Source: Mongoliibacter ruber (GTDB lineage Bacteria > Bacteroidota > Bacteroidia > Cytophagales > Cyclobacteriaceae). Taken from it: 64,000 bases of DNA. Both the position numbers and the translations under genes were made by a program. The notes beneath the pieces are model-generated. The model was given only the letters and a program-made list of their open reading frames with translations, made no database searches and was not told where the DNA came from. This document shows positions 1-64,000 of this stretch, piece after piece (position 1 is the stretch's first letter; every line of letters begins with the position of its first letter). The stretch is from NCBI RefSeq assembly GCF_003003005.1, contig NZ_PVTR01000002.1, forward strand, positions 334,831 to 398,830, given 5' to 3'.

Positions 1-668
1 GTTTCCCTTTCTTGTTGGGCCTCATTTACTGCATTGAAAGAAGGTTTGACTGGCTCGGGAGGGTTGACATCCTGCAGTACTACTTGATCGATTCGTATTC
101 CGTTTTCGTATTCATCACACATTTCCTGAAGCAATACTTCCACACTTGAAGCCACTTCCTGACGGCCTACTGTCAGTACTTCGTTGACAGTACGGTCTCC
201 AACAATCTTTCTCATTGCAGCTTCAGACATGTCCCTTAGAGTCTTGTCCGCATTTCTTACACGAAATAAGTATTTGTAAGAATCTACAATCCTATATTGG
301 ACTACCCATTCCACATCAGTGAGGTTTAAGTCTCCTGTCAACATCATGGATTCTTCTCCATAGGTGCTTTTGACATACTCAGATTGTCTACCTGCGCTGG
401 TTGTTCTAAAACCAAACTCCTGCTTCAACTGTCTCTGTACTGGAATTTTGTACATACTCTCTAATCCAAAAGGCAAAATGAAGTTCAATCCCGGTTGCAC
501 TGTCCGGTTATATTCGCCGAGTTGTACGACAACTCCTTCTTCTTCGGGTCCTACCGTCTTGGTACTGGTCACGGCTCCAGCCAAAAGTAAAAACCCAATC
601 ACAATCCGTAGGGCATATTTTTTTACCCAATCAGGATCAATATTGATTTCATATCGGTTATCTGACAT
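1..668 (-). CDS. hflK: FtsH protease activity modulator HflK (3' end outside window)
   Basis: Reading the minus strand from an ATG gives MSDNRYEINIDPDWVKKYAL, one transmembrane segment (about residues 18-36), then an SPFH/band-7 domain with stretches such as VVQLGEYNRTVQPGLNFILP and ALRKIVG-like AAMRKIVGDRTVNEVL. This layout matches HflK, which with HflC forms a membrane cage around the FtsH protease and modulates membrane-protein turnover. The frame is still open at base 1, with the coiled-coil part of the SPFH domain just beginning, so the C-terminal third is missing. It lies 44 bases downstream of the oxidase subunit III gene on the same strand. Family assignment is strong; HflK rather than HflC follows from the N-terminal segment and is less certain. 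Confidence 0.85.
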   Translation of the reverse strand, partial: MSDNRYEINIDPDWVKKYALRIVIGFLLLAGAVTSTKTVGPEEEGVVVQLGEYNRTVQPGLNFILPFGLESMYKIPVQRQLKQEFGFRTTSAGRQSEYVKSTYGEESMMLTGDLNLTDVEWVVQYRIVDSYKYLFRVRNADKTLRDMSEAAMRKIVGDRTVNEVLTVGRQEVASSVEVLLQEMCDEYENGIRIDQVVLQDVNPPEPVKPSFNAVNEAQQERE

Positions 669-712
669 TTTTTATTATTTATTTTAACTATTAATTATTG
701 CTTGATTCGAAC

Positions 713-1321
713 TCAAAAGGTAAGGACAAAAATCATAAAGAGCACCAACCAAATCAAATCCATGAAATACCAGTAGAGCGTAAAAAGCTGTATCCTCATC
801 TTTTCGAAAGGGTTTGTCAGCATGATAATTTCCTGAATCTCATCCTTTTCCTTTTTTTGATATTGCAGCACCATGATAAGCGCAAAAACCATAGCCCCGC
901 CAAGGTGAAATAAATGAATGCCGCTTAAAACATATAAAAAACTTCCTTTTGGTAGGCCAGCAAAGTCTATCCCCATTGAAGTCAATTCCTTCCACCCTAT
1001 CACTTGAAGTACGCAGAAAGCCACTCCCAGCCAAAAAGTTAACATCAGTGATTTGCGAAGCTCTCTGATTGATTCCTGCAAATAAAACTTAAGCATCTTT
1101 GAAACGGTGTACCCTGAAATCAAAATGATAAACGTACTCATTATAAAAGACTTCGGCATCCTAAAACCAATTGCATCCATATTGGTCGGGCCTGTAGCTA
1201 GGAAAGCGATTGTCATGAACAAAAAGATCAACCCACTACCAAACATGCCCAAGTACATCAAGGTCTGATAAGGGTGTAAATTCTCAATTTTTTGAAACCA
1301 AGTTTGCTCCGTTTTTTCCAT
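713..1321 (-). CDS. Cytochrome c oxidase subunit III family protein
   Basis: About 202 residues with five predicted membrane helices. The C-terminal helices carry HLFHLGGA and YWYFMDLIWLVLF, which correspond to the conserved HxxHxxGG and YWHFVDxxW signatures of heme-copper oxidase subunit III. The protein would sit in the inner membrane as a non-catalytic oxidase subunit. I chose the ATG giving MEKTEQTWFQKIENLHPYQT; an upstream in-frame ATG at 1384 would add 21 unlikely basic residues. No subunit I or II gene is next to it, so it is detached from a full oxidase operon. It reads in the same direction as hflK. Confidence 0.8.
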   Translation of the reverse strand: MEKTEQTWFQKIENLHPYQTLMYLGMFGSGLIFLFMTIAFLATGPTNMDAIGFRMPKSFIMSTFIILISGYTVSKMLKFYLQESIRELRKSLMLTFWLGVAFCVLQVIGWKELTSMGIDFAGLPKGSFLYVLSGIHLFHLGGAMVFALIMVLQYQKKEKDEIQEIIMLTNPFEKMRIQLFTLYWYFMDLIWLVLFMIFVLTF

Positions 1322-1462
1322 ATTTGCTTTGCTACAATCTTTAAACATTTTAATCCGTACTAGGTTCAGCTTTTTTAAATACAATTTGGTAATGGGCTCC
1401 TGCAGGTAGAAAATGAATCATTTTTCTAACTTTACGCCTTCATATAGAAATTCACGCATATT

Positions 1463-4400
1463 TTGGAAAAATCAGCCTTTCTTTCCTTATACGAATCAGA
1501 TCCTTTTATTCAGACGCTCATCTCTAAACTCAACAAAGGTGTAGCTTCATCCTTTCAGTTTAAGGGAATGTCGGGCAGTCTGGACCTCATTCTTTTTTCT
1601 ACTATTTTCAGAAAAAAAGGAGGTTTCCACCTTATCGTAGCTCATGACAAAGAGGAGGCAGCTTACTTGAACAATGATTTGCAGGAACTCCTGGGAGCTC
1701 AGACTACTCTCCTTTTTCCCTCCAGTTACAAAAGGCCGTATCAGTATGAAGAGATAGAAAACGCCAATATCCTCATGAGGGCAGAAATCCTCAATCGAAT
1801 CTTGGCCAGGGAAAAAGATTCCGAAATCATCGTGACTTATGCTGAAGCACTCTATGAAAAAGTAATCAACAAGCGCTCTCTTTCAGAAAATACCCTCAAA
1901 GCGAGAGTGGGTGAAAAAGTAGACTTGGAATTTATATCCGAACTGTTGTCCACCTATGATTTTGAAAAAACAGATTTCGTATTTGAGCCAGGCCAATTTT
2001 CGATTAGAGGGGGAATTGTAGATATATTCTCTTATGCCAATGAACAGCCGTTTAGGTTGGAGCTTTTTGGAAAAGAAATAGAAAGCATCAGGACTTTTGA
2101 TCCTGAGACGCAGCTATCTATCGAGAGTATTGATCAAATCAGTATCATTCCCAATATTCAGACTAAGTTTCTTCAAGAAATTAGACAGTCTTTCTTAGAT
2201 TTTCTTCCAGAGGAGACTTTTGTCTGGTTCAAAGATTATCAATTTAGCCTCGATACTTTAGATGAGCATTTTTCTAAAGCAGAACAGTCGTTTCATCAAA
2301 TTGTCAAGGCTCATAACAGTGCTAAATTATTGTTGAAACCTTCAGACTTATTTGATGATTCGGGGTCATTTTTAAAAAGTGCAGAGAAATTTATCAAGGT
2401 TGAGTTTGGCCATAAGTTTTATATAGAAGAGGCTGAGGTGTTTGAGTTTGATTCTCAGCCGCAGCCTTCATTCAACAAAAACTTTGAGCTTTTGGTGGAA
2501 AACCTTGTGGCAAATGAGCGGAAGGGATGGTTAAACATTGTCTGTTCGGAATCAGATAAGCAAATCAACAGGCTTGAAAACATTTTTCAGGAATTGGATC
2601 CTACGCTTCAAGTTCAGTCTTTACTCATAGGTCTAAGGGAAGGGTTTGTAGATCGAAATCTTCGCATAGCATGCTACACAGACCATCAGATTTTTGAGCG
2701 CTACCACCGCTACAAGACCAAAAGCAAGGCGAGCAAATCAAAAGCCCTTACTCTCAGGGAAATCAAAGCCTTACACCCGGGCGATTTTGTAGTCCACATA
2801 GATTATGGCGTGGGTCGTTTTGCAGGATTGGAAAAGGTGGATGTAAATGGTAAGCTGCAAGAGGCTGTGAGGTTGGTGTTCAGGGACGATGACCTTTTGT
2901 ATGTCAATATCCACTCTATACATAAGATTTCGAAATATTCCGGTCAGGAAGGCACAATTCCCTCCATGTCCAAACTGGGATCGCCTGAGTGGGAAAACAA
3001 AAAGAAAAAGGTAAAAGGCAAAGTCAAAGACATCGCCAAAGAGCTTATTGCCCTTTATGCCAAAAGGAAAAGTGCCCCCGGATACCAGTTTTCCCCGGAT
3101 TCGGTTTTGCAGGTGGAACTTGAAAGTTCTTTTGTATTTGAAGATACACCTGATCAGGCTTTGGCGACGGCAGATGTCAAGACCGATATGGAAAAACCAT
3201 ACCCCATGGACCGCTTGGTTTGTGGAGATGTTGGTTTTGGAAAAACAGAAGTCGCAATCAGGGCAGCTTTCAAAGCACTGAATGATAGGAAACAGGTCGC
3301 CATTCTCGTGCCTACTACCATTTTGGCCATGCAGCATTACCAGACTTTCAAAGAAAGACTAGGTGATTTTCCGGTAAAAGTTGAATACATCAATAGGTTC
3401 AGGACAGCCAAAGAAATCAAGGAAATAGCCAAGCAAGTCAATTCAGGTGAAATAGACATCCTTGTAGGCACACACCGTATCGTCAACAAAGATGTCAAAT
3501 TCAAAGATTTGGGTCTTTTGGTGATAGATGAGGAGCAAAAGTTTGGTGTAAAAGTCAAAGACCAGCTCAAGGAAATGAAAGTCAACGTCGATGTGCTTAC
3601 TTTGACGGCAACACCGATTCCTAGAACCCTGCATTTTTCACTTATGGGAGCCAGGGATTTGTCTGTAATAGCCACTCCTCCTCCCAATAGGCAGCCGGTT
3701 ACCACCGAAATTCACACTTTTGAGGAGGAGGTCATCCGTGATGCTGTTGCTTATGAATTGAGGCGGGGAGGTCAGGTCTTCTTTGTTCACAACCGAGTCG
3801 CTGAGATAGATTCCATCGCCAATTTAATCATGCGCTTGGTTCCTGATGCCAGAATCGCCGGTGCCCATGGACAGATGGATGGCAAAAAGCTGGAGAAAAT
3901 CATGGTGAAATTTATAGAAGGTGAATATGATGTGCTGGTGTCTACCAATATCATTGAATCAGGACTGGATATTCCCAATGCCAACACCATTATTATCAAC
4001 AGAGCGCACATGTTTGGCCTCAGTGACCTGCATCAGATGAGGGGACGAGTAGGCCGAAGCAATAAAAAAGCTTTCTGTTACCTTTTGACAACACCCACAT
4101 CGGGACTTACTCCAGAGGCCAGAAAGAGGCTTCAAACATTAGAGGAGTTCTCGGATCTTGGAGATGGCTTCAAAGTGGCGATGAGAGATTTGGATATCAG
4201 AGGGGCTGGAAATATGCTTGGAGCCGAACAAAGCGGGTTTATTACCGACTTGGGTTTTGATATGTACCATAAGATTTTGGACGAGGCTGTTCAGGAACTG
4301 AAAGAAAATGAGTTTGCAGAATTGTTTGAGGTAGACCTCAAAGAAAAGGTCGAAATACTTGTGCAGGATTGTGTGATAGAGACCGACTTTGAGCTCTTGA

Positions 4401-4816
4401 TTCCTGAGACTTACGTTTCCAACATTTCCGAAAGGCTAAACCTTTATTCAAAGTTGGACAATATCAAGACCGAAGATGAACTTCAGCCTTATATCAAATC
4501 TATAAAAGATAGGTTTGGACCAATCCCCGATGTAGTAGAGGATTTGTTTGAAACAGTCCGCTTGAGATGGATTGCTGAGAGCCTTGGTTTTGAAAAACTT
4601 GCCTTGAAAAATGGTGTGATGAAATGTTATTTTGTGCCTTCGTCAAAAGAAAGTTATTATAAGTCAGATACTTTTGGCAAAATCATTCGTTTTGTTCAGA
4701 CCCAACATAAAAGTTGTAAGATGAAGGAATATAAGAACAGGCTGATTCTCAATATTTCAGGGGTAGATAGCATACAAAAAGCAAAGAAATGGCTGGATGA
4801 CATGAAAAAAGGGTAA
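1463..4816 (+). CDS. mfd: Transcription-repair coupling factor Mfd
   Basis: 1117 residues, normal for bacterial Mfd. The N-terminal UvrB-like region is followed by a CarD-like RNA polymerase interaction domain near residues 435-510 (HPGDFVVHIDYGVGRFAGLE), then a RecG-like SF2 motor with Walker A GDVGFGKTE near residue 586, DEEQ near 687, TATPIPRTL, and the RGRVGRS motif VI, then a TRCF C-terminal domain. Mfd removes RNA polymerase stalled at lesions and recruits UvrA. An in-frame TAG lies just upstream, so the TTG at the listed start is the first available initiator; no ATG fits. The oxidase gene is divergent. Confidence 0.97.
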   Translation: MEKSAFLSLYESDPFIQTLISKLNKGVASSFQFKGMSGSLDLILFSTIFRKKGGFHLIVAHDKEEAAYLNNDLQELLGAQTTLLFPSSYKRPYQYEEIENANILMRAEILNRILAREKDSEIIVTYAEALYEKVINKRSLSENTLKARVGEKVDLEFISELLSTYDFEKTDFVFEPGQFSIRGGIVDIFSYANEQPFRLELFGKEIESIRTFDPETQLSIESIDQISIIPNIQTKFLQEIRQSFLDFLPEETFVWFKDYQFSLDTLDEHFSKAEQSFHQIVKAHNSAKLLLKPSDLFDDSGSFLKSAEKFIKVEFGHKFYIEEAEVFEFDSQPQPSFNKNFELLVENLVANERKGWLNIVCSESDKQINRLENIFQELDPTLQVQSLLIGLREGFVDRNLRIACYTDHQIFERYHRYKTKSKASKSKALTLREIKALHPGDFVVHIDYGVGRFAGLEKVDVNGKLQEAVRLVFRDDDLLYVNIHSIHKISKYSGQEGTIPSMSKLGSPEWENKKKKVKGKVKDIAKELIALYAKRKSAPGYQFSPDSVLQVELESSFVFEDTPDQALATADVKTDMEKPYPMDRLVCGDVGFGKTEVAIRAAFKALNDRKQVAILVPTTILAMQHYQTFKERLGDFPVKVEYINRFRTAKEIKEIAKQVNSGEIDILVGTHRIVNKDVKFKDLGLLVIDEEQKFGVKVKDQLKEMKVNVDVLTLTATPIPRTLHFSLMGARDLSVIATPPPNRQPVTTEIHTFEEEVIRDAVAYELRRGGQVFFVHNRVAEIDSIANLIMRLVPDARIAGAHGQMDGKKLEKIMVKFIEGEYDVLVSTNIIESGLDIPNANTIIINRAHMFGLSDLHQMRGRVGRSNKKAFCYLLTTPTSGLTPEARKRLQTLEEFSDLGDGFKVAMRDLDIRGAGNMLGAEQSGFITDLGFDMYHKILDEAVQELKENEFAELFEVDLKEKVEILVQDCVIETDFELLIPETYVSNISERLNLYSKLDNIKTEDELQPYIKSIKDRFGPIPDVVEDLFETVRLRWIAESLGFEKLALKNGVMKCYFVPSSKESYYKSDTFGKIIRFVQTQHKSCKMKEYKNRLILNISGVDSIQKAKKWLDDMKKG

Positions 4817-4996
4817 AAAATATGAAAATTTTAATGGCAGGATAATTGCTTTTAGGGGAAAGATATTTGTATTATCCTGGGAATTTTAGCCATATCCATC
4901 TATTTCAAGCTTTTGGCTATAAAAAAAATTCTTTGGGATAAGATATTAATGATTATATATTAGCGTTCTCATTGTGCACAAAAAACAGTAATGTAA

Positions 4997-6220
4997 ATGG
5001 TTTTTCGAAAAAGTAATTTAGGGATGATAGCAGCAATGTTGCTGATCGTTGGCGGTGCCATCCTTTCTTCCTGCAACAGACAACCCGGCTATGGCCGAAG
5101 AACCGCAAATAAACCTGGCAAAGCAAGTGCTTCTACAGGTTCTGATTTCAGTAAAGACATCAACGATAGCTCCAAGTTTTATGTAGCTAAATTTGCAGAA
5201 CAAAAAATTGGTCCAAGGTTGAAATATATCCAAGGTGGCCGTACAGTTTTGGGTTCTCAGGAACAAGATGTCATGGGATTCAGGGATAACCTGGAAAGAA
5301 CTGTAACCATCGCTTCTTTTTACATGGATGAAACAGAAGTCACCAATGTGGATTACAGGGAATTTTTGTTTTACATGAGCAAAAATGTGAGTGCTGATTC
5401 CATCCAAAAGCTTGAACCAAAAGAGCATGTTTGGGCTGGTGCCATGAACTACAACGATCTTTACGATACCTATTATTTCAGATTTCCTGGATTCAACTTT
5501 TATCCTGTAGCAGGTGTTTCTTGGACTCAGGCCAATTCTTATTCTAAGTGGAGAACTGAATTCGTATCGAATATCATCAGAGAACAAAATAATGTAGATT
5601 CTACCCTTTCCAAAAGACAATTGGTCGAAAGAGGTGTAGCTATCGCAGAGTATAGACTTCCAAGTGAAGGTGAGTGGGAATATGCTGCAAAAGCCATGAT
5701 CGGTACACAGTATATGGACGAAAACCAAGAAAATGGAAGAATCTATCCTTGGGATGGCAGAGGTGTTAGGAATCCATACAATATCAAGAGAAAAGGTAGA
5801 CAAGGTGATTTCCTTGCCAACTTCAAAAGAGGTAGAGGTGATTATGCAGGTATAGCAGGTAGCAAAACCAATGATGGTGAAATCCTTCCAACCAACGTAT
5901 ATGACATGCCTCCGAATGATTTTGGTCTTTACCACATGGCTGGAAATGTGAATGAGTGGGTAAATGATGTTTACCGTCCACTTTCCTTTCAGGATTTTGA
6001 TGACCTCAACCCATCCAGATATGATGGTATTTATGATGAAGAAGAATCTTATACTACTATGCTGATCACAGATGAGTTTAGGGTATTCAAAGGAGGTTCT
6101 TGGAGAGATGTTGCTTATTGGTTGACTCCAGGAGCGAGAAGATTTACTCATCAGGATTCAGCGACCAACCATATTGGTTTTAGGTGTGCGATGATCTCAA
6201 TTGGCGCAAAAGGAAAATAA
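4997..6220 (+). CDS. gldJ: Gliding motility lipoprotein GldJ
   Basis: 407 residues with a lipoprotein signal ending LSSC (Cys26), then a formylglycine-generating-enzyme/SUMF1-type fold: FYMDETEVTNVDYREF, YPVAGVSWTQANSYSKWR, YRLPSEGEWEYAA, GLYHMAGNVNEWVNDVYRP and the terminal FKGGSWRDVAYWL...GFRCA. The pattern DxLANFKRGRGDYAGIAG followed by PNDFGLY is what I know from GldJ of Flavobacterium rather than GldK. GldJ is an outer-membrane lipoprotein needed for gliding and type IX secretion. At 407 residues it is shorter than the roughly 560-residue Flavobacterium protein, which has extra insertions. It is a single gene followed by a clear terminator. The large open frame antisense to it is a codon-bias shadow. 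Confidence 0.85.
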   Translation: MVFRKSNLGMIAAMLLIVGGAILSSCNRQPGYGRRTANKPGKASASTGSDFSKDINDSSKFYVAKFAEQKIGPRLKYIQGGRTVLGSQEQDVMGFRDNLERTVTIASFYMDETEVTNVDYREFLFYMSKNVSADSIQKLEPKEHVWAGAMNYNDLYDTYYFRFPGFNFYPVAGVSWTQANSYSKWRTEFVSNIIREQNNVDSTLSKRQLVERGVAIAEYRLPSEGEWEYAAKAMIGTQYMDENQENGRIYPWDGRGVRNPYNIKRKGRQGDFLANFKRGRGDYAGIAGSKTNDGEILPTNVYDMPPNDFGLYHMAGNVNEWVNDVYRPLSFQDFDDLNPSRYDGIYDEEESYTTMLITDEFRVFKGGSWRDVAYWLTPGARRFTHQDSATNHIGFRCAMISIGAKGK

Positions 6221-6241
6221 TCCAAATGAATAGTATAAAAA

Positions 6242-6270
6242 AAGGAAGCTCAAAAGGCTTCCTTTTTTGT
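6242..6270 (+). terminator. Rho-independent terminator of gldJ
   Basis: AAGGAAGC and GCTTCCTT form an eight-base stem around a short AAAAG-type loop, followed directly by a T-run. It sits about 20 bases after the gldJ stop. Confidence 0.85.
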
Positions 6271-6913
6271 TTATAGGGGCTTGTGAAAGGAGAAAGGATG
6301 AGGGAGGAAAGAGGAAATGGTGTATGTAGATGGAGGGTGGTGTTCAAGATACGAGAAGCGAGAAGCGAGAAAAGTGAACCTTAGGTGAAAGTTGGTTTTT
6401 CAAGGTCAAAGGTAGAGGGCAGACCCTGCCAAAGCACCAACTTAACTTTTAACATTTTTAACCTTTAACAAATTTTTTCTGACGCCTGAACAGCGGAACC
6501 TATATGAAATCAGAATATAGCAATCCTTTCCAAAGCAAAAAAGGCAACACTCTGGCATACTTTTATTTATAGCCATTACGGTTAAAAGTTTCCTTCTGTC
6601 TTACCTCCTACCAATGACAAAATTGTAGGGATCGTCACTCTGGGTAAAGGGAAGAGTCTCCTAGTCTAAAAGATAGGAGATGCCCAGCAATGCTGCTGGA
6701 CAGGCTTTCAACTCCGCAAGCCTGCCTACACGAGGTAGGCTCCGTTCAGGATGACGTACACCAACTGTCATTCCCTTTTAGTAAATGCCTAATTACTTCT
6801 CAATGACCTCTATTTCCCCCGACCACCTATTTTTTTAAACCAAAAAGATAATTTCGGGCTTTTATATAAATAAGATCATGTAATTTCAAGCTAGATTCAA
6901 AATTTAAAACCCA
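6271..6913. other. Gene-free spacer with small hairpins
   Basis: No credible coding frame. It contains purine-rich GGATGAGGGAGGA and GAGAAGCGAGAAGCGAG runs, a TTAACTTTTAAC-type repeat also seen near 38.9 kb, a TCTCCTA/TAGGAGA hairpin around 6657-6682 and a GCCTAC/GTAGGC hairpin around 6724-6740. These resemble the short dispersed repeats scattered elsewhere in this window. Confidence 0.5.
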
Positions 6914-9337
6914 ATGAAAAATATCTTTAAGATCAGCTTCTTTGCAAGCTTTTTTTGTTTCCTCGCTTTTGCTGAGGCACTTGCCCAAGAGCCACTAAGC
7001 TATCAAAAACCCCCAAAGGAAATTGAAGAACTTGCAAATGCACCACTCACTCCTTTTGTCAACTTTACACGCTCTGGAGATAAAATGCTCCTACTGGAAA
7101 GACCTGGCAGTCCTTCTATTGAAGAACTGGCTCAACCAGAATTAAGACTTGCAGGTATCCGAATCAATCCTGCGACAAATGGCCCGAGCCGTTCTACATC
7201 AGTGGATAATGTCAAAATTAAAAATGTCTCTTCTGGAGAGGAAACTGAAGTCAAAGGACTTCCTTCTAATCCACGTTTGGGAAGTTTTTCCCTTTCTAAA
7301 GATGAAAGATTCCTTGCTTTGACCAACACCAGCAATACAGGAATCAGCCTGTGGGTGGTCGATATAGAAAGTATGGAAGCTAAGAAACTTACGGATGAAA
7401 TTGTAAACGGCGTTTACGGAAGTGATATTTCTTGGACGGCTGACAATCAGATCATATTCAAAGGCATCAACCCAAACAGAGGAAATAAGCCGGATTCTCC
7501 ATTGGCGCCTGTAGGCCCAACCATCCAGGAGACTGCAGGAAGTGCTGCTCCTTCCAGGACATACCAAGATCTTTTGGGCAATCCATATGACGAAGCTCTT
7601 TTTGCATTTTTTATGGACTCTCAGGTCATGAAAGCTGATTTGGACGGCAATTTGACTGCTATTGGCAACAGTGGTTTGATCAAATCAATCAGCACTTCTC
7701 CTGATGACCAATATATCATGGTGGATTTGATACAAAAACCATTTTCGTACTTGGTGCCTGCTTCTAGATTTCCTTATCATGTGGAGGTGTGGGACCAAAA
7801 TGGAAACAAAGTCAAAACTATCGCCGAAGTTCCACTTGATGAAGTCCGACCTACAGGATTTGATGCCACAGTGACAGGTCGAAGATCTATCAATTGGAGG
7901 GCAGATAAGCCCGCCACTTTGTATTGGGTAGAAGCCCAAGATGGTGGTGATCCAAAGATGGAAATGGAAGAAAGAGAAATTGTTTACATGCAGGATGCCC
8001 CTTTTACCTCCGATCCAGTGAAGTTGGCAAGTTTGGGATACAGATATAGAGGTATCTATTGGTCTGACGATAACTTTGCCTTGCTCAACGAAGGCTGGTT
8101 TGCCAGCAGACAACAAAAGATCTCTCGTATCAATCCATCCAAGCCTGGAGAAAAAGGAGATGTGATCATTGAAAGGTCTTCAGATGATATTTACAATGAC
8201 CCAGGTTCGCCGGTATTTACCAGCAATCAATATGGAAGAAATGTGATTTTGAGAAAAGGAGATGAGGTATATATGACTTCCGAAGGAGGTTCGCCGGAAG
8301 GAAGTATGCCTTATTTGTCTGCATTTGATACTAAAAAGAAAAGTGAAAGAATTCTGTGGAGGTCTCAGGCACCTTATTATGAAAGGGTAGTGAAAGTATT
8401 GAGTCCTGATGCTACAGAGTTTGTGACACTGAAAGAAAGCACTGACATTCAGCCTAACTATTGGGTTGTCAATACTAAAAGAAGAATAGCACCAAGACAA
8501 CTTACCGAGTTTGCCCATCCATACGAGTCTATCAAGGGGATCAATAAGCAATTGGTACAGTACAAAAGAAATGATGGCCTTAACTTATCCGCTACAGTGT
8601 ACACACCTGAAGGTTATGAGCCAGGAAAAGATGCACCTTTACCGGTTGTGATGTGGGCATACCCTAGAGAATACAAATCTGCCGCTGTCGCAGCACAAGT
8701 CAGAGGTTCCAAATATACCTTTACCCGCATCAGTTGGGGATCACCTATTTTCTGGGTCACCCAGGGATATGCTATCATGGACCAAACAGAAATGCCGATT
8801 GTTGGCGAGGGTGATGAAGAACCGAACGACTTCTTTGTTGAGCAGCTTGTGGCAAATGCCGAAGCGGCTATTGATTTTATCGTGGATGCAGGAATAGGGG
8901 ATAGAAACAAAATTGCTGTTGGAGGTCACTCCTATGGAGCATTTATGACAGCTAACCTGCTTTCTCATTCAGATCTTTTTGCTGCAGGAATCGCCAGAAG
9001 TGGAGCCTACAACAGGACCCTGACTCCTTTTGGATTCCAGTACGAACAAAGGACATATTGGGAAGCGCCAGAGGTGTATAATACCATGTCACCATTTATG
9101 AATGCCAATAAAGTGAAAACGCCTATTTTGTTGATTCATGGAGAGGCAGATAACAATTCGGGTACTTTTCCAATCCAATCAGAGCGATATTACAATGCTT
9201 TGAAAGGCCATGGAGCCACTACCCGATTGGTATTTCTTCCGCATGAAAGCCATGGCTATGCTGCCAAGGAATCCACGTTGCACACCCTTTGGGAACAGCA
9301 TCAGTGGTTGGAGAAGTGGGTTAAGGGGAGAGAGTAG
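6914..9337 (+). CDS. S9 family prolyl-oligopeptidase-type serine peptidase (glutamyl endopeptidase-like)
   Basis: 807 residues with a cleavable signal peptide ending near ALAQ. The first ~560 residues form the beta-propeller expected in S9 peptidases and the C-terminal ~250 an alpha/beta hydrolase. Catalytic residues are visible: Ser673 in GGHSYGAFM, Asp746 in HGEADNNSG and His780 in HESHGY. The RNP-like PPLPVVMWAYPREYKSAAVA segment and the GQVRGS context resemble the chloroplast glutamyl endopeptidase branch, which cleaves after Glu. It probably works in the periplasm on peptides. It is a single gene flanked by long spacers. The exact cleavage preference is inferred. Confidence 0.88.
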   Translation: MKNIFKISFFASFFCFLAFAEALAQEPLSYQKPPKEIEELANAPLTPFVNFTRSGDKMLLLERPGSPSIEELAQPELRLAGIRINPATNGPSRSTSVDNVKIKNVSSGEETEVKGLPSNPRLGSFSLSKDERFLALTNTSNTGISLWVVDIESMEAKKLTDEIVNGVYGSDISWTADNQIIFKGINPNRGNKPDSPLAPVGPTIQETAGSAAPSRTYQDLLGNPYDEALFAFFMDSQVMKADLDGNLTAIGNSGLIKSISTSPDDQYIMVDLIQKPFSYLVPASRFPYHVEVWDQNGNKVKTIAEVPLDEVRPTGFDATVTGRRSINWRADKPATLYWVEAQDGGDPKMEMEEREIVYMQDAPFTSDPVKLASLGYRYRGIYWSDDNFALLNEGWFASRQQKISRINPSKPGEKGDVIIERSSDDIYNDPGSPVFTSNQYGRNVILRKGDEVYMTSEGGSPEGSMPYLSAFDTKKKSERILWRSQAPYYERVVKVLSPDATEFVTLKESTDIQPNYWVVNTKRRIAPRQLTEFAHPYESIKGINKQLVQYKRNDGLNLSATVYTPEGYEPGKDAPLPVVMWAYPREYKSAAVAAQVRGSKYTFTRISWGSPIFWVTQGYAIMDQTEMPIVGEGDEEPNDFFVEQLVANAEAAIDFIVDAGIGDRNKIAVGGHSYGAFMTANLLSHSDLFAAGIARSGAYNRTLTPFGFQYEQRTYWEAPEVYNTMSPFMNANKVKTPILLIHGEADNNSGTFPIQSERYYNALKGHGATTRLVFLPHESHGYAAKESTLHTLWEQHQWLEKWVKGRE

Positions 9338-9388
9338 AGGTTAGAAAGGATGAAGGATGAGGGAGGAAGGATGAAGTGGGCGAGATGT

Positions 9389-9426
9389 AGGTTTAAGTTT
9401 CGGTTTGTGAAGACACGAACCGAGGC
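9389..9426 (+). repeat. 38-base direct repeat with hairpin, copy 1
   Basis: Identical over 38 bases to the copy at 9602-9639. It contains TCGGTTTGT/ACGAACCGA, a nine-pair stem with one G-T pair and a GAAGAC loop. Confidence 0.85.
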
Positions 9427-9440
9427 CTTGCCATTGTAAT

Positions 9441-9488
9441 GACCCTGAAAGGGTCAAATATCTATTAGCCCCGGGTTGCTACCCGGGG
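9441..9488 (+). repeat. REP-like double hairpin
   Basis: GACCCTGAAAGGGTC is followed after a short spacer by CCCCGGGTTGCTACCCGGGG. The same two-hairpin layout, with a TGAA-type loop in the first hairpin, recurs around the RAYT transposase near 35.7-37.3 kb, so this is probably a dispersed member of the same REP family. Confidence 0.65.
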
Positions 9489-9601
9489 TTTAAAAGGTAT
9501 AAAAGCGTTTTGATTTTGGCTGAGAAAATGATGAAACTGGAAAAAGCTTTCCGCCAAAACAGGTATGGGATAGAAATGCAGGATACTTCATCCGTAATTT
9601 A

Positions 9602-9639
9602 AGGTTTAAGTTTCGGTTTGTGAAGACACGAACCGAGGC
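9602..9639 (+). repeat. 38-base direct repeat with hairpin, copy 2
   Basis: Exact second copy of the 38-base hairpin element, about 213 bases after the first and in the same orientation. Confidence 0.85.
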
Positions 9640-9679
9640 GTTGGGATGAAGGTGAGAAGCGAGAGATTAGAAATAAGAA

Positions 9680-9731
9680 AAAAGAGCCAAGAAACAAGAT
9701 CAAAGTCGGTCTTGGTTCTTGGCTTTTTTTG
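9680..9731 (+). terminator. Long stem-loop with T-run, probable terminator
   Basis: AGCCAAGAAACAAGA and TCTTGGTTCTTGGCT form a 15-base stem with one mismatch, followed by seven T. It is about 340 bases after the S9 peptidase stop and may end that transcript or a small unrecognised RNA. Confidence 0.65.
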
Positions 9732-10014
9732 CTACATGAAAGAAACAAAGTTGAAATACAATAGAAATGAGGTTCTATTTTTTTTAAGTTGTGGCCATAG
9801 AGTCCATTTATTGATAAAGGTGAAGCTGTCTTCTAGAAAACTATATCTACTGCATTTCTACATTAATTCTATTCTCAATTAGGGGAAATTATGCCTATTT
9901 GTTTGAATCTACCATGTCTACCTATGCATAAATCCATATTTAGGCAATGGAATGGTCTTTGCAATTATTTGGTGAATTAATGAATAGATTTTTAAACTCA
10001 AAAACACAATCACC

Positions 10015-10335
10015 ATGAAACGTAACGAATTGATTACCAAACTTCAGGAATGTGCTAACGCATGTTTTCATTGTGCAGATGCCTGTCTTCAAGAAGAAGA
10101 TGTGAGTCATATGAGAGACTGTATCCAAACAGATCAAGTCTGTGGATCAGTATGTCTGACTACAAGCAAAGTACTATCCGGCAGTTTCAAGGAAGTAAAT
10201 GACCTGATTAAATATTGTGCAAAAATCTGTGGAATATGTGCCGATGAATGTGCCAGTCACTCCCATGATCATTGTCAAGCTTGTGCCAAGGCTTGTCAGG
10301 AATGTAAAGAAGCTTGTTTGGCTTATTTGAATTGA
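10015..10335 (+). CDS. Cys-rich four-helix-bundle copper-binding protein (DUF326/Csp-like)
   Basis: 106 residues with repeated CxxxC spacing: CANACFHCADACL, CIQTDQVCGSVC, CAKICGICADEC, CQACAKACQECKEAC. This array lining a helical bundle is the hallmark of the DUF326/Csp copper-storage family, in which many Cu(I) ions bind thiolates inside a four-helix bundle. There is no signal peptide, so a cytosolic (Csp3-like) location is likely. It stands alone, with a terminator-like stem about 105 bases downstream. Role in copper buffering is inferred from the family. Confidence 0.85.
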   Translation: MKRNELITKLQECANACFHCADACLQEEDVSHMRDCIQTDQVCGSVCLTTSKVLSGSFKEVNDLIKYCAKICGICADECASHSHDHCQACAKACQECKEACLAYLN

Positions 10336-10893
10336 GGATAAATGGATACAAGCTTCGCGATATAAATGGATATATGCCTTCGGCGATATAATTTCCCAGC
10401 ATCATACCGTATTTGATAGAGATGAGACGTTGGCTAGAAACAACAAGAAGCAAGATGGATTTTCTTGCTTCCTTGTTATTTTTTATAGATTACAGTCATT
10501 GATTGAAATTTTGTACAAATACACTTCGTAAAAAATGCCATGCCTACGCCAGGTAATCCTACGGTGATATAAATCCTTAGACTATAAGACCTGATTTATA
10601 GGATTGAAGCTGTCTTCTATAAAGTTATTTCTACCATATTTCAATTTATATCTATCGTATTTCTATTCCACACGGTTTTTCTAAAGTCAAACCTGTTTTG
10701 ATTGCATTGAAGCTGTCCTATAGAAAATTATTTCAACTGGGAAATATCCCAAAACTGCCAAGTGCCAAATTCATCCTTCATCCTTTTCTAATCCCTGCTA
10801 CCCACTCGATCTCAAATCTAAATTCTAAAATCTAAAATTTCTCGTCACTCGCTTCTTGTTTTCATCCCTCTTCCTTCCTCTTTCATCCTTGCT
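10336..10893. other. Spacer with short repeats and a terminator
   Basis: No gene seen. It begins with GATATAAATGGATATATGCCTTCGGCGATAT-type sequence also found near 29.77 kb, then a terminator stem, two copies of a TTGAAGCTGTC...TATAGAAA motif (about 10604 and 10707, related to 9821), and an AAATCTAAATTCTAAAATC microsatellite-like run before the next gene. Confidence 0.5.
10442..10482 (+). terminator. Terminator downstream of the Csp-like gene
   Basis: AACAAGAAGCAAGA pairs with TCTTGCTTCCTTGTT (one bulge), followed by ATTTTTTAT. Confidence 0.7.
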
Positions 10894-11601
10894 TCAGTTC
10901 CTACTCACCTTCCCTATACCATTCACATTTTCGTGTATCACAGTTGGGTTGCCGGTGTAGCTTACCTGGCCGATACCGTTGACTTCTAGAGAAAGCTCAT
11001 CTTCGCAGTGTACGGAGACTTTTCCGATGCCCGAACTGATTAGGTCTACTTTTTGGACGATGAGCTTGGAAGCATCAATATTGCCGATTCCCTCATTGAG
11101 CAGAGACATTTCTCGGGCAGCACCTTTCAGTGTCAGGCTGCCTACAAAATTGAGGTCTGCATCCAAAAACTCAGCTTCCAGTTCAAGGTGAACTTTTCCT
11201 ACACCTCTGCCTATCAATCTGAAGTCTTCCAAATCGAGGGATCCTACTGTGGTGATATTTCCAGCTCCCTCAAACTCCATTTCGCTGAGATCAGCAACAG
11301 TCAGGTTTACCTTGGCTCCTTTTTTATTGAATGTGCGGCTGTCTTTTTCGCTGATGTTAAGTTCTAAAAGGTCACCTCTTTGCCTTACCTCAATCAGGGA
11401 AATCAATTCTGGATTGCCTTCAATAGTCAGAGATTCTTGATCCCCTTGGCTGATATGCAGGTTGAAAACTCCATTGACCTTCAATCGGGATACCCCTTCA
11501 ATATCAAAGGATTCGGTGGTCTGTTCTCCCTTTTCCTCCGATGACTCACAGGCCATCAGTGAAAGCGCCAAAAAGGCTACTAAAATTAGGTTAAACTTCA
11601 T
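10894..11601 (-). CDS. Head-GIN-domain (DUF2807) lipoprotein
   Basis: 235 residues with a lipoprotein signal ending SLMAC (Cys18). The rest is a right-handed beta-helix-like repeat region in which short strands alternate with small turns: FDIEGVSRLKVNGVFNLHIS, LTIEGNPELISLIEV, NLTVADLSEMEFEGAGNI, and the recurring GIGKV/GIGNI/GIGQV segments. This is the pattern of the DUF2807 putative autotransporter adhesin, head GIN family, common in Bacteroidota; its function is not established. It is a single gene on the minus strand. The family call is strong and the role unknown. Confidence 0.85.
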   Translation of the reverse strand: MKFNLILVAFLALSLMACESSEEKGEQTTESFDIEGVSRLKVNGVFNLHISQGDQESLTIEGNPELISLIEVRQRGDLLELNISEKDSRTFNKKGAKVNLTVADLSEMEFEGAGNITTVGSLDLEDFRLIGRGVGKVHLELEAEFLDADLNFVGSLTLKGAAREMSLLNEGIGNIDASKLIVQKVDLISSGIGKVSVHCEDELSLEVNGIGQVSYTGNPTVIHENVNGIGKVSRN

Positions 11602-12030
11602 AAGTGTACGGGTTTGATACGATTACAAGGTAATTTAGAAAAAAGCAGGAAAAAGCAATATGTCATCTCCTGAAATTACTTGATACTTTTTTAATTGTTT
11701 TTTGTCACTTTTTCAAATTGAATATCCCTTATAAATAAATATGATTATCCGCAATCATGCCACTAATCAATTAAACGAGGCTTTTTTGGCAAAGGGATAC
11801 TAATAGATATTGGTTCGAAATCAGAGGTTAATTCTATTAATTAGATTCTACTGGTATGAAAGCGGATATACATATAATTAAAATACCCATCCGAATACAA
11901 AATCAGGTGTAAACAATTTTTTAACACCAAACATGTCACCAAACCGTTTACCACAAATTTGGCGATTTTTTGATCCCATTGATCTAGATTAAAAGAACTG
12001 TAATGTAAGTCTTACCAAAACCAACAATCT
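11602..12030. other. Divergent promoter region plus dispersed repeat
   Basis: It lies between two divergent genes. It contains the ~140-base dispersed repeat listed below and an AT-rich stretch before the BNR-protein start. No coding frame is supported. Confidence 0.5.
11737..11876 (+). repeat. ~140-base dispersed intergenic repeat, copy 1
   Basis: From AAATATGATTATCCGCAATC to GCGGATATACATA this matches 29628-29766 with only a few mismatches, in the same orientation. It has no coding frame and no obvious terminal inverted repeat. Confidence 0.85.
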
Positions 12031-15000
12031 ATGAGATACTCTAAAAAACACTTTTCTTGGCTCATGACCTTTATACTTTGTGGGTTAAGCACTGTATTGT
12101 TTGCCCAAAGAAGAGAAAGCACTACTCCTGCTGCTGTAGATGAACTCTTTTCCGAGACAACTTTTCGCGGGCTGCAGCTCCGTGGCATTGGTCCGGCATT
12201 CATGTCAGGGAGGATAGCGGATGTGGCTATTGACCCGACCAATGAAAGCACTTGGTATGTAGCGGCTGGTTCCGGAGGCGTTTGGAAAACGATCAATGCA
12301 GGAGTGACATTTACTCCAATTTTTGATGAACAAGGCTCGTACTCTATTGGCTGTGTAACCATTGATCCATCTGACCCGATGATCATTTGGGTGGGTACCG
12401 GAGAAGAAGGTGGAGGACGACACTTTGGATTTGGTGACGGTATTTACCGCTCAGAAGATGGTGGTACCACGTGGGAAAAACGTGGCTTACCAGATTCTGA
12501 ACACATTGGGAAAATCATCGTCCACCCAGACAATAGCGACGTGGTATTTGTGGCTGCGCAAGGTCCCTTATGGAGTGCCGGTGGTGAAAGAGGCTTTTAC
12601 AAAAGTACGGATGGTGGTAAAAACTGGAAAAAGACCTTGGGTGACGATCAGTTCACAGGTGTAGGGGATATCGCCATAGATCCAAGAAATCCTGACAGAA
12701 TCTATGCGGTTACCTGGCAACGCCAACGTACCGTTGCGGCCATGATGGGTGGAGGAGTTAAAAACGGCATTTTCAGAAGTGAAGATGGTGGAGAAACATG
12801 GATACAATTGACCAATGGTCTTCCTTCCGGTAAAATGGGAAAAATAGGACTGACTATCTCGCCGCAGCAACCGGATGTGGTCTACGCTGCCATAGAACTT
12901 GATCGAAGAACAGGTGGTACCTGGCGATCTGCTGACCGGGGTATGAATTGGGAGAAAACATCGGATGTGGTGGCCAGTGCCACAGGTCCACACTATTACA
13001 TGGAGCTCTTTGCCTCTCCTCATCAATTTGACCTGATCTATATGATGGATGCCAGTATGAAATACTCTTCCGATGGAGGGAAAAATTGGCACATCGTCAA
13101 CAGGGATCATATCCATGGTGATTTCCATGGCATGGCATTCAAAAAAAGCGATCCCAACTATGTGATGCTGGCGACTGACGGCGGACTTTATGAAAGTTTT
13201 GATCTAGCCAAAAATTGGAGATTCATGCCCAACTTGCCGATTACCCAGTACTACAAAGTCTCTCTCGATGATGCTGAGCCATTTTACAACATCTACGCCG
13301 GGACACAAGATAATGGAACGCACGGAGGACCTTCGCGTACGGACAATGTGCAGGGAATGCAAAACTACGACTGGAAACTTGTACTCAATTGGGACGGTCA
13401 CGCCACAGCCACCGAGCCAGGCAATCCGGATATCGTCTATGCCGAACGCCAACAGGGTACCCTCAGCAGATTGGACATGTCTACCGGTGAAGTAGTGGAT
13501 ATTCAGCCTCAGGCCGGTGAAGATGATCCGCATGAGCGGTATAACTGGGATGCGCCCATTCATGTGAGTCCGCATTCTCCTAGCCGACTGTATTTTGCAT
13601 CATACCGTGTATGGAAATCCAACAACCGTGGCGATAGCTGGGAAGCGATTAGTGATGACCTTACCAGGGGTGAAGATCGCATGAGTTTACCTATTATGGG
13701 GGCCACCCAAAGTTGGGACTCGCCATGGGATGTTTTTGCAATGTCAAATTACGGGACCATTACAAGTTTATCCGAGTCGCCTTTGGTGGAAGGACTTATC
13801 TACGCAGGCACAGACGATGGGCTGTTACAAGTCACCGAGGATGATGGCAAAAGCTGGCGTGCGGTAGAAGTAAGCAGTATGGGTGTTCCTGAAAGGGCCT
13901 TTATTAATGACATCAAAGCAGATTTACATGATCCAAATACAGTATATGTTTCTTTGGATAATCATAAATATGGCGACTACCGTCCGTTTGTGGTAAAAAG
14001 TACAGACCGTGGACGTACCTGGCAAATGATCAAAGGAAACCTGCCTGACAAACTGATGGTTTGGCGATTGGTGCAGGATCATGTAAAACCTGAACTGCTA
14101 TTTATCGCTACTGAGTATGGCTTGTATTTTACCATCAATGGTGGCGGACAGTGGACCAAGCTTGAAGGAGGCGTTCCAACAATCTCTTTTCGGGATTTAG
14201 CAATTCAAAAGCGAGAGAATGATCTGGTGGGAGCATCTTTTGGACGAGGGTTCTTCATTTTCGATGATTATAGTGTCCTTAGAGAAGTCAGTACTGCTTC
14301 ACTTCAAAAAGAAGGCTCACTTTACTCTACCCGTAAAGCATTGTGGTATATCCCTCGCTCACATTTGGATTTCAGCAAGCCAAAAGGTACGCAAGGCGCT
14401 TCCTATTATGTTGCCCCAAACCCTGACTTTGGTGCTGTTTTTACCTACCACCTGAAAGATGGTTTGCAAACCAAAGCGGAAATGAGACAAGCCATAGAAA
14501 AACCCCTTACGGCTGCCGAACGTGACGTACCTATGCCAAGTTGGGAGGAAAGAGCAGCTGAAGAGATTCAGGTAAAACCCGGCATTTTCATACTTGTCCA
14601 GGATGCCGCTGGTAATGTAATCAGGCGTGTAGAAGGTCCGACAAAAAAGGGCTTTCATCGCATCTCATGGGACTTGCGGTATCCGGCACCTACTGCATTA
14701 AGCATCCATGGCGGCCAATCGAATGAAGAAGGTCTTATGGTCGCCCCTGGAACTTACACGGCTACACTCTACAAAAGTGAAGATGGTGTCACTACGGCTT
14801 TGGATGACCCAATCACCTTTGAAGTTGAGAGATTGTATAAGGGAGCGCTGGAAGGGGCTCCAGAAAAAGAAGTGGCGGATTTTTGGCGTTCGTATGAAGC
14901 AACAGCAAAAAATGCTTCAGCACTTGACATCAATATAGACCGAAGTATAAAAACAGTGGATGCCATGCGCAAGGCCTTGCAGCATTCTACTGCCAAACCT

Positions 15001-15324
15001 GGCCCTATCGATCAGAAACTCCATGACTTGCGAAATGAACTCTACAATTTACATATGGAGGTATATGGCAATCCGGCGAAACTACAAGTCGGTGAAAAAA
15101 CCCCGCCTACTATCGGTGAGCGGCTATTTGCAGTAAACCGGGGAATTTCGACTTCTCTCTATGGACCTACCGAAACTTCCAAACAAACCCTGCAAATTGC
15201 CAACAAGCAAATTCAAAAAGCAGCTGAACAATTAAGCAAGCTCAATGAGTCCCTAGCAGATATAGCATCAGAAATGAAAAATGCAGGTGCTCCTTATATC
15301 GAAGGCATGAAGTGGCCGAATTAA
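12031..15324 (+). CDS. Secreted BNR-repeat beta-propeller protein (VPS10/sortilin-like)
   Basis: 1097 residues with a signal peptide ending near LFAQ. At least seven Asp-box/BNR motifs are visible: YRSEDGGTTWEK, YKSTDGGKNWKK, FRSEDGGETWIQ, WRSADRGMNWEK, YSSDGGKNWHI, WKSNNRGDSWEA and VKSTDRGRTWQM. These make up one or two beta-propellers of the kind annotated as VPS10/sortilin N-terminal or exo-alpha-sialidase-like. The last ~350 residues form a beta-sandwich-like region and a helical tail. A FGRGFFIFDDYSVLR segment ends the propeller. This family is very common in Bacteroidota and biochemically undefined. It is a single gene with its own terminator. Confidence 0.85.
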   Translation: MRYSKKHFSWLMTFILCGLSTVLFAQRRESTTPAAVDELFSETTFRGLQLRGIGPAFMSGRIADVAIDPTNESTWYVAAGSGGVWKTINAGVTFTPIFDEQGSYSIGCVTIDPSDPMIIWVGTGEEGGGRHFGFGDGIYRSEDGGTTWEKRGLPDSEHIGKIIVHPDNSDVVFVAAQGPLWSAGGERGFYKSTDGGKNWKKTLGDDQFTGVGDIAIDPRNPDRIYAVTWQRQRTVAAMMGGGVKNGIFRSEDGGETWIQLTNGLPSGKMGKIGLTISPQQPDVVYAAIELDRRTGGTWRSADRGMNWEKTSDVVASATGPHYYMELFASPHQFDLIYMMDASMKYSSDGGKNWHIVNRDHIHGDFHGMAFKKSDPNYVMLATDGGLYESFDLAKNWRFMPNLPITQYYKVSLDDAEPFYNIYAGTQDNGTHGGPSRTDNVQGMQNYDWKLVLNWDGHATATEPGNPDIVYAERQQGTLSRLDMSTGEVVDIQPQAGEDDPHERYNWDAPIHVSPHSPSRLYFASYRVWKSNNRGDSWEAISDDLTRGEDRMSLPIMGATQSWDSPWDVFAMSNYGTITSLSESPLVEGLIYAGTDDGLLQVTEDDGKSWRAVEVSSMGVPERAFINDIKADLHDPNTVYVSLDNHKYGDYRPFVVKSTDRGRTWQMIKGNLPDKLMVWRLVQDHVKPELLFIATEYGLYFTINGGGQWTKLEGGVPTISFRDLAIQKRENDLVGASFGRGFFIFDDYSVLREVSTASLQKEGSLYSTRKALWYIPRSHLDFSKPKGTQGASYYVAPNPDFGAVFTYHLKDGLQTKAEMRQAIEKPLTAAERDVPMPSWEERAAEEIQVKPGIFILVQDAAGNVIRRVEGPTKKGFHRISWDLRYPAPTALSIHGGQSNEEGLMVAPGTYTATLYKSEDGVTTALDDPITFEVERLYKGALEGAPEKEVADFWRSYEATAKNASALDINIDRSIKTVDAMRKALQHSTAKPGPIDQKLHDLRNELYNLHMEVYGNPAKLQVGEKTPPTIGERLFAVNRGISTSLYGPTETSKQTLQIANKQIQKAAEQLSKLNESLADIASEMKNAGAPYIEGMKWPN

Positions 15325-15350
15325 TGTTTGTGTTAACTTAAATGTTGATA

Positions 15351-15384
15351 AAAAGGCCTCTCAAATTTGAGGGCCTTTTTTTTA
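15351..15384 (+). terminator. Terminator of the BNR-repeat gene
   Basis: AAAAGGCC..CTCAAA and TTTGAG..GGCCTTTT form a nearly perfect stem followed by a T-run, about 25 bases after the stop. Confidence 0.85.
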
Positions 15385-15504
15385 TGCTTGGCGGCATAAG
15401 AATATCATTATCCTTTTTAAAAGCTTAAAAATATTTTCCCTCTGGGTAGATACAATGGATTCAAAAAAAATATACATTTAGCGGGTTTTATTTTCCTCTA
15501 ATTT

Positions 15505-16563
15505 ATGCGCCTTAAGCTTCTCTTTGCCGGCATGTTATGCTTGCTTTTTGTCTCCTGTGAAAATGAAATCGATGAAGTACAAAAGGAGCCAAAGGTCCAG
15601 ACCTTGAATGCAGATGTGATTGTAGAGGGTGGCGTAATACTTCACGCAGAATTAAGCAATCCTGCAAAGATTTCAGATCATGGCTTTCTTATTTCTGAAG
15701 ACGGCATCACCTGGAATTTAACACTTTTCAAATTACGGTTAGGTAAACCTGCACAAGCGGGAGCGTATCGTTATGAACTCGACAATCTTATTTATCCGGG
15801 TAAAAAGTATTTCTACAAAGCTTTTATTGATACAGATCAAGGGCTGAAATATGGTGCAATTAAGTCTTTTGCTTCCCAAGGTAGTAAAGATCCTATCATT
15901 CTTAAAGTAGACCCTGAAATGGCCCATTTGGAAGACTGGATAAGCATACATGGAAAAAATTTGGGCGTAGACCCTTCGTTTACCAATGTACTCTTTGGTG
16001 ATATTGCCACATTTTATTGGAATGTTGTTTCAGACACGCTCATCGAAGCCTTAATTCCTGCCAAAAGTTGGAACACGATCAACTACGAGGATCTCTACGA
16101 ATACAATACGAATACTAATACATGGAAAAAACTATCCAATCTGCCACAGGGTCTAAATAGTAGGTCTAAGGCTTCAGCAGTAGTTCTGGGTGAATATGCT
16201 TATATCTTCGGCGGAGCTCTGGATACTGGTATGACGGGGCTTTATCGCTATGAAGCAGCAAAAGACAGTTGGGTTATTTTAGCCCAAGTTCCTGATGCGA
16301 TCTCATCTCAAACTGGTTTTACTTTGAATAATAAAATATATTGTGCAACTGGCTCCCCTGTTGGAGGTGGAGCCAGTCCGGATGTTTGGATTTATGATCC
16401 ACTCAGCAATACTTGGGAAATGGGTGCTACAGTAGGTAAAATAGGAAGATACCGCGCATTTTCATTTGTAATCAATGGTCAGGCTTATGTAGGAGGAGGA
16501 GAAGGACAAGGGCAAGGGTGGAATGCCTCCTTCATCAAAGAGTTTTTCAAATTGAAAAAGTAG
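15505..16563 (+). CDS. Kelch-repeat lipoprotein with partial IPT/TIG domain
   Basis: 352 residues with a lipobox LFVSC (Cys18). Residues ~35-130 look like an Ig/fibronectin-type domain, followed by an IPT/TIG-like segment starting PIILKVDPEMAHLEDWISIHGKNLG, then kelch repeats recognised by LYEYNTNTNTWKKLSNLP, YRYEAAKDSWVILAQVP and VWIYDPLSNTWE. The TIG domain seems to stop early at LIPAKSW, and the first kelch repeat starts in its middle, suggesting an in-frame internal deletion compared with the usual TIG-plus-six-kelch arrangement. It is probably on the cell surface. The specific role is unknown. Confidence 0.7.
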   Translation: MRLKLLFAGMLCLLFVSCENEIDEVQKEPKVQTLNADVIVEGGVILHAELSNPAKISDHGFLISEDGITWNLTLFKLRLGKPAQAGAYRYELDNLIYPGKKYFYKAFIDTDQGLKYGAIKSFASQGSKDPIILKVDPEMAHLEDWISIHGKNLGVDPSFTNVLFGDIATFYWNVVSDTLIEALIPAKSWNTINYEDLYEYNTNTNTWKKLSNLPQGLNSRSKASAVVLGEYAYIFGGALDTGMTGLYRYEAAKDSWVILAQVPDAISSQTGFTLNNKIYCATGSPVGGGASPDVWIYDPLSNTWEMGATVGKIGRYRAFSFVINGQAYVGGGEGQGQGWNASFIKEFFKLKK

Positions 16564-16966
16564 CTTCATAATCAAGTTTTGATTAGAATTTAGCAGAAAG
16601 AACCCATTCAAAACATTCAATGCCTAGGTGCAATCAAGAGGATACTCATATAATGTATTAAAAACAAAACACATGGTAATATAGGTAGCCTTAGTCCTCA
16701 CTTGTTGAAGCTCAATCTGGAAGTCGACAGAATTCATTAGCCAATGAAAAAGCATTATTACCGACCCCTATCAATACGAAGTGAAATCGACCTTTTTAGC
16801 GAGTGATTGGCTGTATCCGAGAGCCTGAAATGATTCTGGATGTATTGAAGTGGATGATTGGTGATTAATTCAAGTCGACCACATATTAGTCGTCCCTGGC
16901 TGCCAAAAGAAAGAGTTCATCCAACATCCGTCACTATTTTTTCTTAAATTCACTTTCCTCAAATCC
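16564..16966. other. Spacer before vsr, no supported gene
   Basis: AT-moderate sequence with short open fragments only. Nothing recognisable; it could include decayed coding sequence. Confidence 0.4.
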
Positions 16967-17461
16967 ATGCCCAAAAAGTCTAAGCCCATAGTAATAAAAT
17001 CTTATCCGGAACCAAAAATCAAGGTACCCAGATTTTCGGAGGAAGCAGGGTTTTATACCACCAAGCAGCGCTCTTTCAATATGGCCAGGGTCAAGGGCAA
17101 AGACACCAAACCCGAAAAACTGCTCAAAAAAGCCCTTTGGCATGCCGGTGTAAGGTATCGAAGCAACAAGCAAAAACTCCCTGGAAAGCCTGACATCAGC
17201 CTGATCAAATACAAGTTGGTGATTTTTGTAGATGGGGCATTCTGGCATGGATATGACTGGGAAAACCGCAAATCCACCATCAAATCCAACCAGGATTTCT
17301 GGATTCCAAAGATCGAGCGCAACATGCAAAGAGACCGGGAAATCAACCACTACTACCGATCCAAAGGCTGGACAGTACTTCGGTTTTGGGATTTTGAGGT
17401 GAAGCAGGAGTTGGGGAGCTGTGTGAAGAGGGTGGTGGATGTATTGGTTTTGTCCATATAA
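16967..17461 (+). CDS. Very-short-patch-repair (Vsr-type) endonuclease
   Basis: 164 residues. The core FNMARVKGKDTKPEKLLKKA, LPGKPDISL, VIFVDGAFWHGYDW and the C-terminal RDREINHYYRSKGWTVLRFW follow the Vsr/DUF559 fold. Asp76 in GKPD corresponds to the catalytic Asp of E. coli Vsr, and FWHG His95 to one of its catalytic histidines. The first His of the E. coli pair is Asp here (VDG rather than THG), and the zinc-binding Cys after FWH is absent. Vsr nicks T:G mismatches produced when 5-methylcytosine deaminates. That fits the HpaII-type C5 methyltransferase 7 kb away, though the two are now separated by other genes. A ~35-residue basic extension precedes the domain. Confidence 0.82.
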   Translation: MPKKSKPIVIKSYPEPKIKVPRFSEEAGFYTTKQRSFNMARVKGKDTKPEKLLKKALWHAGVRYRSNKQKLPGKPDISLIKYKLVIFVDGAFWHGYDWENRKSTIKSNQDFWIPKIERNMQRDREINHYYRSKGWTVLRFWDFEVKQELGSCVKRVVDVLVLSI

Positions 17462-17483
17462 TCAAAAATCAATAGATTTAAAC

Positions 17484-17772
17484 ATGGGCAACCTAAACCA
17501 GAAAACTACGCTTTTCCCAATCTTAGACCTACAAGAGTTCCAGGCCAATAACCTGGAAGGGCTTTGCATCTTAGATCATAGCATTCAGGGCAAGCATATT
17601 ATTGAAACTCCCCATAAACACGATTTCTTTGGAATCCAGACGCTTACTTTCTATCAGCAGTATCTCAGTTAAGGAGTTGGCCTTTGAATTAGGCTTTCGG
17701 GATCCAGCCAATTTCTCCAAGTTTTTCAGGGAAGAAACAGGGCTTTCACCAAGCGATTTTCGAAAAAAGTGA
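17484..17772 (+). pseudogene. AraC-family regulator remnant
   Basis: An N-terminal piece, MGNLNQKTTLFPILDLQEFQ continuing to HIIETPHKHDFFG, resembles the cupin start of Bacteroidota AraC regulators. About 40 residues of the C-terminal helix-turn-helix follow in another frame: SVKELAFELGFRDPANFSKF then FREETGLSPSDFRKK and a stop. The frames change near 17632-17650 and roughly 170-190 residues of a normal regulator are missing, so the gene has lost its middle and is frameshifted. It sits directly upstream of the amidohydrolase, which it may once have controlled. Confidence 0.75.
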
Positions 17773-17806
17773 TAAAATTCACCTGATTTGGCCTGAATTT
17801 TATCAC
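17769..17806 (+). promoter_or_regulatory. 12-bp perfect inverted repeat upstream of amidohydrolase
   Basis: GTGATAAAATTC and GAATTTTATCAC flank a 14-base spacer. It overlaps the stop of the AraC remnant and is followed by TCGTTTTCTTCTTC and, at 17827-17834, TAATTTTG, a match to the Bacteroidota -7 consensus. It is either an old AraC terminator or an operator for the next gene. Confidence 0.5.
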
Positions 17807-17851
17807 TCGTTTTCTTCTTCAATTCCTAATTTTGACTATAAACTTTCCATT

Positions 17852-19195
17852 ATGTCAAACAAGCAGCTCAACAGAAGAAATTTCCTTTCGCAGACCATCG
17901 CACTTACAGGTGCAGGTTTACTTTCTCCTACTTTTGGATTTGCCGACAGTAACAGCCACAGGCATCCAAACCATCCACTTTCCAAAATCACTTTTAAAAA
18001 TGTAAAGCTGGAAACTGGCTTTATCAGGGATGAGGTCGAAGTCATTGCCACAGAAACCAAGCTTTTCCTGGTAGTGGTGGAAAATGGAAAAATCACTGAA
18101 ATTCTTCCGAATAATTCTGCGGCTGATGCCATTGACGCCCAAGGCTATTTGATGTTGCCCGCTATGAAGGACATGCACATCCACTTGGACAAAACCTATT
18201 ACAGCGGACCATGGAAGGCAAGGGAAAGTAAATTCCGAACTGTCAAAGAGCTGATCGAACATGAAAAGGAGGTAATTCCCACACTTTTGCCCCATTCAAC
18301 GGAGCGGGCCAAAAAACTGGTTGAACTGCTGCATTCCCAAGGAACCGATTTCGCCAGAAGCCATGTCAACATAGAGCCTACCTCTAAGTTGGATTCTTTG
18401 AAAAATCTCCAAAAAGCCTTGGAGGCCAAAGAAGCTGGTTTTGGGGCGGAACTGGTAGCATTTCCCCAGCATGGCGTATTTTACTCAGGTTCGCAGGAAC
18501 TGATGCGTGAAGCAGCAGGCATGGGCATAGACTTTATTGGTGGAGTGGATCCCTATTCTATAGATGGCCAAATTGAAAAGACGATGGACTTTACCGTACA
18601 ATTGGCATTGGATTATCATAAAGGCCTAGATATCCACTTACATGAAACGGGAGAATCCGGTCTGAAAACAGTGCAGTATTTGATCGATAAGGTAAATGAA
18701 AACCCAAGCTTGAAGGGGAAGACTTATTTAAGTCATTGCTTTATATTGGGAGCCGTGGATAGCAAAACACTTGAAGCTACCTGTGAAGCCCTTGCAGAAG
18801 CGCAGATAGGAATCACCACCACGGTACCAATAGGTTACAATGTGATGCCCATACCCAAGCTGTTGGAGCATGGCATTCCTGTAATGGCAGGTACAGACTG
18901 TGTGACAGACCACTGGCAGCCATTCGGGACCGGCAGCATGTTGGATAAAGCCAAGACCATGGCTGAGTTGTATCGATACAACCATGAATTTGGATTGTCA
19001 CGCTGTCTGGGCATAGGCACCAAGGGAGTTACGCCATTGGATAATGAAGGAAAACAAGTCTGGCCCAAGGTGGGGGATGAAGCCAGTTTTAACTTGATTG
19101 CTGCCTCCTGTTCTGCTGAAGCCGTGGCCAGGTTATCCCCGGTAAAGCAATTGTACCATAAAGGCAATTTGGTTTTTGAAAGCGGAGGTTGCTAG
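17852..19195 (+). CDS. CodA-like metal-dependent amidohydrolase with Tat-type leader
   Basis: 447 residues. The start MSNKQLNRRNFLSQTIALTG is a twin-arginine-type export signal. The catalytic part follows the cytosine-deaminase branch of the amidohydrolase superfamily: MKDMHIHLDKTYY (HxH metal site), FARSHVNIEP, VAFPQHGV, LDIHLHETGESG, YLSHCFILG and AGTDCVTDHWQPFGTG (metal Asp). It would hydrolyse a cyclic amide or amidine; cytosine itself is not certain, since these paralogs vary in substrate. Export to the periplasm is unusual for a cytosine deaminase. The gene lies between an intact vsr and a decayed vsr fragment. Confidence 0.82.
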   Translation: MSNKQLNRRNFLSQTIALTGAGLLSPTFGFADSNSHRHPNHPLSKITFKNVKLETGFIRDEVEVIATETKLFLVVVENGKITEILPNNSAADAIDAQGYLMLPAMKDMHIHLDKTYYSGPWKARESKFRTVKELIEHEKEVIPTLLPHSTERAKKLVELLHSQGTDFARSHVNIEPTSKLDSLKNLQKALEAKEAGFGAELVAFPQHGVFYSGSQELMREAAGMGIDFIGGVDPYSIDGQIEKTMDFTVQLALDYHKGLDIHLHETGESGLKTVQYLIDKVNENPSLKGKTYLSHCFILGAVDSKTLEATCEALAEAQIGITTTVPIGYNVMPIPKLLEHGIPVMAGTDCVTDHWQPFGTGSMLDKAKTMAELYRYNHEFGLSRCLGIGTKGVTPLDNEGKQVWPKVGDEASFNLIAASCSAEAVARLSPVKQLYHKGNLVFESGGC

Positions 19196-19218
19196 TGGGA
19201 AAGGGTTTTTTTGCTGTG

Positions 19219-19325
19219 AAGATTGAGCGCAATAGGCAAAGAGACCGGTAGATCAACCATTGCTAGCGATCCAAAGGTTGGACAGTGTTGAGGTTTTGGG
19301 GAGCTGTGTGAAGCGGGTTGTGGAT
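19219..19325 (+). pseudogene. Decayed fragment of the 3' end of a vsr gene
   Basis: The sequence closely matches 17309-17440, the last third of the intact vsr (KIERN..RDR, RSKGWTVLRFW), but has in-frame stops after RDR and after NHC and lacks about 25 bases between two TTGGG(G) repeats. It is therefore a partial second copy, oriented like the intact one, on the far side of the amidohydrolase. Confidence 0.85.
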
Positions 19326-19351
19326 CAAATTTCTAGGATTTAAAGATTTTT

Positions 19352-19369
19352 TGTTCAATATATTGAACA
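19352..19369. promoter_or_regulatory. 18-bp perfect palindrome upstream of XRE gene
   Basis: TGTTCAATATATTGAACA is self-complementary, with a further TTCAA half-site near 19419. A TAACTTTA -7-like box follows at 19386. A likely operator for the XRE regulator encoded 125 bases downstream (autoregulation inferred). Confidence 0.55.
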
Positions 19370-19493
19370 TTTATTTTCTTTTTCTTAACTTTAGTAAATC
19401 AATTCAGCTATTAACTGTTCAAACTTTAAGTCAATCCTAGAGACTTAAATTCAATTAACTATTTTCGATATTCTTCAATTTTGACTAGAATTT

Positions 19494-19721
19494 ATGACGA
19501 ATATCGAATCTTTAGAAAAGAGGATAGCCTTAGCAGATGAAATAAGAAAAATTAGAAAAGCGAATAAGCTTTCACAAATGGAATTGGCTGAAAAAATGGG
19601 AATTGCTAGATCTACAATTTCAAAAATTGAAAACGGGGAATTTGCTTTCAGTGTAGATTATTTGATCAAACTAGCTGATCACCTAAATTTTAAAATCAAA
19701 CTTGAAAAAAATGAAACTTGA
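19494..19721 (+). CDS. XRE-family HTH transcriptional regulator
   Basis: 75 residues made almost entirely of a Cro/C1-type helix-turn-helix: EIRKIRKANKLSQMELAEKM followed by GIARSTISKIENGEFAFSVD. Such small regulators commonly control toxin-antitoxin, phage or restriction loci. It overlaps the next small gene by 11 bases (ATGAAACTTGA), implying translational coupling. An upstream palindrome is a candidate operator. Codon use and base composition are AT-rich like the R-M operon downstream. Confidence 0.85.
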   Translation: MTNIESLEKRIALADEIRKIRKANKLSQMELAEKMGIARSTISKIENGEFAFSVDYLIKLADHLNFKIKLEKNET

Positions 19722-19929
19722 TTTATGGTTCAGAAGATTCCTTGATTTACCAGAAAATGAATTGAAGGAAAGCATTCATCAACTTTCAAGAGATGAAATA
19801 ATCAATTGGCTATGCTGGAATGACAAAAATGGAATATATCGCGACAAAGACTCTCTTGCCGAATTTGGAAACATGATGACATTGGAAGAAGGTAGAGAAA
19901 TTATGATAAGACAGATTTTACAAGGATAA
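19711..19929 (+). CDS. Hypothetical 72-residue protein coupled to XRE regulator
   Basis: Starts MKLDLWFRRFLDLPENELKE inside the last codons of the XRE gene; another ATG nine bases upstream is possible. The short acidic helical protein has no recognised domain. The segment QLSRDEIINWLCWNDKNGIY is distinctive. The overlapping arrangement with an HTH gene resembles a toxin-antitoxin or regulator/partner pair, but nothing in the sequence names a toxin fold. Confidence 0.6.
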   Translation: MKLDLWFRRFLDLPENELKESIHQLSRDEIINWLCWNDKNGIYRDKDSLAEFGNMMTLEEGREIMIRQILQG

Positions 19930-19953
19930 ATTTCAAAAATCAAATCAAAACCT

Positions 19954-20328
19954 ATGGACAATCTAATTCAAAAAATAGAAACAATTTGTAAGATAGATCA
20001 TGAAAATGAAGAAATCATGGTTTTCGAAAAGACAATTATTGATCTTTTTTCATTTGTAGGAGAAGGTATTTACGATTTCCAGACAGAAAGCCATATAAAG
20101 CCATTTTGGTATGGCACGTCCTATTCTAAAGAATGGCATAATGAGGTAAAATTAAGGTTTGATGAAGAGGCTTGGGCTGGAATATTTTTATCAAAGTGGA
20201 CTAAGGCTGAGGAAATATTGGAGAATATAAAAGAGCAGAATATTGGACTAGAAGATTATGTAATTAACCCATCTCAAAATTGGATACAATTGGAATTTGA
20301 TGTTAAGTATCAGATGGGGATTTATTAA
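19954..20328 (+). CDS. Hypothetical 124-residue protein
   Basis: Soluble, acidic protein starting MDNLIQKIETICKIDHENEE, with a Trp/Tyr-rich middle (HIKPFWYGTSYSKEWHNEVK). No signal peptide or membrane segment and no family recognised. It follows the two small genes by 24 bases on the same strand and so probably belongs to that unit. It may be an immunity- or antitoxin-like protein, but that is speculation. Confidence 0.55.
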   Translation: MDNLIQKIETICKIDHENEEIMVFEKTIIDLFSFVGEGIYDFQTESHIKPFWYGTSYSKEWHNEVKLRFDEEAWAGIFLSKWTKAEEILENIKEQNIGLEDYVINPSQNWIQLEFDVKYQMGIY

Positions 20329-20360
20329 ATATCATCAACCCCCATTTTCAATTTTTTTTC

Positions 20361-20528
20361 CTCAAAAAAGAAAAAGGCCTGTCCCAAGAAGAACTGGCCG
20401 AAAGGTCCGGATTAAACAGACCCTATATCTCAGGAATAGAACAGGGGAAGAGAAATGTATCGTTGGAGGTGATGGAGAAGTTGGCGGGGGCGCTGGGGGT
20501 AGGGATTGGGGAGTTGGTGGATTTTTAA
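20361..20528 (+). pseudogene. 5'-truncated XRE HTH regulator remnant
   Basis: The frame LKKEKGLSQEELAERSGLNR continuing PYISGIEQGKRNVSLEVMEK and ending LAGALGVGIGELVDF is a clear Cro/C1 HTH with its natural C-terminus. There is no start codon and the first ~15-20 residues are absent. The sequence resembles controller-type (C-protein) HTHs of R-M systems. It lies just past the 3' end of the R-M operon in convergent orientation. Upstream it runs into the tail of the preceding small gene. Confidence 0.7.
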
Positions 20529-20559
20529 AATAAATTTTGACAATAAGAAATGTTTGATT

Positions 20560-20943
20560 TTAAATATTGGGAAAAATAAACTCTTTTATTCTATCTTCCA
20601 CAGAAGCTCTGTTTGTTACGTATACATTTCGCATACTTCCAATCAAATTATTCAGATCTACATTTTGGTCTTGAGAGTAAAAGAGAATCGGAATGTTATC
20701 TAAATGTTCCTCCTCCCTGATTTGTGCGATATATTTATCACCGTTAAATGGTTCCATATGATAATCCATCACAATTAAATCAAAAGGATACATCATAAAT
20801 ATTTGTTCTAAATCCTCACCATTTAATTGAGGTAAAACAACTAAATTGATATCGTATTTTGTCGCAAGGATAGATAAGTTACTTGTAACTATATGCGACC
20901 AATTCTGCATATCGTCAATCCAAAGAATAAATTTGTGTCTCAT
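20560..20943 (-). CDS. Stand-alone response-regulator receiver domain
   Basis: 127 residues, a single CheY-like REC fold with no output domain. Acidic pocket Asp10-Asp11 (WIDD), phospho-acceptor Asp60 (LIVMDYHM) and Ser90 at the switch position (ILFYSQD) are present. The conserved Lys after beta-5 is replaced (VTNRAS, Asn111-Arg112), which usually alters phosphorylation chemistry. Its start overlaps the stop of the GHKL gene by four bases (ATGA), so the two are co-translated and presumably partners. It is the last gene of the four-gene restriction operon. Confidence 0.82.
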   Translation of the reverse strand: MRHKFILWIDDMQNWSHIVTSNLSILATKYDINLVVLPQLNGEDLEQIFMMYPFDLIVMDYHMEPFNGDKYIAQIREEEHLDNIPILFYSQDQNVDLNNLIGSMRNVYVTNRASVEDRIKEFIFPNI

Positions 20944-23183
20944 ATTATTATTTTAAATGTTATACCATTATCTGAATTATTTTGAACATCAATATTTCCC
21001 TTTAAGTTACTTACAATTTGTTTAACGTGATAAAGACCTAATCCTGAACCATCTGTTGTTGTATACCCAAAGTCAAAAATACGCTTGATGTCTTTCGGAT
21101 TAATTCCTATTCCATTGTCTTTAAACTCAAAAATTAATTTACCCATATATTCAGTTAAACTAATTAATAACCTATCTGACTTAGCTTTCCTTGAGTTAAC
21201 TACAAGATTATCAATAAGAATATTGATTTCTATAGGTTTGAATTTTTTTACAATTTCGTTCTTGACATTGTTTTCAAATACGATTTCTAAACTTTTATTA
21301 TTAACAGAAGGTAAGATATTAGAAATATATTCTGCAAGATAGTTGACAATGTCTACTTCTAATTCTTCTGTTTTTAGTCGGAAATTAGCTTTGGTAGCAA
21401 ATTCTGAGATGTTTTGGATTTTATTGGCTTCAAAGCTTATTGACCTAATTATCTCTATTAAATCATCTCTTGTGATTTCAATATTTCTGCTGAGTTTTAA
21501 GGAGATGTTTTTTAAATAAGAATTAATTGTCTGTGCATAAATTCCTGCATGATGCATAAAACTTAAAAGATCATCAAAATCTTGTGAACGAACAGATTTT
21601 AAAAAAAGATTTTGGGTTTCTTTTTCTTTAATTTCCTTTTCTTTCTCTTTTATCTCTTCTTCTGCTATTTCAGCAATAATTAATGCATCATCCAGAGTAG
21701 ATTTTACTTTCTTAATTTTTGAGATTAATTCCTTATTATCTGTTTCTCTCGCAATATTTTCAATTGATTTTATTAGCGTTAAAGCATTTTCATTTTCATT
21801 TTGTGTATCTGTTAAAAGTGATATTAAATTTGAATTGAAATCAAAAGTAACATCTTCATCAGAGTTTTTAATCTTTAAAAGAGACCTGATTATTTTGATT
21901 TCTAAATTCTCAATGTCTGAATAACCCTTTGTATCAATTCCATACTTGTAAATACTTAACCAAAATGATTCAAGCTTTTCAACTACATCAATAAAGTAGT
22001 CTAATAATTGATGGTAGGCTTGGTTCTTTATTAAACCACCATCTCTACTTGTTGTCTCTTTAAAATCTTCATTCTCACCAATTATTTCTATTCTACCAAT
22101 TAATTGTTGGGTACCAAGTCTGTCTCCAATACGAGACTGTTGTCTTTTATCAAGTTCAAAAGGGTCGGCTCCTGGTTCTCCATAAGGGTAAACTCTTATC
22201 CCGTTTTTATACAAGAAAACCGAACCATATTCAGTATTTCTAATCCCCATTGTTCTGGTAAAATTATTCTTGGCACTTCTATTTAAGTAGAACAATTCCA
22301 CAAACAGATTATTTAGTAAAGGGTAGTTTTCATTATTTATTAATATTGAAAATAGCCATATTCCATTATTTGTAATTTCTGTCTTAATTTGCTTTCCATT
22401 TTGTGCGATTTCGGAGCGTATCTTAATTGTTTTTTCATTAAGAATATTTAATAAATTATTTGTGACTAGCCCATTGACCTTTCTGTTTGGAGCTTCTTGT
22501 TTTTGATCTAAATCAAGATATTCTTCAGCATTAATTTTTATTTCAAAAATTCTTTCTTCATTATTTTCAAAAGGATTGATTAGTTTTGATAAAGAATTTT
22601 TTAAACGTATAAGTTTTTCATAAGACCATTCCGAATCTGGTCTGATACCCGAAATCTCCAACAATGTACCGGAACTAAATATCAATGGGTTTTCATGTAA
22701 TGTAGTATGACTAACCCCAATATTGATAAATTCATCTTTCGTATCTTGTTCAAAATTATCCCAATCAACTTGGATTTGTTCTGTTTTAGAGTTCTTTTCA
22801 TCTTTTGTTGTTATCAAAAGAAGCTTTGAACCTAATTTATCACAAGAAAAACGACCAATCCCTTTTGCTCCTGCATAAAAAGTTTTACTCTGTATTCTAT
22901 TTCTGTAGTCAATATCTTCGGTTCCATCTTTTTTTGCTGAATAAGCTACAAATAGCCACTTATTTAATAGGTCGTCATAATTCATCCCCTTACCATTATC
23001 GGTAATTCTTATTATGGCGTTAGATGTATTTATTTTTTCAAATTCAATTAAAACTTTTGTCGCATGAGCATCATATGAATTCTTAACAAGCTCAAAAATT
23101 GCAATGAAATCATCAGTAATTAAGTCTCGCCCAATTATATTCTTTAATCCCGAACTTATTCTAAATTGTAACTGATTTTCCAT
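20940..23183 (-). CDS. Double-GHKL protein: MORC/MutL-like ATPase N-terminus fused to histidine-kinase-like C-terminus
   Basis: 747 residues with two GHKL ATP-binding modules. The first has N-box ELVKNSYDAH (31-40), DNGKGM (62-67) and GAKGIGRFS (105-113), as in the MutL/MORC/Hsp90 group. The second has an N-box with Asn659/Asn663, DNGIGI (689-694) and GSGLGL (712-717), as in sensor kinases. Between them lie a Glu/Lys-rich coiled coil (about 500-530) and LLSFMHHAGIYAQTINSYLK, where His544/His545 could be a phospho-acceptor in a DHp-like helix pair. There is no membrane segment. The start overlaps the restriction gene stop (TAATG) and the end overlaps the receiver gene. Bacterial MutL/MORC-like ATPases in R-M neighbourhoods were described by Iyer, Abhiman and Aravind (2008, from memory). 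Function here is inferred. Confidence 0.82.
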   Translation of the reverse strand: MENQLQFRISSGLKNIIGRDLITDDFIAIFELVKNSYDAHATKVLIEFEKINTSNAIIRITDNGKGMNYDDLLNKWLFVAYSAKKDGTEDIDYRNRIQSKTFYAGAKGIGRFSCDKLGSKLLLITTKDEKNSKTEQIQVDWDNFEQDTKDEFINIGVSHTTLHENPLIFSSGTLLEISGIRPDSEWSYEKLIRLKNSLSKLINPFENNEERIFEIKINAEEYLDLDQKQEAPNRKVNGLVTNNLLNILNEKTIKIRSEIAQNGKQIKTEITNNGIWLFSILINNENYPLLNNLFVELFYLNRSAKNNFTRTMGIRNTEYGSVFLYKNGIRVYPYGEPGADPFELDKRQQSRIGDRLGTQQLIGRIEIIGENEDFKETTSRDGGLIKNQAYHQLLDYFIDVVEKLESFWLSIYKYGIDTKGYSDIENLEIKIIRSLLKIKNSDEDVTFDFNSNLISLLTDTQNENENALTLIKSIENIARETDNKELISKIKKVKSTLDDALIIAEIAEEEIKEKEKEIKEKETQNLFLKSVRSQDFDDLLSFMHHAGIYAQTINSYLKNISLKLSRNIEITRDDLIEIIRSISFEANKIQNISEFATKANFRLKTEELEVDIVNYLAEYISNILPSVNNKSLEIVFENNVKNEIVKKFKPIEINILIDNLVVNSRKAKSDRLLISLTEYMGKLIFEFKDNGIGINPKDIKRIFDFGYTTTDGSGLGLYHVKQIVSNLKGNIDVQNNSDNGITFKIII

Positions 23184-24262
23184 TATCTTAAAAACCTGAT
23201 TTGTAAATTTAATTTAAACAATATTTTTTCACCTTCTCTATATAGAATGCCAAAATCATGTCTGGTACTACTTGCTGTTTCAAGCTTTGTATTATTTAAC
23301 AAATAATCTTCAAATTCATTTCTATTATAAATGTGGTAACAAAGGACTTCGCCATCATCTTTGACGACTAAATATCCGCCTGTGGAATCCAATTGACCTG
23401 TCCACACTTTTGACGGCATCATTCCAAGAGCAACATCAGTTAAAAAACGTTTGATTTTATATGAATAGAATGGGTGTTTTGTTTCTGTATTAAATCCAAG
23501 TGGATTAATTTTTGAAACTTCATTTACCAAATCCAAAGTTTTTGAAAGCCCCGAAGTAAAGAAAAGATAAACTATTTCGGAAAGAATAATTGGCAATCCA
23601 CTATCAATCAATGTTAAGTTGTTACCGAAGACAGAGCTTTCAGTTTCAATAAAAACCAGTGAACCAAAAATCTCCTTAATCTTTTCGATTCTATCTTTTA
23701 TTTTACTTCTAGTATTAATACTGTTTACAGCTTCAATTTGGGCTTCAGATAAATCAACATTTTCTACTTGGTAAATAAAATTTGTAGTTCTGCCAGCATT
23801 TAATAGTGTTGAAGCATTTCCAAGTTGAGACTTTATGCTGAATCCCAGTTCAGGCATAGTACCTGTTCTTTGGTCGTGTATAACTATTCGAATATCACTT
23901 TTTACGGAGGATTTTGCTTTTAAAGAAAGGCAACTAAATGAATTTATAAAAGTCTCAATCTCAGGAATGGAAAATGTTGAAGAAGTTGTTTCTTTTAACT
24001 TGGAGAGTAAATAGAAGGCTTTCTCTTGAAATTCTATTAAAGGAATTCTAAATTCCTCATTAGCACCTCTAATTATCACCAAATCACGTTCATAACCATA
24101 TTCATATGTTCCGTTTGATTCGTCACGTAAAATTTTAATGATAGGAAAAATAAGGCTTTCAATCTTTTTTAAGTTGCTGTCCCCAGCAAAGAGATTCTTA
24201 TCCGATATAATTTTCAAAAGAGTGTAAATTTCACTCCACTCACCTTTATTTCCTGTTAGCAT
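23183..24262 (-). CDS. HpaII-family type II restriction endonuclease
   Basis: 359 residues, the length I recall for R.HpaII. The start MLTGNKGEWSEIYTLLKIIS and the central HDQRTGTMPELGFSIKSQLG followed by NASTLLNAGRTTNF match the HpaII restriction family (RE_HpaII). The PD-(D/E)XK-type centre plausibly uses Asp123 or Asp130, Glu138 and Lys144 (ELGFSIK). It would cut unmethylated CCGG. The gene overlaps the methyltransferase by 17 bases and the GHKL gene by one base, so translation is coupled and expression tied to the modifying enzyme. No frameshift is seen, so it is probably active. Confidence 0.85.
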   Translation of the reverse strand: MLTGNKGEWSEIYTLLKIISDKNLFAGDSNLKKIESLIFPIIKILRDESNGTYEYGYERDLVIIRGANEEFRIPLIEFQEKAFYLLSKLKETTSSTFSIPEIETFINSFSCLSLKAKSSVKSDIRIVIHDQRTGTMPELGFSIKSQLGNASTLLNAGRTTNFIYQVENVDLSEAQIEAVNSINTRSKIKDRIEKIKEIFGSLVFIETESSVFGNNLTLIDSGLPIILSEIVYLFFTSGLSKTLDLVNEVSKINPLGFNTETKHPFYSYKIKRFLTDVALGMMPSKVWTGQLDSTGGYLVVKDDGEVLCYHIYNRNEFEDYLLNNTKLETASSTRHDFGILYREGEKILFKLNLQIRFLR

Positions 24263-25517
24263 AAATTAATAATTTATCTATTATTTCTTTAGCCGTTGCC
24301 CTAATTGCGGGCACTGCAACGGAATTTCCAAATTGCTTGTATGCCGAGGCATCTGCTACAGGAATTAAAAATTCATCAGGAAAACCTTGCAATCTGGCCC
24401 ATTCCCGAGGTGTCATTTTTCTGATGCCTTCTCTATTTACTTCTCCTTTAATGTGGGTAACAGGAGTAAAATCTTCCAACCTGTCATCATAGACAAGGTT
24501 TCTCTCTCTTCCCATTCCACCGCAGACTACCGCATTAGCAGTGCCATCATCTGGAATGATCTCATATCCAAATCCATTTCCCTTTGATAAATGTCTGTTT
24601 TTATGCTCCTTCAAAGTTTTAAGGTATTGAGTAGAAAGAAAATATTTAACAGAAACAGGTTCTACTTCCTTAACATCTTCAAAAGCAACTACCTTATCTA
24701 AGGGTTCGGGGTATTCAAAATGATCAATACCTAAATCACTTCTAAATCCTACTATAAAAATTCTTTCTCTATTTTGAGGAACTCCAAAATCTCGAGCATT
24801 CATTATTTGAGGTTCAGGAACATAATAACCCAAATCTTGCCTCAAGACATTTAGAATTGTGGCTAATGTCCTTCCTTTATCATGATTTCTTAAACCTTTC
24901 ACATTTTCAAGAAAGAAAGCTTTTGGTTTTTTTCTTTTAATTATTTCGGCGACATCAAAAAATAAAGTTCCTCTTGTATCTTCAAAACCTCCCCTTCTTC
25001 CTGCAATAGAAAATGCCTGACAGGGAAATCCTGCACATAAAACTTCAAAGCCATCAGGTATGAATTGCTTAGTTTCTTCTTTTGTAATATCTCCAAAAGG
25101 CACCTCTCCAAAATTTGCAAAATATGTCTTTTTAGCTTGCTCATCCCATTCACTTGAAAAGACACACTTTCCTCCAAGGCTTTGCATAGCTAATCGAAAA
25201 CCTCCAATTCCTGCAAAGAGGTCAATAAATCTGAATTGAGTATTCCCTTCCGGTTCTGCAAAAGTGGCTTCATTTCCGAATAAGGAATATTGGACAGCTT
25301 CTTCCGCTACTTCCCAGGAAAATTTTTCACCATGGACAATTTCAGAATATTCTTTATAGAACTTTACTGCTTCATTCTTAAACAACTGTTTGTCTAAATC
25401 ATTAGACTGTAAATAATGAGTGAAGGCTGCTTTGCCAATGGCACCATTTTCAGCCTCATTTAACTTCATTTTTTTACCGAACACGTCATCAATTTCAAAC
25501 TTCCTTTCTAATTCCAT
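24246..25517 (-). CDS. HpaII-type DNA (cytosine-5) methyltransferase
   Basis: 423 residues. All main C5-MTase motifs are present: I (FIDLFAGIGGFR, ~98-108), IV with catalytic Cys166 (AGFPCQAFS), VI (FFLENVKGL), VIII (QNRERIFIVGF), IX (REWARLQGFP) and X (QFGNSVAVPAI). The target-recognition region FLSTQYLKTLKEHK...KGNGFGYEIIPDDG...GGMGRERNLV is very close to what I remember of M.HpaII, so CCGG (inner C) is the likely target. About 90 residues precede motif I, a longer extension than in M.HpaII. It is the first gene of the operon, with a palindrome and a -7-like box about 60-100 bases upstream. Confidence 0.93.
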   Translation of the reverse strand: MELERKFEIDDVFGKKMKLNEAENGAIGKAAFTHYLQSNDLDKQLFKNEAVKFYKEYSEIVHGEKFSWEVAEEAVQYSLFGNEATFAEPEGNTQFRFIDLFAGIGGFRLAMQSLGGKCVFSSEWDEQAKKTYFANFGEVPFGDITKEETKQFIPDGFEVLCAGFPCQAFSIAGRRGGFEDTRGTLFFDVAEIIKRKKPKAFFLENVKGLRNHDKGRTLATILNVLRQDLGYYVPEPQIMNARDFGVPQNRERIFIVGFRSDLGIDHFEYPEPLDKVVAFEDVKEVEPVSVKYFLSTQYLKTLKEHKNRHLSKGNGFGYEIIPDDGTANAVVCGGMGRERNLVYDDRLEDFTPVTHIKGEVNREGIRKMTPREWARLQGFPDEFLIPVADASAYKQFGNSVAVPAIRATAKEIIDKLLIYANRK

Positions 25518-25577
25518 ATTGGCAAATACTCTGAATTTATAACTAGACTAATAATTGACCAAGTGAGTCTTACTTCT

Positions 25578-25585
25578 CAAAATTA
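25578..25585 (-). promoter_or_regulatory. Predicted -7 box of the R-M operon
   Basis: On the minus strand this reads TAATTTTG, a full match to the Bacteroidota TAnnTTTG element, about 60 bases upstream of the methyltransferase ATG. The adjacent palindrome would cover the -33 position. Confidence 0.5.
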
Positions 25586-25594
25586 AACCAGGTC

Positions 25595-25614
25595 TTGTAG
25601 ACTATAGTCTACAA
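25595..25614. promoter_or_regulatory. 20-bp perfect palindrome, C-box-like operator
   Basis: TTGTAGACTATAGTCTACAA is fully self-complementary. Its core GACT-AT-AGTC resembles R-M controller-protein boxes (GACT-N3-AGTC) with one base less in the centre. It lies nine bases upstream of the predicted -7 box of the methyltransferase. Confidence 0.6.
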
Positions 25615-25854
25615 AATCAAAAATGAATAGTTCCTCTTAGTATTCCAAAAATTTGGCACAAGATGTCGCAAAAAAGATTTTTGATTTTTGAAAGTAATTC
25701 TTGTTGAATAAAAGAAGTACAAAGGAATGTAATTGATAAAACCATTAAAAATAGAGGCAAACAAGACTTTAATCTAAAAAATCTACTTCAAAAAAGAAGG
25801 TATACAAAAAGCAAAAGAAGCCATTATAGAAGAGTTTGAAAAGCTAGCTTCGGT

Positions 25855-26118
25855 TCACCCATTCTCCACATAATCCCTCACATAACCCCTCAAGCTCTCC
25901 CACTCTGGATCATATTTCATTACAATCCTTGAAGTCAGGCTATCGATATGTTGATGGATGGCTTTTTCGTCTTCCAGATTTTCAAAAAACGCCAGCATAG
26001 GATTGCCTTCTTCAAAATCACCCATAATACAATAGATTTCCCCCTTAAAGCTATCGGCATAGTTTTCGGACTGGCTGAGATAATTCTCTAAGACACTGAT
26101 TTTCTCATTGCATTCCAT
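25855..26118 (-). CDS. Hypothetical 87-residue protein
   Basis: Acidic soluble protein starting MECNEKISVLENYLSQSENY, with the segment YCIMGDFEEGNPMLAFFENL. No signal, membrane segment or known domain. It reads toward the R-M operon. It could be intact, or a piece of a longer decayed gene, because the neighbouring minus-strand sequence also carries coding debris. Confidence 0.45.
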   Translation of the reverse strand: MECNEKISVLENYLSQSENYADSFKGEIYCIMGDFEEGNPMLAFFENLEDEKAIHQHIDSLTSRIVMKYDPEWESLRGYVRDYVENG

Positions 26119-26219
26119 CTCCGAAAACTCTCAATTCCAACAAAGACGTGCAAATAATTGAAGCAAACTGTCGGAAATTAACTTCAACCCCTTTTCCCCT
26201 ACTCCCCCTCTTTTTCCGT

Positions 26220-26547
26220 AAACAGACCTACATCAAAAAACCTTCTTCAAAAACCATCTTCTCGATCTTCACAGCGGTCATTACCGCAATGTAATCGGCG
26301 TGATAGGTAGTGGTCAAGTGGAGACTTTCTTCTGTTTGTTCCAAAAAGTCTATCCAATTTTGATATAATAATGTTGCTCCGTGTCATGGAGATCCTTCAT
26401 CATATGGGTGATGTCCTTTTTTCTTGATAGGTCAAAAAATCGGGTTTCATAAAGTATGTAACCTTCAAAATACTCAGACTGAGAATATCCAGACTGCAGG
26501 GTGAATTCAAGGGCTAACACAAGGAGAAATAAATGCTTCTGCTTCAC
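26220..26547 (-). pseudogene. Frameshifted small secreted protein remnant
   Basis: A signal-peptide start (MKQKHLFLLVLALEFTLQSG) runs to EQHYYIKIG and a stop. A second frame directly downstream continues WIDFLEQTEESLHLTTTYHA then DYIAVMTAVKIEKMVFEEGF and LM-stop. The two parts read like one broken exported protein. Family not recognised. Confidence 0.5.
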
Positions 26548-26937
26548 AAGTAACTATATGTCCAGTAAATACACTTATAAAATTTGTAAAGATATGAGCC
26601 TTTGGTCTGCAACTATTTTAAATCCTTGCAGAAAACTCACTTATCAAATCCATAAAATCATTTAATAATTAAATTTTTAATTGGTGACAACCTCAAGACT
26701 TGGACTTGAGTATAACCCATCATATATGAAACACATCTACGCTTAAGTCCTGCATTGCAAAACATTATATTTTGTCTCTTTGAGGGCTTCGCAGGCACCA
26801 ATTGCTTTAAATTATTACTACTAAATTCAGGAAAAGCCTCTATAAGGGGCTTTTTTTATGCTGCCCTGTCCTGCCAACCGACTCCCTTTCCTTTGAAAAT
26901 TTCTTAACTTTAGCTACATCCATCAAACCAAAGAAAA
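26548..26937. other. Spacer with hairpins upstream of the sheath gene
   Basis: No coding frame. It contains CTCAAG/CTTGAG (near 26691-26709), a terminator-like stem and a TAACTTTA -7-like box about 35 bases upstream of the sheath gene. A small RNA ending at the stem is possible but unproven. Confidence 0.4.
26832..26859 (+). terminator. Terminator-like stem with T-run
   Basis: AAAAGCCTC and GGGGCTTTT pair (one G-T) around TATAA and are followed by seven T. No annotated plus-strand gene ends nearby, so it may end a small RNA. Confidence 0.6.
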
Positions 26938-28356
26938 ATGGACAAGTCCAATCCTCGGCATCGCCTAAAGTTCCGTAACCCTGGAGTATATGTAGAAGAG
27001 GTGTCTTTGCAACCTAAATCCATTGCTGAGGCGGAAACAGCAATTCCCGTTTTTATCGGTTATACCCAACTGAGTGAAGGAAAAGCAGGTGCCGATTTGA
27101 AGGGTGTGCCTCAATTCATTTCATCCGTTCAGGAATATGTAGATTTTTTTGGTACTGCCGGTAAGGAACAAGGGCTGTCGCTGAAAATCACCCAATCCCC
27201 AGGCGGAGCGGAATCCATTCAGGCACAGGTTAGCAATCCTCATGCATGTTTGCTTTACTATAGCATTCAGGCCTTTTTCGCGAATGGAGGGAGTAAATGT
27301 TTTGTGATTTCTGTGGGAAATTCGGGCCAAAAGCCTCAATTGCGAGATTACATGGCTGGGTTTCTCGAGAGCAAAAAAGAAGCACGAATTACCATACTTT
27401 GCTTCCCGGATGTCGTTGGGCTTTTGGAGGAAAGTGATTATTACCAGCTGATGGGGGAAGCCATGTTGCAATGCCATAAGTTGAGAAACCGGTTTTTGCT
27501 GGTAGACCTGCACAGTCCGGAGGCCGATAATTTGCAGACCTTGGACCGGTTTAGAAATTTAATGACCCAAACTGAGGGAAGGCAATTTTCCACAGCTTAC
27601 TACCCTTATATAAACAGTCAGTTGGACTATTCCTTCCAGCCAGAAGATGTGCTTGTCCACCTTTTGGGAAATAAAGGCCACAACCGCCCACAAACTATTA
27701 ACCTGTTGGCCCTGAGGAGGCAAAATGAATCCAAATTCAATGATTGTATTGCAGTAATCAGGAAAACGCTCAGGCCTGTACTTCCTCCCTCACCTTATGT
27801 GGCCGGAGTATATGCGAGAGTAGATAGGCAAAGGGGGGTTTGGAAAGCTCCAGCCAATGTCGTGCTAAAGGCTGCGCAGGGTTTGACAGCAAATGTAAAT
27901 AATCAAGAACAAGCACGCTTCAATGTAGATTCGATCGGAGGAAAATCTGTCAATGTAATTAGGGAGTTTCCAGGCAGGGGGATTTTGGTATGGGGAGCCC
28001 GTACCTTGGCAGGCAATGACAATGAATGGCGCTACGTGCCGGTTAGGCGATTGTTCATCATGATAGAGAGCTCCGTGAAAGCGGAGTTAAAAAAAATGGT
28101 TTTGGAACCAAATGATACCAATACTTGGATTAAAGTCCGATCTATGACGGAAAACTTCCTTCAAGAATTATGGAGAAAAGGAGCGCTTTTCGGGATGAAA
28201 TCAGAAGAGGCATTTTTTGTAAGAATCGGTTTAGGCCAAACCATGACCACTCAGGATATCATAGATGGTAAGATGATTATGGAATTAGGTTTGTCTGCCA
28301 TCAGGCCTTCTGAGTTTTTGGTACTAAGGATTACCCAAAACATGAAAGCAACCTGA
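26938..28356 (+). CDS. Contractile phage-tail sheath family protein, orphan
   Basis: 472 residues. The start RLKFRNPGVYVEEVSLQPKS and the C-terminal GRGILVWGARTLAGNDNEWR, YVPVRRLFIMIESSVKAEL, FLQELWRKGALFG and the closing ELGLSAIRPSEFLVLRITQN are typical of tail-sheath proteins of phages and extracellular contractile injection systems. The sheath contracts around an inner tube to drive it through a membrane. Here no tube, baseplate, spike or ATPase gene is adjacent; the next genes are small lipoproteins. The frame is intact. It could be a detached paralog of a system elsewhere in the genome or a degenerate remnant of a locus. Confidence 0.88.
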   Translation: MDKSNPRHRLKFRNPGVYVEEVSLQPKSIAEAETAIPVFIGYTQLSEGKAGADLKGVPQFISSVQEYVDFFGTAGKEQGLSLKITQSPGGAESIQAQVSNPHACLLYYSIQAFFANGGSKCFVISVGNSGQKPQLRDYMAGFLESKKEARITILCFPDVVGLLEESDYYQLMGEAMLQCHKLRNRFLLVDLHSPEADNLQTLDRFRNLMTQTEGRQFSTAYYPYINSQLDYSFQPEDVLVHLLGNKGHNRPQTINLLALRRQNESKFNDCIAVIRKTLRPVLPPSPYVAGVYARVDRQRGVWKAPANVVLKAAQGLTANVNNQEQARFNVDSIGGKSVNVIREFPGRGILVWGARTLAGNDNEWRYVPVRRLFIMIESSVKAELKKMVLEPNDTNTWIKVRSMTENFLQELWRKGALFGMKSEEAFFVRIGLGQTMTTQDIIDGKMIMELGLSAIRPSEFLVLRITQNMKAT

Positions 28357-28610
28357 TTTTTTTTCAGGAATTGTAATCCACATCGCTCATCCCTTGGATT
28401 TCCAATCCCAAAAATCATCTGTGTCCATTCGTGAAATCAGTGGTTAATATTGACCACCGATGTACGCATATAATCACTGATGTACAACCCAACCCTCAAC
28501 CTATTCGGACCCAAATCTAAAATCTAAATTCTAAAATCTAAATTTTTATTCCCTTCCACAACATCTTCCAAAAAACCTGCGTCTAGGAACCGAATCCAAA
28601 CAATCAAACC

Positions 28611-29015
28611 ATGAAAAAAATCTACGCTTTTTTGCTTCTTGTACTTTCGCTTTCGGCTTGTATGGACCAAGACAGCATGGACTTGGCAGAGGGACAATTT
28701 CCACTTGGGATCTGGACAGACCTCCGCTACGAACAGGACGCTTTGGTACTCAATAGGAGTAATGAACTGATTAAGAATACCATGGGGTATGTTTTTAAGG
28801 CTGATGGTACTATGATTGTCAGAGATATAGCGGGATGGTGCGGTACTCCTCCTATCGTTACAGATGATTTTTCGGGTACTTGGCGAATCAAGGGTAATAT
28901 CCTGAAAATAGAAAGGAAATATTGGGGAGGTACTTTTGTGCAGGAATGGGAAATCCTTGGTGCGGATAACAATCAGGCATCTATCAAACTGCTTAATTCT
29001 GAATCAAAATCATAA
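28611..29015 (+). CDS. Small lipoprotein, lipocalin-like
   Basis: 134 residues with lipobox LSLSAC (Cys17). The mature part (GIWTDLRYEQDALVLNRSNE, FKADGTMIVRDIAGWCG, FSGTWRIKGNILKIERKYWG) looks like a short beta-barrel of the lipocalin-like class in which W-containing strands alternate with turns. A surface or periplasmic role is likely; ligand unknown. It precedes a second, similarly organised lipoprotein by about 100 bases, so the two may be old duplicates. Confidence 0.7.
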   Translation: MKKIYAFLLLVLSLSACMDQDSMDLAEGQFPLGIWTDLRYEQDALVLNRSNELIKNTMGYVFKADGTMIVRDIAGWCGTPPIVTDDFSGTWRIKGNILKIERKYWGGTFVQEWEILGADNNQASIKLLNSESKS

Positions 29016-29046
29016 CTGCTAAATCCATACACTTAAATAATGGAGA

Positions 29047-29076
29047 CTTTATAAGCCTTTCTCAACAATAACTTTG
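29047..29076 (+). promoter_or_regulatory. Candidate promoter for the second small lipoprotein
   Basis: TAACTTTG matches the TAnnTTTG -7 element, with CTTT about 18 bases upstream at the -33 position. The start codon is 38 bases downstream. Confidence 0.35.
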
Positions 29077-29113
29077 ACATTCACGTCATAACTTTCACTC
29101 AAACCTATCAATT

Positions 29114-29611
29114 ATGAAAAAAGCATTACTTGCCCTTGTTCCCATTATCTTCCTTTTCTCCTGTGTGGATTACAGTGAAGAGTTTTCTTCCCAGACGCTT
29201 CAGGGTAAATGGCTAAACAAAATAAGCAATGATTACGAGAGCATGGACAATGTGCTTGTTTTCCAGACAAATGGATCTTACGAAGCATTCTTTATCAGAA
29301 CAGAAAACAGTGAAGGTTTTGCGCCTGGAATAGTGGGTTATTATAAAGGCAATTATGCTGTCACAGATGATAAACTTGTACTTTCTGACAGGAAATATTA
29401 CTATCCCGAAGATTTTGAAAATCCACCTACAGAAGCCGGTGATATGATAGAGCAAGCCAATTTTCCCATGCCAAACCAAAGCGCTGAATTATCCTTTGAA
29501 GAAAATAAAACAGTGATGGTTTTGGTGTTTGAGTGCATTGATACATTTGGTGGATTTGCTGCTATGTGTATGGAGCCTGAACCAACTTATTATGATAAAG
29601 TGATGGAATAA
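29114..29611 (+). CDS. Small lipoprotein, lipocalin-like
   Basis: 165 residues with lipobox LFSC (Cys17). The pattern LQGKWLNKISNDYESMDNVL, VFQTNGSYEAFFIR, GYYKGNYAVTDDKLVLSDRK is a lipocalin-like small beta-barrel. Probably anchored in the outer or inner membrane. It follows another small lipoprotein; the intervening sequence carries its own promoter-like box. No specific function can be assigned. Confidence 0.7.
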   Translation: MKKALLALVPIIFLFSCVDYSEEFSSQTLQGKWLNKISNDYESMDNVLVFQTNGSYEAFFIRTENSEGFAPGIVGYYKGNYAVTDDKLVLSDRKYYYPEDFENPPTEAGDMIEQANFPMPNQSAELSFEENKTVMVLVFECIDTFGGFAAMCMEPEPTYYDKVME

Positions 29612-29627
29612 AGAAGTATGTAAAATG

Positions 29628-29766
29628 AAATATGATTATCCGCAATCATGCCACTAATCAATTAAACGAGGCTTATTTGGCAAAGTGATACTAATAGATA
29701 TTTGTTCGAAAACAGAGGTTAATTCTATTAATTAGATTCTTCTGGTATGAAAGCGGATATACATAA
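29628..29766 (+). repeat. ~140-base dispersed intergenic repeat, copy 2
   Basis: Nearly identical to 11737-11876, same orientation, mostly single-base differences. It is followed by ATATGCCTTCGGCAATAT...CCAGCATCA, which also resembles sequence at 10371-10405. Confidence 0.85.
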
Positions 29767-29799
29767 ATTTAAATATGCCTTCGGCAATATTTTTCCAGC

Positions 29800-29840
29800 A
29801 TCAAGCCCTATTGGATAAAATTGGGGCTTGATTTCTTCAT
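29800..29840. terminator. Bidirectional terminator between convergent genes
   Basis: ATCAAGCCC and GGGCTTGAT form a nine-base stem; a T-rich tract follows on the plus strand. It separates the plus-strand lipoprotein from the minus-strand GMC oxidoreductase. Confidence 0.65.
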
Positions 29841-29868
29841 TTTATTTATACAATATTTCTATCTATAT

Positions 29869-31572
29869 CTAGCGGTTTTTCATAGCATGATGTGCAGCTC
29901 TTGCAGCAAAGGCCATATAGGTCAAAGAAGGGTTTTGGGTGGCAGTAGAGGTCATACTCGCTCCGTCTGTCACATATACATTCGGAACAGCATGTAGTTG
30001 ATTGTCAGCATTGAGCATGGAAGTTTTTGGGTCTTTGCCCATTCTTACCCCGCCCATTTCATGGATGTCCAATCCAGGTGCACGATGGTCGTCTCTTGTT
30101 CGGATATTTGTAAAGCCTGCTTTGTCAAACATCTCTGTCATCTGTTCCAGATAATCTTTGATCATCTTTTCGTCATTGTCATCATAATCCACATTTACCT
30201 TCAACTGTGGAATACCCCATTCATCCTTGAGATTAGGGTCAAGGGCTACATAATTGCTCTCTTTTGGAATGGTTTCTCCCATCATGTGGGAACCGATTCT
30301 CCAAGGGCCCCACTTGTCAGGGTTGAGGATATTTTCTTTTAGCTCCATGCCTATGCCGCTTTGATCGGCATATGGACCTCTGCTGGCACTGAACCCTGCG
30401 GCATAACCTCGGAGAAAATCAGTTTCTTGGCTGAGTACATTTCTAAATCTTGGGAAATAGCCCGAAGTTGGTCTTCCACCCTGAGTAGTGTATTCTAGGT
30501 GTCCTTCATGATCAGCTGAGACACCCGCCCGGTAATTGTGGAAGGCTACATATTTGCCCAACACACCACTGTCATTGCCCAATCCATCTGGAAATCTGCT
30601 GGAGGTGGAGTTCATTAATATCAGGTTTGTATTGAGGGCTGCGGCGTTGACAAATATCACATCGGCATAAAACTCTTCCATTTCCTTGCTCAACCTGTCC
30701 ACTACCCTTACACCTGTAGCCTTGCCTTTTTCCTCATCATAGATAATAGAATGTACTACCGAATCAGGTCTCAAAGTCATGTTACCGGTTTTCTCAGCCC
30801 AAGGAAGTGTGGAGGAATTTGCCGAAAAATAGCCTCCAAATGGACAACCTCTTTGGCAAAGGTTACGGCTTTGACATTTTGCCCTTCCTTGTTGTGCATA
30901 ATAGTCGAAATTACCGTTGATATGGGCGCAGCGCGCTAAGATCATGTGGCGGCTGTCGCCATAATGTTTCTTCATTTGTGCCTGAAAATGCTTTTCCACC
31001 ACATTGAGTGGATAGCCAGGTAGGAATTCTCCATCAGGGAGGTTTGGCAGACCGTCTTTATTGCCCGATACACCGGCAAATTTCTCCACATGGCTGTACC
31101 AAGAGGCTAGGTCTTTGTACCGAATAGGCCAATCCACTGCGAAACCGTCTCTTGCCGGACCTTCAAAATCAAAATCAGACCAGCGCTGAACCTGTCTTGC
31201 CCAAAGCAAAGATTTACCTCCTACCTGATAGCCACGAATCCAATCAAATGGTTTTTCTTGTACATAAGGATGTTCTTGGTCCTTGACGAAAAAGTGTTGG
31301 GCATCCTCTCTGAAGGCATAGCACCTGCTTACCACGGGATTTTCTTTTCTCACGTCTTCTGTAATCTGACCCCTATGCTCAAATTCATAGGGCAACATAT
31401 TGGTAGTCGGGTAGTCCTTGATGTGTTTGACATCCTTTCCCCTTTCCAAAACCAAGGTCTTGACACCGTGTTCGCAAAGCTCTTTAGCAGCCCAGCTACC
31501 ACTGATTCCTGACCCGATTACTATTGCTTGATAGGTTCTATCTTCCTTTGCGTCTATATTGAAATTAGCCAT
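29869..31572 (-). CDS. GMC-family FAD-dependent oxidoreductase (gluconate 2-dehydrogenase-like large subunit)
   Basis: 567 residues. An FAD-binding Rossmann motif IGSGISGSWAAKEL lies near residues 18-31, followed by TLVLERGKD, the GMC-type segment WIRGYQVGGKSLLWARQVQR, and the C-terminal MGGVRMGKDP...NVYVTDGASMTSTATQNPSL typical of this class. Such enzymes oxidise sugar or polyol hydroxyls and pass electrons to the respiratory chain through partner subunits. It overlaps the small-subunit gene by eight bases. Export would depend on the partner's leader, since this subunit has no signal peptide. The substrate cannot be told from sequence. Confidence 0.9.
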   Translation of the reverse strand: MANFNIDAKEDRTYQAIVIGSGISGSWAAKELCEHGVKTLVLERGKDVKHIKDYPTTNMLPYEFEHRGQITEDVRKENPVVSRCYAFREDAQHFFVKDQEHPYVQEKPFDWIRGYQVGGKSLLWARQVQRWSDFDFEGPARDGFAVDWPIRYKDLASWYSHVEKFAGVSGNKDGLPNLPDGEFLPGYPLNVVEKHFQAQMKKHYGDSRHMILARCAHINGNFDYYAQQGRAKCQSRNLCQRGCPFGGYFSANSSTLPWAEKTGNMTLRPDSVVHSIIYDEEKGKATGVRVVDRLSKEMEEFYADVIFVNAAALNTNLILMNSTSSRFPDGLGNDSGVLGKYVAFHNYRAGVSADHEGHLEYTTQGGRPTSGYFPRFRNVLSQETDFLRGYAAGFSASRGPYADQSGIGMELKENILNPDKWGPWRIGSHMMGETIPKESNYVALDPNLKDEWGIPQLKVNVDYDDNDEKMIKDYLEQMTEMFDKAGFTNIRTRDDHRAPGLDIHEMGGVRMGKDPKTSMLNADNQLHAVPNVYVTDGASMTSTATQNPSLTYMAFAARAAHHAMKNR

Positions 31573-32119
31573 TGAGTTTTTCTTTTTTTAGTGATTCGAT
31601 GAGGACCTCTCCTTGATAATCTCCGGGAATGAGAGAATAAGATTTTACTTCTGTCTGCATGTACTCGGAAAGTAAAAATCCCTGAATGGTAAATCTTTTG
31701 GTAGTCCCTAAAAATCCCCTTAGGTCATTTTTATCCTCACTTTCTTCATGAAGCCCGGTTTGGACTACTTCCTCTTTTTCCATTCTTTCCAAATCACTGA
31801 ACTTTTTACCCTTCTTGTCCTTGCTGTAGGCATCAAAGGAATTGAAGCCTTTCATAAATGATTTCTGAGCATCTTCATCCATGCAGTCGTTGACCATTAC
31901 TAGGATAAAATCCTGAATATCTAAATCTGAAGCTCCTTTTAGATTGCCGCTGGGAATGATGGTGTCGGTAATTTGGCCTAAGAGTTCTCTCATGGATGAA
32001 CTGACCTTAAGCCTGTCGTAAGCACTTAGGATTTCTTCCTCCGAAAAATCACAGGAAGGCACCAGTACAAGCCCGCCTGTCAACAGGGCAAGGCTGCGAA
32101 GCGCATCTCTTCTTTTCAT
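31565..32119 (-). CDS. Gluconate 2-dehydrogenase subunit 3 family protein
   Basis: 184 residues. The leader MKRRDALRSLALLTGGLVLV ending PSC has a twin-arginine-like RR and a possible lipobox (Cys23). The mature helical part (LLGQITDTIIPSGNLKGASD, FILVMVNDCM) fits the gluconate_2-dh3 family, which stabilises or exports the GMC subunit. It is the first gene of a two-gene operon, overlapping the dehydrogenase gene. The leader could carry the folded FAD subunit through Tat, as known for this family. Confidence 0.88.
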   Translation of the reverse strand: MKRRDALRSLALLTGGLVLVPSCDFSEEEILSAYDRLKVSSSMRELLGQITDTIIPSGNLKGASDLDIQDFILVMVNDCMDEDAQKSFMKGFNSFDAYSKDKKGKKFSDLERMEKEEVVQTGLHEESEDKNDLRGFLGTTKRFTIQGFLLSEYMQTEVKSYSLIPGDYQGEVLIESLKKEKLNG

Positions 32120-32369
32120 GGGTTGTATTGTTTTATGGATCAGTGATGGCTAATTGAAAATCAATCAATTGCTAATTGTGGAAAAAGGTAAAAGGATATA
32201 AGCAGAAATCATAAAAATTTTATCCATTTGGTCAATTCAGTATTTAAGGCATCGTCTTTTCACATTCATCCGAAAAATCCTGCCTCTATAACCAATATAC
32301 AACCAACTGTGATAAATGGAGTTTTATCCATTGAACAATACACGTACCTTTCGCAAAACTTGATTAATT

Positions 32370-34610
32370 ATGCGACATATTTTATGGATTTTTCTTCTAA
32401 TGTCAACCAATCTTTTTGCACAGACCACCATTACTATTTCAGATGGCAATAGTGGAGAAAGTATTCCAGGGGTGCTGGTCAAAATACAAGGACAGGAAAA
32501 TAAAGTTTCTGACAATAATGGAAAAGTTATAATCAACTTGGATAAGTCTAGTATTCTTGTCTTTTCACATGTGGCATTTGAAACCCTTTCCATGCAAGTC
32601 GCTCCGGAAAGTGATGTAGAAGTGAGCATGCAGCCTTCCACCAATGCTTTGAGCGAGGTGGTAGTAAGTGGATTTGAATCCGAAAGGCCATTGGTGCATC
32701 AGGCAGGTGCTATTTCCAAGGTTTTGGAAAATGAGCTTTATCGCTTCAATGAAAACTCGATCTTGAGTGCCTTCAATACCAAACCGGGTATCAGGATAGA
32801 ACAACGCGCGCCGGCCAGTTATAGGGTTTCGATCAGGGGGAGTTCTTTACGCTCTCCTTTTGGTGTAAGAAATGTGAAGGTGTATTGGAACGATATTCCT
32901 TTTACTTTTCCTGATGGCACGACAGACTTGAATATCCTTGACCTTGCCAATATCCAAAATACAGAAATCATCAAAGGTCCTGCGGGGAGTATTTTTGGAG
33001 CAGGAAATGGGGGAGTGTTCAGCTTTGAAAGTAAAAAGAAAATCACAGAGAACTACTTTTCTTCTGATATTGGAGTTGGGGATTTTGGCTTGTTGCGCTA
33101 CCGGATTGGGGTAGACCAAAAATTGGAAAAAGGCAGTGTCAGCGCCTCTTATGTCAGACAGACATCCGAAGGTTTTCGGGAACATAGTGCTGTGGATAGG
33201 AAAGTTTTCCAACTGGCCTTGAATTCTGATATTTCTGACAAACAATCTCTTTCAGCTCAGGTCCTGTACTCAGACCTGGATTATCAGATTCCGGGAGCCC
33301 TCACGACTGCACAACTCGAAGAAGATAGAAGACAAGCAAGGCCGGGATCTGTGGAGCAAAATAGTTCGATTGCTCAAAAAACGGTTTTTGGTACATTGAA
33401 TCACCGTATTGAATTGGGAACTAAGTGGGAAAACAATACTGCCTTGTATCTAAATAGCAAGGAGTTTGAAAATCCCTTTATTTTGGATTATAAAAGAGAA
33501 ACAGCCTTAAGTTATGGAGGAAGGACCAAATTTGTCTTGGAAGATACTTGGGGGAATTTTCCAGTCAGGCTTTTGCTTGGTGGAGAGTATCAGTATGGCA
33601 ATACTACTGCCCAGAATTTCGGCAATAGAAATGGACAGGCAGATACAGTGAGGTTTAGTGATGATTTGGTGACGACCCAGGCTTTTCTTTTCCAACAGTT
33701 GGAGATAGAGTGGACATCAAAGTTGCTCATGACCTTGGGGTTTTCTGAGAATTTTTCACGATATGACATCAACAGGGCCATTGATGCAGGACCAAATGAA
33801 CCATCAGAAAACCAGAGGAGATTTGATCCGATATTGATTCCCAGAATTGCCTTGGTATATAAAGTCAACGAGCGCTCGGGAATACATGGCAGCATCAGTT
33901 CGGGCTTTTCTCCTCCAACTATTGCGGAAGTCAGAACCAATGAAGGCAGTATCAATCTAGATTTGGAGGCAGAAAGAGGCATCAATTATGAGGCAGGATA
34001 CCGGAGTCAATTGGGGATTTTCAACTTGGACTTTACTGCCTTTTATTTCAAACTTGATCAGACCATTACCACCTTTACCAATGAGCAGGGAGTGGTTTTA
34101 TTCAGAAATGCAGGGGCCACAGACCAAAAAGGGCTTGAAGTCAGCATAGACTATGCACCGTACAGAAGTCAGGGGAGTTTGATTGAGGAAGTCAAATTGA
34201 GTCATGCATTCACAGGGCACTATTTTACTTTTGCAGATTTTGAAAGAGCTGGCAATGATTTTTCAGGAAATCAACTGACAGGTGTTTCTCCCAATACCTT
34301 GGTCAATTTGCTGGATATTAGGAGTAAGATTGGGTTTTATCTGAATTTTACCCATCAATATGTAGATGAAATCCCTTTGAATGATGCCAATACAGTGTTT
34401 CAAGAAGCTTACAACCTTGTCGGTTCGAGAGTAGGTTGGAGAAATACTCTTGGAAGTAGGTGGGATGTCGAGGTGTATGGAGGCGTAGATAACCTGCTGG
34501 ACGAGACCTATAGTTTGGGAAATGACCTTAATGCTTTTGCCAACAGGTTCTATCAACCAGCCCCAGGAAGAAATTTCTATGGAGGATTAAAAGTGGGGAT
34601 GAGGTATTAG
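32370..34610 (+). CDS. TonB-dependent outer-membrane receptor
   Basis: 746 residues with a signal peptide ending LFAQ. A CarboxypepD_reg-like beta-sandwich (about 20-90, ITISDGNSGESIPGVLVKIQ) is followed by a plug domain (VSIRGSSLRSPFGVRNVKVY, IIKGPAGSIFGAGNGGVFSF) and a 22-strand barrel ending with aromatic residues (FYGGLKVGMRY). It is of the siderophore/FecA-like size class rather than SusC. There is no SusD-like partner; a possible outer-membrane protein follows 65 bases or so downstream. The ligand is unknown. It is divergent from the GMC operon. Confidence 0.9.
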   Translation: MRHILWIFLLMSTNLFAQTTITISDGNSGESIPGVLVKIQGQENKVSDNNGKVIINLDKSSILVFSHVAFETLSMQVAPESDVEVSMQPSTNALSEVVVSGFESERPLVHQAGAISKVLENELYRFNENSILSAFNTKPGIRIEQRAPASYRVSIRGSSLRSPFGVRNVKVYWNDIPFTFPDGTTDLNILDLANIQNTEIIKGPAGSIFGAGNGGVFSFESKKKITENYFSSDIGVGDFGLLRYRIGVDQKLEKGSVSASYVRQTSEGFREHSAVDRKVFQLALNSDISDKQSLSAQVLYSDLDYQIPGALTTAQLEEDRRQARPGSVEQNSSIAQKTVFGTLNHRIELGTKWENNTALYLNSKEFENPFILDYKRETALSYGGRTKFVLEDTWGNFPVRLLLGGEYQYGNTTAQNFGNRNGQADTVRFSDDLVTTQAFLFQQLEIEWTSKLLMTLGFSENFSRYDINRAIDAGPNEPSENQRRFDPILIPRIALVYKVNERSGIHGSISSGFSPPTIAEVRTNEGSINLDLEAERGINYEAGYRSQLGIFNLDFTAFYFKLDQTITTFTNEQGVVLFRNAGATDQKGLEVSIDYAPYRSQGSLIEEVKLSHAFTGHYFTFADFERAGNDFSGNQLTGVSPNTLVNLLDIRSKIGFYLNFTHQYVDEIPLNDANTVFQEAYNLVGSRVGWRNTLGSRWDVEVYGGVDNLLDETYSLGNDLNAFANRFYQPAPGRNFYGGLKVGMRY

Positions 34611-34690
34611 GCGTTTGATTTTCGTATTCATTGCTTTGATTCGTATTCTATTTAAATAAAAGAAAACCGACATATTTGCATTACAAAAAT

Positions 34691-35545
34691 ATGAGGAACA
34701 TGCTGATTGCTATCACCCAGTATCAAAAACAAGCAAAAGACTTCCTAAATCTTCTGAAAGATTACCGAAATAATAAAGCCGGACTGATTGTTCTAATTGC
34801 CCTGTTTGCCTTTGGTTTTCAACAAGGAGCAATAGGACAAGACACTGATAACATCCATTTTCGGGGAAATATCAGTGTCACCAATAATGGTCTTTCTCTG
34901 ATTCCAGCCTTTTCATTGAATGCGCCTGCGGCAATATTTGAATTATCTTTTGGTGGGGAGCGATTGAGTTTTGACCCAGAAATGCGTTTTGCCATTGATG
35001 GGCAGCCTTGGTCTTTTATCCTTTGGTGGAGGTATAAGATTATCAAATCCGAAAAATTCAAGCTTCATGTAGGTGCTCACCCTGCTTATATTTTCGAAAC
35101 CATCATGGTGGAGGACGATAATGGGGATATGGTGGAGACCATGAAGACAAACAGGTTTTTTGCAGGTGAGATTTCCCCAAGTTATCATTTCAATGCTGAC
35201 AACAAATTGACTTTTCTTTATCTCCAAGGCAGGAGTTTGGGTAAGGGACCTTTAGCCATCAATCAGTTTGTAGCCTTTGGATCATCGCATACCAACTTGA
35301 GGCTTTCAGAGAAGTTTTTTCTCAATGCCAAGCCTCAGCTTTTTTACCTCAAGATGAATGAAAAAGACGGGTATTTTGCAAGTGGCTCATTTTTGATTGG
35401 TAAAAAAGACTTTCCGATTTCTATAGGATCCATCATCAGCAAAAAAATTATTTCTGAAATAGAAGTAGACAACTGGATCTGGAACATCAGTCTGGTGTAT
35501 TCCTTCAATAATGAGTTTGTAAAAAGAAGCAATCCTGTGCTTTAA
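34691..35545 (+). CDS. Hypothetical outer-membrane beta-barrel-like protein
   Basis: 284 residues from the ATG giving MRNMLIAITQYQKQAKDFLN; a TTG five codons upstream is the only longer option. A hydrophobic segment (AGLIVLIALFAFGFQ) then IGQDTD looks like a late signal peptide after a ~30-residue basic extension. The mature part has alternating strands (GNISVTNNGLSLIPAFSLNA, FKLHVGAHPAYIFE, FPISIGSIISKKIIS, WNISLVYSFNNEF) suggesting a small outer-membrane barrel. It follows the TonB receptor on the same strand and may work with it. No named family recognised. Confidence 0.65.
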   Translation: MRNMLIAITQYQKQAKDFLNLLKDYRNNKAGLIVLIALFAFGFQQGAIGQDTDNIHFRGNISVTNNGLSLIPAFSLNAPAAIFELSFGGERLSFDPEMRFAIDGQPWSFILWWRYKIIKSEKFKLHVGAHPAYIFETIMVEDDNGDMVETMKTNRFFAGEISPSYHFNADNKLTFLYLQGRSLGKGPLAINQFVAFGSSHTNLRLSEKFFLNAKPQLFYLKMNEKDGYFASGSFLIGKKDFPISIGSIISKKIISEIEVDNWIWNISLVYSFNNEFVKRSNPVL

Positions 35546-35861
35546 AGTTGGAGCGAAGATTCAGAGAACGGCTAAAAAAACCAGGGTTTAGTGATTTTTC
35601 ACAGGTTGATTATGGACAAGCTTTAACAAGAATATGAAACTACAATCACGACCCAGAAATGCTTGTCCCTAGAATCGGGAGGCCGAATTTTTGAATAACC
35701 CTAGGTGAAAATTAAGGCAAAAGTTTGAGTCCGGAATAATGACCATGAAATGGTCAAACTTTTCAATAGCCCTAGGTGAAACCTAGGGTAATGGTGAAAG
35801 ATGATGCGTGGCATCAACCCTGAAAGGGTTGAACTAATTTAGCACTATTGGAAACCCAAAC
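35546..35861. other. Spacer made of REP-like hairpins
   Basis: No gene. It includes a degenerate CCTAGGTGAAA hairpin half near 35700 and the REP unit listed next, ending just past the RAYT stop codon. Confidence 0.5.
35741..35830 (+). repeat. REP-like hairpin cluster next to RAYT
   Basis: Four hairpins in a row: GACCATGAAATGGTC, CCCTAGGTGAAACCTAGGG, TGATGC-GTG-GCATCA and AACCCTGAAAGGGTT. The whole block is repeated almost exactly at 37191-37280, on the other side of the transposase and array. Confidence 0.85.
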
Positions 35862-36308
35862 CTATAGCAAAAACTTCGGATCAAATTTGATTTCGTATTC
35901 CTCAAGTAAGGACTTGTACTCTTCCAAGAACGACACATCCTTATGATGAATCTCCTGATTTTTGATGTATTTGACCAATCTTTCCTTGGCCTTGATGGTT
36001 TCGGAAAAAGCGCCATAACCATCTTGCCAACCATTGAATTTCGGGAATATTCCTTCTTTTGTAATAAAATCGTTTGAAGCAAGTTTGATGTCCTTGATTA
36101 AATTCGAAACGGGGATTGTTGGATGGATATGCGTCAAAATGTGGATGTGGTCTTCTACACCATTGATCCGGTATAGATGGCATTTTTTGTTTGTTAGCAA
36201 ATGATGGATATAGGCGTAAAGCCTCTTTTTTTCATGGTGAAGTAGTGTAGGTTCACGGTGTTTTGTTGAAAAGACGATGTGGTAAATAAACTGTGTGTAG
36301 GGGCTCAT
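35862..36308 (-). mobile_element. REP-associated tyrosine transposase (RAYT, Y1 family)
   Basis: 148 residues. The start MSPYTQFIYHIVFSTKHREP, the HUH pair His54/His56 (GVEDHIHILTHI) and the catalytic Tyr114 (LVKYIKNQEIHHK) are the signatures of IS200-like single-strand transposases of the REP-associated branch. Such enzymes cut and join REP hairpins; here REP-like hairpins lie on both sides within a few hundred bases. It looks intact, with normal length. It probably acts as a domesticated repeat-spreading enzyme, not as a self-mobile IS. Confidence 0.9.
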
Positions 36309-36407
36309 AAAAAATGGAAGTTAAAAGTGAAAACATAATTTCAGGAAAAATGGATTGAATGTCAATATGCTTCGGCTTTCTCAGGCCTTTCAGGGGTAAA
36401 TAAGTTC

Positions 36408-36498
36408 GACCCTTTCAGGGTCGAGAGAGTATCGCCTTAAGATTCCTTATCCACGGGTTTCACCCGCGGTTATTGAGAGGTTTGACCCTTTCAGGGTC
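36408..36498 (-). repeat. REP-like hairpin cluster, inverted orientation
   Basis: GACCCTTTCAGGGTC, CCACGGGTTTCACCCGCGG and GACCCTTTCAGGGTC. Read on the minus strand these show the same TGAA-loop hairpin pairs as the other REP units. Confidence 0.75.
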
Positions 36499-36730
36499 AT
36501 ATAGGACATCGGAACTATCGTTTCAGTGTCGGGAGGAGGTTTGAGTTTCTTTTCAACCTATGGTTTTCTCTTGGGGTTATACAAAGGTGGCAAGCAGGAA
36601 TTTCATGGTTTTTTCCTGAATTTTCCCTTGGCTTGCATTAGTGAAATTGGGAGATTAAACCTCCAGTAATCACTTCATTCGTCGGGATGAACGTTTCTTT
36701 TATTTTGATGATAATTTAAATTTGAGAAGT

Positions 36731-37190
36731 CATTATGAAGTGGTCAAACTTTTCAATAGCCCCATATGAAACTTAGGGTAAAGGAGAATGATGAAAGGTG
36801 AGGCAACAATTTTGAACATCCTGTTCTGAATAGATCACTATCGGCACCGAAGCTTGATATTCTGAAGATTGAATCCAGTTAAACGACCATGAAATGGTCA
36901 AACTTTTCAATAGCTCCATATGAAACTTAGGGTAAAGGAGAATGATGAAAGGTGAGGCAACAATTTTGAACATCCTGTTCTGAATAGATCAATCGGCACC
37001 GAAGCTTGATATTCTGAAGATTGAATCCAGATAAACGACCATGAAATGGTCAAACTTTTCAATAGCCCCATATGAAACTTAGTGTAAAGGAGAATGATGA
37101 TAGGTGAGGCAACAATTTTGAACATCCTGTTCTGAATAGATCACTATCGGCACCGAAGCTTGATATTCTGAAGATTGAATCCAGGTAAAC
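36731..37190 (+). repeat. Tandem array of three 152-154-base units with REP hairpins
   Basis: Unit starts, marked by the GACCATGAAATGGTC hairpin (degenerate in the first), are at about 36731, 36885 and 37037, and the fourth hairpin at 37191 begins the closing REP block. Units are nearly identical; the second lacks two bases. Each also contains CACCGAAGCTTGATATTCTG and a less perfect CATATGAAAC hairpin. Confidence 0.9.
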
Positions 37191-37280
37191 GACCATGAAA
37201 TGGTCAAACTTTTCAATAGCCCTAGGTGAAACCTAGGGTAATGGTGAAAGATGATGCGTGGCATCAACCCTGAAAGGGTT
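37191..37280 (+). repeat. REP-like hairpin cluster, second copy
   Basis: Near-exact copy of the block at 35741-35830, with all four hairpins. It ends about ten bases before the stop of the truncated luciferase-like gene. Confidence 0.85.
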
Positions 37281-37290
37281 GAACTCTAAT

Positions 37291-37854
37291 TTACCTTTCC
37301 TCATTTATTGCCATCATAAGCTCTGCAAATAATTTTGTAGATTTTATCCGGTCTTCTAGGGCATACATGGTAGACACGGCTATAAGTTCATCCACCCCAG
37401 TTTTTACAACAAATTCCATTATTTGATTTTTTACAGTTTGCTTGCTGCCTACAAAAGAATATTTCAGGAATTGATGCATAGCAGGATGGTTCATGACTTC
37501 CTTTAATTCCTGGTTCATTTCCGTTGGAGCTTGTAGCGGTTCCTTAGTACCTGTCAACACACCAAAAAACATCTTAATCAAGATAGTAAATAACCTTTCA
37601 GCTTCTTCATCAGTATCCGCAACAAAAACATTTATCCCTGCAAGGGTATATGGCTGTTTGAGAAATTCAGAAGGCTTAAACTCTTCCTTGTAAATTTTTA
37701 AAGCATTGAATAAATGAGTAGCCGCAAAATGACTTGCAAAAGCATAAGGCAACCCGTTTTTGGCTGCCAGATGCGCACTATCCGTACTGGAACCTAAAAT
37801 ATAAAGTGGTACATCTGTGCCCTCAGCTATGGTAGCCCTTACTTTTGAACGCAT
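37291..37854 (-). pseudogene. 5'-truncated LLM-class flavin-dependent oxidoreductase
   Basis: 187 residues that match only the C-terminal half of the ~335-residue luciferase-like monooxygenase (MsnO8-type) family: VPLYILGSSTDSAHLAAKNG, LPYAFASHFAATHLFNALKI and the closing VGSKQTVKNQIMEFVVKTGV. The N-terminal half, with much of the flavin-binding barrel, is absent, and no continuation is visible upstream. An ATG at the start of the fragment makes it look like a gene, but it is unlikely to be functional. The 3' end abuts REP repeats. Confidence 0.8.
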
Positions 37855-37985
37855 ACTCAGAAACTCAAGACATTATCATTATTCGACAATATCATGAGGA
37901 AGGAATCAATTTTTGGTGAAAAATAAATGATGAGATAAGATTGGAATAGAAGTTGGTTATGCGGCACTGAACAAACTGACCAATT

Positions 37986-38717
37986 ATGATTAAATCAAAA
38001 TTAATTTATTTAATGGGATGTCTTGGCTTTATCGCCTTGATGACATCCTGCCAAGAAGAAAATGATGGATTCCGTCCTGGTGATGCTCCTGCTATTGGGA
38101 TAGCATTTAAACTATCATCGGATCAAACTGGTACAAATGCAAACGCACGGGTGTTGGAGTCTGCTGTTGTAATTGAAAGTGGTTATTTTCATGTAGAAGA
38201 GATTTCATTAGAAACAGAGGGTAGGACTGCCAATGGAAGGTTCGAGAAGGAATTTGAAATTGAATATGACCAACCTAAGAAAATCACCTTGGATAGATTT
38301 GACGAAAACGCAGATTTTTTTATTGAAATCGCTGAAGGTGAGTATGAGGAAATAGAATTTGAATTTGAGCTAGAAAATGCCAACGATGAGCCAGCGATAT
38401 TTCTGGCGGGTACTTTTACAGACCCCGATGGAAATTCCATCCCGCTTCAGTTTGAATATTTTGATGATGACTTCGAATTTGAAGTAGAAATTGAGGCTGC
38501 AGAGGGAGAATATTTTCAGGTTGACCGGGTAAATAACCCCCTGTTTTTATTTGAAATGTATCCTTCTAACTGGTTTTCGGGTCTTTCGAGTGCTGAATTA
38601 GAAAATGCAGAAATCACCAATGGGGTACTTTTGATCAACAGTGAAGTCAATGAAGCTTTATTTACCAAAGTAAAAAGGAAAATGAAGGATGATGCTGAAA
38701 TTGAAATCAAAATGTAA
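37986..38717 (+). CDS. Acidic lipoprotein of unknown function
   Basis: 243 residues with lipobox LMTSC (Cys22). The mature protein is extremely rich in Asp/Glu, e.g. FFIEIAEGEYEEIEFEFELE and EYFDDDFEFEVEIEAAEGEY, with predicted beta-strands; the layout resembles DUF4382-type lipoproteins (an Ig-like strand set built around a residue range ALFTKVKRK...). It might bind cations on the surface. It is a single gene with its own terminator. The domain call is weak. Confidence 0.7.
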   Translation: MIKSKLIYLMGCLGFIALMTSCQEENDGFRPGDAPAIGIAFKLSSDQTGTNANARVLESAVVIESGYFHVEEISLETEGRTANGRFEKEFEIEYDQPKKITLDRFDENADFFIEIAEGEYEEIEFEFELENANDEPAIFLAGTFTDPDGNSIPLQFEYFDDDFEFEVEIEAAEGEYFQVDRVNNPLFLFEMYPSNWFSGLSSAELENAEITNGVLLINSEVNEALFTKVKRKMKDDAEIEIKM

Positions 38718-38765
38718 AAAAGAGAACCTAGTTTAAGGTTTTTTGGAACAATAGTATTGAGGAAC

Positions 38766-38808
38766 AAAACCCTTAGTTCAGCAACAGCTGGATCAAGGGT
38801 TTTTTTAT
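38766..38808 (+). terminator. Terminator of the acidic lipoprotein gene
   Basis: AAACCCTT and AAGGGTTT pair around a 20-base loop (itself containing CAGC/GCTG) and are followed by a T-run. Confidence 0.7.
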
Positions 38809-39030
38809 CTTTTTTAAAGTTTAATATTTTTTTAAGATTGAAAACCTATTTCTTCAGTTATAGGAGTACGAGAAGTAAGCTACTTGAGGGTAACCTTAAT
38901 TTAAGTATTGGTCTTAACTTTTAACCTTTAACAAATCCACTTTTAACAACAATATCATAAGACCTTTACCTAGGTAAAATTTCAAGCGCTTTGCAAGAAT
39001 CTATTTTTGCCTAAATTACCAAAAAAATAA

Positions 39031-39113
39031 CGGTGGAGGTTTAAGAGTGTTGATCGAGGTATCGTTTGCTGTACATTTACCTTAAAATCGATCAGTACTT
39101 CCTTCCCCCACCG
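39031..39113. other. Nested inverted repeat, candidate structured RNA
   Basis: CGGTGG (39031) pairs with CCACCG (39108), and inside it TGATCG (39051) pairs with CGATCA (39089). The ~83-base unit could be a structured RNA or the paired ends of a lost element. Confidence 0.3.
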
Positions 39114-39189
39114 TATCCGTCTATAGCCATTTTGCAAGGTAAATTCAAAAAGAAAACCATGGCAGACGAATTACAAATGACTTTAGTCC

Positions 39190-39756
39190 TCAGAGTTCAT
39201 TCAGCTTTTCGTAAGTCCATTCATGTTTAGATTTGTCATATCTAGTTCTCTCATCTGGAAACTCAACAAACTGCTTATTCAGATAATACCTATCCACATT
39301 TTTGTAGTACATAAGATCCTCCCACAGAAACTCTCCCTTTTCTAGGATTTCTTCCTTTGCCATCATTGGGGTTACAGCTGTTTCTTCAAAATCAACAAGT
39401 TTTAGGTTTTCATCGACCTTGAATTTTCCCAAGACCCCTCTTTTATGACCTTTTTCATTTCTGGCAGGTCTAATTAGGTAAAAGAAGTGTAAACTGTCTT
39501 CTGGCTCTATATGGAAATAAACAAATTCAAATTCAGGAATTTGACTTACATACAAGCTCCTGTATTCTAAGTCATGTTTTCTTTTTGGGTCAGCTCCGCG
39601 AGGGACTTTATATATGTGGGTGATAATATTGGCCATAATGGTATCTTGCTCACTTTGGCTATAAAAGTTTTCAACGTTGTATTTCTGTTGTGTTTTCTTG
39701 CAAGAAGTAAAAGTCAAAATGGAAAGTACAGCAATGATTGATAGTATTATTCTCAT
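39190..39756 (-). CDS. Hypothetical lipoprotein
   Basis: 188 residues with lipobox FTSC (Cys19). The mature part is charged and Tyr-rich (YNVENFYSQSEQDTIMANII, HIYKVPRGADPKRKHDLEYR) with a recurrent pattern I associate with uncharacterised Bacteroidota lipoproteins; no catalytic motif is visible. It lies 60 bases downstream of the beta-helix lipoprotein gene on the same strand, so it may be the third gene of the receptor operon. Confidence 0.7.
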   Translation of the reverse strand: MRIILSIIAVLSILTFTSCKKTQQKYNVENFYSQSEQDTIMANIITHIYKVPRGADPKRKHDLEYRSLYVSQIPEFEFVYFHIEPEDSLHFFYLIRPARNEKGHKRGVLGKFKVDENLKLVDFEETAVTPMMAKEEILEKGEFLWEDLMYYKNVDRYYLNKQFVEFPDERTRYDKSKHEWTYEKLNEL

Positions 39757-39816
39757 ACAGCAAGTAAATAAATAGAGCCAAGCCTGCAGTACAGACTTGG
39801 CTCTTAAAGGAATAAA

Positions 39817-41802
39817 TTAGTCTCTGTAAACAGTGTTTCTGCTAAAGTTGGCCCAACCTTCGGTCCAGTCTCCAGAAGTACCGAAAGCACCTACGAATGG
39901 AACTTCTTCGAAAGATCCAAACCAACTACTCTTAGTGCTTGACTGAGCGAATGGTACATTGTTCCAAGCTGCACCGGTAGCAGCTGCACTTTCAGATTCA
40001 ATTGTGAAAGTTGGCACACCAAGATCAAATACGGATGAACTGATTCCAATTTCATCCCAAGCGCCAAAGAACTGATTGCCAAAGCTAGGAGTGTTAAACC
40101 AAGATACTGCATCAAATTCAGCTAGGTTCCATCTGATTGAATGTCCTCTAGGTTCTGCACCAGGGTGGTTTCCTCTTGCGTTTCCGTTTGCATCTAAGAA
40201 AGGAAGTCCTTCTGCCTGAAGATCTGGATAGCTTGCTGCATTGACAGCACTTTGATGGTCAAAAGCTCTGTTTGGATCATATGCTTTTCCAAAACCATTT
40301 CCTCCCCAGCCTCTAACACCGGCAAGGATTACATTTCTTAGTTGAAGTTCATCATTTTCGGCAAACTGTGCAGTACTGTTTCCGTCAATGAAAATACCCA
40401 TAGGATATCCTGTAATGATAGAGTTATAAATTTTAAGCTTGCTGCTTCTTCTTAGCTGAGCTGCGTGTTGAAATTCAGCTGAAATTGATGTTTCTCTAAC
40501 TTTTTTAGGACCAATGATAGTAATGTTTGAAAACACAGAGGAAGTAAAAGGCTCTCTAAGTTCGCCACTTCCATTGTTATCTACCTCAAAACCATTAGAA
40601 CCTGACTGATCTGCGTCTTTCGCATCTCTGATTCCAATTCCAAACTGAATGTTTCCGCTATGTCCCAAATCAACATCAAAATCATCATCCAAGCCTCTGT
40701 ATGCAATCAAATATCTTCCATCAACAGTACCACCAAACCACTCGAATTGATCATCAAGACCAAATGAAGCCTGAACGTATTCTATGACAGTAGTTCTTCC
40801 TACACTACCCATTGTCAGGGTATTGACTTCTTCATTCGGGTTGATAGGAATACCTGCCCACTCAATTCTTACATATTTGAAAATACCGCTATCATCATCA
40901 TCGTCAGAACCACCGTGCCAAGCACCATATCCACCTTCTAATTGAACATTTGGTCCTTCGTTATTTTTTGCTCTACCACACATAACTACACCACCCCAAT
41001 CTCCAGGAGTTCTTTCACCAGGAGCATTTGCTGAAGTGAATACAATAGGGTTTTCACGCTCACCTTCGGCGATAATTTTTCCACCTCTTTGAATTACCAA
41101 TGTACCTTTGGTAGCTTCATCACCAAAAATTATTGTTCCTGGTTCGATAGTGAGGACACCTTCAGTTCTTCCATCATCATTTTGTGGAGTTTGGCCGGCT
41201 GCAGGTATTGGGCCCACTCTTACAAATCCAATTAGGTAGTAATCTTTATCAGCGGTAAGTGTGACATTTCTTTCTTCTAGATAAGAACCTTCAATACCTG
41301 TTACTGCGATACCTGGTATATGTTCGTCATATCCGGCTAATCTAGTTACTCCGCCCAATTGTACCCTCGGCTTAGGAGGCAGAGCAGATACCGTAACGGT
41401 AAATGGATCACTAGTTGCGGCTCTATCCAATAAGTCAGTAACGACAAATGTGAAATTGACTTGAGCACCTTCCTGTAGACTAGGTTCGATAGTATAAGCC
41501 AAATCATAGGTTGAACTGGTTCCTGTAAGGTTTACATCAGGATAAGCGGCATTTGGTGCGCCATTTTTCAAAATTCTCAAATTCTTGATTCCAGCTGGGG
41601 CATTGATATTGACCTGCGTGGAAACTTCCGCTCCTATGATGCCGGATGCAGAAGGAGGGCTTACTGATACTGAGGGAGGAGCACCTACTGGTGTTTCGTC
41701 CTCTCCGCAGGAAATCAGAAACATGAATGACGCCATTAACGTCACCATCGATAAAGCTTTCCATCCTAGATTGAAAGCATTTTTCAAATCATTTTTTTTC
41801 AT
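39817..41802 (-). CDS. Large beta-helix lipoprotein paired with TonB receptor
   Basis: 661 residues with a lipobox FLISC (Cys32). After an Ig-like region (~45-150), the body is a right-handed beta-helix-like domain: LTIEPGTIIFGDEATKGTLV, IQRGGKIIAEGERENPIVFT, DWGGVVMCGRAKNN and a poly-Asp GGSDDDDDSGIF turn. It lies 26 bases after the TonB receptor gene, in the position where SusD sits in classic pairs, so I infer a surface ligand-binding role with the receptor. Proteins of this type are common in Bacteroidota and not well characterised. Confidence 0.8.
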   Translation of the reverse strand: MKKNDLKNAFNLGWKALSMVTLMASFMFLISCGEDETPVGAPPSVSVSPPSASGIIGAEVSTQVNINAPAGIKNLRILKNGAPNAAYPDVNLTGTSSTYDLAYTIEPSLQEGAQVNFTFVVTDLLDRAATSDPFTVTVSALPPKPRVQLGGVTRLAGYDEHIPGIAVTGIEGSYLEERNVTLTADKDYYLIGFVRVGPIPAAGQTPQNDDGRTEGVLTIEPGTIIFGDEATKGTLVIQRGGKIIAEGERENPIVFTSANAPGERTPGDWGGVVMCGRAKNNEGPNVQLEGGYGAWHGGSDDDDDSGIFKYVRIEWAGIPINPNEEVNTLTMGSVGRTTVIEYVQASFGLDDQFEWFGGTVDGRYLIAYRGLDDDFDVDLGHSGNIQFGIGIRDAKDADQSGSNGFEVDNNGSGELREPFTSSVFSNITIIGPKKVRETSISAEFQHAAQLRRSSKLKIYNSIITGYPMGIFIDGNSTAQFAENDELQLRNVILAGVRGWGGNGFGKAYDPNRAFDHQSAVNAASYPDLQAEGLPFLDANGNARGNHPGAEPRGHSIRWNLAEFDAVSWFNTPSFGNQFFGAWDEIGISSSVFDLGVPTFTIESESAAATGAAWNNVPFAQSSTKSSWFGSFEEVPFVGAFGTSGDWTEGWANFSRNTVYRD

Positions 41803-41828
41803 TGGTTGATATAAAGTTTAGTAATTTG

Positions 41829-44651
41829 TTAGAATTCATATGATACACCTAAAGAGTATTGGGTTCCAGGTTTAAATCTTCTAAATGCCTGATCATTATT
41901 GCGGTCAAATTTTCCATCTTCGTTTCCATCCTGTAAAAGGAGGAACTCCTGATTAAAGATGTCTTTAATGCCGGCCTTGATGGAGATTTTCGGAGTAATT
42001 GATTTTTTGACAGAAAGGTCAAGCACATTTCTTGGCATTTCGTAGGTATCTGGAATAGCACCAGCTCCTACTAGCAAAATTCTTTTTCCGATTACATTGT
42101 AATTCAGGTTGACTTGAAGTCCGGAAAGTTCGTTGTCATAGTAAATTCCTGAGTTAACAATAAAATTAGATTGGCCTTGTAGCGGTCTATCCACTGCTCT
42201 TAAAAGTTCCGAAAGTTCATCACCTAAAGTGACTCTTGAGTCAATTAAAGAGATGTTTGCGAGGAGGCTAATTCTGCTTAAGAATCTGCTTCTAAATACA
42301 TTTGCCAAGGATTTTCTCATATCCATTTCAATACCACGGGCATAAGCTCTTTCGGTATTTCTGAATAAGAAGGTGGATTGCTCAGAGCCAAAGTTTCCGT
42401 ACAGAGACTCTATTGGATCCTTAAAGTCTTTATAAAAAAGCGCAAAAGATATAGTTTCTGTCAAGCTAGGATACATTTCCCACCTCAAATCAAAGTTGTG
42501 TATTTGGGCATTTTTCAAAAATGAAAATCCTGTTACAGTTGCGTCAAATATGAAGTCATAAAATCCAAATGGTGCAATCTCTCTAAATTCAGGTCTGTTT
42601 AGTGTTTTTCCATACACACCTTTCAGAACCATCTTGGGATTTATGTTATAAGCAAGGGTTACTGAGGGAAGAAGATCGACTTGATCTATGATCACTGGTT
42701 CAATTGGGGGTGTAGGGGTTCCAGGTTGGAACCTATCAGGGCTTTGAAGCCTCTGATCGTTATCTTCTATACGAAGTCCGCCAGATAGATTAAATTTACC
42801 TAAAGGTAGGTTCAGGGATAGGTAGTATGCGCGAAGTACATTGGAAGCATTATAGAAGTTGCTAGTGGCAAAATTTTCTCCGAGCCTGATTCCATTCAAC
42901 ACGCTGATATTCGAAGGATCAAAAAGTTCTCCTATACCTATTTGAGTAAGCTCTTCCGAGAAATTCACACCTCTACTAAAGCCAAGGTTTCTGGCAGAAA
43001 ATGTTCGATCTCTGTTTTCAAAATAAATACCAGCCTTCATAATAGGCTTGAAAGCGGTATTTTTATTAAGGTTGAATCTTTCTTCAAAATTCAGGCTAAA
43101 GGAATAGATGTTTTCTCTCATTGAGGAATAGAACTTTCCTAAAAAGTCAGGCGTCTGACCCCTAGGAATAAAAAGAACTGATTCACCGGTAGCTGCGTCC
43201 ACTACATTGGTTCTGTACCTCCTGTAATCAGGCATCTCATTATAAGAAAGACCGTAACCTCCAACCCATTCAATTTTGGCACTTTCATTCCAAAATTGAT
43301 GTGTACCTACCAATTGACCAGAATATATTCCACGGTACTCGTTGAAAAAAGCAAAATTATTTTGCGTAAAACCTTGTGCAATTTGATCTCCAAATCGATC
43401 AATAAAATCATGGGTAGTTAGTCTTTGATAAAGATTCTTAAGTTCAATCGTGTTGTTGTCATTTATTTTTAAAGCCCAGTTGAAAACAGCTCCTGCCATG
43501 ATTTCTTGGCCGTATTCTACATCCATAAATGAATACCGTAATTTTGGTTGGTTGGCTTCAAAATCAAAGGCCTCAAATGCATTGTTTTCTACATTGAAAA
43601 TGGTCTTGGTGTTGGAATATTGCAAGCTGGTTGTGTTTCCGAGTTGCATACCTTTTTTCCCCAGATCCTTTCTAAAGTTGTGGGTAACGGCCCATCTGGA
43701 ATCCAATCCAGAGTTATAGTTCATCTCTTCCCAATTGTTAGGTAAAGACCTTCCAGCTTGGTCAATTTCATTGTTTGAGAGACCTGTAAGTCTCTCTGGA
43801 AAATCTGATGGAAGATCATTGGCACCATCATTGAATCCTAACCAATGGTTTTCTCTCCTATTTTCCCCTCTAAAATTGCGAAGTGAACTGCCCTTTCTAA
43901 AGCCAGTAGATATATCTACGGTTGTTGATGTGCCATCAGGAATACTCTTTGTAAAGACTTTAACCATTCCACCTGAAAAATCTCCAGGCAATTCAGGAGC
44001 TGGGCTTTTATAAATCAATATTTGATCAATGATATTGCTGGGAACAACATCCAATGAAAAAGACCTAACATCTGCTTCCATACTTGGGGCATTGATGTTA
44101 TGCAACTGAACAGTATTGTATCTTTCGTTTAGACCCCTGATTACTATAAACCTGTCTCCAACAACAGTGACACCTGGAATTCTTTTGACCACTTGTGAAG
44201 CGTCACTGTCCAAAGTTCGTTTTATTGATTCTGCTGAGATCCCACTTACAACTTGCAGACTTTCTTTGATATTTTTTAAGAGTGTAATATCTGATGAAGT
44301 CTCTCTTACCGCTGTGATTGTAAAAGTTTCAAGATCTGAAATATCTTCTTGAAGTTCTATCTTCAGATCAATAGTTTGACCCTCCAATATTTCTGTCTCA
44401 ACCGCCTGAGAAGAATAGGTTATAAAAGAGACAATAACTGTTTTTTTACCTACGGGTATATTTTTAATTTCAAAATCTCCGTCAAGGCCTGTGGCTACTC
44501 CCATGGAAGTACCTTCAATCCTGACATTGGCACCGATGATGGTTTCCCCGGTAACGGAGTCAAAGACGACTCCTCTTATCGATCCTGATTGGGCCATTGC
44601 AATACCCGATACCAATAGACCGATTAAAGTGAAGTAAAATTGTTTTTTCAT
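41829..44651 (-). CDS. TonB-dependent receptor with CarboxypepD_reg-like domain
   Basis: About 940 residues from the ATG giving MKKQFYFTLIGLLVSGIAMA; an ATG 48 bases upstream would add a poor leader. The signal peptide is followed by a CarboxypepD_reg-like domain (SIRGVVFDSVTGETIIGANV), a plug (VVKRIPGVTVVGDRFIVIRG, LPGDFSGGMVKVFTKSIPDG) and a barrel ending YSLGVSYEF with the typical terminal Phe. It is first in an operon with a beta-helix lipoprotein and possibly one more lipoprotein. The substrate is unknown. Confidence 0.92.
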   Translation of the reverse strand: MKKQFYFTLIGLLVSGIAMAQSGSIRGVVFDSVTGETIIGANVRIEGTSMGVATGLDGDFEIKNIPVGKKTVIVSFITYSSQAVETEILEGQTIDLKIELQEDISDLETFTITAVRETSSDITLLKNIKESLQVVSGISAESIKRTLDSDASQVVKRIPGVTVVGDRFIVIRGLNERYNTVQLHNINAPSMEADVRSFSLDVVPSNIIDQILIYKSPAPELPGDFSGGMVKVFTKSIPDGTSTTVDISTGFRKGSSLRNFRGENRRENHWLGFNDGANDLPSDFPERLTGLSNNEIDQAGRSLPNNWEEMNYNSGLDSRWAVTHNFRKDLGKKGMQLGNTTSLQYSNTKTIFNVENNAFEAFDFEANQPKLRYSFMDVEYGQEIMAGAVFNWALKINDNNTIELKNLYQRLTTHDFIDRFGDQIAQGFTQNNFAFFNEYRGIYSGQLVGTHQFWNESAKIEWVGGYGLSYNEMPDYRRYRTNVVDAATGESVLFIPRGQTPDFLGKFYSSMRENIYSFSLNFEERFNLNKNTAFKPIMKAGIYFENRDRTFSARNLGFSRGVNFSEELTQIGIGELFDPSNISVLNGIRLGENFATSNFYNASNVLRAYYLSLNLPLGKFNLSGGLRIEDNDQRLQSPDRFQPGTPTPPIEPVIIDQVDLLPSVTLAYNINPKMVLKGVYGKTLNRPEFREIAPFGFYDFIFDATVTGFSFLKNAQIHNFDLRWEMYPSLTETISFALFYKDFKDPIESLYGNFGSEQSTFLFRNTERAYARGIEMDMRKSLANVFRSRFLSRISLLANISLIDSRVTLGDELSELLRAVDRPLQGQSNFIVNSGIYYDNELSGLQVNLNYNVIGKRILLVGAGAIPDTYEMPRNVLDLSVKKSITPKISIKAGIKDIFNQEFLLLQDGNEDGKFDRNNDQAFRRFKPGTQYSLGVSYEF

Positions 44652-44760
44652 GTTGATGATATTTGTACAGCTAAGAACTGCACAAAGGTCATCACACAAT
44701 GTTAAGTGAGAGGGTCAGAAAAATTATCAATTCATTAAATAGATAGGTCAAAAAGTAAAA

Positions 44761-44797
44761 GGGCTATCACAATAAATTAATATTGAAATAGCCCTCA
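44761..44797 (-). terminator. Terminator of the MoxR ATPase gene
   Basis: GGGCTAT and ATAGCCC form the stem around a 22-base A/T-rich loop; on the minus strand the stem is followed by TTTTACTTTTT. It separates the MoxR gene from the receptor gene, which must have its own promoter. Confidence 0.7.
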
Positions 44798-44841
44798 GGT
44801 GCATTATGTTGAATTTGTATCGAAATCCTGTGTATTTCAGC

Positions 44842-45813
44842 TTATTTCAATGTTACGGATTTATTAATTGGTATTTTATCCAAAAATATCCGAATCAGGT
44901 CTCTTGTTGAGATATTATCTGCCTCTGCCTCATAGTTGAGGATTATCCTGTGGTTGAGCACATCTTCGGCCACAGCCTTGATATCCTCAGGAAGCACAAA
45001 ATCTCTGCCTTGCATAAATGCAGAAGCCCTTGAAGCAAGGTTGAGGTTGATACTTGCCCTTGGAGATACACCGAATTGTATGTATTTCGCCTCATCTGCC
45101 AATCCGTATTTCTCAGGAAACCTTGTTGCAAAAACAAGTTCTATGATATAATGCTCTAATGGCTCGGCAATTTTGACCTCATTGATAGCAGACCTGATAG
45201 CAAAGATGTCTTCTTTGGAGAGAATGGCATTTACTTCACTGCTAAACTGCATATTGGCCATTCTTCTCATAACCTCCATTTCATCTGCTTTGCTCGGATA
45301 GTCAATATGTACCTTCATCATAAACCTATCCACCTGTGCTTCTGGAAGTGGGTAGGTTCCTTCTTGATCTACCGGGTTTTGTGTAGCCAATACCAAAAAG
45401 GGCCTGTCCAATTGGAAAGTGGTTTCTCCGATGGTCACTTGCTTCTCCTGCATAGCTTCCAATAGTGCTGATTGCACTTTGGCCGGTGATCGGTTGACCT
45501 CATCGGCCAAGATAATATTCGAAAAAATAGGGCCTTTTTTTACTTCAAAACTGGCCTCTTGTTGATTGTAGATCATGGTACCTACCAAGTCAGAAGGTAA
45601 AAGATCGGGCGTAAATTGAATCCTTTTGAAATCTAGGTGAAGGACTTTGGCGAGGGTGTTGACAGTCAAAGTCTTGGCCAAACCCGGTACACCTTCCAAT
45701 AAAATATGTCCATTGGTAAAAAGGCCTATGAGTAACCTGTTGACCATCCTGTCCTGACCAACTACCACTTTCTTTACCTCTTCTATTACCTGTTGGATTT
45801 TTTCCTGATGCAT
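44842..45813 (-). CDS. MoxR-type AAA+ ATPase
   Basis: 323 residues with Walker A GVPGLAKTL, Walker B ILADEVNRSP, sensor 1 LATQNPVDQEGTYPLPEAQ and sensor 2 GVSPRAS, the standard MoxR set. MoxR ATPases act as chaperones for proteins with von Willebrand A or DUF58 domains. Here no DUF58 or VWA gene is adjacent, and both ends are bounded by a terminator and a long spacer, so it appears to be an orphan of this usually clustered family. Normal length and intact motifs. Confidence 0.92.
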   Translation of the reverse strand: MHQEKIQQVIEEVKKVVVGQDRMVNRLLIGLFTNGHILLEGVPGLAKTLTVNTLAKVLHLDFKRIQFTPDLLPSDLVGTMIYNQQEASFEVKKGPIFSNIILADEVNRSPAKVQSALLEAMQEKQVTIGETTFQLDRPFLVLATQNPVDQEGTYPLPEAQVDRFMMKVHIDYPSKADEMEVMRRMANMQFSSEVNAILSKEDIFAIRSAINEVKIAEPLEHYIIELVFATRFPEKYGLADEAKYIQFGVSPRASINLNLASRASAFMQGRDFVLPEDIKAVAEDVLNHRIILNYEAEADNISTRDLIRIFLDKIPINKSVTLK

Positions 45814-46138
45814 GTTGTTTTAATTGATATACAGTTGAATTAATTATCAACCGTGGTTATGGTTTCAGTACGCTATTGTTATTTTTTGAATGAAATATAG
45901 TAGATATATGGTTGAAATAAATGGATATTAAAATCAGCATTCAACCTTGGTTCCTTATCCTCTTTGCAATTTTTTTTATTGATGATTCAAAGTTACTTAA
46001 ACCAATCCCTTAGAAAGCACCTCGTAAATCGTAAATCATCATTCGTAAATTCTTTTCCTCGGGCTAAATTAAAACAAAATACCCCGTATCCCAATTTCTG
46101 ATTTTTGTAATTGATAAATGGCTAAACTCAGGGTTAAA
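45814..46138. other. Spacer, no gene seen
   Basis: AT-rich, with a CGTAAATCGTAAATCATCATTCGTAAATT short-repeat run near 46021-46050. No coding frame or terminator recognised. Confidence 0.4.
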
Positions 46139-46795
46139 TCACTTTCGCTTTTTAACGTAAGACTTAGAAAAAGATTTCTGGTTTGATGTTAAATTTTGTT
46201 GGTTGAGCAATCTTGTGTTGACCTGAAGTAAGCGGTATATTTCCTCTTGTTCAAGCTCTCTCACTTCTCCAACATCATACCCTGCGATATCCAAACTCTC
46301 CATGGACCAACGTACCAAGCGAAGAGTAGGAAAGCCTACTGCGGCTGTCATTTTTCGCACTTGCCTGTTTTTTCCTTCAATCAAACTCAGTTGAATCCAT
46401 GTGTCAGGAACAGATTTCCGGAACCTGATTGGAGGGTTGCGTGCAGGTAGTTCAGGCTCGGTGCTCAGAATTTTAGCTTTTGCTCTTTTGGTATAATAGG
46501 TTCTTCCATCTACATTGATTTCTACACCATTCTCCAATTGGGAAATGGCTTCCTCGTCAGGTGTTCCTTCTACCTGAACAAGGTAGTCTCTGTCATGGGA
46601 AAATTGAGGGTTGAGAAGGTAATGGTTGAGCGCCTTGTCGTCTGTTATCAACAACAAACCTTCGCTATCCTTATCCAAGCGCCCTACCGGATATACATCT
46701 TTTGGGAATTCGAAAACATCTTTAAGGGTGTTTTGATCGCCGCTAAACTGGCTTAAGATTCCAAAAGGTTTGTAAATGACAAAGTATCTGGGCAT
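46139..46795 (-). CDS. Ribosomal pseudouridine synthase, RsuA/RluE family
   Basis: 218 residues. The catalytic Asp lies in YPVGRLDKDSEGLLLIT, and ARNPPIRFRKSVPDTWIQLS and EGKNRQVRKMTAAVGFPTLR are further family motifs. There is no S4 domain and the short N-terminus MPRYFVIYKPFGILSQFSG resembles RluE, which makes pseudouridine at position 2457 of 23S rRNA in E. coli. A basic tail (SKSYVKKRK) probably contacts RNA. The 23S site is inferred from the RluE-like length. It follows a small gene on the same strand with a terminator in between. Confidence 0.88.
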   Translation of the reverse strand: MPRYFVIYKPFGILSQFSGDQNTLKDVFEFPKDVYPVGRLDKDSEGLLLITDDKALNHYLLNPQFSHDRDYLVQVEGTPDEEAISQLENGVEINVDGRTYYTKRAKAKILSTEPELPARNPPIRFRKSVPDTWIQLSLIEGKNRQVRKMTAAVGFPTLRLVRWSMESLDIAGYDVGEVRELEQEEIYRLLQVNTRLLNQQNLTSNQKSFSKSYVKKRK

Positions 46796-46832
46796 GATTT
46801 CACTTTTAAAATATGTTAGGCATTCAATAAAA

Positions 46833-46862
46833 AACCCTGTCGGATTGACTGCGACAGGGCTA
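46833..46862 (-). terminator. Terminator of the small CIGCGS gene
   Basis: CCCTGTCG and CGACAGGG are a perfect eight-base stem; on the minus strand it is followed by TTTTTTATTG. It stands between the small gene and the pseudouridine synthase. Confidence 0.85.
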
Positions 46863-46883
46863 TATTTTTTGATTTTGGTATGA

Positions 46884-47060
46884 TCAACTACCGCAACCTA
46901 TGCAGTCAATATGGCTGTCCATAGGTTTTACGCCTTTCAGCTGCATTTCCAAATTGTGGATTTTGTCTCTGGTTTCCATGTCTTGAAACATGTCTCCTGT
47001 CAGGGAGGCCTTTAAGTTTTCAACTTCTTTTTCGAGTGTTGTTTTCTGTTCTGTCGTCAT
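46884..47060 (-). CDS. Small protein of 58 residues ending CIGCGS
   Basis: Too short for common gene finders. Starts MTTEQKTTLEKEVENLKASL, has a predicted coiled-coil segment resembling the SlyX type (NLEMQLKGVKPMDSHIDCIG) and ends with two Cys in DCIGCGS. A good terminator follows at the proper distance, and the reading frame is free of stops throughout. The C-terminal CxxC could bind a metal or be redox active. It may be a conserved small protein of Bacteroidota; function is unknown. Confidence 0.65.
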   Translation of the reverse strand: MTTEQKTTLEKEVENLKASLTGDMFQDMETRDKIHNLEMQLKGVKPMDSHIDCIGCGS

Positions 47061-47203
47061 TTTTCAAATGGATTTAAAAGTTAGCACATTTCAATATAAA
47101 AAAGTTCTTTGAAATCTGTAAGGTATTTGTGCCTCAAGAGGAAAAATTATACCAATTGAATAATGAGATGGTTGAAAACCGGGCATAGGAACAATCATTG
47201 CTT

Positions 47204-47211
47204 TAAATTTG
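47204..47211 (+). promoter_or_regulatory. Candidate -7 box of the M20 amidohydrolase
   Basis: TAAATTTG is a full match to TAnnTTTG, about 50 bases before the ATG. No clear -33 partner. Confidence 0.3.
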
Positions 47212-47260
47212 TCATTACAAAAGCGCATCAATTAATTTGACGATCAAACCACACCTTTTC

Positions 47261-48394
47261 ATGAACAAATCAGAACTGAATCAATTAATAGATTTAAGAA
47301 AAACACTTCATCAAAATCCTGAACTATCCGGTGAGGAAAAAGAAACGGCCAAAAGGGTTGTGGAATTTTTTAAAGACCTCAAGCCTGACGAAGTAATCGA
47401 AAACCTTGGTGGAAATGGTCTGGCATTTATCTACAATGGTCAGGAAGAGGGCTTGACCAGTATGTACCGTTGTGAACTGGACGGTCTTCCAATCTGGGAA
47501 GAAAACAATATTCGGCATAAAAGTAAAGTTGAAGGGAAATCCCATGTCTGTGGCCATGATGGGCATATGGCTATCATAAGTGGATTGGGAATGAAGCTTT
47601 CCAAAGAAAGGCCAAAAAAAGGAAAAGTGGTCTTGCTTTTTCAACCAGCAGAAGAAACCGGAGAAGGTGCGCTAGCCATTGTGGAGGACAAGAAGTTCCA
47701 TAAGCACAACCCTGATATTGCTTTTGCGCTCCACAATTTGCCTGGCTATGAAAAAAATCAGATTGTCATCAAAAAAGGCGCATTTGCAGCGGCATCGGTG
47801 GGTTTGAAAATTAGGTTGAAAGGAAGAAACTCTCATTCAGCTCATCCAGAAGCAGGCAACTCGCCCGCGGAGGCTATGTCCAAGTGTATTGTAGCCTTGG
47901 AAAAGCTTCCGGATGCGATGAAAAAATTTACTTTGGTGACCGTCATCCATGCCAGGTTAGGCGAAATGGCATTCGGTACTACTCCAGGAGAAGCACTTAT
48001 CTGTGCTACCCTCAGGGCATACGAAAACGAGACCAGGGATCTTTTGGTAGCCTATTCTGAAAAACTCTGTACTCAGATTGCCAAAGAGTATGGACTTGAA
48101 ATAGCCTTTGAGTATACAGAGAGCTTTACTGCCACACATAATGATCCAGAAGCTTGGGAATATGGCAATGAAGCAGCAAAAAAACTGAAATTAAAAGTAA
48201 AACATATCCGTATTCCTTTTAGATGGTCAGAAGATTTTGGCTTGTTTTCCAAGCATACCAAGACCTTACTTTTTGGATTGGGATCGGGCAAAAAACAGCC
48301 TCAGCTCCATGAACCAAACTTTGATTTTCCAGATGAATTGATAGAAACAGGAGTCAATATGTTTTGGGAAATTGCCAAAGATATTCATGGTTGA
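47261..48394 (+). CDS. M20-family amidohydrolase/peptidase
   Basis: 377 residues from the ATG giving MNKSELNQLIDLRKTLHQNP; a TTG further upstream would add eight residues. Metal-binding and catalytic motifs: VCGHDGHMA, QPAEETGEGA, FALHNLPG and SHSAHPEAGNSPAEA of the dimerisation domain. It resembles N-acyl-amino-acid amidohydrolases (hippurate hydrolase/IAA-amino acid hydrolase group), which release amino acids from N-acyl conjugates. No signal peptide, so cytosolic. The exact acyl substrate is not determined. Confidence 0.88.
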   Translation: MNKSELNQLIDLRKTLHQNPELSGEEKETAKRVVEFFKDLKPDEVIENLGGNGLAFIYNGQEEGLTSMYRCELDGLPIWEENNIRHKSKVEGKSHVCGHDGHMAIISGLGMKLSKERPKKGKVVLLFQPAEETGEGALAIVEDKKFHKHNPDIAFALHNLPGYEKNQIVIKKGAFAAASVGLKIRLKGRNSHSAHPEAGNSPAEAMSKCIVALEKLPDAMKKFTLVTVIHARLGEMAFGTTPGEALICATLRAYENETRDLLVAYSEKLCTQIAKEYGLEIAFEYTESFTATHNDPEAWEYGNEAAKKLKLKVKHIRIPFRWSEDFGLFSKHTKTLLFGLGSGKKQPQLHEPNFDFPDELIETGVNMFWEIAKDIHG

Positions 48395-48488
48395 TTCTAT
48401 CTAGGTAAATGCGATAAAGTTCAAATGTATTTTTACCAAATAGCTAATTATCAATTACTTCGTGGTAAAAAACTATTAACTTTATGTT

Positions 48489-49274
48489 ATGAAGCGCATC
48501 CAACTTTTTGAATTTGAAGATCAGCCATGGTTTCCTGACTGGATCAGGGTATTGATGACGAGGTATATCAGTAACTTTCATAAGCTGTTAGATTCTGCAA
48601 ATCTGATGAAGCCCCTCATCGAAAAAGGACTTTCCCATACCAAAGAAAAAGTCATTCTTGACCTCTGTTCTGGAAATGGTGGCCCAATGCCAGATATTTT
48701 TCATGATTTACAACAGAAAAAGCCAGGTCATAAATTGCTTTTGAGCGACTTGTATCCAAATAAAAAAGCAGCTGATAAATTTAACGCAGACACCGCCAAC
48801 AATATTCAGTACTTGACTACTTCTTTAGATGCCACCAAGGTATCTCCTGAAATCAAAGGGCTGAGAACCATGGTCAGCAGCTTACACCATATGAAACCTG
48901 AAGTTGCCCACGAAATACTCTCCAATGCCAAAATTTCCGGCCAGCCGATTCTGATTTATGAAATCAGTGACAATTCCCCACCAATATTCCTATGGTGGCT
49001 TGCCATCCCTTTTGCATTGATTGCCACACTGATTTTGACTCCGATGATCAGGCCACTTTCCTGGCAACAAGTGGTGTTTACTTACCTCATTCCCATCCTG
49101 CCTTTACTTATCGCTTGGGATGGTGCAGTCTCTAATGCCAGGACTTATACCCTCGAAGATATGGCTCAATTGATAGAAGGCTTGTCTGATGAAAAGTATG
49201 CTTGGGAAATGGGTAAAATAGATGGAAAGGGTGGAAAAAAACTGTTTTTGCTTGGAAAGCCAAGTGATGTTTAA
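48489..49274 (+). CDS. Class I SAM-dependent methyltransferase with membrane segments
   Basis: 261 residues. The SAM-binding motif I is VILDLCSGNGGPMPD near residue 57, with LLLSDLYPN as motif II. Two hydrophobic helices follow (IFLWWLAIPFALIATLILTP and QQVVFTYLIPILPLLIAWDG), an unusual addition for a soluble methyltransferase; they suggest an enzyme sitting on the inner membrane and acting on a lipid or quinone-like substrate. The start is preceded by a TAACTTTA box only ~15 bases upstream, so the mRNA leader is short. Substrate not inferable. Confidence 0.75.
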   Translation: MKRIQLFEFEDQPWFPDWIRVLMTRYISNFHKLLDSANLMKPLIEKGLSHTKEKVILDLCSGNGGPMPDIFHDLQQKKPGHKLLLSDLYPNKKAADKFNADTANNIQYLTTSLDATKVSPEIKGLRTMVSSLHHMKPEVAHEILSNAKISGQPILIYEISDNSPPIFLWWLAIPFALIATLILTPMIRPLSWQQVVFTYLIPILPLLIAWDGAVSNARTYTLEDMAQLIEGLSDEKYAWEMGKIDGKGGKKLFLLGKPSDV

Positions 49275-49300
49275 AGTTTATGATTCAGTCTCTAATAATG

Positions 49301-49645
49301 AAGATATTTATATTTTTCAAAACATACCCTTATATTTCAAGTATGAAACCGGGAAGTTTTTTGCTTTTGATCTATTTACTTCTGCTTATGGCATTCCCAA
49401 TCCATAACATGGAAGATTGTAATCATCATGAGCATGATCATCAAGAAAGTACTTCTGGGGAAGTACCGGACTGTTGTCCCCCCTTTTCATTCTGCAAATT
49501 ATGTTCTCACTTTGTTAATGAGGAATTCAGTACGTTAAAGTTGGAACTACCTCAGCCACTATTTACAATTGAGCGGTTAGATCAAATACAGCTCAGATAC
49601 ATAACCGTAGAAGTACCTTTTTGGCATCCTCCCAAGATCTCCTGA
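49301..49645 (+). CDS. DUF6660/DUF2946-like small periplasmic protein
   Basis: Up to 121 residues depending on start (ATG at 49280, 49298 or 49343); the signal-like helix GSFLLLIYLLLLMAFP favours the last. The mature part has a His cluster (NHHEHDHQES) and CPP...CKLCSHF, a Cys/His-rich pattern of small proteins found beside heavy-metal TonB receptors (DUF6660). A metal role is inferred from this and from the receptor gene 64 bases downstream. The start remains uncertain. Confidence 0.65.
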   Translation, partial: KIFIFFKTYPYISSMKPGSFLLLIYLLLLMAFPIHNMEDCNHHEHDHQESTSGEVPDCCPPFSFCKLCSHFVNEEFSTLKLELPQPLFTIERLDQIQLRYITVEVPFWHPPKIS

Positions 49646-49708
49646 TTTTTTATTGAGCCCTTAAAAGGCAACACATTTTATCATTTACCATTTTTAACAA
49701 TTTAAACC

Positions 49709-51886
49709 ATGATCTTAAGAATCATCGGTGTGCTCCTATTGCTAGGAGTCACCAATTTTACTGTGGCTCAACAGGAAATCCATGTCCTTGTATTGGATGA
49801 GCACAGTGAACAACCAATACCAGGAGCGACAGTTCAAATGCTCAGAACCCAAATCGGTGCTGTTACGGACCAAGATGGAGTGGCTGTTTTGAACCGCATA
49901 CCGTCTGGAAATATCACTTTACGTATCAGTCTGATTGGTTTCGAGAAAAAAGAGCTCAACCTGAAGGAAGAGGATATACTCATTTCTCCATATCAGGTGG
50001 CTGTGTACCTGCATGAAGCACACGGAGACCTCGAAGAGGTAGTGATTTCTTCAACCAGAAGCAGCAGAACCATTGCTGATATTCCCACAAGGGTGGAGTT
50101 TATCGCCGGAGAAGAGCTGGATGAGAAAGTCAATATGAAGCCAGGGGATATCAGGGTTTTGCTGAGTGAAAGTACCGGAATTATGGTGCAGACTACCTCG
50201 GCTACCTCTGCAAATGCCAGCATTAGGATTCAGGGACTTGACGGTCGCTACACACAATTATTGAGGGATGGATTTCCACTGTATTCGGGTGCGGCTTCAG
50301 GACTATCACTGTTGCAGATTCCACCACTTGACCTGCAACAAGTAGAAGTCATCAAAGGCTCTTCTTCTACCCTTTACGGTGGAGGTGCCATTGCAGGCCT
50401 GGTCAACCTTATTTCCAAAAGACCTACTCAGGAAGGAGAACTGAGTTTTCTGTTGAATGGCACCAATGCCGGGGGATTTGATGCTTCCACATTTTATGGC
50501 AAGAGAAATGACAAATGGGGAACTACCCTATTTGCAGCCTTTAACACCAACCAACCTTATGATCCGGCAGGAATAGGCCTTTCTGCTATTCCCAAATTCA
50601 ACAGGTTCACGTTCAACCCAAGATTGTTTGTGTATCCGACTAGTCAAACAGAAATAGACTTTGGGCTTAATTTCAATTATGAAGACAGAAAAGGAGGGAA
50701 TATGGTTTTGTTGAGGAATGAGTCATCGGCAAGCAACCTGTTTTTTGAAAACAACGAAAGCGGAAGAATAAGTTCGCAATTTTCACTCAGTCATTCCGTA
50801 GGTGAGCATAAAAAATGGGTGGTAAAAAATGCCGTGAATTATTTTGAAAGAACGCTTACAACCAATGCATTTACTTTTGATGGAGCACAATTGTCAAGTT
50901 TTACAGAGCTCAATCACCAAATCAATCATGATCAGATGGACTGGGTGCTGGGAGCAAATCTCTGGACAGAACGGTTTGAAGAGATAAATTCTTCATCAGA
51001 TCGGGATTACAACTTGACCACCGTTGGGGTTTTTGCACAAAATACTTGGTCCTTGAATCCATCATGGATTTTGGAAAGTGGCCTTCGCAGCGATTATGTA
51101 GTTGAGTATGGTTGGGCAGTACTTCCCAGGTTGGCTTTGCTCTGGAAGCAGTCAGAGCGATTTTCATCCCGTTTGGGTGGTGGATTGGGCTACAAAGCAC
51201 CAACAATATTTACTGAGGAGAGTGAAAGATTGCAATACAGGAATATTCAAGGTATTGATCCTGATAGGAATGTGTTGGAAAAAAGTTATGGAGTCAATTG
51301 GGACTTCAACTTTCGCCAATCTTTGTTTGATGATAAACTCTTTGTCAGCATCAACCATATGTTTTTCTATACCTACCTGGACCGGCCTCTCTTTTTGGAA
51401 CCTTTGGCAGTCAGTTCTTTTAGGTTTGTCAATATTGAGGGTTACAGCGATACCAAAGGTGTTGAGACCAATGTCAAGTGGGAATGGAAAGATTTCAAAT
51501 GGTTTATGGGATATACCTATACCCATGCAAGGATCGTAGAAGAAAATCAGGTTAGGGAAAATCCACTTACACCTAGACACAGGATCAATTCGGTACTTTT
51601 CTATGAGGTGCATAACAAATGGAAAGTGGGATGGGAATCCTACTATTTCAGTGCCCAGCAACTTAGCGATGGCAGTGTTGGCAAAAGCTATTGGATCATG
51701 GGCTTTATGGCTGAAAAAATCTGGGAACATGTCTCGGTGTATATCAATTTCGAGAATTTCCTGGATGCCAGACAGACCCGATTTGATTCGATCTTTACAG
51801 GAAGACTTGACCAACCCAATTTTAGGGAAATTTATGCACCTCTTGACGGTTTTGTAATCAATGGAGGAGTGAAGATTAGAATTTGA
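49709..51886 (+). CDS. TonB-dependent receptor, probably for a metal or metal complex
   Basis: 725 residues: signal peptide ending TVAQ, a CarboxypepD_reg-like domain (IHVLVLDEHSEQPIPGATVQ), a plug with RIQGLDGRYTQLLRDGFPLY and EVIKGSSSTLYGGGAIAGLV, then a barrel ending VINGGVKIRI. The KGSSSTLYGGGAIAGLVN plug and the upstream His/Cys-rich small protein point to the metal-type receptor group of Bacteroidota; substrate not certain. It closes a short plus-strand unit. Confidence 0.9.
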   Translation: MILRIIGVLLLLGVTNFTVAQQEIHVLVLDEHSEQPIPGATVQMLRTQIGAVTDQDGVAVLNRIPSGNITLRISLIGFEKKELNLKEEDILISPYQVAVYLHEAHGDLEEVVISSTRSSRTIADIPTRVEFIAGEELDEKVNMKPGDIRVLLSESTGIMVQTTSATSANASIRIQGLDGRYTQLLRDGFPLYSGAASGLSLLQIPPLDLQQVEVIKGSSSTLYGGGAIAGLVNLISKRPTQEGELSFLLNGTNAGGFDASTFYGKRNDKWGTTLFAAFNTNQPYDPAGIGLSAIPKFNRFTFNPRLFVYPTSQTEIDFGLNFNYEDRKGGNMVLLRNESSASNLFFENNESGRISSQFSLSHSVGEHKKWVVKNAVNYFERTLTTNAFTFDGAQLSSFTELNHQINHDQMDWVLGANLWTERFEEINSSSDRDYNLTTVGVFAQNTWSLNPSWILESGLRSDYVVEYGWAVLPRLALLWKQSERFSSRLGGGLGYKAPTIFTEESERLQYRNIQGIDPDRNVLEKSYGVNWDFNFRQSLFDDKLFVSINHMFFYTYLDRPLFLEPLAVSSFRFVNIEGYSDTKGVETNVKWEWKDFKWFMGYTYTHARIVEENQVRENPLTPRHRINSVLFYEVHNKWKVGWESYYFSAQQLSDGSVGKSYWIMGFMAEKIWEHVSVYINFENFLDARQTRFDSIFTGRLDQPNFREIYAPLDGFVINGGVKIRI

Positions 51887-51931
51887 ACTTAGGCTTTTCA
51901 TCACTTTAAAAAACAAGTTTTTGAATCGTGA

Positions 51932-52969
51932 TCATTCTTCGACCACCAAAAAACCTGTCTTTGGAGTGATGAAAAGCTTTTGACACTTATCAGGATCACC
52001 CAGCATAAAGCCTCTGCCGGGTATTTGAGGCAAAATCTCAAAGGATTCGGCTGGGATAAAATATTCCTCCCAAACATCTAAATATTCTCTTAACCTGTAT
52101 AGCACTATATCTTGGGGCGTATTGTTAAAAATCAGATAAAAATTCAAACCACTGAAATTTCTTTCGCCATCTACCTGATCGGAGTTGCAGGGGATTTCTA
52201 TCATTGGAATCAGGCCAAGTGATTCGAAAAATGATCCCCAGTCATCTGGTGAATTATTGTTTAACCTTTGGATTTCACCCATTATTGCGGCTCTGATTGA
52301 CACCAGAGCTGTAATATGTGATATTTGGGAGTTGAATTCCTTCCTGTACAGCGCAAGGCGGTTTTTGTAAAAACTATCATTTAGAATATATTCTATTTTT
52401 TGAGTTTGATCAGCCTTGGTATTTCCGCTAAACCATTCAAAACTCTCCGCCATTATTTTGTCATTCCAGCTGGAAAGTTGATTCAGTTCATCTACAGTGT
52501 TTTCCAAATCGTCAAGCCTTGATTTGAAGTTTTTGATCAAAGCAAAAAGGGCATTGTACTTGGGGCTGAAATCCCTTTCTTTTTGAAGAATTGTCAAGAT
52601 ATTTTCATCCTTGAGCCAAGAGTACTGTGTATTGATGGACATCAAATCATTTAAGGTCCTGTTTCTTACAAAGCTTTCCTCATTGAGTTTATTATCGATC
52701 AGCAATGCGATGATAGAATCCTGAGTGTATATCCTGTTTGTAAACCTTTCGAGTAAAAACTGATTGGATACCAAGCCCTTTTCAAGATCCGATATTAACC
52801 TTTGGTTTTCTTTTTCAGCTTGTTTTTCACTATTCAAATTATTGAGATACAAGGCTATCAGGATTCCTATTACCACCAACGCGATTTCTCCAAGGGCATA
52901 GACAAGGTAACGGGTAAACCTATTTTCTCTCAAAAACTTCTTTCTGATATTTCTAAAGATTCTCGACAT
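51932..52969 (-). CDS. DUF6090 family membrane-anchored protein
   Basis: 345 residues. The N-terminal block KKFLRENRFTRYLVYALGEI followed by ALVVIGILIALYLNNLN is the invariant anchor of the DUF6090 family, with one membrane helix and a periplasmic, mostly helical rest with coiled-coil features. Functions are unknown; these genes are frequent, often in several copies, in marine Bacteroidota. It is convergent with the preceding receptor. Confidence 0.85.
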   Translation of the reverse strand: MSRIFRNIRKKFLRENRFTRYLVYALGEIALVVIGILIALYLNNLNSEKQAEKENQRLISDLEKGLVSNQFLLERFTNRIYTQDSIIALLIDNKLNEESFVRNRTLNDLMSINTQYSWLKDENILTILQKERDFSPKYNALFALIKNFKSRLDDLENTVDELNQLSSWNDKIMAESFEWFSGNTKADQTQKIEYILNDSFYKNRLALYRKEFNSQISHITALVSIRAAIMGEIQRLNNNSPDDWGSFFESLGLIPMIEIPCNSDQVDGERNFSGLNFYLIFNNTPQDIVLYRLREYLDVWEEYFIPAESFEILPQIPGRGFMLGDPDKCQKLFITPKTGFLVVEE

Positions 52970-53203
52970 GCCTACTGTTGATTTAAAGTTTAAAAATATC
53001 GTTTGCCAATTGGATTTATTTTGACATAAAGTTACAGGAATCGCAAAAATCTCAAAATTTTTCCATTTTAGGCTTTTTCATTCGTCTTCTCAAATGGTGG
53101 TTTCGTCGGTGTTATGTATGAATCTGTCAGGTACGATGCTTGGAACATTAAACCTTCAGTGTGCAATCCTTTCTAACATACGAAATCACAAAATTTGAAA
53201 GAC

Positions 53204-55702
53204 ATGAAAACCTTGAATTTTAGAGCTATCGCAATTTTATTTTTTCTATTTACCATACAGCATACAGCTGTAAGTCAGACTCAAGCAAATCTTGAAAAGA
53301 ATATAGTTACAGGTAAAGTAGTTGAAAAAAGCTCCAGCGAACCGGTTGCTTATGCAAGTTTGACCCTGATAGAAGTAGCTACTGCAGAAAGCGTTTCTGG
53401 TGCAGTGGCAGACTTCAATGGCGAATTTGTTTTTTCGGCAGTGAAAGAAGGAAAGTATTTTATTCAAATTTCATTTATGGGTTTCAGGGATTTCATTTCT
53501 GATGAATTTGAAATCAATGAAAGCCAACCCTCTATGCAGTTTGATGCAATTTATCTTGAACCAGAAGATTTAGCACTTGAGGAAGTTACCGTAATGGGGC
53601 AGAGAGACCTGATTGAGGAGAAGGTGGACAGGACTATTTATAATGCTGAAAATGATAATACAATAGTAGGTGGAGATGCGTCCGATGTGATGAGGAGAGT
53701 CCCTATGCTATCTGTAGATATGGATGGCAATGTATCTATGCGAGGGAGTACTAATATTTTGGTACTTATTGATGGAAAGCAATCTGCTATTGTAGCGTCC
53801 AATATTTCAGATGCCCTTAAGCAAATCCCCGCGGAAGAAATCAAGGCTATTGAAGTCATTACCTCTCCGTCGGCCAAGTATGATGCTGAAGGTACAGGTG
53901 GAGTGATCAATATTGTCACCAAGAAAAACAACATCCAGGGTGCGTCACTCAATATCAACACGACTGTGGGGTGGAGGGCATCCAATCTTGGGCTTAATGC
54001 CAGTCTTAAAAAGGGTAAAATGGGCTTTACTTTAGGAGGTTTTGGCAGAGCAGGATACAATATTCTTGGTTCTTTCGATAATCAGCAACTCGTAACCAAT
54101 ATGGATGGCAGCACTTTAAATATACTTCAGAGTGCTGACACAAGGACCAATCAAATGTTTGGCAGGTATAATTTCGGATGGGATTATGAGATAAATGATT
54201 TCAATTTTATGACTGCTGGTGTCAGCTTTGGTTTGAGAAATAGAAACACGTACCAAGATGGACTACTAACGGAAACTTTTATGGGAGAATTGCTACAATC
54301 TGCAGTTTTAAGGGACGTGGAGACAAGTAACCTTTCCAATAATATTGATATCAATTATAACTATACAAAGACATATGAAAAAAAAGGAAAAGAGCTTAGC
54401 ATATCATCTCTGTATTCCCTTAACAATTTGACAAACGATTTTATCAACAATGTGTACACAGGAACTTTTGAAGATATCGCTAGTAGAGTCAAAAATAATA
54501 ACCTTGGAAAGAATGAAGAATTTACCATTCAGTTGGATTATGTTACGCCAATTGGTAGCGGAGAAGGGACACTCTTGGAATATGGAGCCAAAAATATCAT
54601 GAGAAAAGCGGAAAGTGATTTCGCTTACCTTACGGCTCAAGGTGCTGATGGTGAATTCGAACAAGTAGATGATATCACATTGTCCAACGAGTTCAGTTAT
54701 GATCAGAACGTGACAGCAGGGTATTTTACATTTATGAGAAACTTCCTCAAAGATTATACATTCAAAGGAGGACTAAGGTACGAATACACCAATATCCAGG
54801 CAGACTTTAGGAATGCTGAACTGGACACAGATATACCATCTTATGGCTTATTTGTTCCAAGTATGAATTTGAGTAGAAAATTAGAAAACGGCAATATGAT
54901 CAAAGCGGCCTACAACAGAAGGGTTCAAAGGCCATTTCTTAATTTTCTTAATCCAAATATCAATGCTGCCAATCCCCAGCAGATATCTCAGGGGAATCCA
55001 CTTTTGGATCCTGAATTGACAGATAACTATGAGATGTCCTATAGCACATACATTGGCAACTCTTCAATAAATTTTACCAGTTACCTGAGAAATACTACAG
55101 GTTCTATTCAGCCTGTCAGGACTGTTTTAGATGATGACATCATTTTTACCACATTTGAAAACATCGGCAGAGAAAGGGCTTACGGGCTTTCCATCTTTTC
55201 AAACATCAACCTTAGCAACAGATTCAATTTGAGTGGAAGTATTGATGGGTATTTTGCTCAGTTAGACAATGGATTGGAAGATCCGCTTTTTGCAGCAAGC
55301 AACAGTGGTTTTGTGCTCAGCGGTCGTGCTAGAGCCAGTTATTTGCTAGGTAACGATTGGCAATTGGAAGCATTTGGATTCGCACGAGGTAGACAAGTAC
55401 AATTGCAAGGTTCTGCCGGAGGATTGGCAATCTATAACCTGAATCTCAACAAGCAATTTGCTGAGAAAAGAGGAAGCATTGGTTTTGGAATTGAAAATTT
55501 TCTTATGCGTGAATTTACCATGAGAAATGAATTGGTAACTCCTACCATAGTTCAGCAGAGTACGGTTGGCATTCAAAACATGAGTTTTAAAATCAATTTT
55601 AACTACAGGATTGGAAGACTCAGTACAGATTCTAAAAAGAAAACAAGAGGGGTGACAAATGATGACATCAAAGATAGCGGAGCTGATAACTCAATGAATT
55701 GA
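53204..55702 (+). CDS. Outer-membrane beta-barrel/TonB-dependent receptor family protein
   Basis: 832 residues from the ATG giving MKTLNFRAIAILFFLFTIQH; a TTG nine bases upstream was ignored. Signal peptide ending AVSQ, a CarboxypepD_reg-like domain (TGKVVEKSSSEPVAYASLTL), a plug (MRGSTNILVLIDGKQSAIVA, ITSPSAKYDAEGTGGVINIV) and a C-terminal barrel. The plug with SPSAKYDAEGTGGVINIVTK is the OMP_b-brl_3 group, widespread in Bacteroidota. It is a single gene, followed by a tandem repeat region. The substrate is unknown. Confidence 0.9.
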   Translation: MKTLNFRAIAILFFLFTIQHTAVSQTQANLEKNIVTGKVVEKSSSEPVAYASLTLIEVATAESVSGAVADFNGEFVFSAVKEGKYFIQISFMGFRDFISDEFEINESQPSMQFDAIYLEPEDLALEEVTVMGQRDLIEEKVDRTIYNAENDNTIVGGDASDVMRRVPMLSVDMDGNVSMRGSTNILVLIDGKQSAIVASNISDALKQIPAEEIKAIEVITSPSAKYDAEGTGGVINIVTKKNNIQGASLNINTTVGWRASNLGLNASLKKGKMGFTLGGFGRAGYNILGSFDNQQLVTNMDGSTLNILQSADTRTNQMFGRYNFGWDYEINDFNFMTAGVSFGLRNRNTYQDGLLTETFMGELLQSAVLRDVETSNLSNNIDINYNYTKTYEKKGKELSISSLYSLNNLTNDFINNVYTGTFEDIASRVKNNNLGKNEEFTIQLDYVTPIGSGEGTLLEYGAKNIMRKAESDFAYLTAQGADGEFEQVDDITLSNEFSYDQNVTAGYFTFMRNFLKDYTFKGGLRYEYTNIQADFRNAELDTDIPSYGLFVPSMNLSRKLENGNMIKAAYNRRVQRPFLNFLNPNINAANPQQISQGNPLLDPELTDNYEMSYSTYIGNSSINFTSYLRNTTGSIQPVRTVLDDDIIFTTFENIGRERAYGLSIFSNINLSNRFNLSGSIDGYFAQLDNGLEDPLFAASNSGFVLSGRARASYLLGNDWQLEAFGFARGRQVQLQGSAGGLAIYNLNLNKQFAEKRGSIGFGIENFLMREFTMRNELVTPTIVQQSTVGIQNMSFKINFNYRIGRLSTDSKKKTRGVTNDDIKDSGADNSMN

Positions 55703-56088
55703 TGAACTGATGAACTGAAACCGGTACATCAGACCCTGAACTCAGATAAACCCCAATCTAAAATCTAAAATCTGCAATTGATGAATTGATGAACTGATGA
55801 ATTGACGAACTGGAACCGGTACATCAGACCTTGAACTCAGATAAACCCCAATCTAAATTCTAAAATCTACAATTGAAGAACTGATGAATTGTCGAATTGA
55901 AGAACTGAAAACGGTAAACCAAACCCTGAACTCAGATAAACTCCAATCTAAATTCTAAAATCTAAAATCTACAATTGATGAATTGATGAGCTGTCGAACT
56001 GAAAACGGTAAACCAAACCTAGAACTCAGATAAACCCCAATCTAAAATCTACAATCTAAAATCTAAAATCCAAAACCTACAACCTTCC
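55696..56088 (+). repeat. Tandem array, about four units of ~95 bases
   Basis: Marker CCGGTACATCAGACC or its variant CGGTAAACCAAACC recurs near 55721, 55816, 55911 and 56005, i.e. periods of 95, 95 and 94. Each unit has a TGATGAATTGATGAACTGATG stretch, the marker, CTGAACTCAGATAAACCCCA and an AATCTAAAATC run. Units are 85-95% alike by eye. No gene is present; it separates two convergent genes. Confidence 0.9.
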
Positions 56089-56090
56089 TC

Positions 56091-57245
56091 CTAACTCACA
56101 ACCTTCCTGGGAATATCTATTGGCAATCTGGTAAGCAACTCATAATTTACCTGTTGGGTGGATTCTCCAAAGGATGCTACCGTGATTTCATTATCTCCCT
56201 GACAACCCACAATTACCACTTCATCGTTTTTTTGAACAGATTCTAAATCCGTTACATCTACAGCGATGCTGTTCATGGTAACAGTTCCTACTACAGAAAC
56301 CATTTTTCCATGAATCAATACCTTGCCCTGATTGCTCAAAAGCCTACTATACCCGTGTCCGTATCCTATTGGGACCAAAGCGATGGTCATGTCTCTTGGA
56401 GCCATATAACTTGAACCATATCCTACAAAATCTCCCATTTGGACCGATTTGGTATTCATAACCGAACTTTTCCAGGAAATCAATCTTTTTAAGGGGTTTT
56501 TGTTGTCTTCTGGGAGGGATTGAAACCGGTACATATATGTCTCCATGGTGGGCCAAAGTCCATAAGAAGCGATGCCTACACGAACCATATCCATGATGGT
56601 CTCGGGGTAGCTGAGAGTGGCAGCAGAACAGGCGGTATGGTATTTTTCAAATTTCAAACCATTTGCCGAAAACCACTTTCTGAACTTTTTATATTCTTTG
56701 ATTTGTCTACGCACCCTGACATAATTGCTGATACTTTCCGCTCCTGCATAGTGGGTACAAAGCCCTTTCAAATCCAAAAAAGCATTATTTTCTTCAAGGA
56801 CCTTGGCAAGCCATTCCCTGTCTTCCCATTCGAAGCCCGTACGGTGAAAACCCGTCTCCAATTCCACATGGATTTTTGCCTTCAAATCAAGTTTTTTAGC
56901 CGTTTCGATGGCAGCCTCTAAGCGATCAAATTCAAAAACAAAAAAACTGATTCCTTTCAGAATTATTTCCTCCAAATTAGCATTGTCTAGCATTCCCATA
57001 ATCATAACCTGAGAATTCTGCGAACTCGCTTCGTGTACCCTTAAGGCTTCATCCGCACTGAAGGTACTGAAATGTCGAATCCCATTTTCTTCCGCTATAG
57101 GCACAATATTTTCAATACCATGCCCATAAGCATTGCCTTTCACAACTATGGAGATTTCTGTTTTTTTACCGACTTCAGATCTTAAAAAATCTATGTTTTT
57201 GGCGTAAGCTGATTTACTGATTTCGATATATGAGGTATGCTGCAT
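56091..57245 (-). CDS. alr: Alanine racemase
   Basis: 384 residues, normal for the fold-III family. The PLP lysine is Lys36 in IVVKGNAYGHG, the opposing catalytic Tyr is in VGYGSSYM (about residue 280), and FHRTGFEW, CTHYAGAES, MDMVRVGIASYGLW and IGYGHGYSRLLS match the consensus. It makes D-alanine for peptidoglycan, in the cytosol. Divergence of the PLP motif (KGNAYGHG rather than KADAYGHG) is common in this phylum. The 5' side is bounded by a terminator of the next gene. Confidence 0.92.
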   Translation of the reverse strand: MQHTSYIEISKSAYAKNIDFLRSEVGKKTEISIVVKGNAYGHGIENIVPIAEENGIRHFSTFSADEALRVHEASSQNSQVMIMGMLDNANLEEIILKGISFFVFEFDRLEAAIETAKKLDLKAKIHVELETGFHRTGFEWEDREWLAKVLEENNAFLDLKGLCTHYAGAESISNYVRVRRQIKEYKKFRKWFSANGLKFEKYHTACSAATLSYPETIMDMVRVGIASYGLWPTMETYMYRFQSLPEDNKNPLKRLISWKSSVMNTKSVQMGDFVGYGSSYMAPRDMTIALVPIGYGHGYSRLLSNQGKVLIHGKMVSVVGTVTMNSIAVDVTDLESVQKNDEVVIVGCQGDNEITVASFGESTQQVNYELLTRLPIDIPRKVVS

Positions 57246-57288
57246 GCTTGCAAATTATAAATTTTTATCCTTGAACTAATTTAAAATG

Positions 57289-57322
57289 CAAAAACCCGAA
57301 AGATTGTTCCTTCGGGTTTTGA
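57289..57322 (-). terminator. Terminator of the downstream giant lipoprotein gene
   Basis: AAAACCCGAA and TTCGGGTTTT form a perfect ten-base stem; on the minus strand it is followed by TGCATTTT. It lies 20 bases past the stop of the 858-residue lipoprotein. Confidence 0.85.
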
Positions 57323-57341
57323 GCAAGCTGTTAAACTGAAC

Positions 57342-59918
57342 TTATTTTAATTTGATTTTTACTTCAACCATACCTCCTTGGGACCTTAGGTAAGAAACAA
57401 CTTCACCACTGGGACATGCTTGAGTCAATGGGCAACTTCTTCCACCTGTGAATACCAAGATTCCAATCTGATCTTCAGGGTAATTTACACCAAAGAGGTT
57501 TTGTGCTAAAAATGCTGACATATTGAATCTATTGGGCATGTTTTGACCTTCTTTCCATGAGCCTGAGACATTTTCAAGTGGCGGATTCATTTGCCACCTA
57601 AATCCATATAGCCGTATGGAATATTCCAAGTATTCATCACTCTTTGGGAAAGAGACGTTCATGATACTGGTAAAGCCATTTGTCTGTGGCAATACATGAG
57701 AATAGGTAGAAACCTGAATAGGAAGATGCAAAATCTTTAATTTTTCGTCATTATTGACTTTGACTTTTCCTTCAGCTGTATGGTATTTAAACCATTCCCC
57801 GCCATCTTTTCTTCTCATATAGATATCCACTTTCAGGTTTTCTTCACCCTCTTCGACATCCTCATCAAGCGCCTGATAACTTAATCTGGGCTTTTGTGTA
57901 GTGGCTGTAGTCATGGTTCCTTCATACATGCCATATTGACCTGGAGTAGACCATTCATATTTGTATTCAAAAAATTCTTCCTGCTCAAAGGCATCCCCAT
58001 TTAACCATTCTACATGCAGGGCTACGGATTGTTTTTCTTTTCCTACCAGCGTGATCCCGTCCGGTTTGAGCACTAATCTGGCCGGTTTGACGCTTACTTT
58101 GGATGTTGCCTCACCGATTTTTGTTTCATTTTGACCTTGTTTTACATAGACTTGTACCGTTATAGTTTCCTGAGCACCATCAGGCACAGTAGATTGCTCG
58201 GACCGGTAGGTTACCGTTTTCTGTCCGTTTTCAAATGACTTTCCATTGTTTCCAAGGTTGTCCCTGATAGTTCCATAAGTTCCGGAAGTAGACCATTTGT
58301 ACAAGAATGCCTGACCGTCGCTGAGTTCGGTTTTGGTTTCTATGGTAAATTCCTGGTTGGTAAACACTGTGACAGAGGCTTCTTGGGGCAAGAGTTTGAA
58401 ATCATGCTCTCTGGCTGTAACCAAAAACTGCTCAATAGGTCTGGCATTGATCAGGTGTGCTGTCAATCTACCGGCATCCCAAACACCCAATGCTTTTTCA
58501 ATAAGTTCAAAGGCCTTTAGGAATTTGGCAGTTTTGGCTTTGGTCTGCAGTTCACTGTCATCATAAAAGTTTCCAAATTCTGGTTCTTTGGCATATTTGG
58601 AATAAATCATATTCAGTAGCTTCTCCTTTGCCTTATCAGCTGCTGCATCTTGGATAGGGTTGAGGAATATTTTTTCCATTGATTCCTTAAGTGCTTCCCT
58701 ATATTCTCCTTCTTCAACATTTTTCACAATCTCAGGAAATTGCTCCATAAATGAAATTGAGATAGAGTTCATCAATTCCAAAGGCCATCCGTCATCACCG
58801 TCTATTTTGATGTTATTGTTGATAAAGAAACTGATTGCAGGAAGCAGTGCCTCTTTGAAAAAGGTCATCAAAGCAAGTTCGGTGTACTTATCAAGTTCTT
58901 TGGCGGTCATCCTGTTTTGGGCACTGTTCCCAAATGTAGGCCCGACTAACCTGACCGCATATTGAGCTTCAGATTCGTTTGCACCAAGGGGAATGGAAAC
59001 GGGCCCTGTTTCTTTCATAAAAACTTCCAGTCCGTTGCCTGCAAGATGGTCGGCTATCGTGCCGATGATTCCACCTGACTTGTTTGCTGCTTCTATTGGT
59101 GTTTCGCTGACGACTTCAGGATTGTATGATTGATTGAAATTTTCTGATTTGAAAAGTTCGGTTTTTTTCCCCTCTTTGTCTTTAAACGAAAGTTTGTAAA
59201 GGAAAGCATGTGCCTCTCGGAGGTATTGGTTTCTGACCAAGATGGATTGAAAATCATTTTCAAAAATCTGAATGCCACTTTTATATCCTGTAGGATCCAC
59301 ATCAACCTGCCTGGCACGGATGTCTATTTCTTCTCCCTTAGCATAGATAGGCTTGACAAAAGTTTCCAAGTGGGATAGAAATTTTTCAGTGTTAAAAAGC
59401 ATAGGGTCATTGGCATACTGTTCTGCAAGTTTCTTTTTGAATTCATCCATTCCCGAAATACTTGCAGCTTCGTCTGGATAGCGGCTTTGTACAGAAGCAG
59501 GAAGGGTAAATCCTCCCAAACCCAGAAATGCCAGGGCTTCGGCAGAGGATTGGATACTCAGGGTTTTGTTTTTGTCATTGATAAAACCGAGTAAAAGTAT
59601 GTTGTCGTCTTTGTCCTGAAGAAAGGCGAGCTGGCTTTTTCCCTGAGGGACAAAAACCTTGGAATTGCTGCCCTGAAGAGGGTATTCTTTAAGGGCCCCA
59701 ATCACATTTGCACCTTCTAGATCAACGTTTACATTTTCTGGAAAAACGATATTCACATCCAAGGTAGGGAGGTTGCTTGGTTCTGGATCCGGACTTGGGT
59801 CAGGATTGGGGTTCGGGTCTTCGGTCACTGGAGGCGTCCCCGGTTCTTCCACATCTTTGCAGGAATTGAAAATGAAAAGGCATGAAAAAAGCAGGAAGAG
59901 GTAAAATTTGGTTTTCAT
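57342..59918 (-). CDS. Giant lipoprotein, paralog B
   Basis: 858 residues with a lipoprotein signal ending IFNSC (Cys20), then a Pro-rich, Asp/Asn-rich spacer (PVTEDPNPNPDPSPDPEPSN) typical of surface-exposed lipoproteins. A helical central part (~100-560) is followed by two Ig-like/PKD-like strand sets that share the YEWSTPGQYGMYEGT and YKWSTSGTYGTIRDN pattern ("...W(S/T)(T)xGxYGxxR/EG") and a C-terminal domain (QVSTYSHVLPQTNGF, QGGMVEVKIKLK). It is a clear paralog of the upstream 836-residue protein across its length. Its own leader and terminator flank it. No functional domain is recognised. Confidence 0.8.
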   Translation of the reverse strand: MKTKFYLFLLFSCLFIFNSCKDVEEPGTPPVTEDPNPNPDPSPDPEPSNLPTLDVNIVFPENVNVDLEGANVIGALKEYPLQGSNSKVFVPQGKSQLAFLQDKDDNILLLGFINDKNKTLSIQSSAEALAFLGLGGFTLPASVQSRYPDEAASISGMDEFKKKLAEQYANDPMLFNTEKFLSHLETFVKPIYAKGEEIDIRARQVDVDPTGYKSGIQIFENDFQSILVRNQYLREAHAFLYKLSFKDKEGKKTELFKSENFNQSYNPEVVSETPIEAANKSGGIIGTIADHLAGNGLEVFMKETGPVSIPLGANESEAQYAVRLVGPTFGNSAQNRMTAKELDKYTELALMTFFKEALLPAISFFINNNIKIDGDDGWPLELMNSISISFMEQFPEIVKNVEEGEYREALKESMEKIFLNPIQDAAADKAKEKLLNMIYSKYAKEPEFGNFYDDSELQTKAKTAKFLKAFELIEKALGVWDAGRLTAHLINARPIEQFLVTAREHDFKLLPQEASVTVFTNQEFTIETKTELSDGQAFLYKWSTSGTYGTIRDNLGNNGKSFENGQKTVTYRSEQSTVPDGAQETITVQVYVKQGQNETKIGEATSKVSVKPARLVLKPDGITLVGKEKQSVALHVEWLNGDAFEQEEFFEYKYEWSTPGQYGMYEGTMTTATTQKPRLSYQALDEDVEEGEENLKVDIYMRRKDGGEWFKYHTAEGKVKVNNDEKLKILHLPIQVSTYSHVLPQTNGFTSIMNVSFPKSDEYLEYSIRLYGFRWQMNPPLENVSGSWKEGQNMPNRFNMSAFLAQNLFGVNYPEDQIGILVFTGGRSCPLTQACPSGEVVSYLRSQGGMVEVKIKLK

Positions 59919-59974
59919 GATGGTAAGGGTTAGGTTGATATACCCTTACATCGGAAAAGCTAAATAATGTCATC

Positions 59975-60008
59975 AAAAAACCCAGAACAATATTGCTCTG
60001 GGTTTTTA
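59975..60008 (-). terminator. Terminator of the upstream giant lipoprotein gene
   Basis: CCCAGA and TCTGGG, extended by A/T pairs to AAAAACCCAGA/TCTGGGTTTTT, form a strong stem 25 bases past the paralog A stop. The T-run is on the minus strand. Confidence 0.85.
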
Positions 60009-60032
60009 ATTGCATAGTTGTAAAAATTATGG

Positions 60033-62543
60033 TTATCCCGGTTTCAATTTGATTTTTACTTCTATCATACCTCCGAATTCCCGCAGCCTATTGAATAAAT
60101 TCGGATTTGCTTCATTGCGTCCCGCATTATTTAAGATCCAAACTCCAATTTGATTATCAGGTATCGTTGCATGTCTACTAAAATCTATTGCATTAGGAAC
60201 TGCTTGGTCGGCTTTCCAAGTATAGGTTCTTCCTTCCACACTAGGAATAGCCTGTTTTCTGAAACCATAAAATCTCACTGTGTACGATTCATGATTATCT
60301 TCTTTGGGAAACGAGGCATTGAGCCAATTTGTAAAGCAACCATCACAAGGATTTGGTACCGTAATTACTTGAAGGGGAATATGTAAAAGCTTAAAATTCT
60401 CCTCATTTTCTATTTTGACCTTTGTCTTTGCTTCTCCATAAAACTTTTCCTCTGTGGTACCTTTTTCCAGCCTATATACCCTTACAATTATTTCTTCCTC
60501 TGCCTTTTCTACCTCCTCATCCAATGCCACATACCGCACCAAATTATCAACTGTGTTTTCAGTCACACTATAGCCTTTCAATAAGCCATAATCTCCCTTT
60601 GTGCCCCACTCGTATCGGTACTCGAACTCCTCAGTATTTTCAAGCTTTTTTTCTGAACCAGCGGCTTCTACGTAAAGCTTGACCTCACTTATTCCTCCGT
60701 TTACTGGAGACAATGTTGCTCCATTCGGTTTTAATTCAAGCTTTATAGGTTTTACGGTCATACTGGCCGAATCCAAACCTATCGACGTCAAGTTTTCACC
60801 GTCCTTTATAAATACTTCCACATATACTTTATCTTTTGCATTTTCATCCACCTGTGAAGGATTGGAAATGGCCCTGTAAAACATGTCTGTGAAATTGGTC
60901 TCAATTTCCTTACCAGCCCTTCCTTCTTTGTCTCTCATGACACCGTAGTCTCCTGTAGTCCACCATCTCACCCAATATGTCTGATTGCTGGGCAGTTGTC
61001 CCAATTTGGTAATCAAGAGTTCCTTTTGTTCATTGACTGAAACAGCTGCGTTTTTTGGTTCAAGTTTAAAGGGGATATCGTTTACTTCTACCTTGAAGGA
61101 TTCCATCTGAGTAGACTTCCATACATCATTCATTATAATATCTGAGTTGATTGCAAAAACGATCAATTCAGTGATCTTTAGTTTTTTAAATACTTTATCA
61201 ATTTTACCTGCAAATTGAGTATTTAAATCCGCGTTGTTACCCAATTTGACACCTGCCTTAACCTCATACCCTTTTTTAGCAATCTCGATTAGGATGTTTT
61301 TGAAGCCTGCGTCCATCAATTCTTCTTTTATCAGATTGAGCAGCTCTTTTGCAAAAGCAGTAGGATCTCCTTTTTTAGAGAATTCAAAAAACTTGGGGAC
61401 ATTCTTTACCCTTGATTCCACAAAACTGTAAAGTTGGTCCAACTCAGGACCTGCCATGTCTTTGGGAATCCCTATGGCTTGTGCGATTCCAGGCAGGATG
61501 AGGTCCAACAAGGCTATTTCAATGTTTAGTTCATATACCTTTTTTTCCTCGGCTTCTGTCATGGTAAAAGGTGAAGGGGTACCGCCAGGCCCCACTACCC
61601 TGACATTATAGACAGCTTGCATTTCGTTGGTTTCCAAAGGAGTGGAAATAGGGTCTGAAATCAATTCAAAATACTTTGCCCCATTGAGCATGATCACATT
61701 CCTTGCTGTTCCCAAGACTCCATCCAAACTCGACACTGCTGCCACAGGTAATTCAGTCTGAGCCTTTAGCGCACCATTGAATTCTGAATTTTTTATCAAT
61801 ACCGTTTCCTTTTTATCTCTGTCTTTAAAAGACTGTTTGTAAATGAAAGCATGTGTTCTCCTTTTGTAGTTGTTTCTAACTTTGATATTCTGGATATCAT
61901 GTTCGAAAACCTGAATTCCACTTTTGACGGCAGCATCAACATTGATCACCCGGGCTCGGATATCTACTACCTCACCATTTTCATGAATTTTTTCCAGGGC
62001 TGATTTCCAAGCGTCATTGAATAGCCCCTGTTCCATAGCGAGGGAATTTTGTTTGATGGTGGTTTCCATTTGAACTATCAATTCTTCTATCTCTTGAATG
62101 GAGGCAGCTTCTTGAAAAAATTTGTCTTTCATTTCTTCCGGAAGGGTAAAAATACCTGCCCCAAAATAGATCAAAGCTTCTGCTGTTGATTTGACGGAGA
62201 TTTCAGTTCTGCCTTTACCAAGAACACCCATCAGCATGGCATTGTCTTCTTTGTCCAGTAGGTATGCCATCACATACTCTTCTGAAGGGATGTAAGATTT
62301 GGATGCTCCTGAGGAATTCACCTCATATTCAAATAATCCTGAAAGAACTTTAGAATCGTCGAAATTGACTGCAGTACCTTCAGGAAAAGTGATGTTGATA
62401 GGAGAAGTTGGAAGTTTCTCTGAACCAGGATCGTCTATTGGGTCCTCAGTAACAGGTGGGATATCAGGTTCTTCAATGTCTTTGCATGAATTGACTGCCA
62501 AAAAAAACACGATCAGTAGGAGCAGGGTAGATTTTAATTTCAT
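60033..62543 (-). CDS. Giant lipoprotein, paralog A
   Basis: 836 residues with lipobox AVNSC (Cys20). It has the same order as paralog B: short acidic/Pro spacer (EEPDIPPVTEDPIDDPGSEK), an N-terminal domain with INITFPEGTAVNFDDSKVLS (compare VNIVFPENVNVDLEGANVIG in B), a helical middle, the strand sets VRWWTTGDYGVMRDKEGRAG and YRYEWGTKGDYGLLKG, and the final EFGGMIEVKIKLK. The two genes are tandem duplicates that have diverged well below 50% by eye. It lies 65 bases downstream of the CHAT gene on the same strand. Confidence 0.8.
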   Translation of the reverse strand: MKLKSTLLLLIVFFLAVNSCKDIEEPDIPPVTEDPIDDPGSEKLPTSPINITFPEGTAVNFDDSKVLSGLFEYEVNSSGASKSYIPSEEYVMAYLLDKEDNAMLMGVLGKGRTEISVKSTAEALIYFGAGIFTLPEEMKDKFFQEAASIQEIEELIVQMETTIKQNSLAMEQGLFNDAWKSALEKIHENGEVVDIRARVINVDAAVKSGIQVFEHDIQNIKVRNNYKRRTHAFIYKQSFKDRDKKETVLIKNSEFNGALKAQTELPVAAVSSLDGVLGTARNVIMLNGAKYFELISDPISTPLETNEMQAVYNVRVVGPGGTPSPFTMTEAEEKKVYELNIEIALLDLILPGIAQAIGIPKDMAGPELDQLYSFVESRVKNVPKFFEFSKKGDPTAFAKELLNLIKEELMDAGFKNILIEIAKKGYEVKAGVKLGNNADLNTQFAGKIDKVFKKLKITELIVFAINSDIIMNDVWKSTQMESFKVEVNDIPFKLEPKNAAVSVNEQKELLITKLGQLPSNQTYWVRWWTTGDYGVMRDKEGRAGKEIETNFTDMFYRAISNPSQVDENAKDKVYVEVFIKDGENLTSIGLDSASMTVKPIKLELKPNGATLSPVNGGISEVKLYVEAAGSEKKLENTEEFEYRYEWGTKGDYGLLKGYSVTENTVDNLVRYVALDEEVEKAEEEIIVRVYRLEKGTTEEKFYGEAKTKVKIENEENFKLLHIPLQVITVPNPCDGCFTNWLNASFPKEDNHESYTVRFYGFRKQAIPSVEGRTYTWKADQAVPNAIDFSRHATIPDNQIGVWILNNAGRNEANPNLFNRLREFGGMIEVKIKLKPG

Positions 62544-62608
62544 GATGATAAAAGGTTAGAATTATACCCTATCATCGAAGATGTTTCAAAATGTCATCAT
62601 AAAAAGTT

Positions 62609-64000
62609 TCAGAACTGGCTTCTTTTCTTTCTAAGAAGAAAAGTGAAGGATAACAAAAGAAATAATCCTAAAATCCAGTATATCCAATTGTGGTTTTTTC
62701 TTAAGTCCGGAATAGGCCCCACATCGCCGATCAGAACCAATCCTGCCCAGTATTGGGGAGAAAGTGTTCTTCCTTTGGCTGTGGAAAGGTATTTCAACTT
62801 TGCTTCTTTGAGAGCTTTGTCTTTTGCCATTCCCTCAGACAAAAACTCCAAAAAATAATCTGTGATCTCCATGCTCGATTTTTCATCCACTTTCCAAAGA
62901 CTTGTCAAGAGGCTTTCAGAACCGGCATATTGGAAAGCATGAGAAAGGGACACCATTCCTTCTCCTGGCTGAAATACTGGTTTCCCAGTTTCGCATGCTG
63001 TCAACAAAGTCAGGTTCGACTGCAAGTCGATATTGTAAATTTGATAGGCATATAGAGCGTTATCTTCTTCAAAAGGATCATCATTTTTAGCAAAAATAAG
63101 TTTGGAAAAAACTGGACTTAAATTGTTTGATTCAGCATGTGTACCAATATGGATAATTTTGTTTTTGGCTGCTTTTTCACGGAATGTTTTTGTTGTTGAT
63201 TTATGGTAAGCAAAGATGTTTCCACCAAAGGTTTTAGCTGCTTTGCTGGCAACGTTGATAGTAAAAGGCTGAGGCAAAAGTGAAAGGTATACTTTGTCCA
63301 GACTCAAAGTATCGTTCACTGATTTGAGGTAATTTTCCTTCATATTATCTAAAAAACCGGGGGTAAAAGCCACATAATTGGCTCGTATTTCTTTTGAACT
63401 TTTGGTAAAGCCCAGCCAAGAGCTAAACTGGTAAGAGATGTCATGTTTGACAATTAAGCTATGTAACAGCAATTCCTCATAGGTTTTTATTTCCCTGTCT
63501 GTCAACAGGTCGAAACTCAGGTTAAACAGAATCCCGTCAGGAATTATCAATACGCTGGGTTCATTCAGGTTTTTTGCAAAAGGTTGCCAAAGTTGTTGAT
63601 ATAGTTGATGAGTAACGGCTCCTAAAGCTTTTTGATCATGCCAGAGGGATGAAAGTTTTTTGACCAATTCAGGATTGAAATTCAATGAATAAAGCTTCAT
63701 TTTTCCATTCTTGATTACGATGGCCTTGAGATCCTCCCCCACAAAAAGGTACCTGACAACCTGTTTTTCTATAGGAAAATCCAATTCTCCTTCATCAATA
63801 TCTCCATATCTAGTTTGGTAATATGCGGGATATTTGGATTTGAGCAATTTCAGGTGCTCTTCCCATTTTGAAGAAATTTCTATAAAATCTTCCATATCTC
63901 CCCCTTCTGCCAAGATGTAACCTAATTCATCCCTGATCATGGAACCTTCTTCTATAATGGATTCAGGAACGCCACTAAACCTAACCTGTCTTTGTTGGTT
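62609..64000 (-). CDS. TPR/CHAT-domain protein, C-terminal part (5' end outside window)
   Basis: The frame is open through base 64000; at least 463 residues are visible. The N-terminal visible part is helical (QVRFSGVPESIIEEGSMIRD, IEISSKWEEHLKLL), as in TPR-linked CHAT proteins. The CHAT domain (caspase-HetF-associated protease) has the His in HIGTHAESN and the Cys in TLLTACETGKP, plus LIIPDGILFNLSFDLLTD and FQPGEGMVSLSHAFQYAGSE. A membrane helix (WIYWILGLFLLLSFTFLL) and basic tail close the protein, so the catalytic domain faces one side of a membrane. Two giant lipoproteins lie directly downstream as candidate partners or substrates. Confidence 0.88.
   Translation of the reverse strand, partial: NQQRQVRFSGVPESIIEEGSMIRDELGYILAEGGDMEDFIEISSKWEEHLKLLKSKYPAYYQTRYGDIDEGELDFPIEKQVVRYLFVGEDLKAIVIKNGKMKLYSLNFNPELVKKLSSLWHDQKALGAVTHQLYQQLWQPFAKNLNEPSVLIIPDGILFNLSFDLLTDREIKTYEELLLHSLIVKHDISYQFSSWLGFTKSSKEIRANYVAFTPGFLDNMKENYLKSVNDTLSLDKVYLSLLPQPFTINVASKAAKTFGGNIFAYHKSTTKTFREKAAKNKIIHIGTHAESNNLSPVFSKLIFAKNDDPFEEDNALYAYQIYNIDLQSNLTLLTACETGKPVFQPGEGMVSLSHAFQYAGSESLLTSLWKVDEKSSMEITDYFLEFLSEGMAKDKALKEAKLKYLSTAKGRTLSPQYWAGLVLIGDVGPIPDLRKNHNWIYWILGLFLLLSFTFLLRKKRSQF

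Follow-up and report, generated by a model that had tools for sequence, protein, structure and literature searches.

The operon described here is best explained as an HpaII-type restriction-modification (R-M) system that captured a cytosolic two-component module. It lies in a 64,000-nucleotide stretch of Mongoliibacter ruber DNA (the whole of which is called the window) and encodes a C5-cytosine DNA methyltransferase (M), an HpaII-family restriction endonuclease (R), a putative histidine kinase (HK) and a stand-alone receiver (REC). As judged by sequence comparison, HK is a MutL/MORC-like ATPase, in the sensor position, joined to a DHp-CA half, and REC is its operon partner; the four genes are conserved together and under selection, and the kinase half of HK and REC have been exchanged as a cassette.

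The operon and its surroundings

All four genes are on the minus strand. The first, M (24246..25517, 423 amino acids), matched PF00145 with 335.7 bits and was assigned to MTase_II by PADLOC. R (23183..24262, 359 amino acids) matched PF09561 (RE_HpaII) over the full model (positions 1-359, 462.1 bits against a cut-off of 25) and adjoins M with a 17-base overlap, which is the composition of an HpaII-type type II R-M system. A PDB search with R yielded no convincing relative. The 747-residue HK (20940..23183) and the 127-residue REC (20560..20943) follow. Four overlapping minus-strand genes forming a single operon, with a double-GHKL protein as the third, had been proposed in a sequence-only reading, and the coordinates agree with it: besides M and R, R and HK overlap by 1 base (the junction of the R stop and the HK start is TAATG) and HK and REC by 4 bases (ATGA). 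The order M-R-HK-REC also occurs in five other Bacteroidota genomes from two families and is thus not a chance arrangement. The span proposed in that reading, 19494-25614, does contain the operon; however, the operon proper covers 20560-25517, and the rest consists of plus-strand genes and a palindrome. The plus-strand genes, located downstream of REC, are a called XRE-type helix-turn-helix (HTH) gene (19494-19721) and other small open reading frames. Promoter and terminator scans stayed near chance level.

The palindrome, TTGTAGACTATAGTCTACAA (25595..25614), is perfect over 20 bp and lies 78-97 bases upstream of M as a candidate operator. A scan of the window found no other palindrome that is gapless and perfect with arms of 10 bases or more, where 0 were expected, and its core, GACT-AT-AGTC, resembles C-boxes. 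With up to 2 mismatches allowed, the 5-Mb genome yielded no second copy, and a search of the 250 bases preceding M in 20 related loci did not find the palindrome. A GACT-AGTC element occurs at this place in locus L070, and a different inverted repeat in L153. Small HTH genes directly precede M in some other HpaII loci (L111, L070, L155 and L158); the XRE gene of the window differs in place, being downstream of REC and on the opposite strand. Its product is a candidate C protein that might act on the palindrome.

The operon had also been thought to lie in an AT-rich island. Indeed, when the window is divided into 5-kb stretches, the five with the lowest GC content (0.312-0.343, against a median of 0.400) begin at 18-22 kb. 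In another genome of the same family (G731), the homolog of the window gene at 17852-19195 is followed by different defence genes (AbiEi/AbiEii, Fic, DUF1016 and AIPR), an indication of an island that concerns one flank only. In a genome of the same genus (G730), no empty site could be read because contigs end near both borders.

Domains and conserved residues

The N-terminal half of HK had been read as MutL/MORC-like, and this is supported by its match to HATPase_c_3 (residues 27-156, 22716..23105; PF13589, 89.9 bits) and by conserved GHKL residues: E31, N35, D62, G64, G66, G105, G108 and G110 are each present in all 57 aligned HK rows, and the region thus has the ATP motifs and Glu base of paraMORC/MutL-like proteins. 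For the S5-type domain, Foldseek aligned the HK model (pTM 0.53) with a 40-kDa MutL fragment over ~430 columns, with a TM-score of 0.57-0.58 by target. At the other end, the CA domain (HATPase_c, residues 652-745, 20949..21230; PF02518, 83.5 bits) retains N663, G714 and G716 in 57 of 57 rows and D689 in 56. His544 (21552..21554), the putative phospho-acceptor and also the breakpoint of the tail exchange described below, is invariant (57/57), lies inside a helix of the AlphaFold model (535-565) and is aligned with the SHELR histidine of HK853. In HisKA-type kinases an acidic residue follows the phospho-acceptor His, whereas the residue after His544 is His or Gln in 52 rows, Asp in 1 and not an acid in 56. 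No Pfam HisKA-type or HEF_HK model matched HK. The AlphaFold model is of moderate quality (pLDDT 75.3, pTM 0.53) and gave Foldseek matches to HK853-RR468, EnvZ, MutL and Grp94; its DHp-CA half resembles HK853, including HK853 crystals with its receiver. The linker (residues 461-545, 21549..21803) is the part most specific to HpaII-linked HKs, with a mean identity of 60% within the six of them and 26% to 32 others in a comparison that omits five divergent rows.

REC matched PF00072 with 31.0 bits (cut-off 30.2). It has a beta 3 Asp (D60, 20764..20766; the putative phosphorylated residue, 43/43), acids after beta 1 (D/E10 in 43/43, D11 in 33/43) and a Ser/Thr on beta 4 (S/T90, 43/43), as receivers do. 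The usual Lys after beta 5 is replaced by Asn and is variable in the family. Thus, the predicted presence of phosphorelay parts in the added pair was borne out by HATPase_c, the REC Asp and a His where HK853 has its phospho-acceptor, and a canonical relay is likely, but it is not assured, since REC lacks the beta 5 Lys and no acid follows the HK His. Neither the window REC nor two REC-HEPN proteins were matched by PADLOC. The REC of locus L085 showed a weak sub-threshold match to iREC.

The RECs linked to R are short in 6 of 6 cases, and those from loci without R carry a HEPN-like part in 30 of 37. All 41 long cousin RECs contain R[ND]xx[AGM]H, compared with 0.3% of shuffles, although this pattern was fitted after the rows had been seen. 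In a long cousin REC the motif (R249-H254) is at the end of the third helix (241-253) and fits the Rx4-6H form, a kind of motif that HEPN RNases have according to excerpts of PMC3710099. Matches of long RECs to HEPN families were weak (PF18731 in 6 of 27, PF18735 in 3 and PF18737 in 1), and unrelated families reached similar E-values in 1-2 members each. In L178, DUF4145 and HepT-like matches were both under the cut-off. Foldseek and VIA-align searches with a REC-HEPN model matched the receiver part only, with PorX first, and a PDB profile search with the C-terminal part found nothing convincing. The HEPN-like domain of the cousin RECs is probably an RNase.

Recurrence and exchange of the kinase-receiver pair

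We analyzed 44 HK loci, defined by scores of >250 bits to the window HK after removal of duplicates; the more distant relatives in L053-L062 and L071-L082, although mapped, are not counted in this set. A C5-methylase was found within 6 kb of HK in all 44, and HK abuts M or R within 11 bases in 42. The HpaII R is present in only 6 of the 44, and in each of these six HK overlaps R by 1 or 4 bases. The sequence-only reading had made its case depend on recurrent linkage of HK-REC to R-M genes, and such linkage was observed, both as the C5-methylase in 44/44 loci and as the five further operons. The HK family is accompanied by two distant C5-methylase types, the HpaII-type M scoring ~40-100 bits with the other type.

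The reverse does not hold. HK-REC is absent in 24 of 25 other HpaII-family neighborhoods (one retains a 71-codon stub), and HK/REC was therefore rejected as a standard part of HpaII systems. Because several of these neighborhoods hold a broken or partial R, a stricter count is cleaner: of the 13 other loci that have a full-length R next to M and were retrieved by a route other than HK, 12 lack the pair. The pair is an accessory, and an HpaII R-M system can be maintained without it. On the M+R tree, which omits six rows in which R is short, three that have no M nearby, and L067 and L165 (where the gene caller found no R), HK-bearing loci clustered no more than shuffled labels did. Four loci (L085, L086, L110 and L116) have M, HK and a short REC with neither R nor a HEPN-like part adjacent, and their RECs are the closest to the window REC. 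The existence of this sister clade means that the output need not be R.

HK-like proteins also occur on mobile elements. There were 137 records from plasmids and 12 from phages, all with <60% identity and with only one in each set covering 80% of the query. Viral contigs had 15 HK relatives, 11 of them with a long REC, and no HpaII R was seen near these 15. In L170, L171 and L175, REC was not seen adjoining HK, and in L173 two small genes take its place.

The six HpaII-linked HKs form one clade in trees of the whole protein (support 100) and of residues 1-540 (100/100). The kinase half (546-747), however, groups the window and L083, the locus of Flagellimonas aequoris, with another clade (100/98), and REC groups both with that same clade (100/99), a grouping that the sensor half rejects (p 2e-84). 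In the REC tree alone, the six as one clade were not firmly rejected (p 0.054). The half-HK and REC trees omit eight divergent or long-branch rows. Consistent with a breakpoint, identity of the window HK to that of L114 drops from residue 546. The agreement of the kinase-half and REC trees, and the disagreement of the sensor half, show a joint exchange of the two parts that a relay requires to match: REC and the kinase half, starting near His544, moved together, and the sensor half stayed with the R-M genes. As REC and the kinase half are adjacent, a single recombination event could have transferred both even if matching was not selected for.

Purifying selection acts on all four operon genes. 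Compared with L083, pS and pN were 0.78 and 0.18 for M, 0.74 and 0.11 for R, and 0.66 and 0.10 for REC; these proportions were used because saturation of synonymous sites made Ka/Ks ratios unusable.

Proposed mechanism, alternatives and related systems

In the mechanism we propose, the N-terminal GHKL clamp would bind DNA or DNA-bound R/M proteins and close on ATP at a wrong modification state, such as unmodified or cut DNA or a stalled R-M. Closure would switch on the DHp-CA half, His544 would be phosphorylated and the phosphate would pass to Asp60 of REC. Phospho-REC, which has no output domain in the window, would then dock on a partner, the likeliest being the HpaII R (or R with M), and cleavage would be released or restrained. 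In most cousin operons that lack R, REC bears a HEPN-like domain of its own, and one sensor-relay may thus serve interchangeable nuclease outputs.

It is highly probable that a functional two-component-like module is tied to the R-M system, and a genuine His-Asp relay is fairly likely. The chances are about even for the whole reading, i.e., a sensor kinase for R-M or DNA state that relays to REC, with R not necessarily the sole target. It is supported by the domains, the overlaps, the six-locus gene order, the single HK clade and the C5-methylase linkage, by the conservation of His544, D60 and both ATP sites, by the likeness of the DHp-CA half to HK853, by the joint exchange, by selection on HK and REC, and by the distribution of short and HEPN-bearing RECs. 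Against it weigh the persistence of HpaII R-M systems without the pair and the scatter of HK loci on the M+R tree, the missing REC Lys, the His/Gln after His544 and the lack of a HisKA or HEF_HK match, as well as the model pTM of 0.53, the REC tree p of 0.054 and the possible single recombination. Action of REC on R itself is a tentative proposal that we rate clearly below even, the proximity of the window REC to the four loci without R or a HEPN-like part weighing against R as the output.

It is also possible, although unlikely, that HK-REC is an alarm of a second line of defence, which monitors the R-M system, or else its DNA, and upon R-M failure causes a separate growth arrest, in HpaII loci through an unlinked partner or HK. 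The HEPN-kind motif in 41/41 long cousin RECs would fit this, as would R-M systems that persist without the pair and short-REC operons without R, but within HpaII-clade operons R is the sole effector, and HK overlaps it in 6/6. A service to the methylase is improbable; in this reading, HK-REC would adjust or sense methylation, either as M activity or as hemimethylated DNA, and the nucleases would have joined later. The 44/44 loci with a C5-methylase, only six having the HpaII R, and the four M-HK-REC loci argue for it, whereas the two distant methylase types and the HEPN-like part added to REC in 30/37 loci without R argue against it.

We consider slightly less probable still that REC is a pseudo-receiver and HK an ATP-driven clamp with a structural role that involves no phosphotransfer, a mode of action proposed for paraMORC-type R-M ATPases. 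The missing Lys, the lack of an acid after His544 in 56/57 rows, the PF00072 score barely above cut-off and the weak iREC match in L085 are in its favor, but His544 and Asp60 are invariant amid fast-evolving domains, and the CA motifs are kept in nearly all rows. Finally, the scatter on the M+R tree and the resemblance of the locus to a defence hotspot might suggest that two unrelated defence genes came to lie downstream of R by chance. This is very improbable, the pure passenger reading being largely refuted by the five more conserved operons, the stop-start overlaps and the strong purifying selection, and also opposed by a single HpaII-specific HK clade with its own linker.

The combination had been thought undescribed, which does not hold: kinases with HATPase_c_3, DHp and HATPase_c, and RR-like genes, beside C5-methylases were predicted in 2021 (Bellieny-Rabelo, excerpts of PMC8011034). 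In these excerpts, HEF_HK/Response_reg_2 pairs share with the window the soluble three-part kinase and the adjacent RR-like gene, often have a C5-methylase upstream and Vsr and HNH_2 nearby, and are proposed to act in R-M signalling. In the window, too, a kinase of this architecture stands next to an RR gene and a C5-methylase; however, HK had no match to PF19191 and REC none to PF19192 at E 10, with none in their own genome, and REC matches PF00072 instead. PF19191 was found in 5 of 30 genomes searched, in open frames other than the HK relatives of this subfamily. Membership in HEF_HK/Response_reg_2 was ruled out by these missing Pfam matches, and since both models are missed, the window HK-REC is a sister variant that works like these pairs and is no member by Pfam model. 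A type II R captured between M and kinase, HEPN on an RR and cassette exchange are not described in the excerpts of PMC8011034, and HpaII is not mentioned in its main text; its supplements may list HpaII neighbors.

The paraMORC GHKL ATPases (Iyer, Abhiman and Aravind 2008, PMC2292703, excerpts) share the N-terminal GHKL, the association with R-M genes and cytosine methylases and the Vsr linkage, and have an S5-type domain C-terminal to GHKL. They differ in their nuclease, TIR or other tails and frequent helicase genes, and these excerpts describe no histidine-kinase half or REC. BbrUII/HgiDII enzymes share the N-terminal GHKL region of HK, with matches (NF050001, 65.9 bits, far short of the 550 bits that NCBIfam sets as its cut-off; PADLOC PDLC03419, 39 bits) limited to residues 29-221 and 16-128, respectively. 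In PrrC/PrrI and paraMORC-Ymh fusions (excerpts of PMC3710099), a HEPN RNase is tied to R-M and an ATPase sensor, whereas in the cousins the HEPN-like domain is on the receiver of a kinase pair, and the window REC lacks it. In BREX loci, a Schlafen RNase to which a minimal histidine kinase is fused (PMC12839542) likewise combines kinase and RNase in methylation-based defence, but it is a single protein with an RNase of another family, and receiver and MORC are unmentioned in the excerpted text. Other HpaII-type R-M systems have the same M and R families, accompanied in some cases by Vsr and a small HTH gene, but most lack HK and REC. Relative to the open-access PMC literature, the invariance of His544, the exchange of the kinase half with REC and the HEPN-like REC fusions in cousins are new.

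The usual teaching is that type II restriction enzymes work autonomously, with M and R and nothing else. If our preferred reading is true, a phospho-signal reporting DNA state could switch cleavage or a back-up response. The recurrence of this predicted switch beside DNA methylases with different likely outputs suggests that DNA-modification sensing may feed a phospho-signal. More broadly, and with a little less than even confidence, these operons may belong to a widespread, modular defence class, in which a MORC/MutL-like clamp would read DNA modification and signal through a His-Asp phosphorelay to swappable nucleases (a REC-fused HEPN-type RNase in most lineages, HNH in some and the captured HpaII R-M here), the kinase half and receiver being exchanged with a cut at the His. 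The operon is a compact, testable case of the 2021 prediction of kinase-like GHKL proteins near R-M genes, with an endonuclease of known type, named residues (Glu31 and His544 of HK, Asp60 of REC), natural variants that lack the pair, and cousin operons that probably have an RNase as their output.

The HpaII operon and its site

Four minus-strand genes form the operon: a C5-methylase gene (M, 25517-24246; Pfam C5-methylase, 335.7 bits), an HpaII-family endonuclease gene (R, 24262-23183; RE_HpaII, 462.1 bits, whole model covered), a double-GHKL protein gene (HK, 23183-20940; with HATPase_c_3 over residues 27-156 and HATPase_c over 652-745) and a stand-alone receiver gene (REC, 20943-20560; Response_reg, 31.0 bits versus a cut-off of 30.2). 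The coordinates confirmed the overlaps of 17, 1 and 4 bases noted in the sequence-only reading, which had also described an AT-rich island; the operon stretch indeed has the highest AT content within the window. In comparison with Flagellimonas aequoris, synonymous differences come close to saturation (pS 0.66-0.78), while pN was 0.18 for M, 0.11 for R, 0.09 for HK and 0.10 for REC; HK and REC are thus the most conserved of the four genes. A perfect 20-bp palindrome, located 78-97 bases upstream of M, is the sole gapless perfect palindrome with arms of at least 10 in the window. No second copy was detected in the genome with up to two mismatches allowed. The palindrome is a candidate operator here.

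In a genome of the same family (G731), AbiE, Fic, DUF1016 and AIPR genes follow the homolog of window gene 17852-19195, which we take to be an amidohydrolase gene, and Vsr-like fragments recur in both the window and this genome. The site therefore looks like a defence hotspot, as judged from one flank. Contigs of the same-genus genome G730 break off close to both island borders and so could show no empty site. A full Vsr gene and Vsr-like fragments surround defence genes in the window (19218-19325 and 16967-17461) and in the same-family genome (locus L201, 3131-3283, 5184-5663 and 6945-7124), and may mark sites at which the hotspot recombined. An XRE-type HTH gene and small ORFs (19494-20530, plus strand) lie downstream of REC on the opposite strand; window positions 20360-20528 are 91% identical to 8632-8800 of the related locus L201. 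Adjoining the island, 26938-28356 encodes a 472-aa protein, presumably a contractile-tail sheath, which has further relatives in the same genome.

Linkage of the GHKL-receiver pair to HpaII systems

A scan of GTDB contigs for HK yielded 42 loci, five of which keep the complete order M-R(HpaII)-HK-REC: those of F. aequoris (HK identity to the window 84%), Aequorivita sp. UBA3180 (69%), Algoriphagus alkaliphilus (60%), and Flavobacterium sp. AED and Flavobacterium sp. AS60 (52%). Each of the 44 HK loci counted, all scoring >250 bits against the window HK, has a C5-methylase within 6 kb of HK. The gene directly upstream was M in 36 loci, R in 6 and without assignment in 2, and its joint with HK was within 11 bases in 43, the exception being one of the two loci lacking an assigned upstream gene. 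An HNH gene resembling that of L045 was nearby in four of the 44 loci (L044, L087, L096 and L097).

RE_HpaII matches were present in 11 of 395 phylum genomes (10 above cut-off) and 20 of 395 class genomes, or 26 genomes in total with five common to both lists. When the 25 HpaII neighborhoods other than the window (of which L041 spans just 2.5 kb) were searched by tblastn with HK and REC, nothing was detected in 24. R itself was re-found in 21 of the 25; in the remaining four, the Pfam match to R is weak or partial. G182 has a 71-codon HK stub behind a full-length R, and among 13 loci with full-length R adjoining M, 12 had no HK or REC and one had this stub. Thus, the recurrent link to restriction-modification genes expected in the sequence-only reading held when viewed from HK, but most HpaII systems do without the pair.

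In a tree of 19 M+R pairs, HK-bearing loci were scattered, with six label changes (no fewer than with shuffled labels), at least four of them forced by well-supported branches; F. aequoris, which has HK, was sister to G196, which does not (99/98). HKs of the six M-R-HK-REC loci formed one clade (100), so one HpaII-adapted HK lineage was lost from and/or moved among HpaII systems. What most distinguishes the HKs of this clade is their linker at 461-545, with 60% identity among members and 26% against 32 other HKs; it is a candidate contact site for R or M.

Several other neighborhoods were observed. On a viral contig (L183, 1-7094), C5-methylase and HpaII are fused into one protein of 698 aa. 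The contig also encodes two more C5-methylases, a distinct double-GHKL protein (691 aa) and a weakly REC-like gene truncated by the locus end, and is a second, separate HpaII/GHKL neighborhood. L155 (1616-4942) is an HpaII system in which an HNH-type gene separates M from R; R is spread over two frames, and M is preceded by a small HTH gene. Another variant is seen in L058 (3284-8271) and in similar clusters of L055 and L075, where genes for an N6-type methylase, a metallo-beta-lactamase-fold protein, a double-GHKL protein and a 218-223-aa product occur in a row, the Pfam identities of the first two being taken from L058 only. In L048, L050, L051 and L173, an HK relative is followed by two small genes (~230-240 and 217-240 aa) that are not REC-HEPN; those of L048 and L050 had no convincing Pfam match, and the first of L173 had a sub-threshold Response_reg match.

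Putative relay residues and receiver outputs

In an alignment of 57 HKs (43 from genomes and 14 from viral contigs), His544, Glu31, Asn35, Asp62 and Asn663 were invariant and Asp689 was kept in 56. By phmmer, His544 aligned to the His of the SHELR motif in HK853, which we take to be its phospho-acceptor. An AlphaFold model of HK (pLDDT 75.3, pTM 0.53) matched HK853-RR468 complexes, EnvZ and also MutL/Grp94, its parts being assigned to these matches from lengths and sequence matches. D60, Ser/Thr90 and D/E10 were present in 43 of 43 RECs. The relay machinery is thus retained and differs from the textbook in two respects: the usual receiver Lys is not conserved among the 43 RECs, and His or Gln replaces Asp/Glu after His544 in 52 of 57 HKs.

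Of the 43 genome RECs, 30 were long (283-337 aa), 11 were short and 2 were of intermediate length. The second domain of all 41 long RECs (30 from genomes and 11 from viral contigs) contains R[ND]xx[AGM]H, versus 0.3% of shuffles; the pattern was written after inspection of the alignment, and this count is a description rather than a test. The motif was at the end of helix 241-253 in a model of a long REC, and that of HEPN RNases is likewise placed at a helix end in the relevant passage of PMC3710099. The Pfam families matched by most members, all weakly, were HEPN_Swt1 (6/27) and HEPN_RiboL-PSP (3/27); unrelated families also matched in one or two long RECs each, and one viral long REC matched DUF4145 and HepT-like, both below cut-off. 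We call the second domain HEPN-like. Such receiver-HEPN-like fusions (L091 9321-10235 and 40 other long RECs, including those on IMG/VR viral contigs) lie by a double-GHKL kinase, usually behind a C5-methylase, and are probably an abortive-type defence family, of which no published description was found in the open-access literature searched.

R-linked RECs are short in all six cases. The main gap in the idea that R replaces the HEPN-like domain is that four further loci (L085, L086, L110 and L116) have a short REC without R. No restriction endonuclease was found among the ten flanking genes scanned at these loci; one of the ten is a base-excision-repair gene (HhH-GPD) and another is an AbiEii gene, and L110 carries a Vsr gene. 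In L115, a fifth short REC precedes a separate ORF that encodes the remainder of the long form.

Exchange at the kinase histidine and published relatives

In the six segments that reach to residue 520, the HKs of the window and L114 shared 65-96% identity, which dropped to 37-42% from residue 521; on a finer scale, the lasting fall was at residue 546, beside His544. REC identity to the window was 18% for L114, 51% for L085/L086/L110 and 45% for L116. The tree of HK residues 1-540 united the six loci (100/100) and rejected a grouping of the window and F. aequoris with the four R-less loci (p 2e-84), whereas residues 546-747 supported that grouping (100/98) and rejected the six (p 0.0003). The REC tree also joined the window and F. 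aequoris to the R-less loci (100/99), the six being not quite rejected (p 0.054). Thus, the kinase half and its receiver moved jointly, while the sensor half stayed with the restriction-modification genes. Such a joint move fits a kinase-receiver specificity unit; adjacency of the kinase half and REC alone would also suffice for it.

Related pairs have been described. In PMC8011034, 644 regions with RR-like genes were analysed, of which 91.6% have a GHKL gene no more than three genes away, and C5-methylases, HNH_2 and Vsr were found around them; both GHKL domains occur in 174 of its 222 HEF_HK proteins, and control of restriction-modification is speculated upon. The HK-REC pair is a variant of this kind, already predicted in print there. 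However, the window HK and REC fail both Pfam models used in that study, and HpaII is not mentioned in its main text. In the relevant part of PMC2292703, no kinase half or receiver is described for the paraMORCs. In agreement with the sequence-only reading, no experimental study of the combination of GHKL-REC with restriction-modification was found in the open-access literature searched. What is new over earlier work is the conserved capture of HpaII, the putative HEPN-like output of cousin operons and the exchange at His544.
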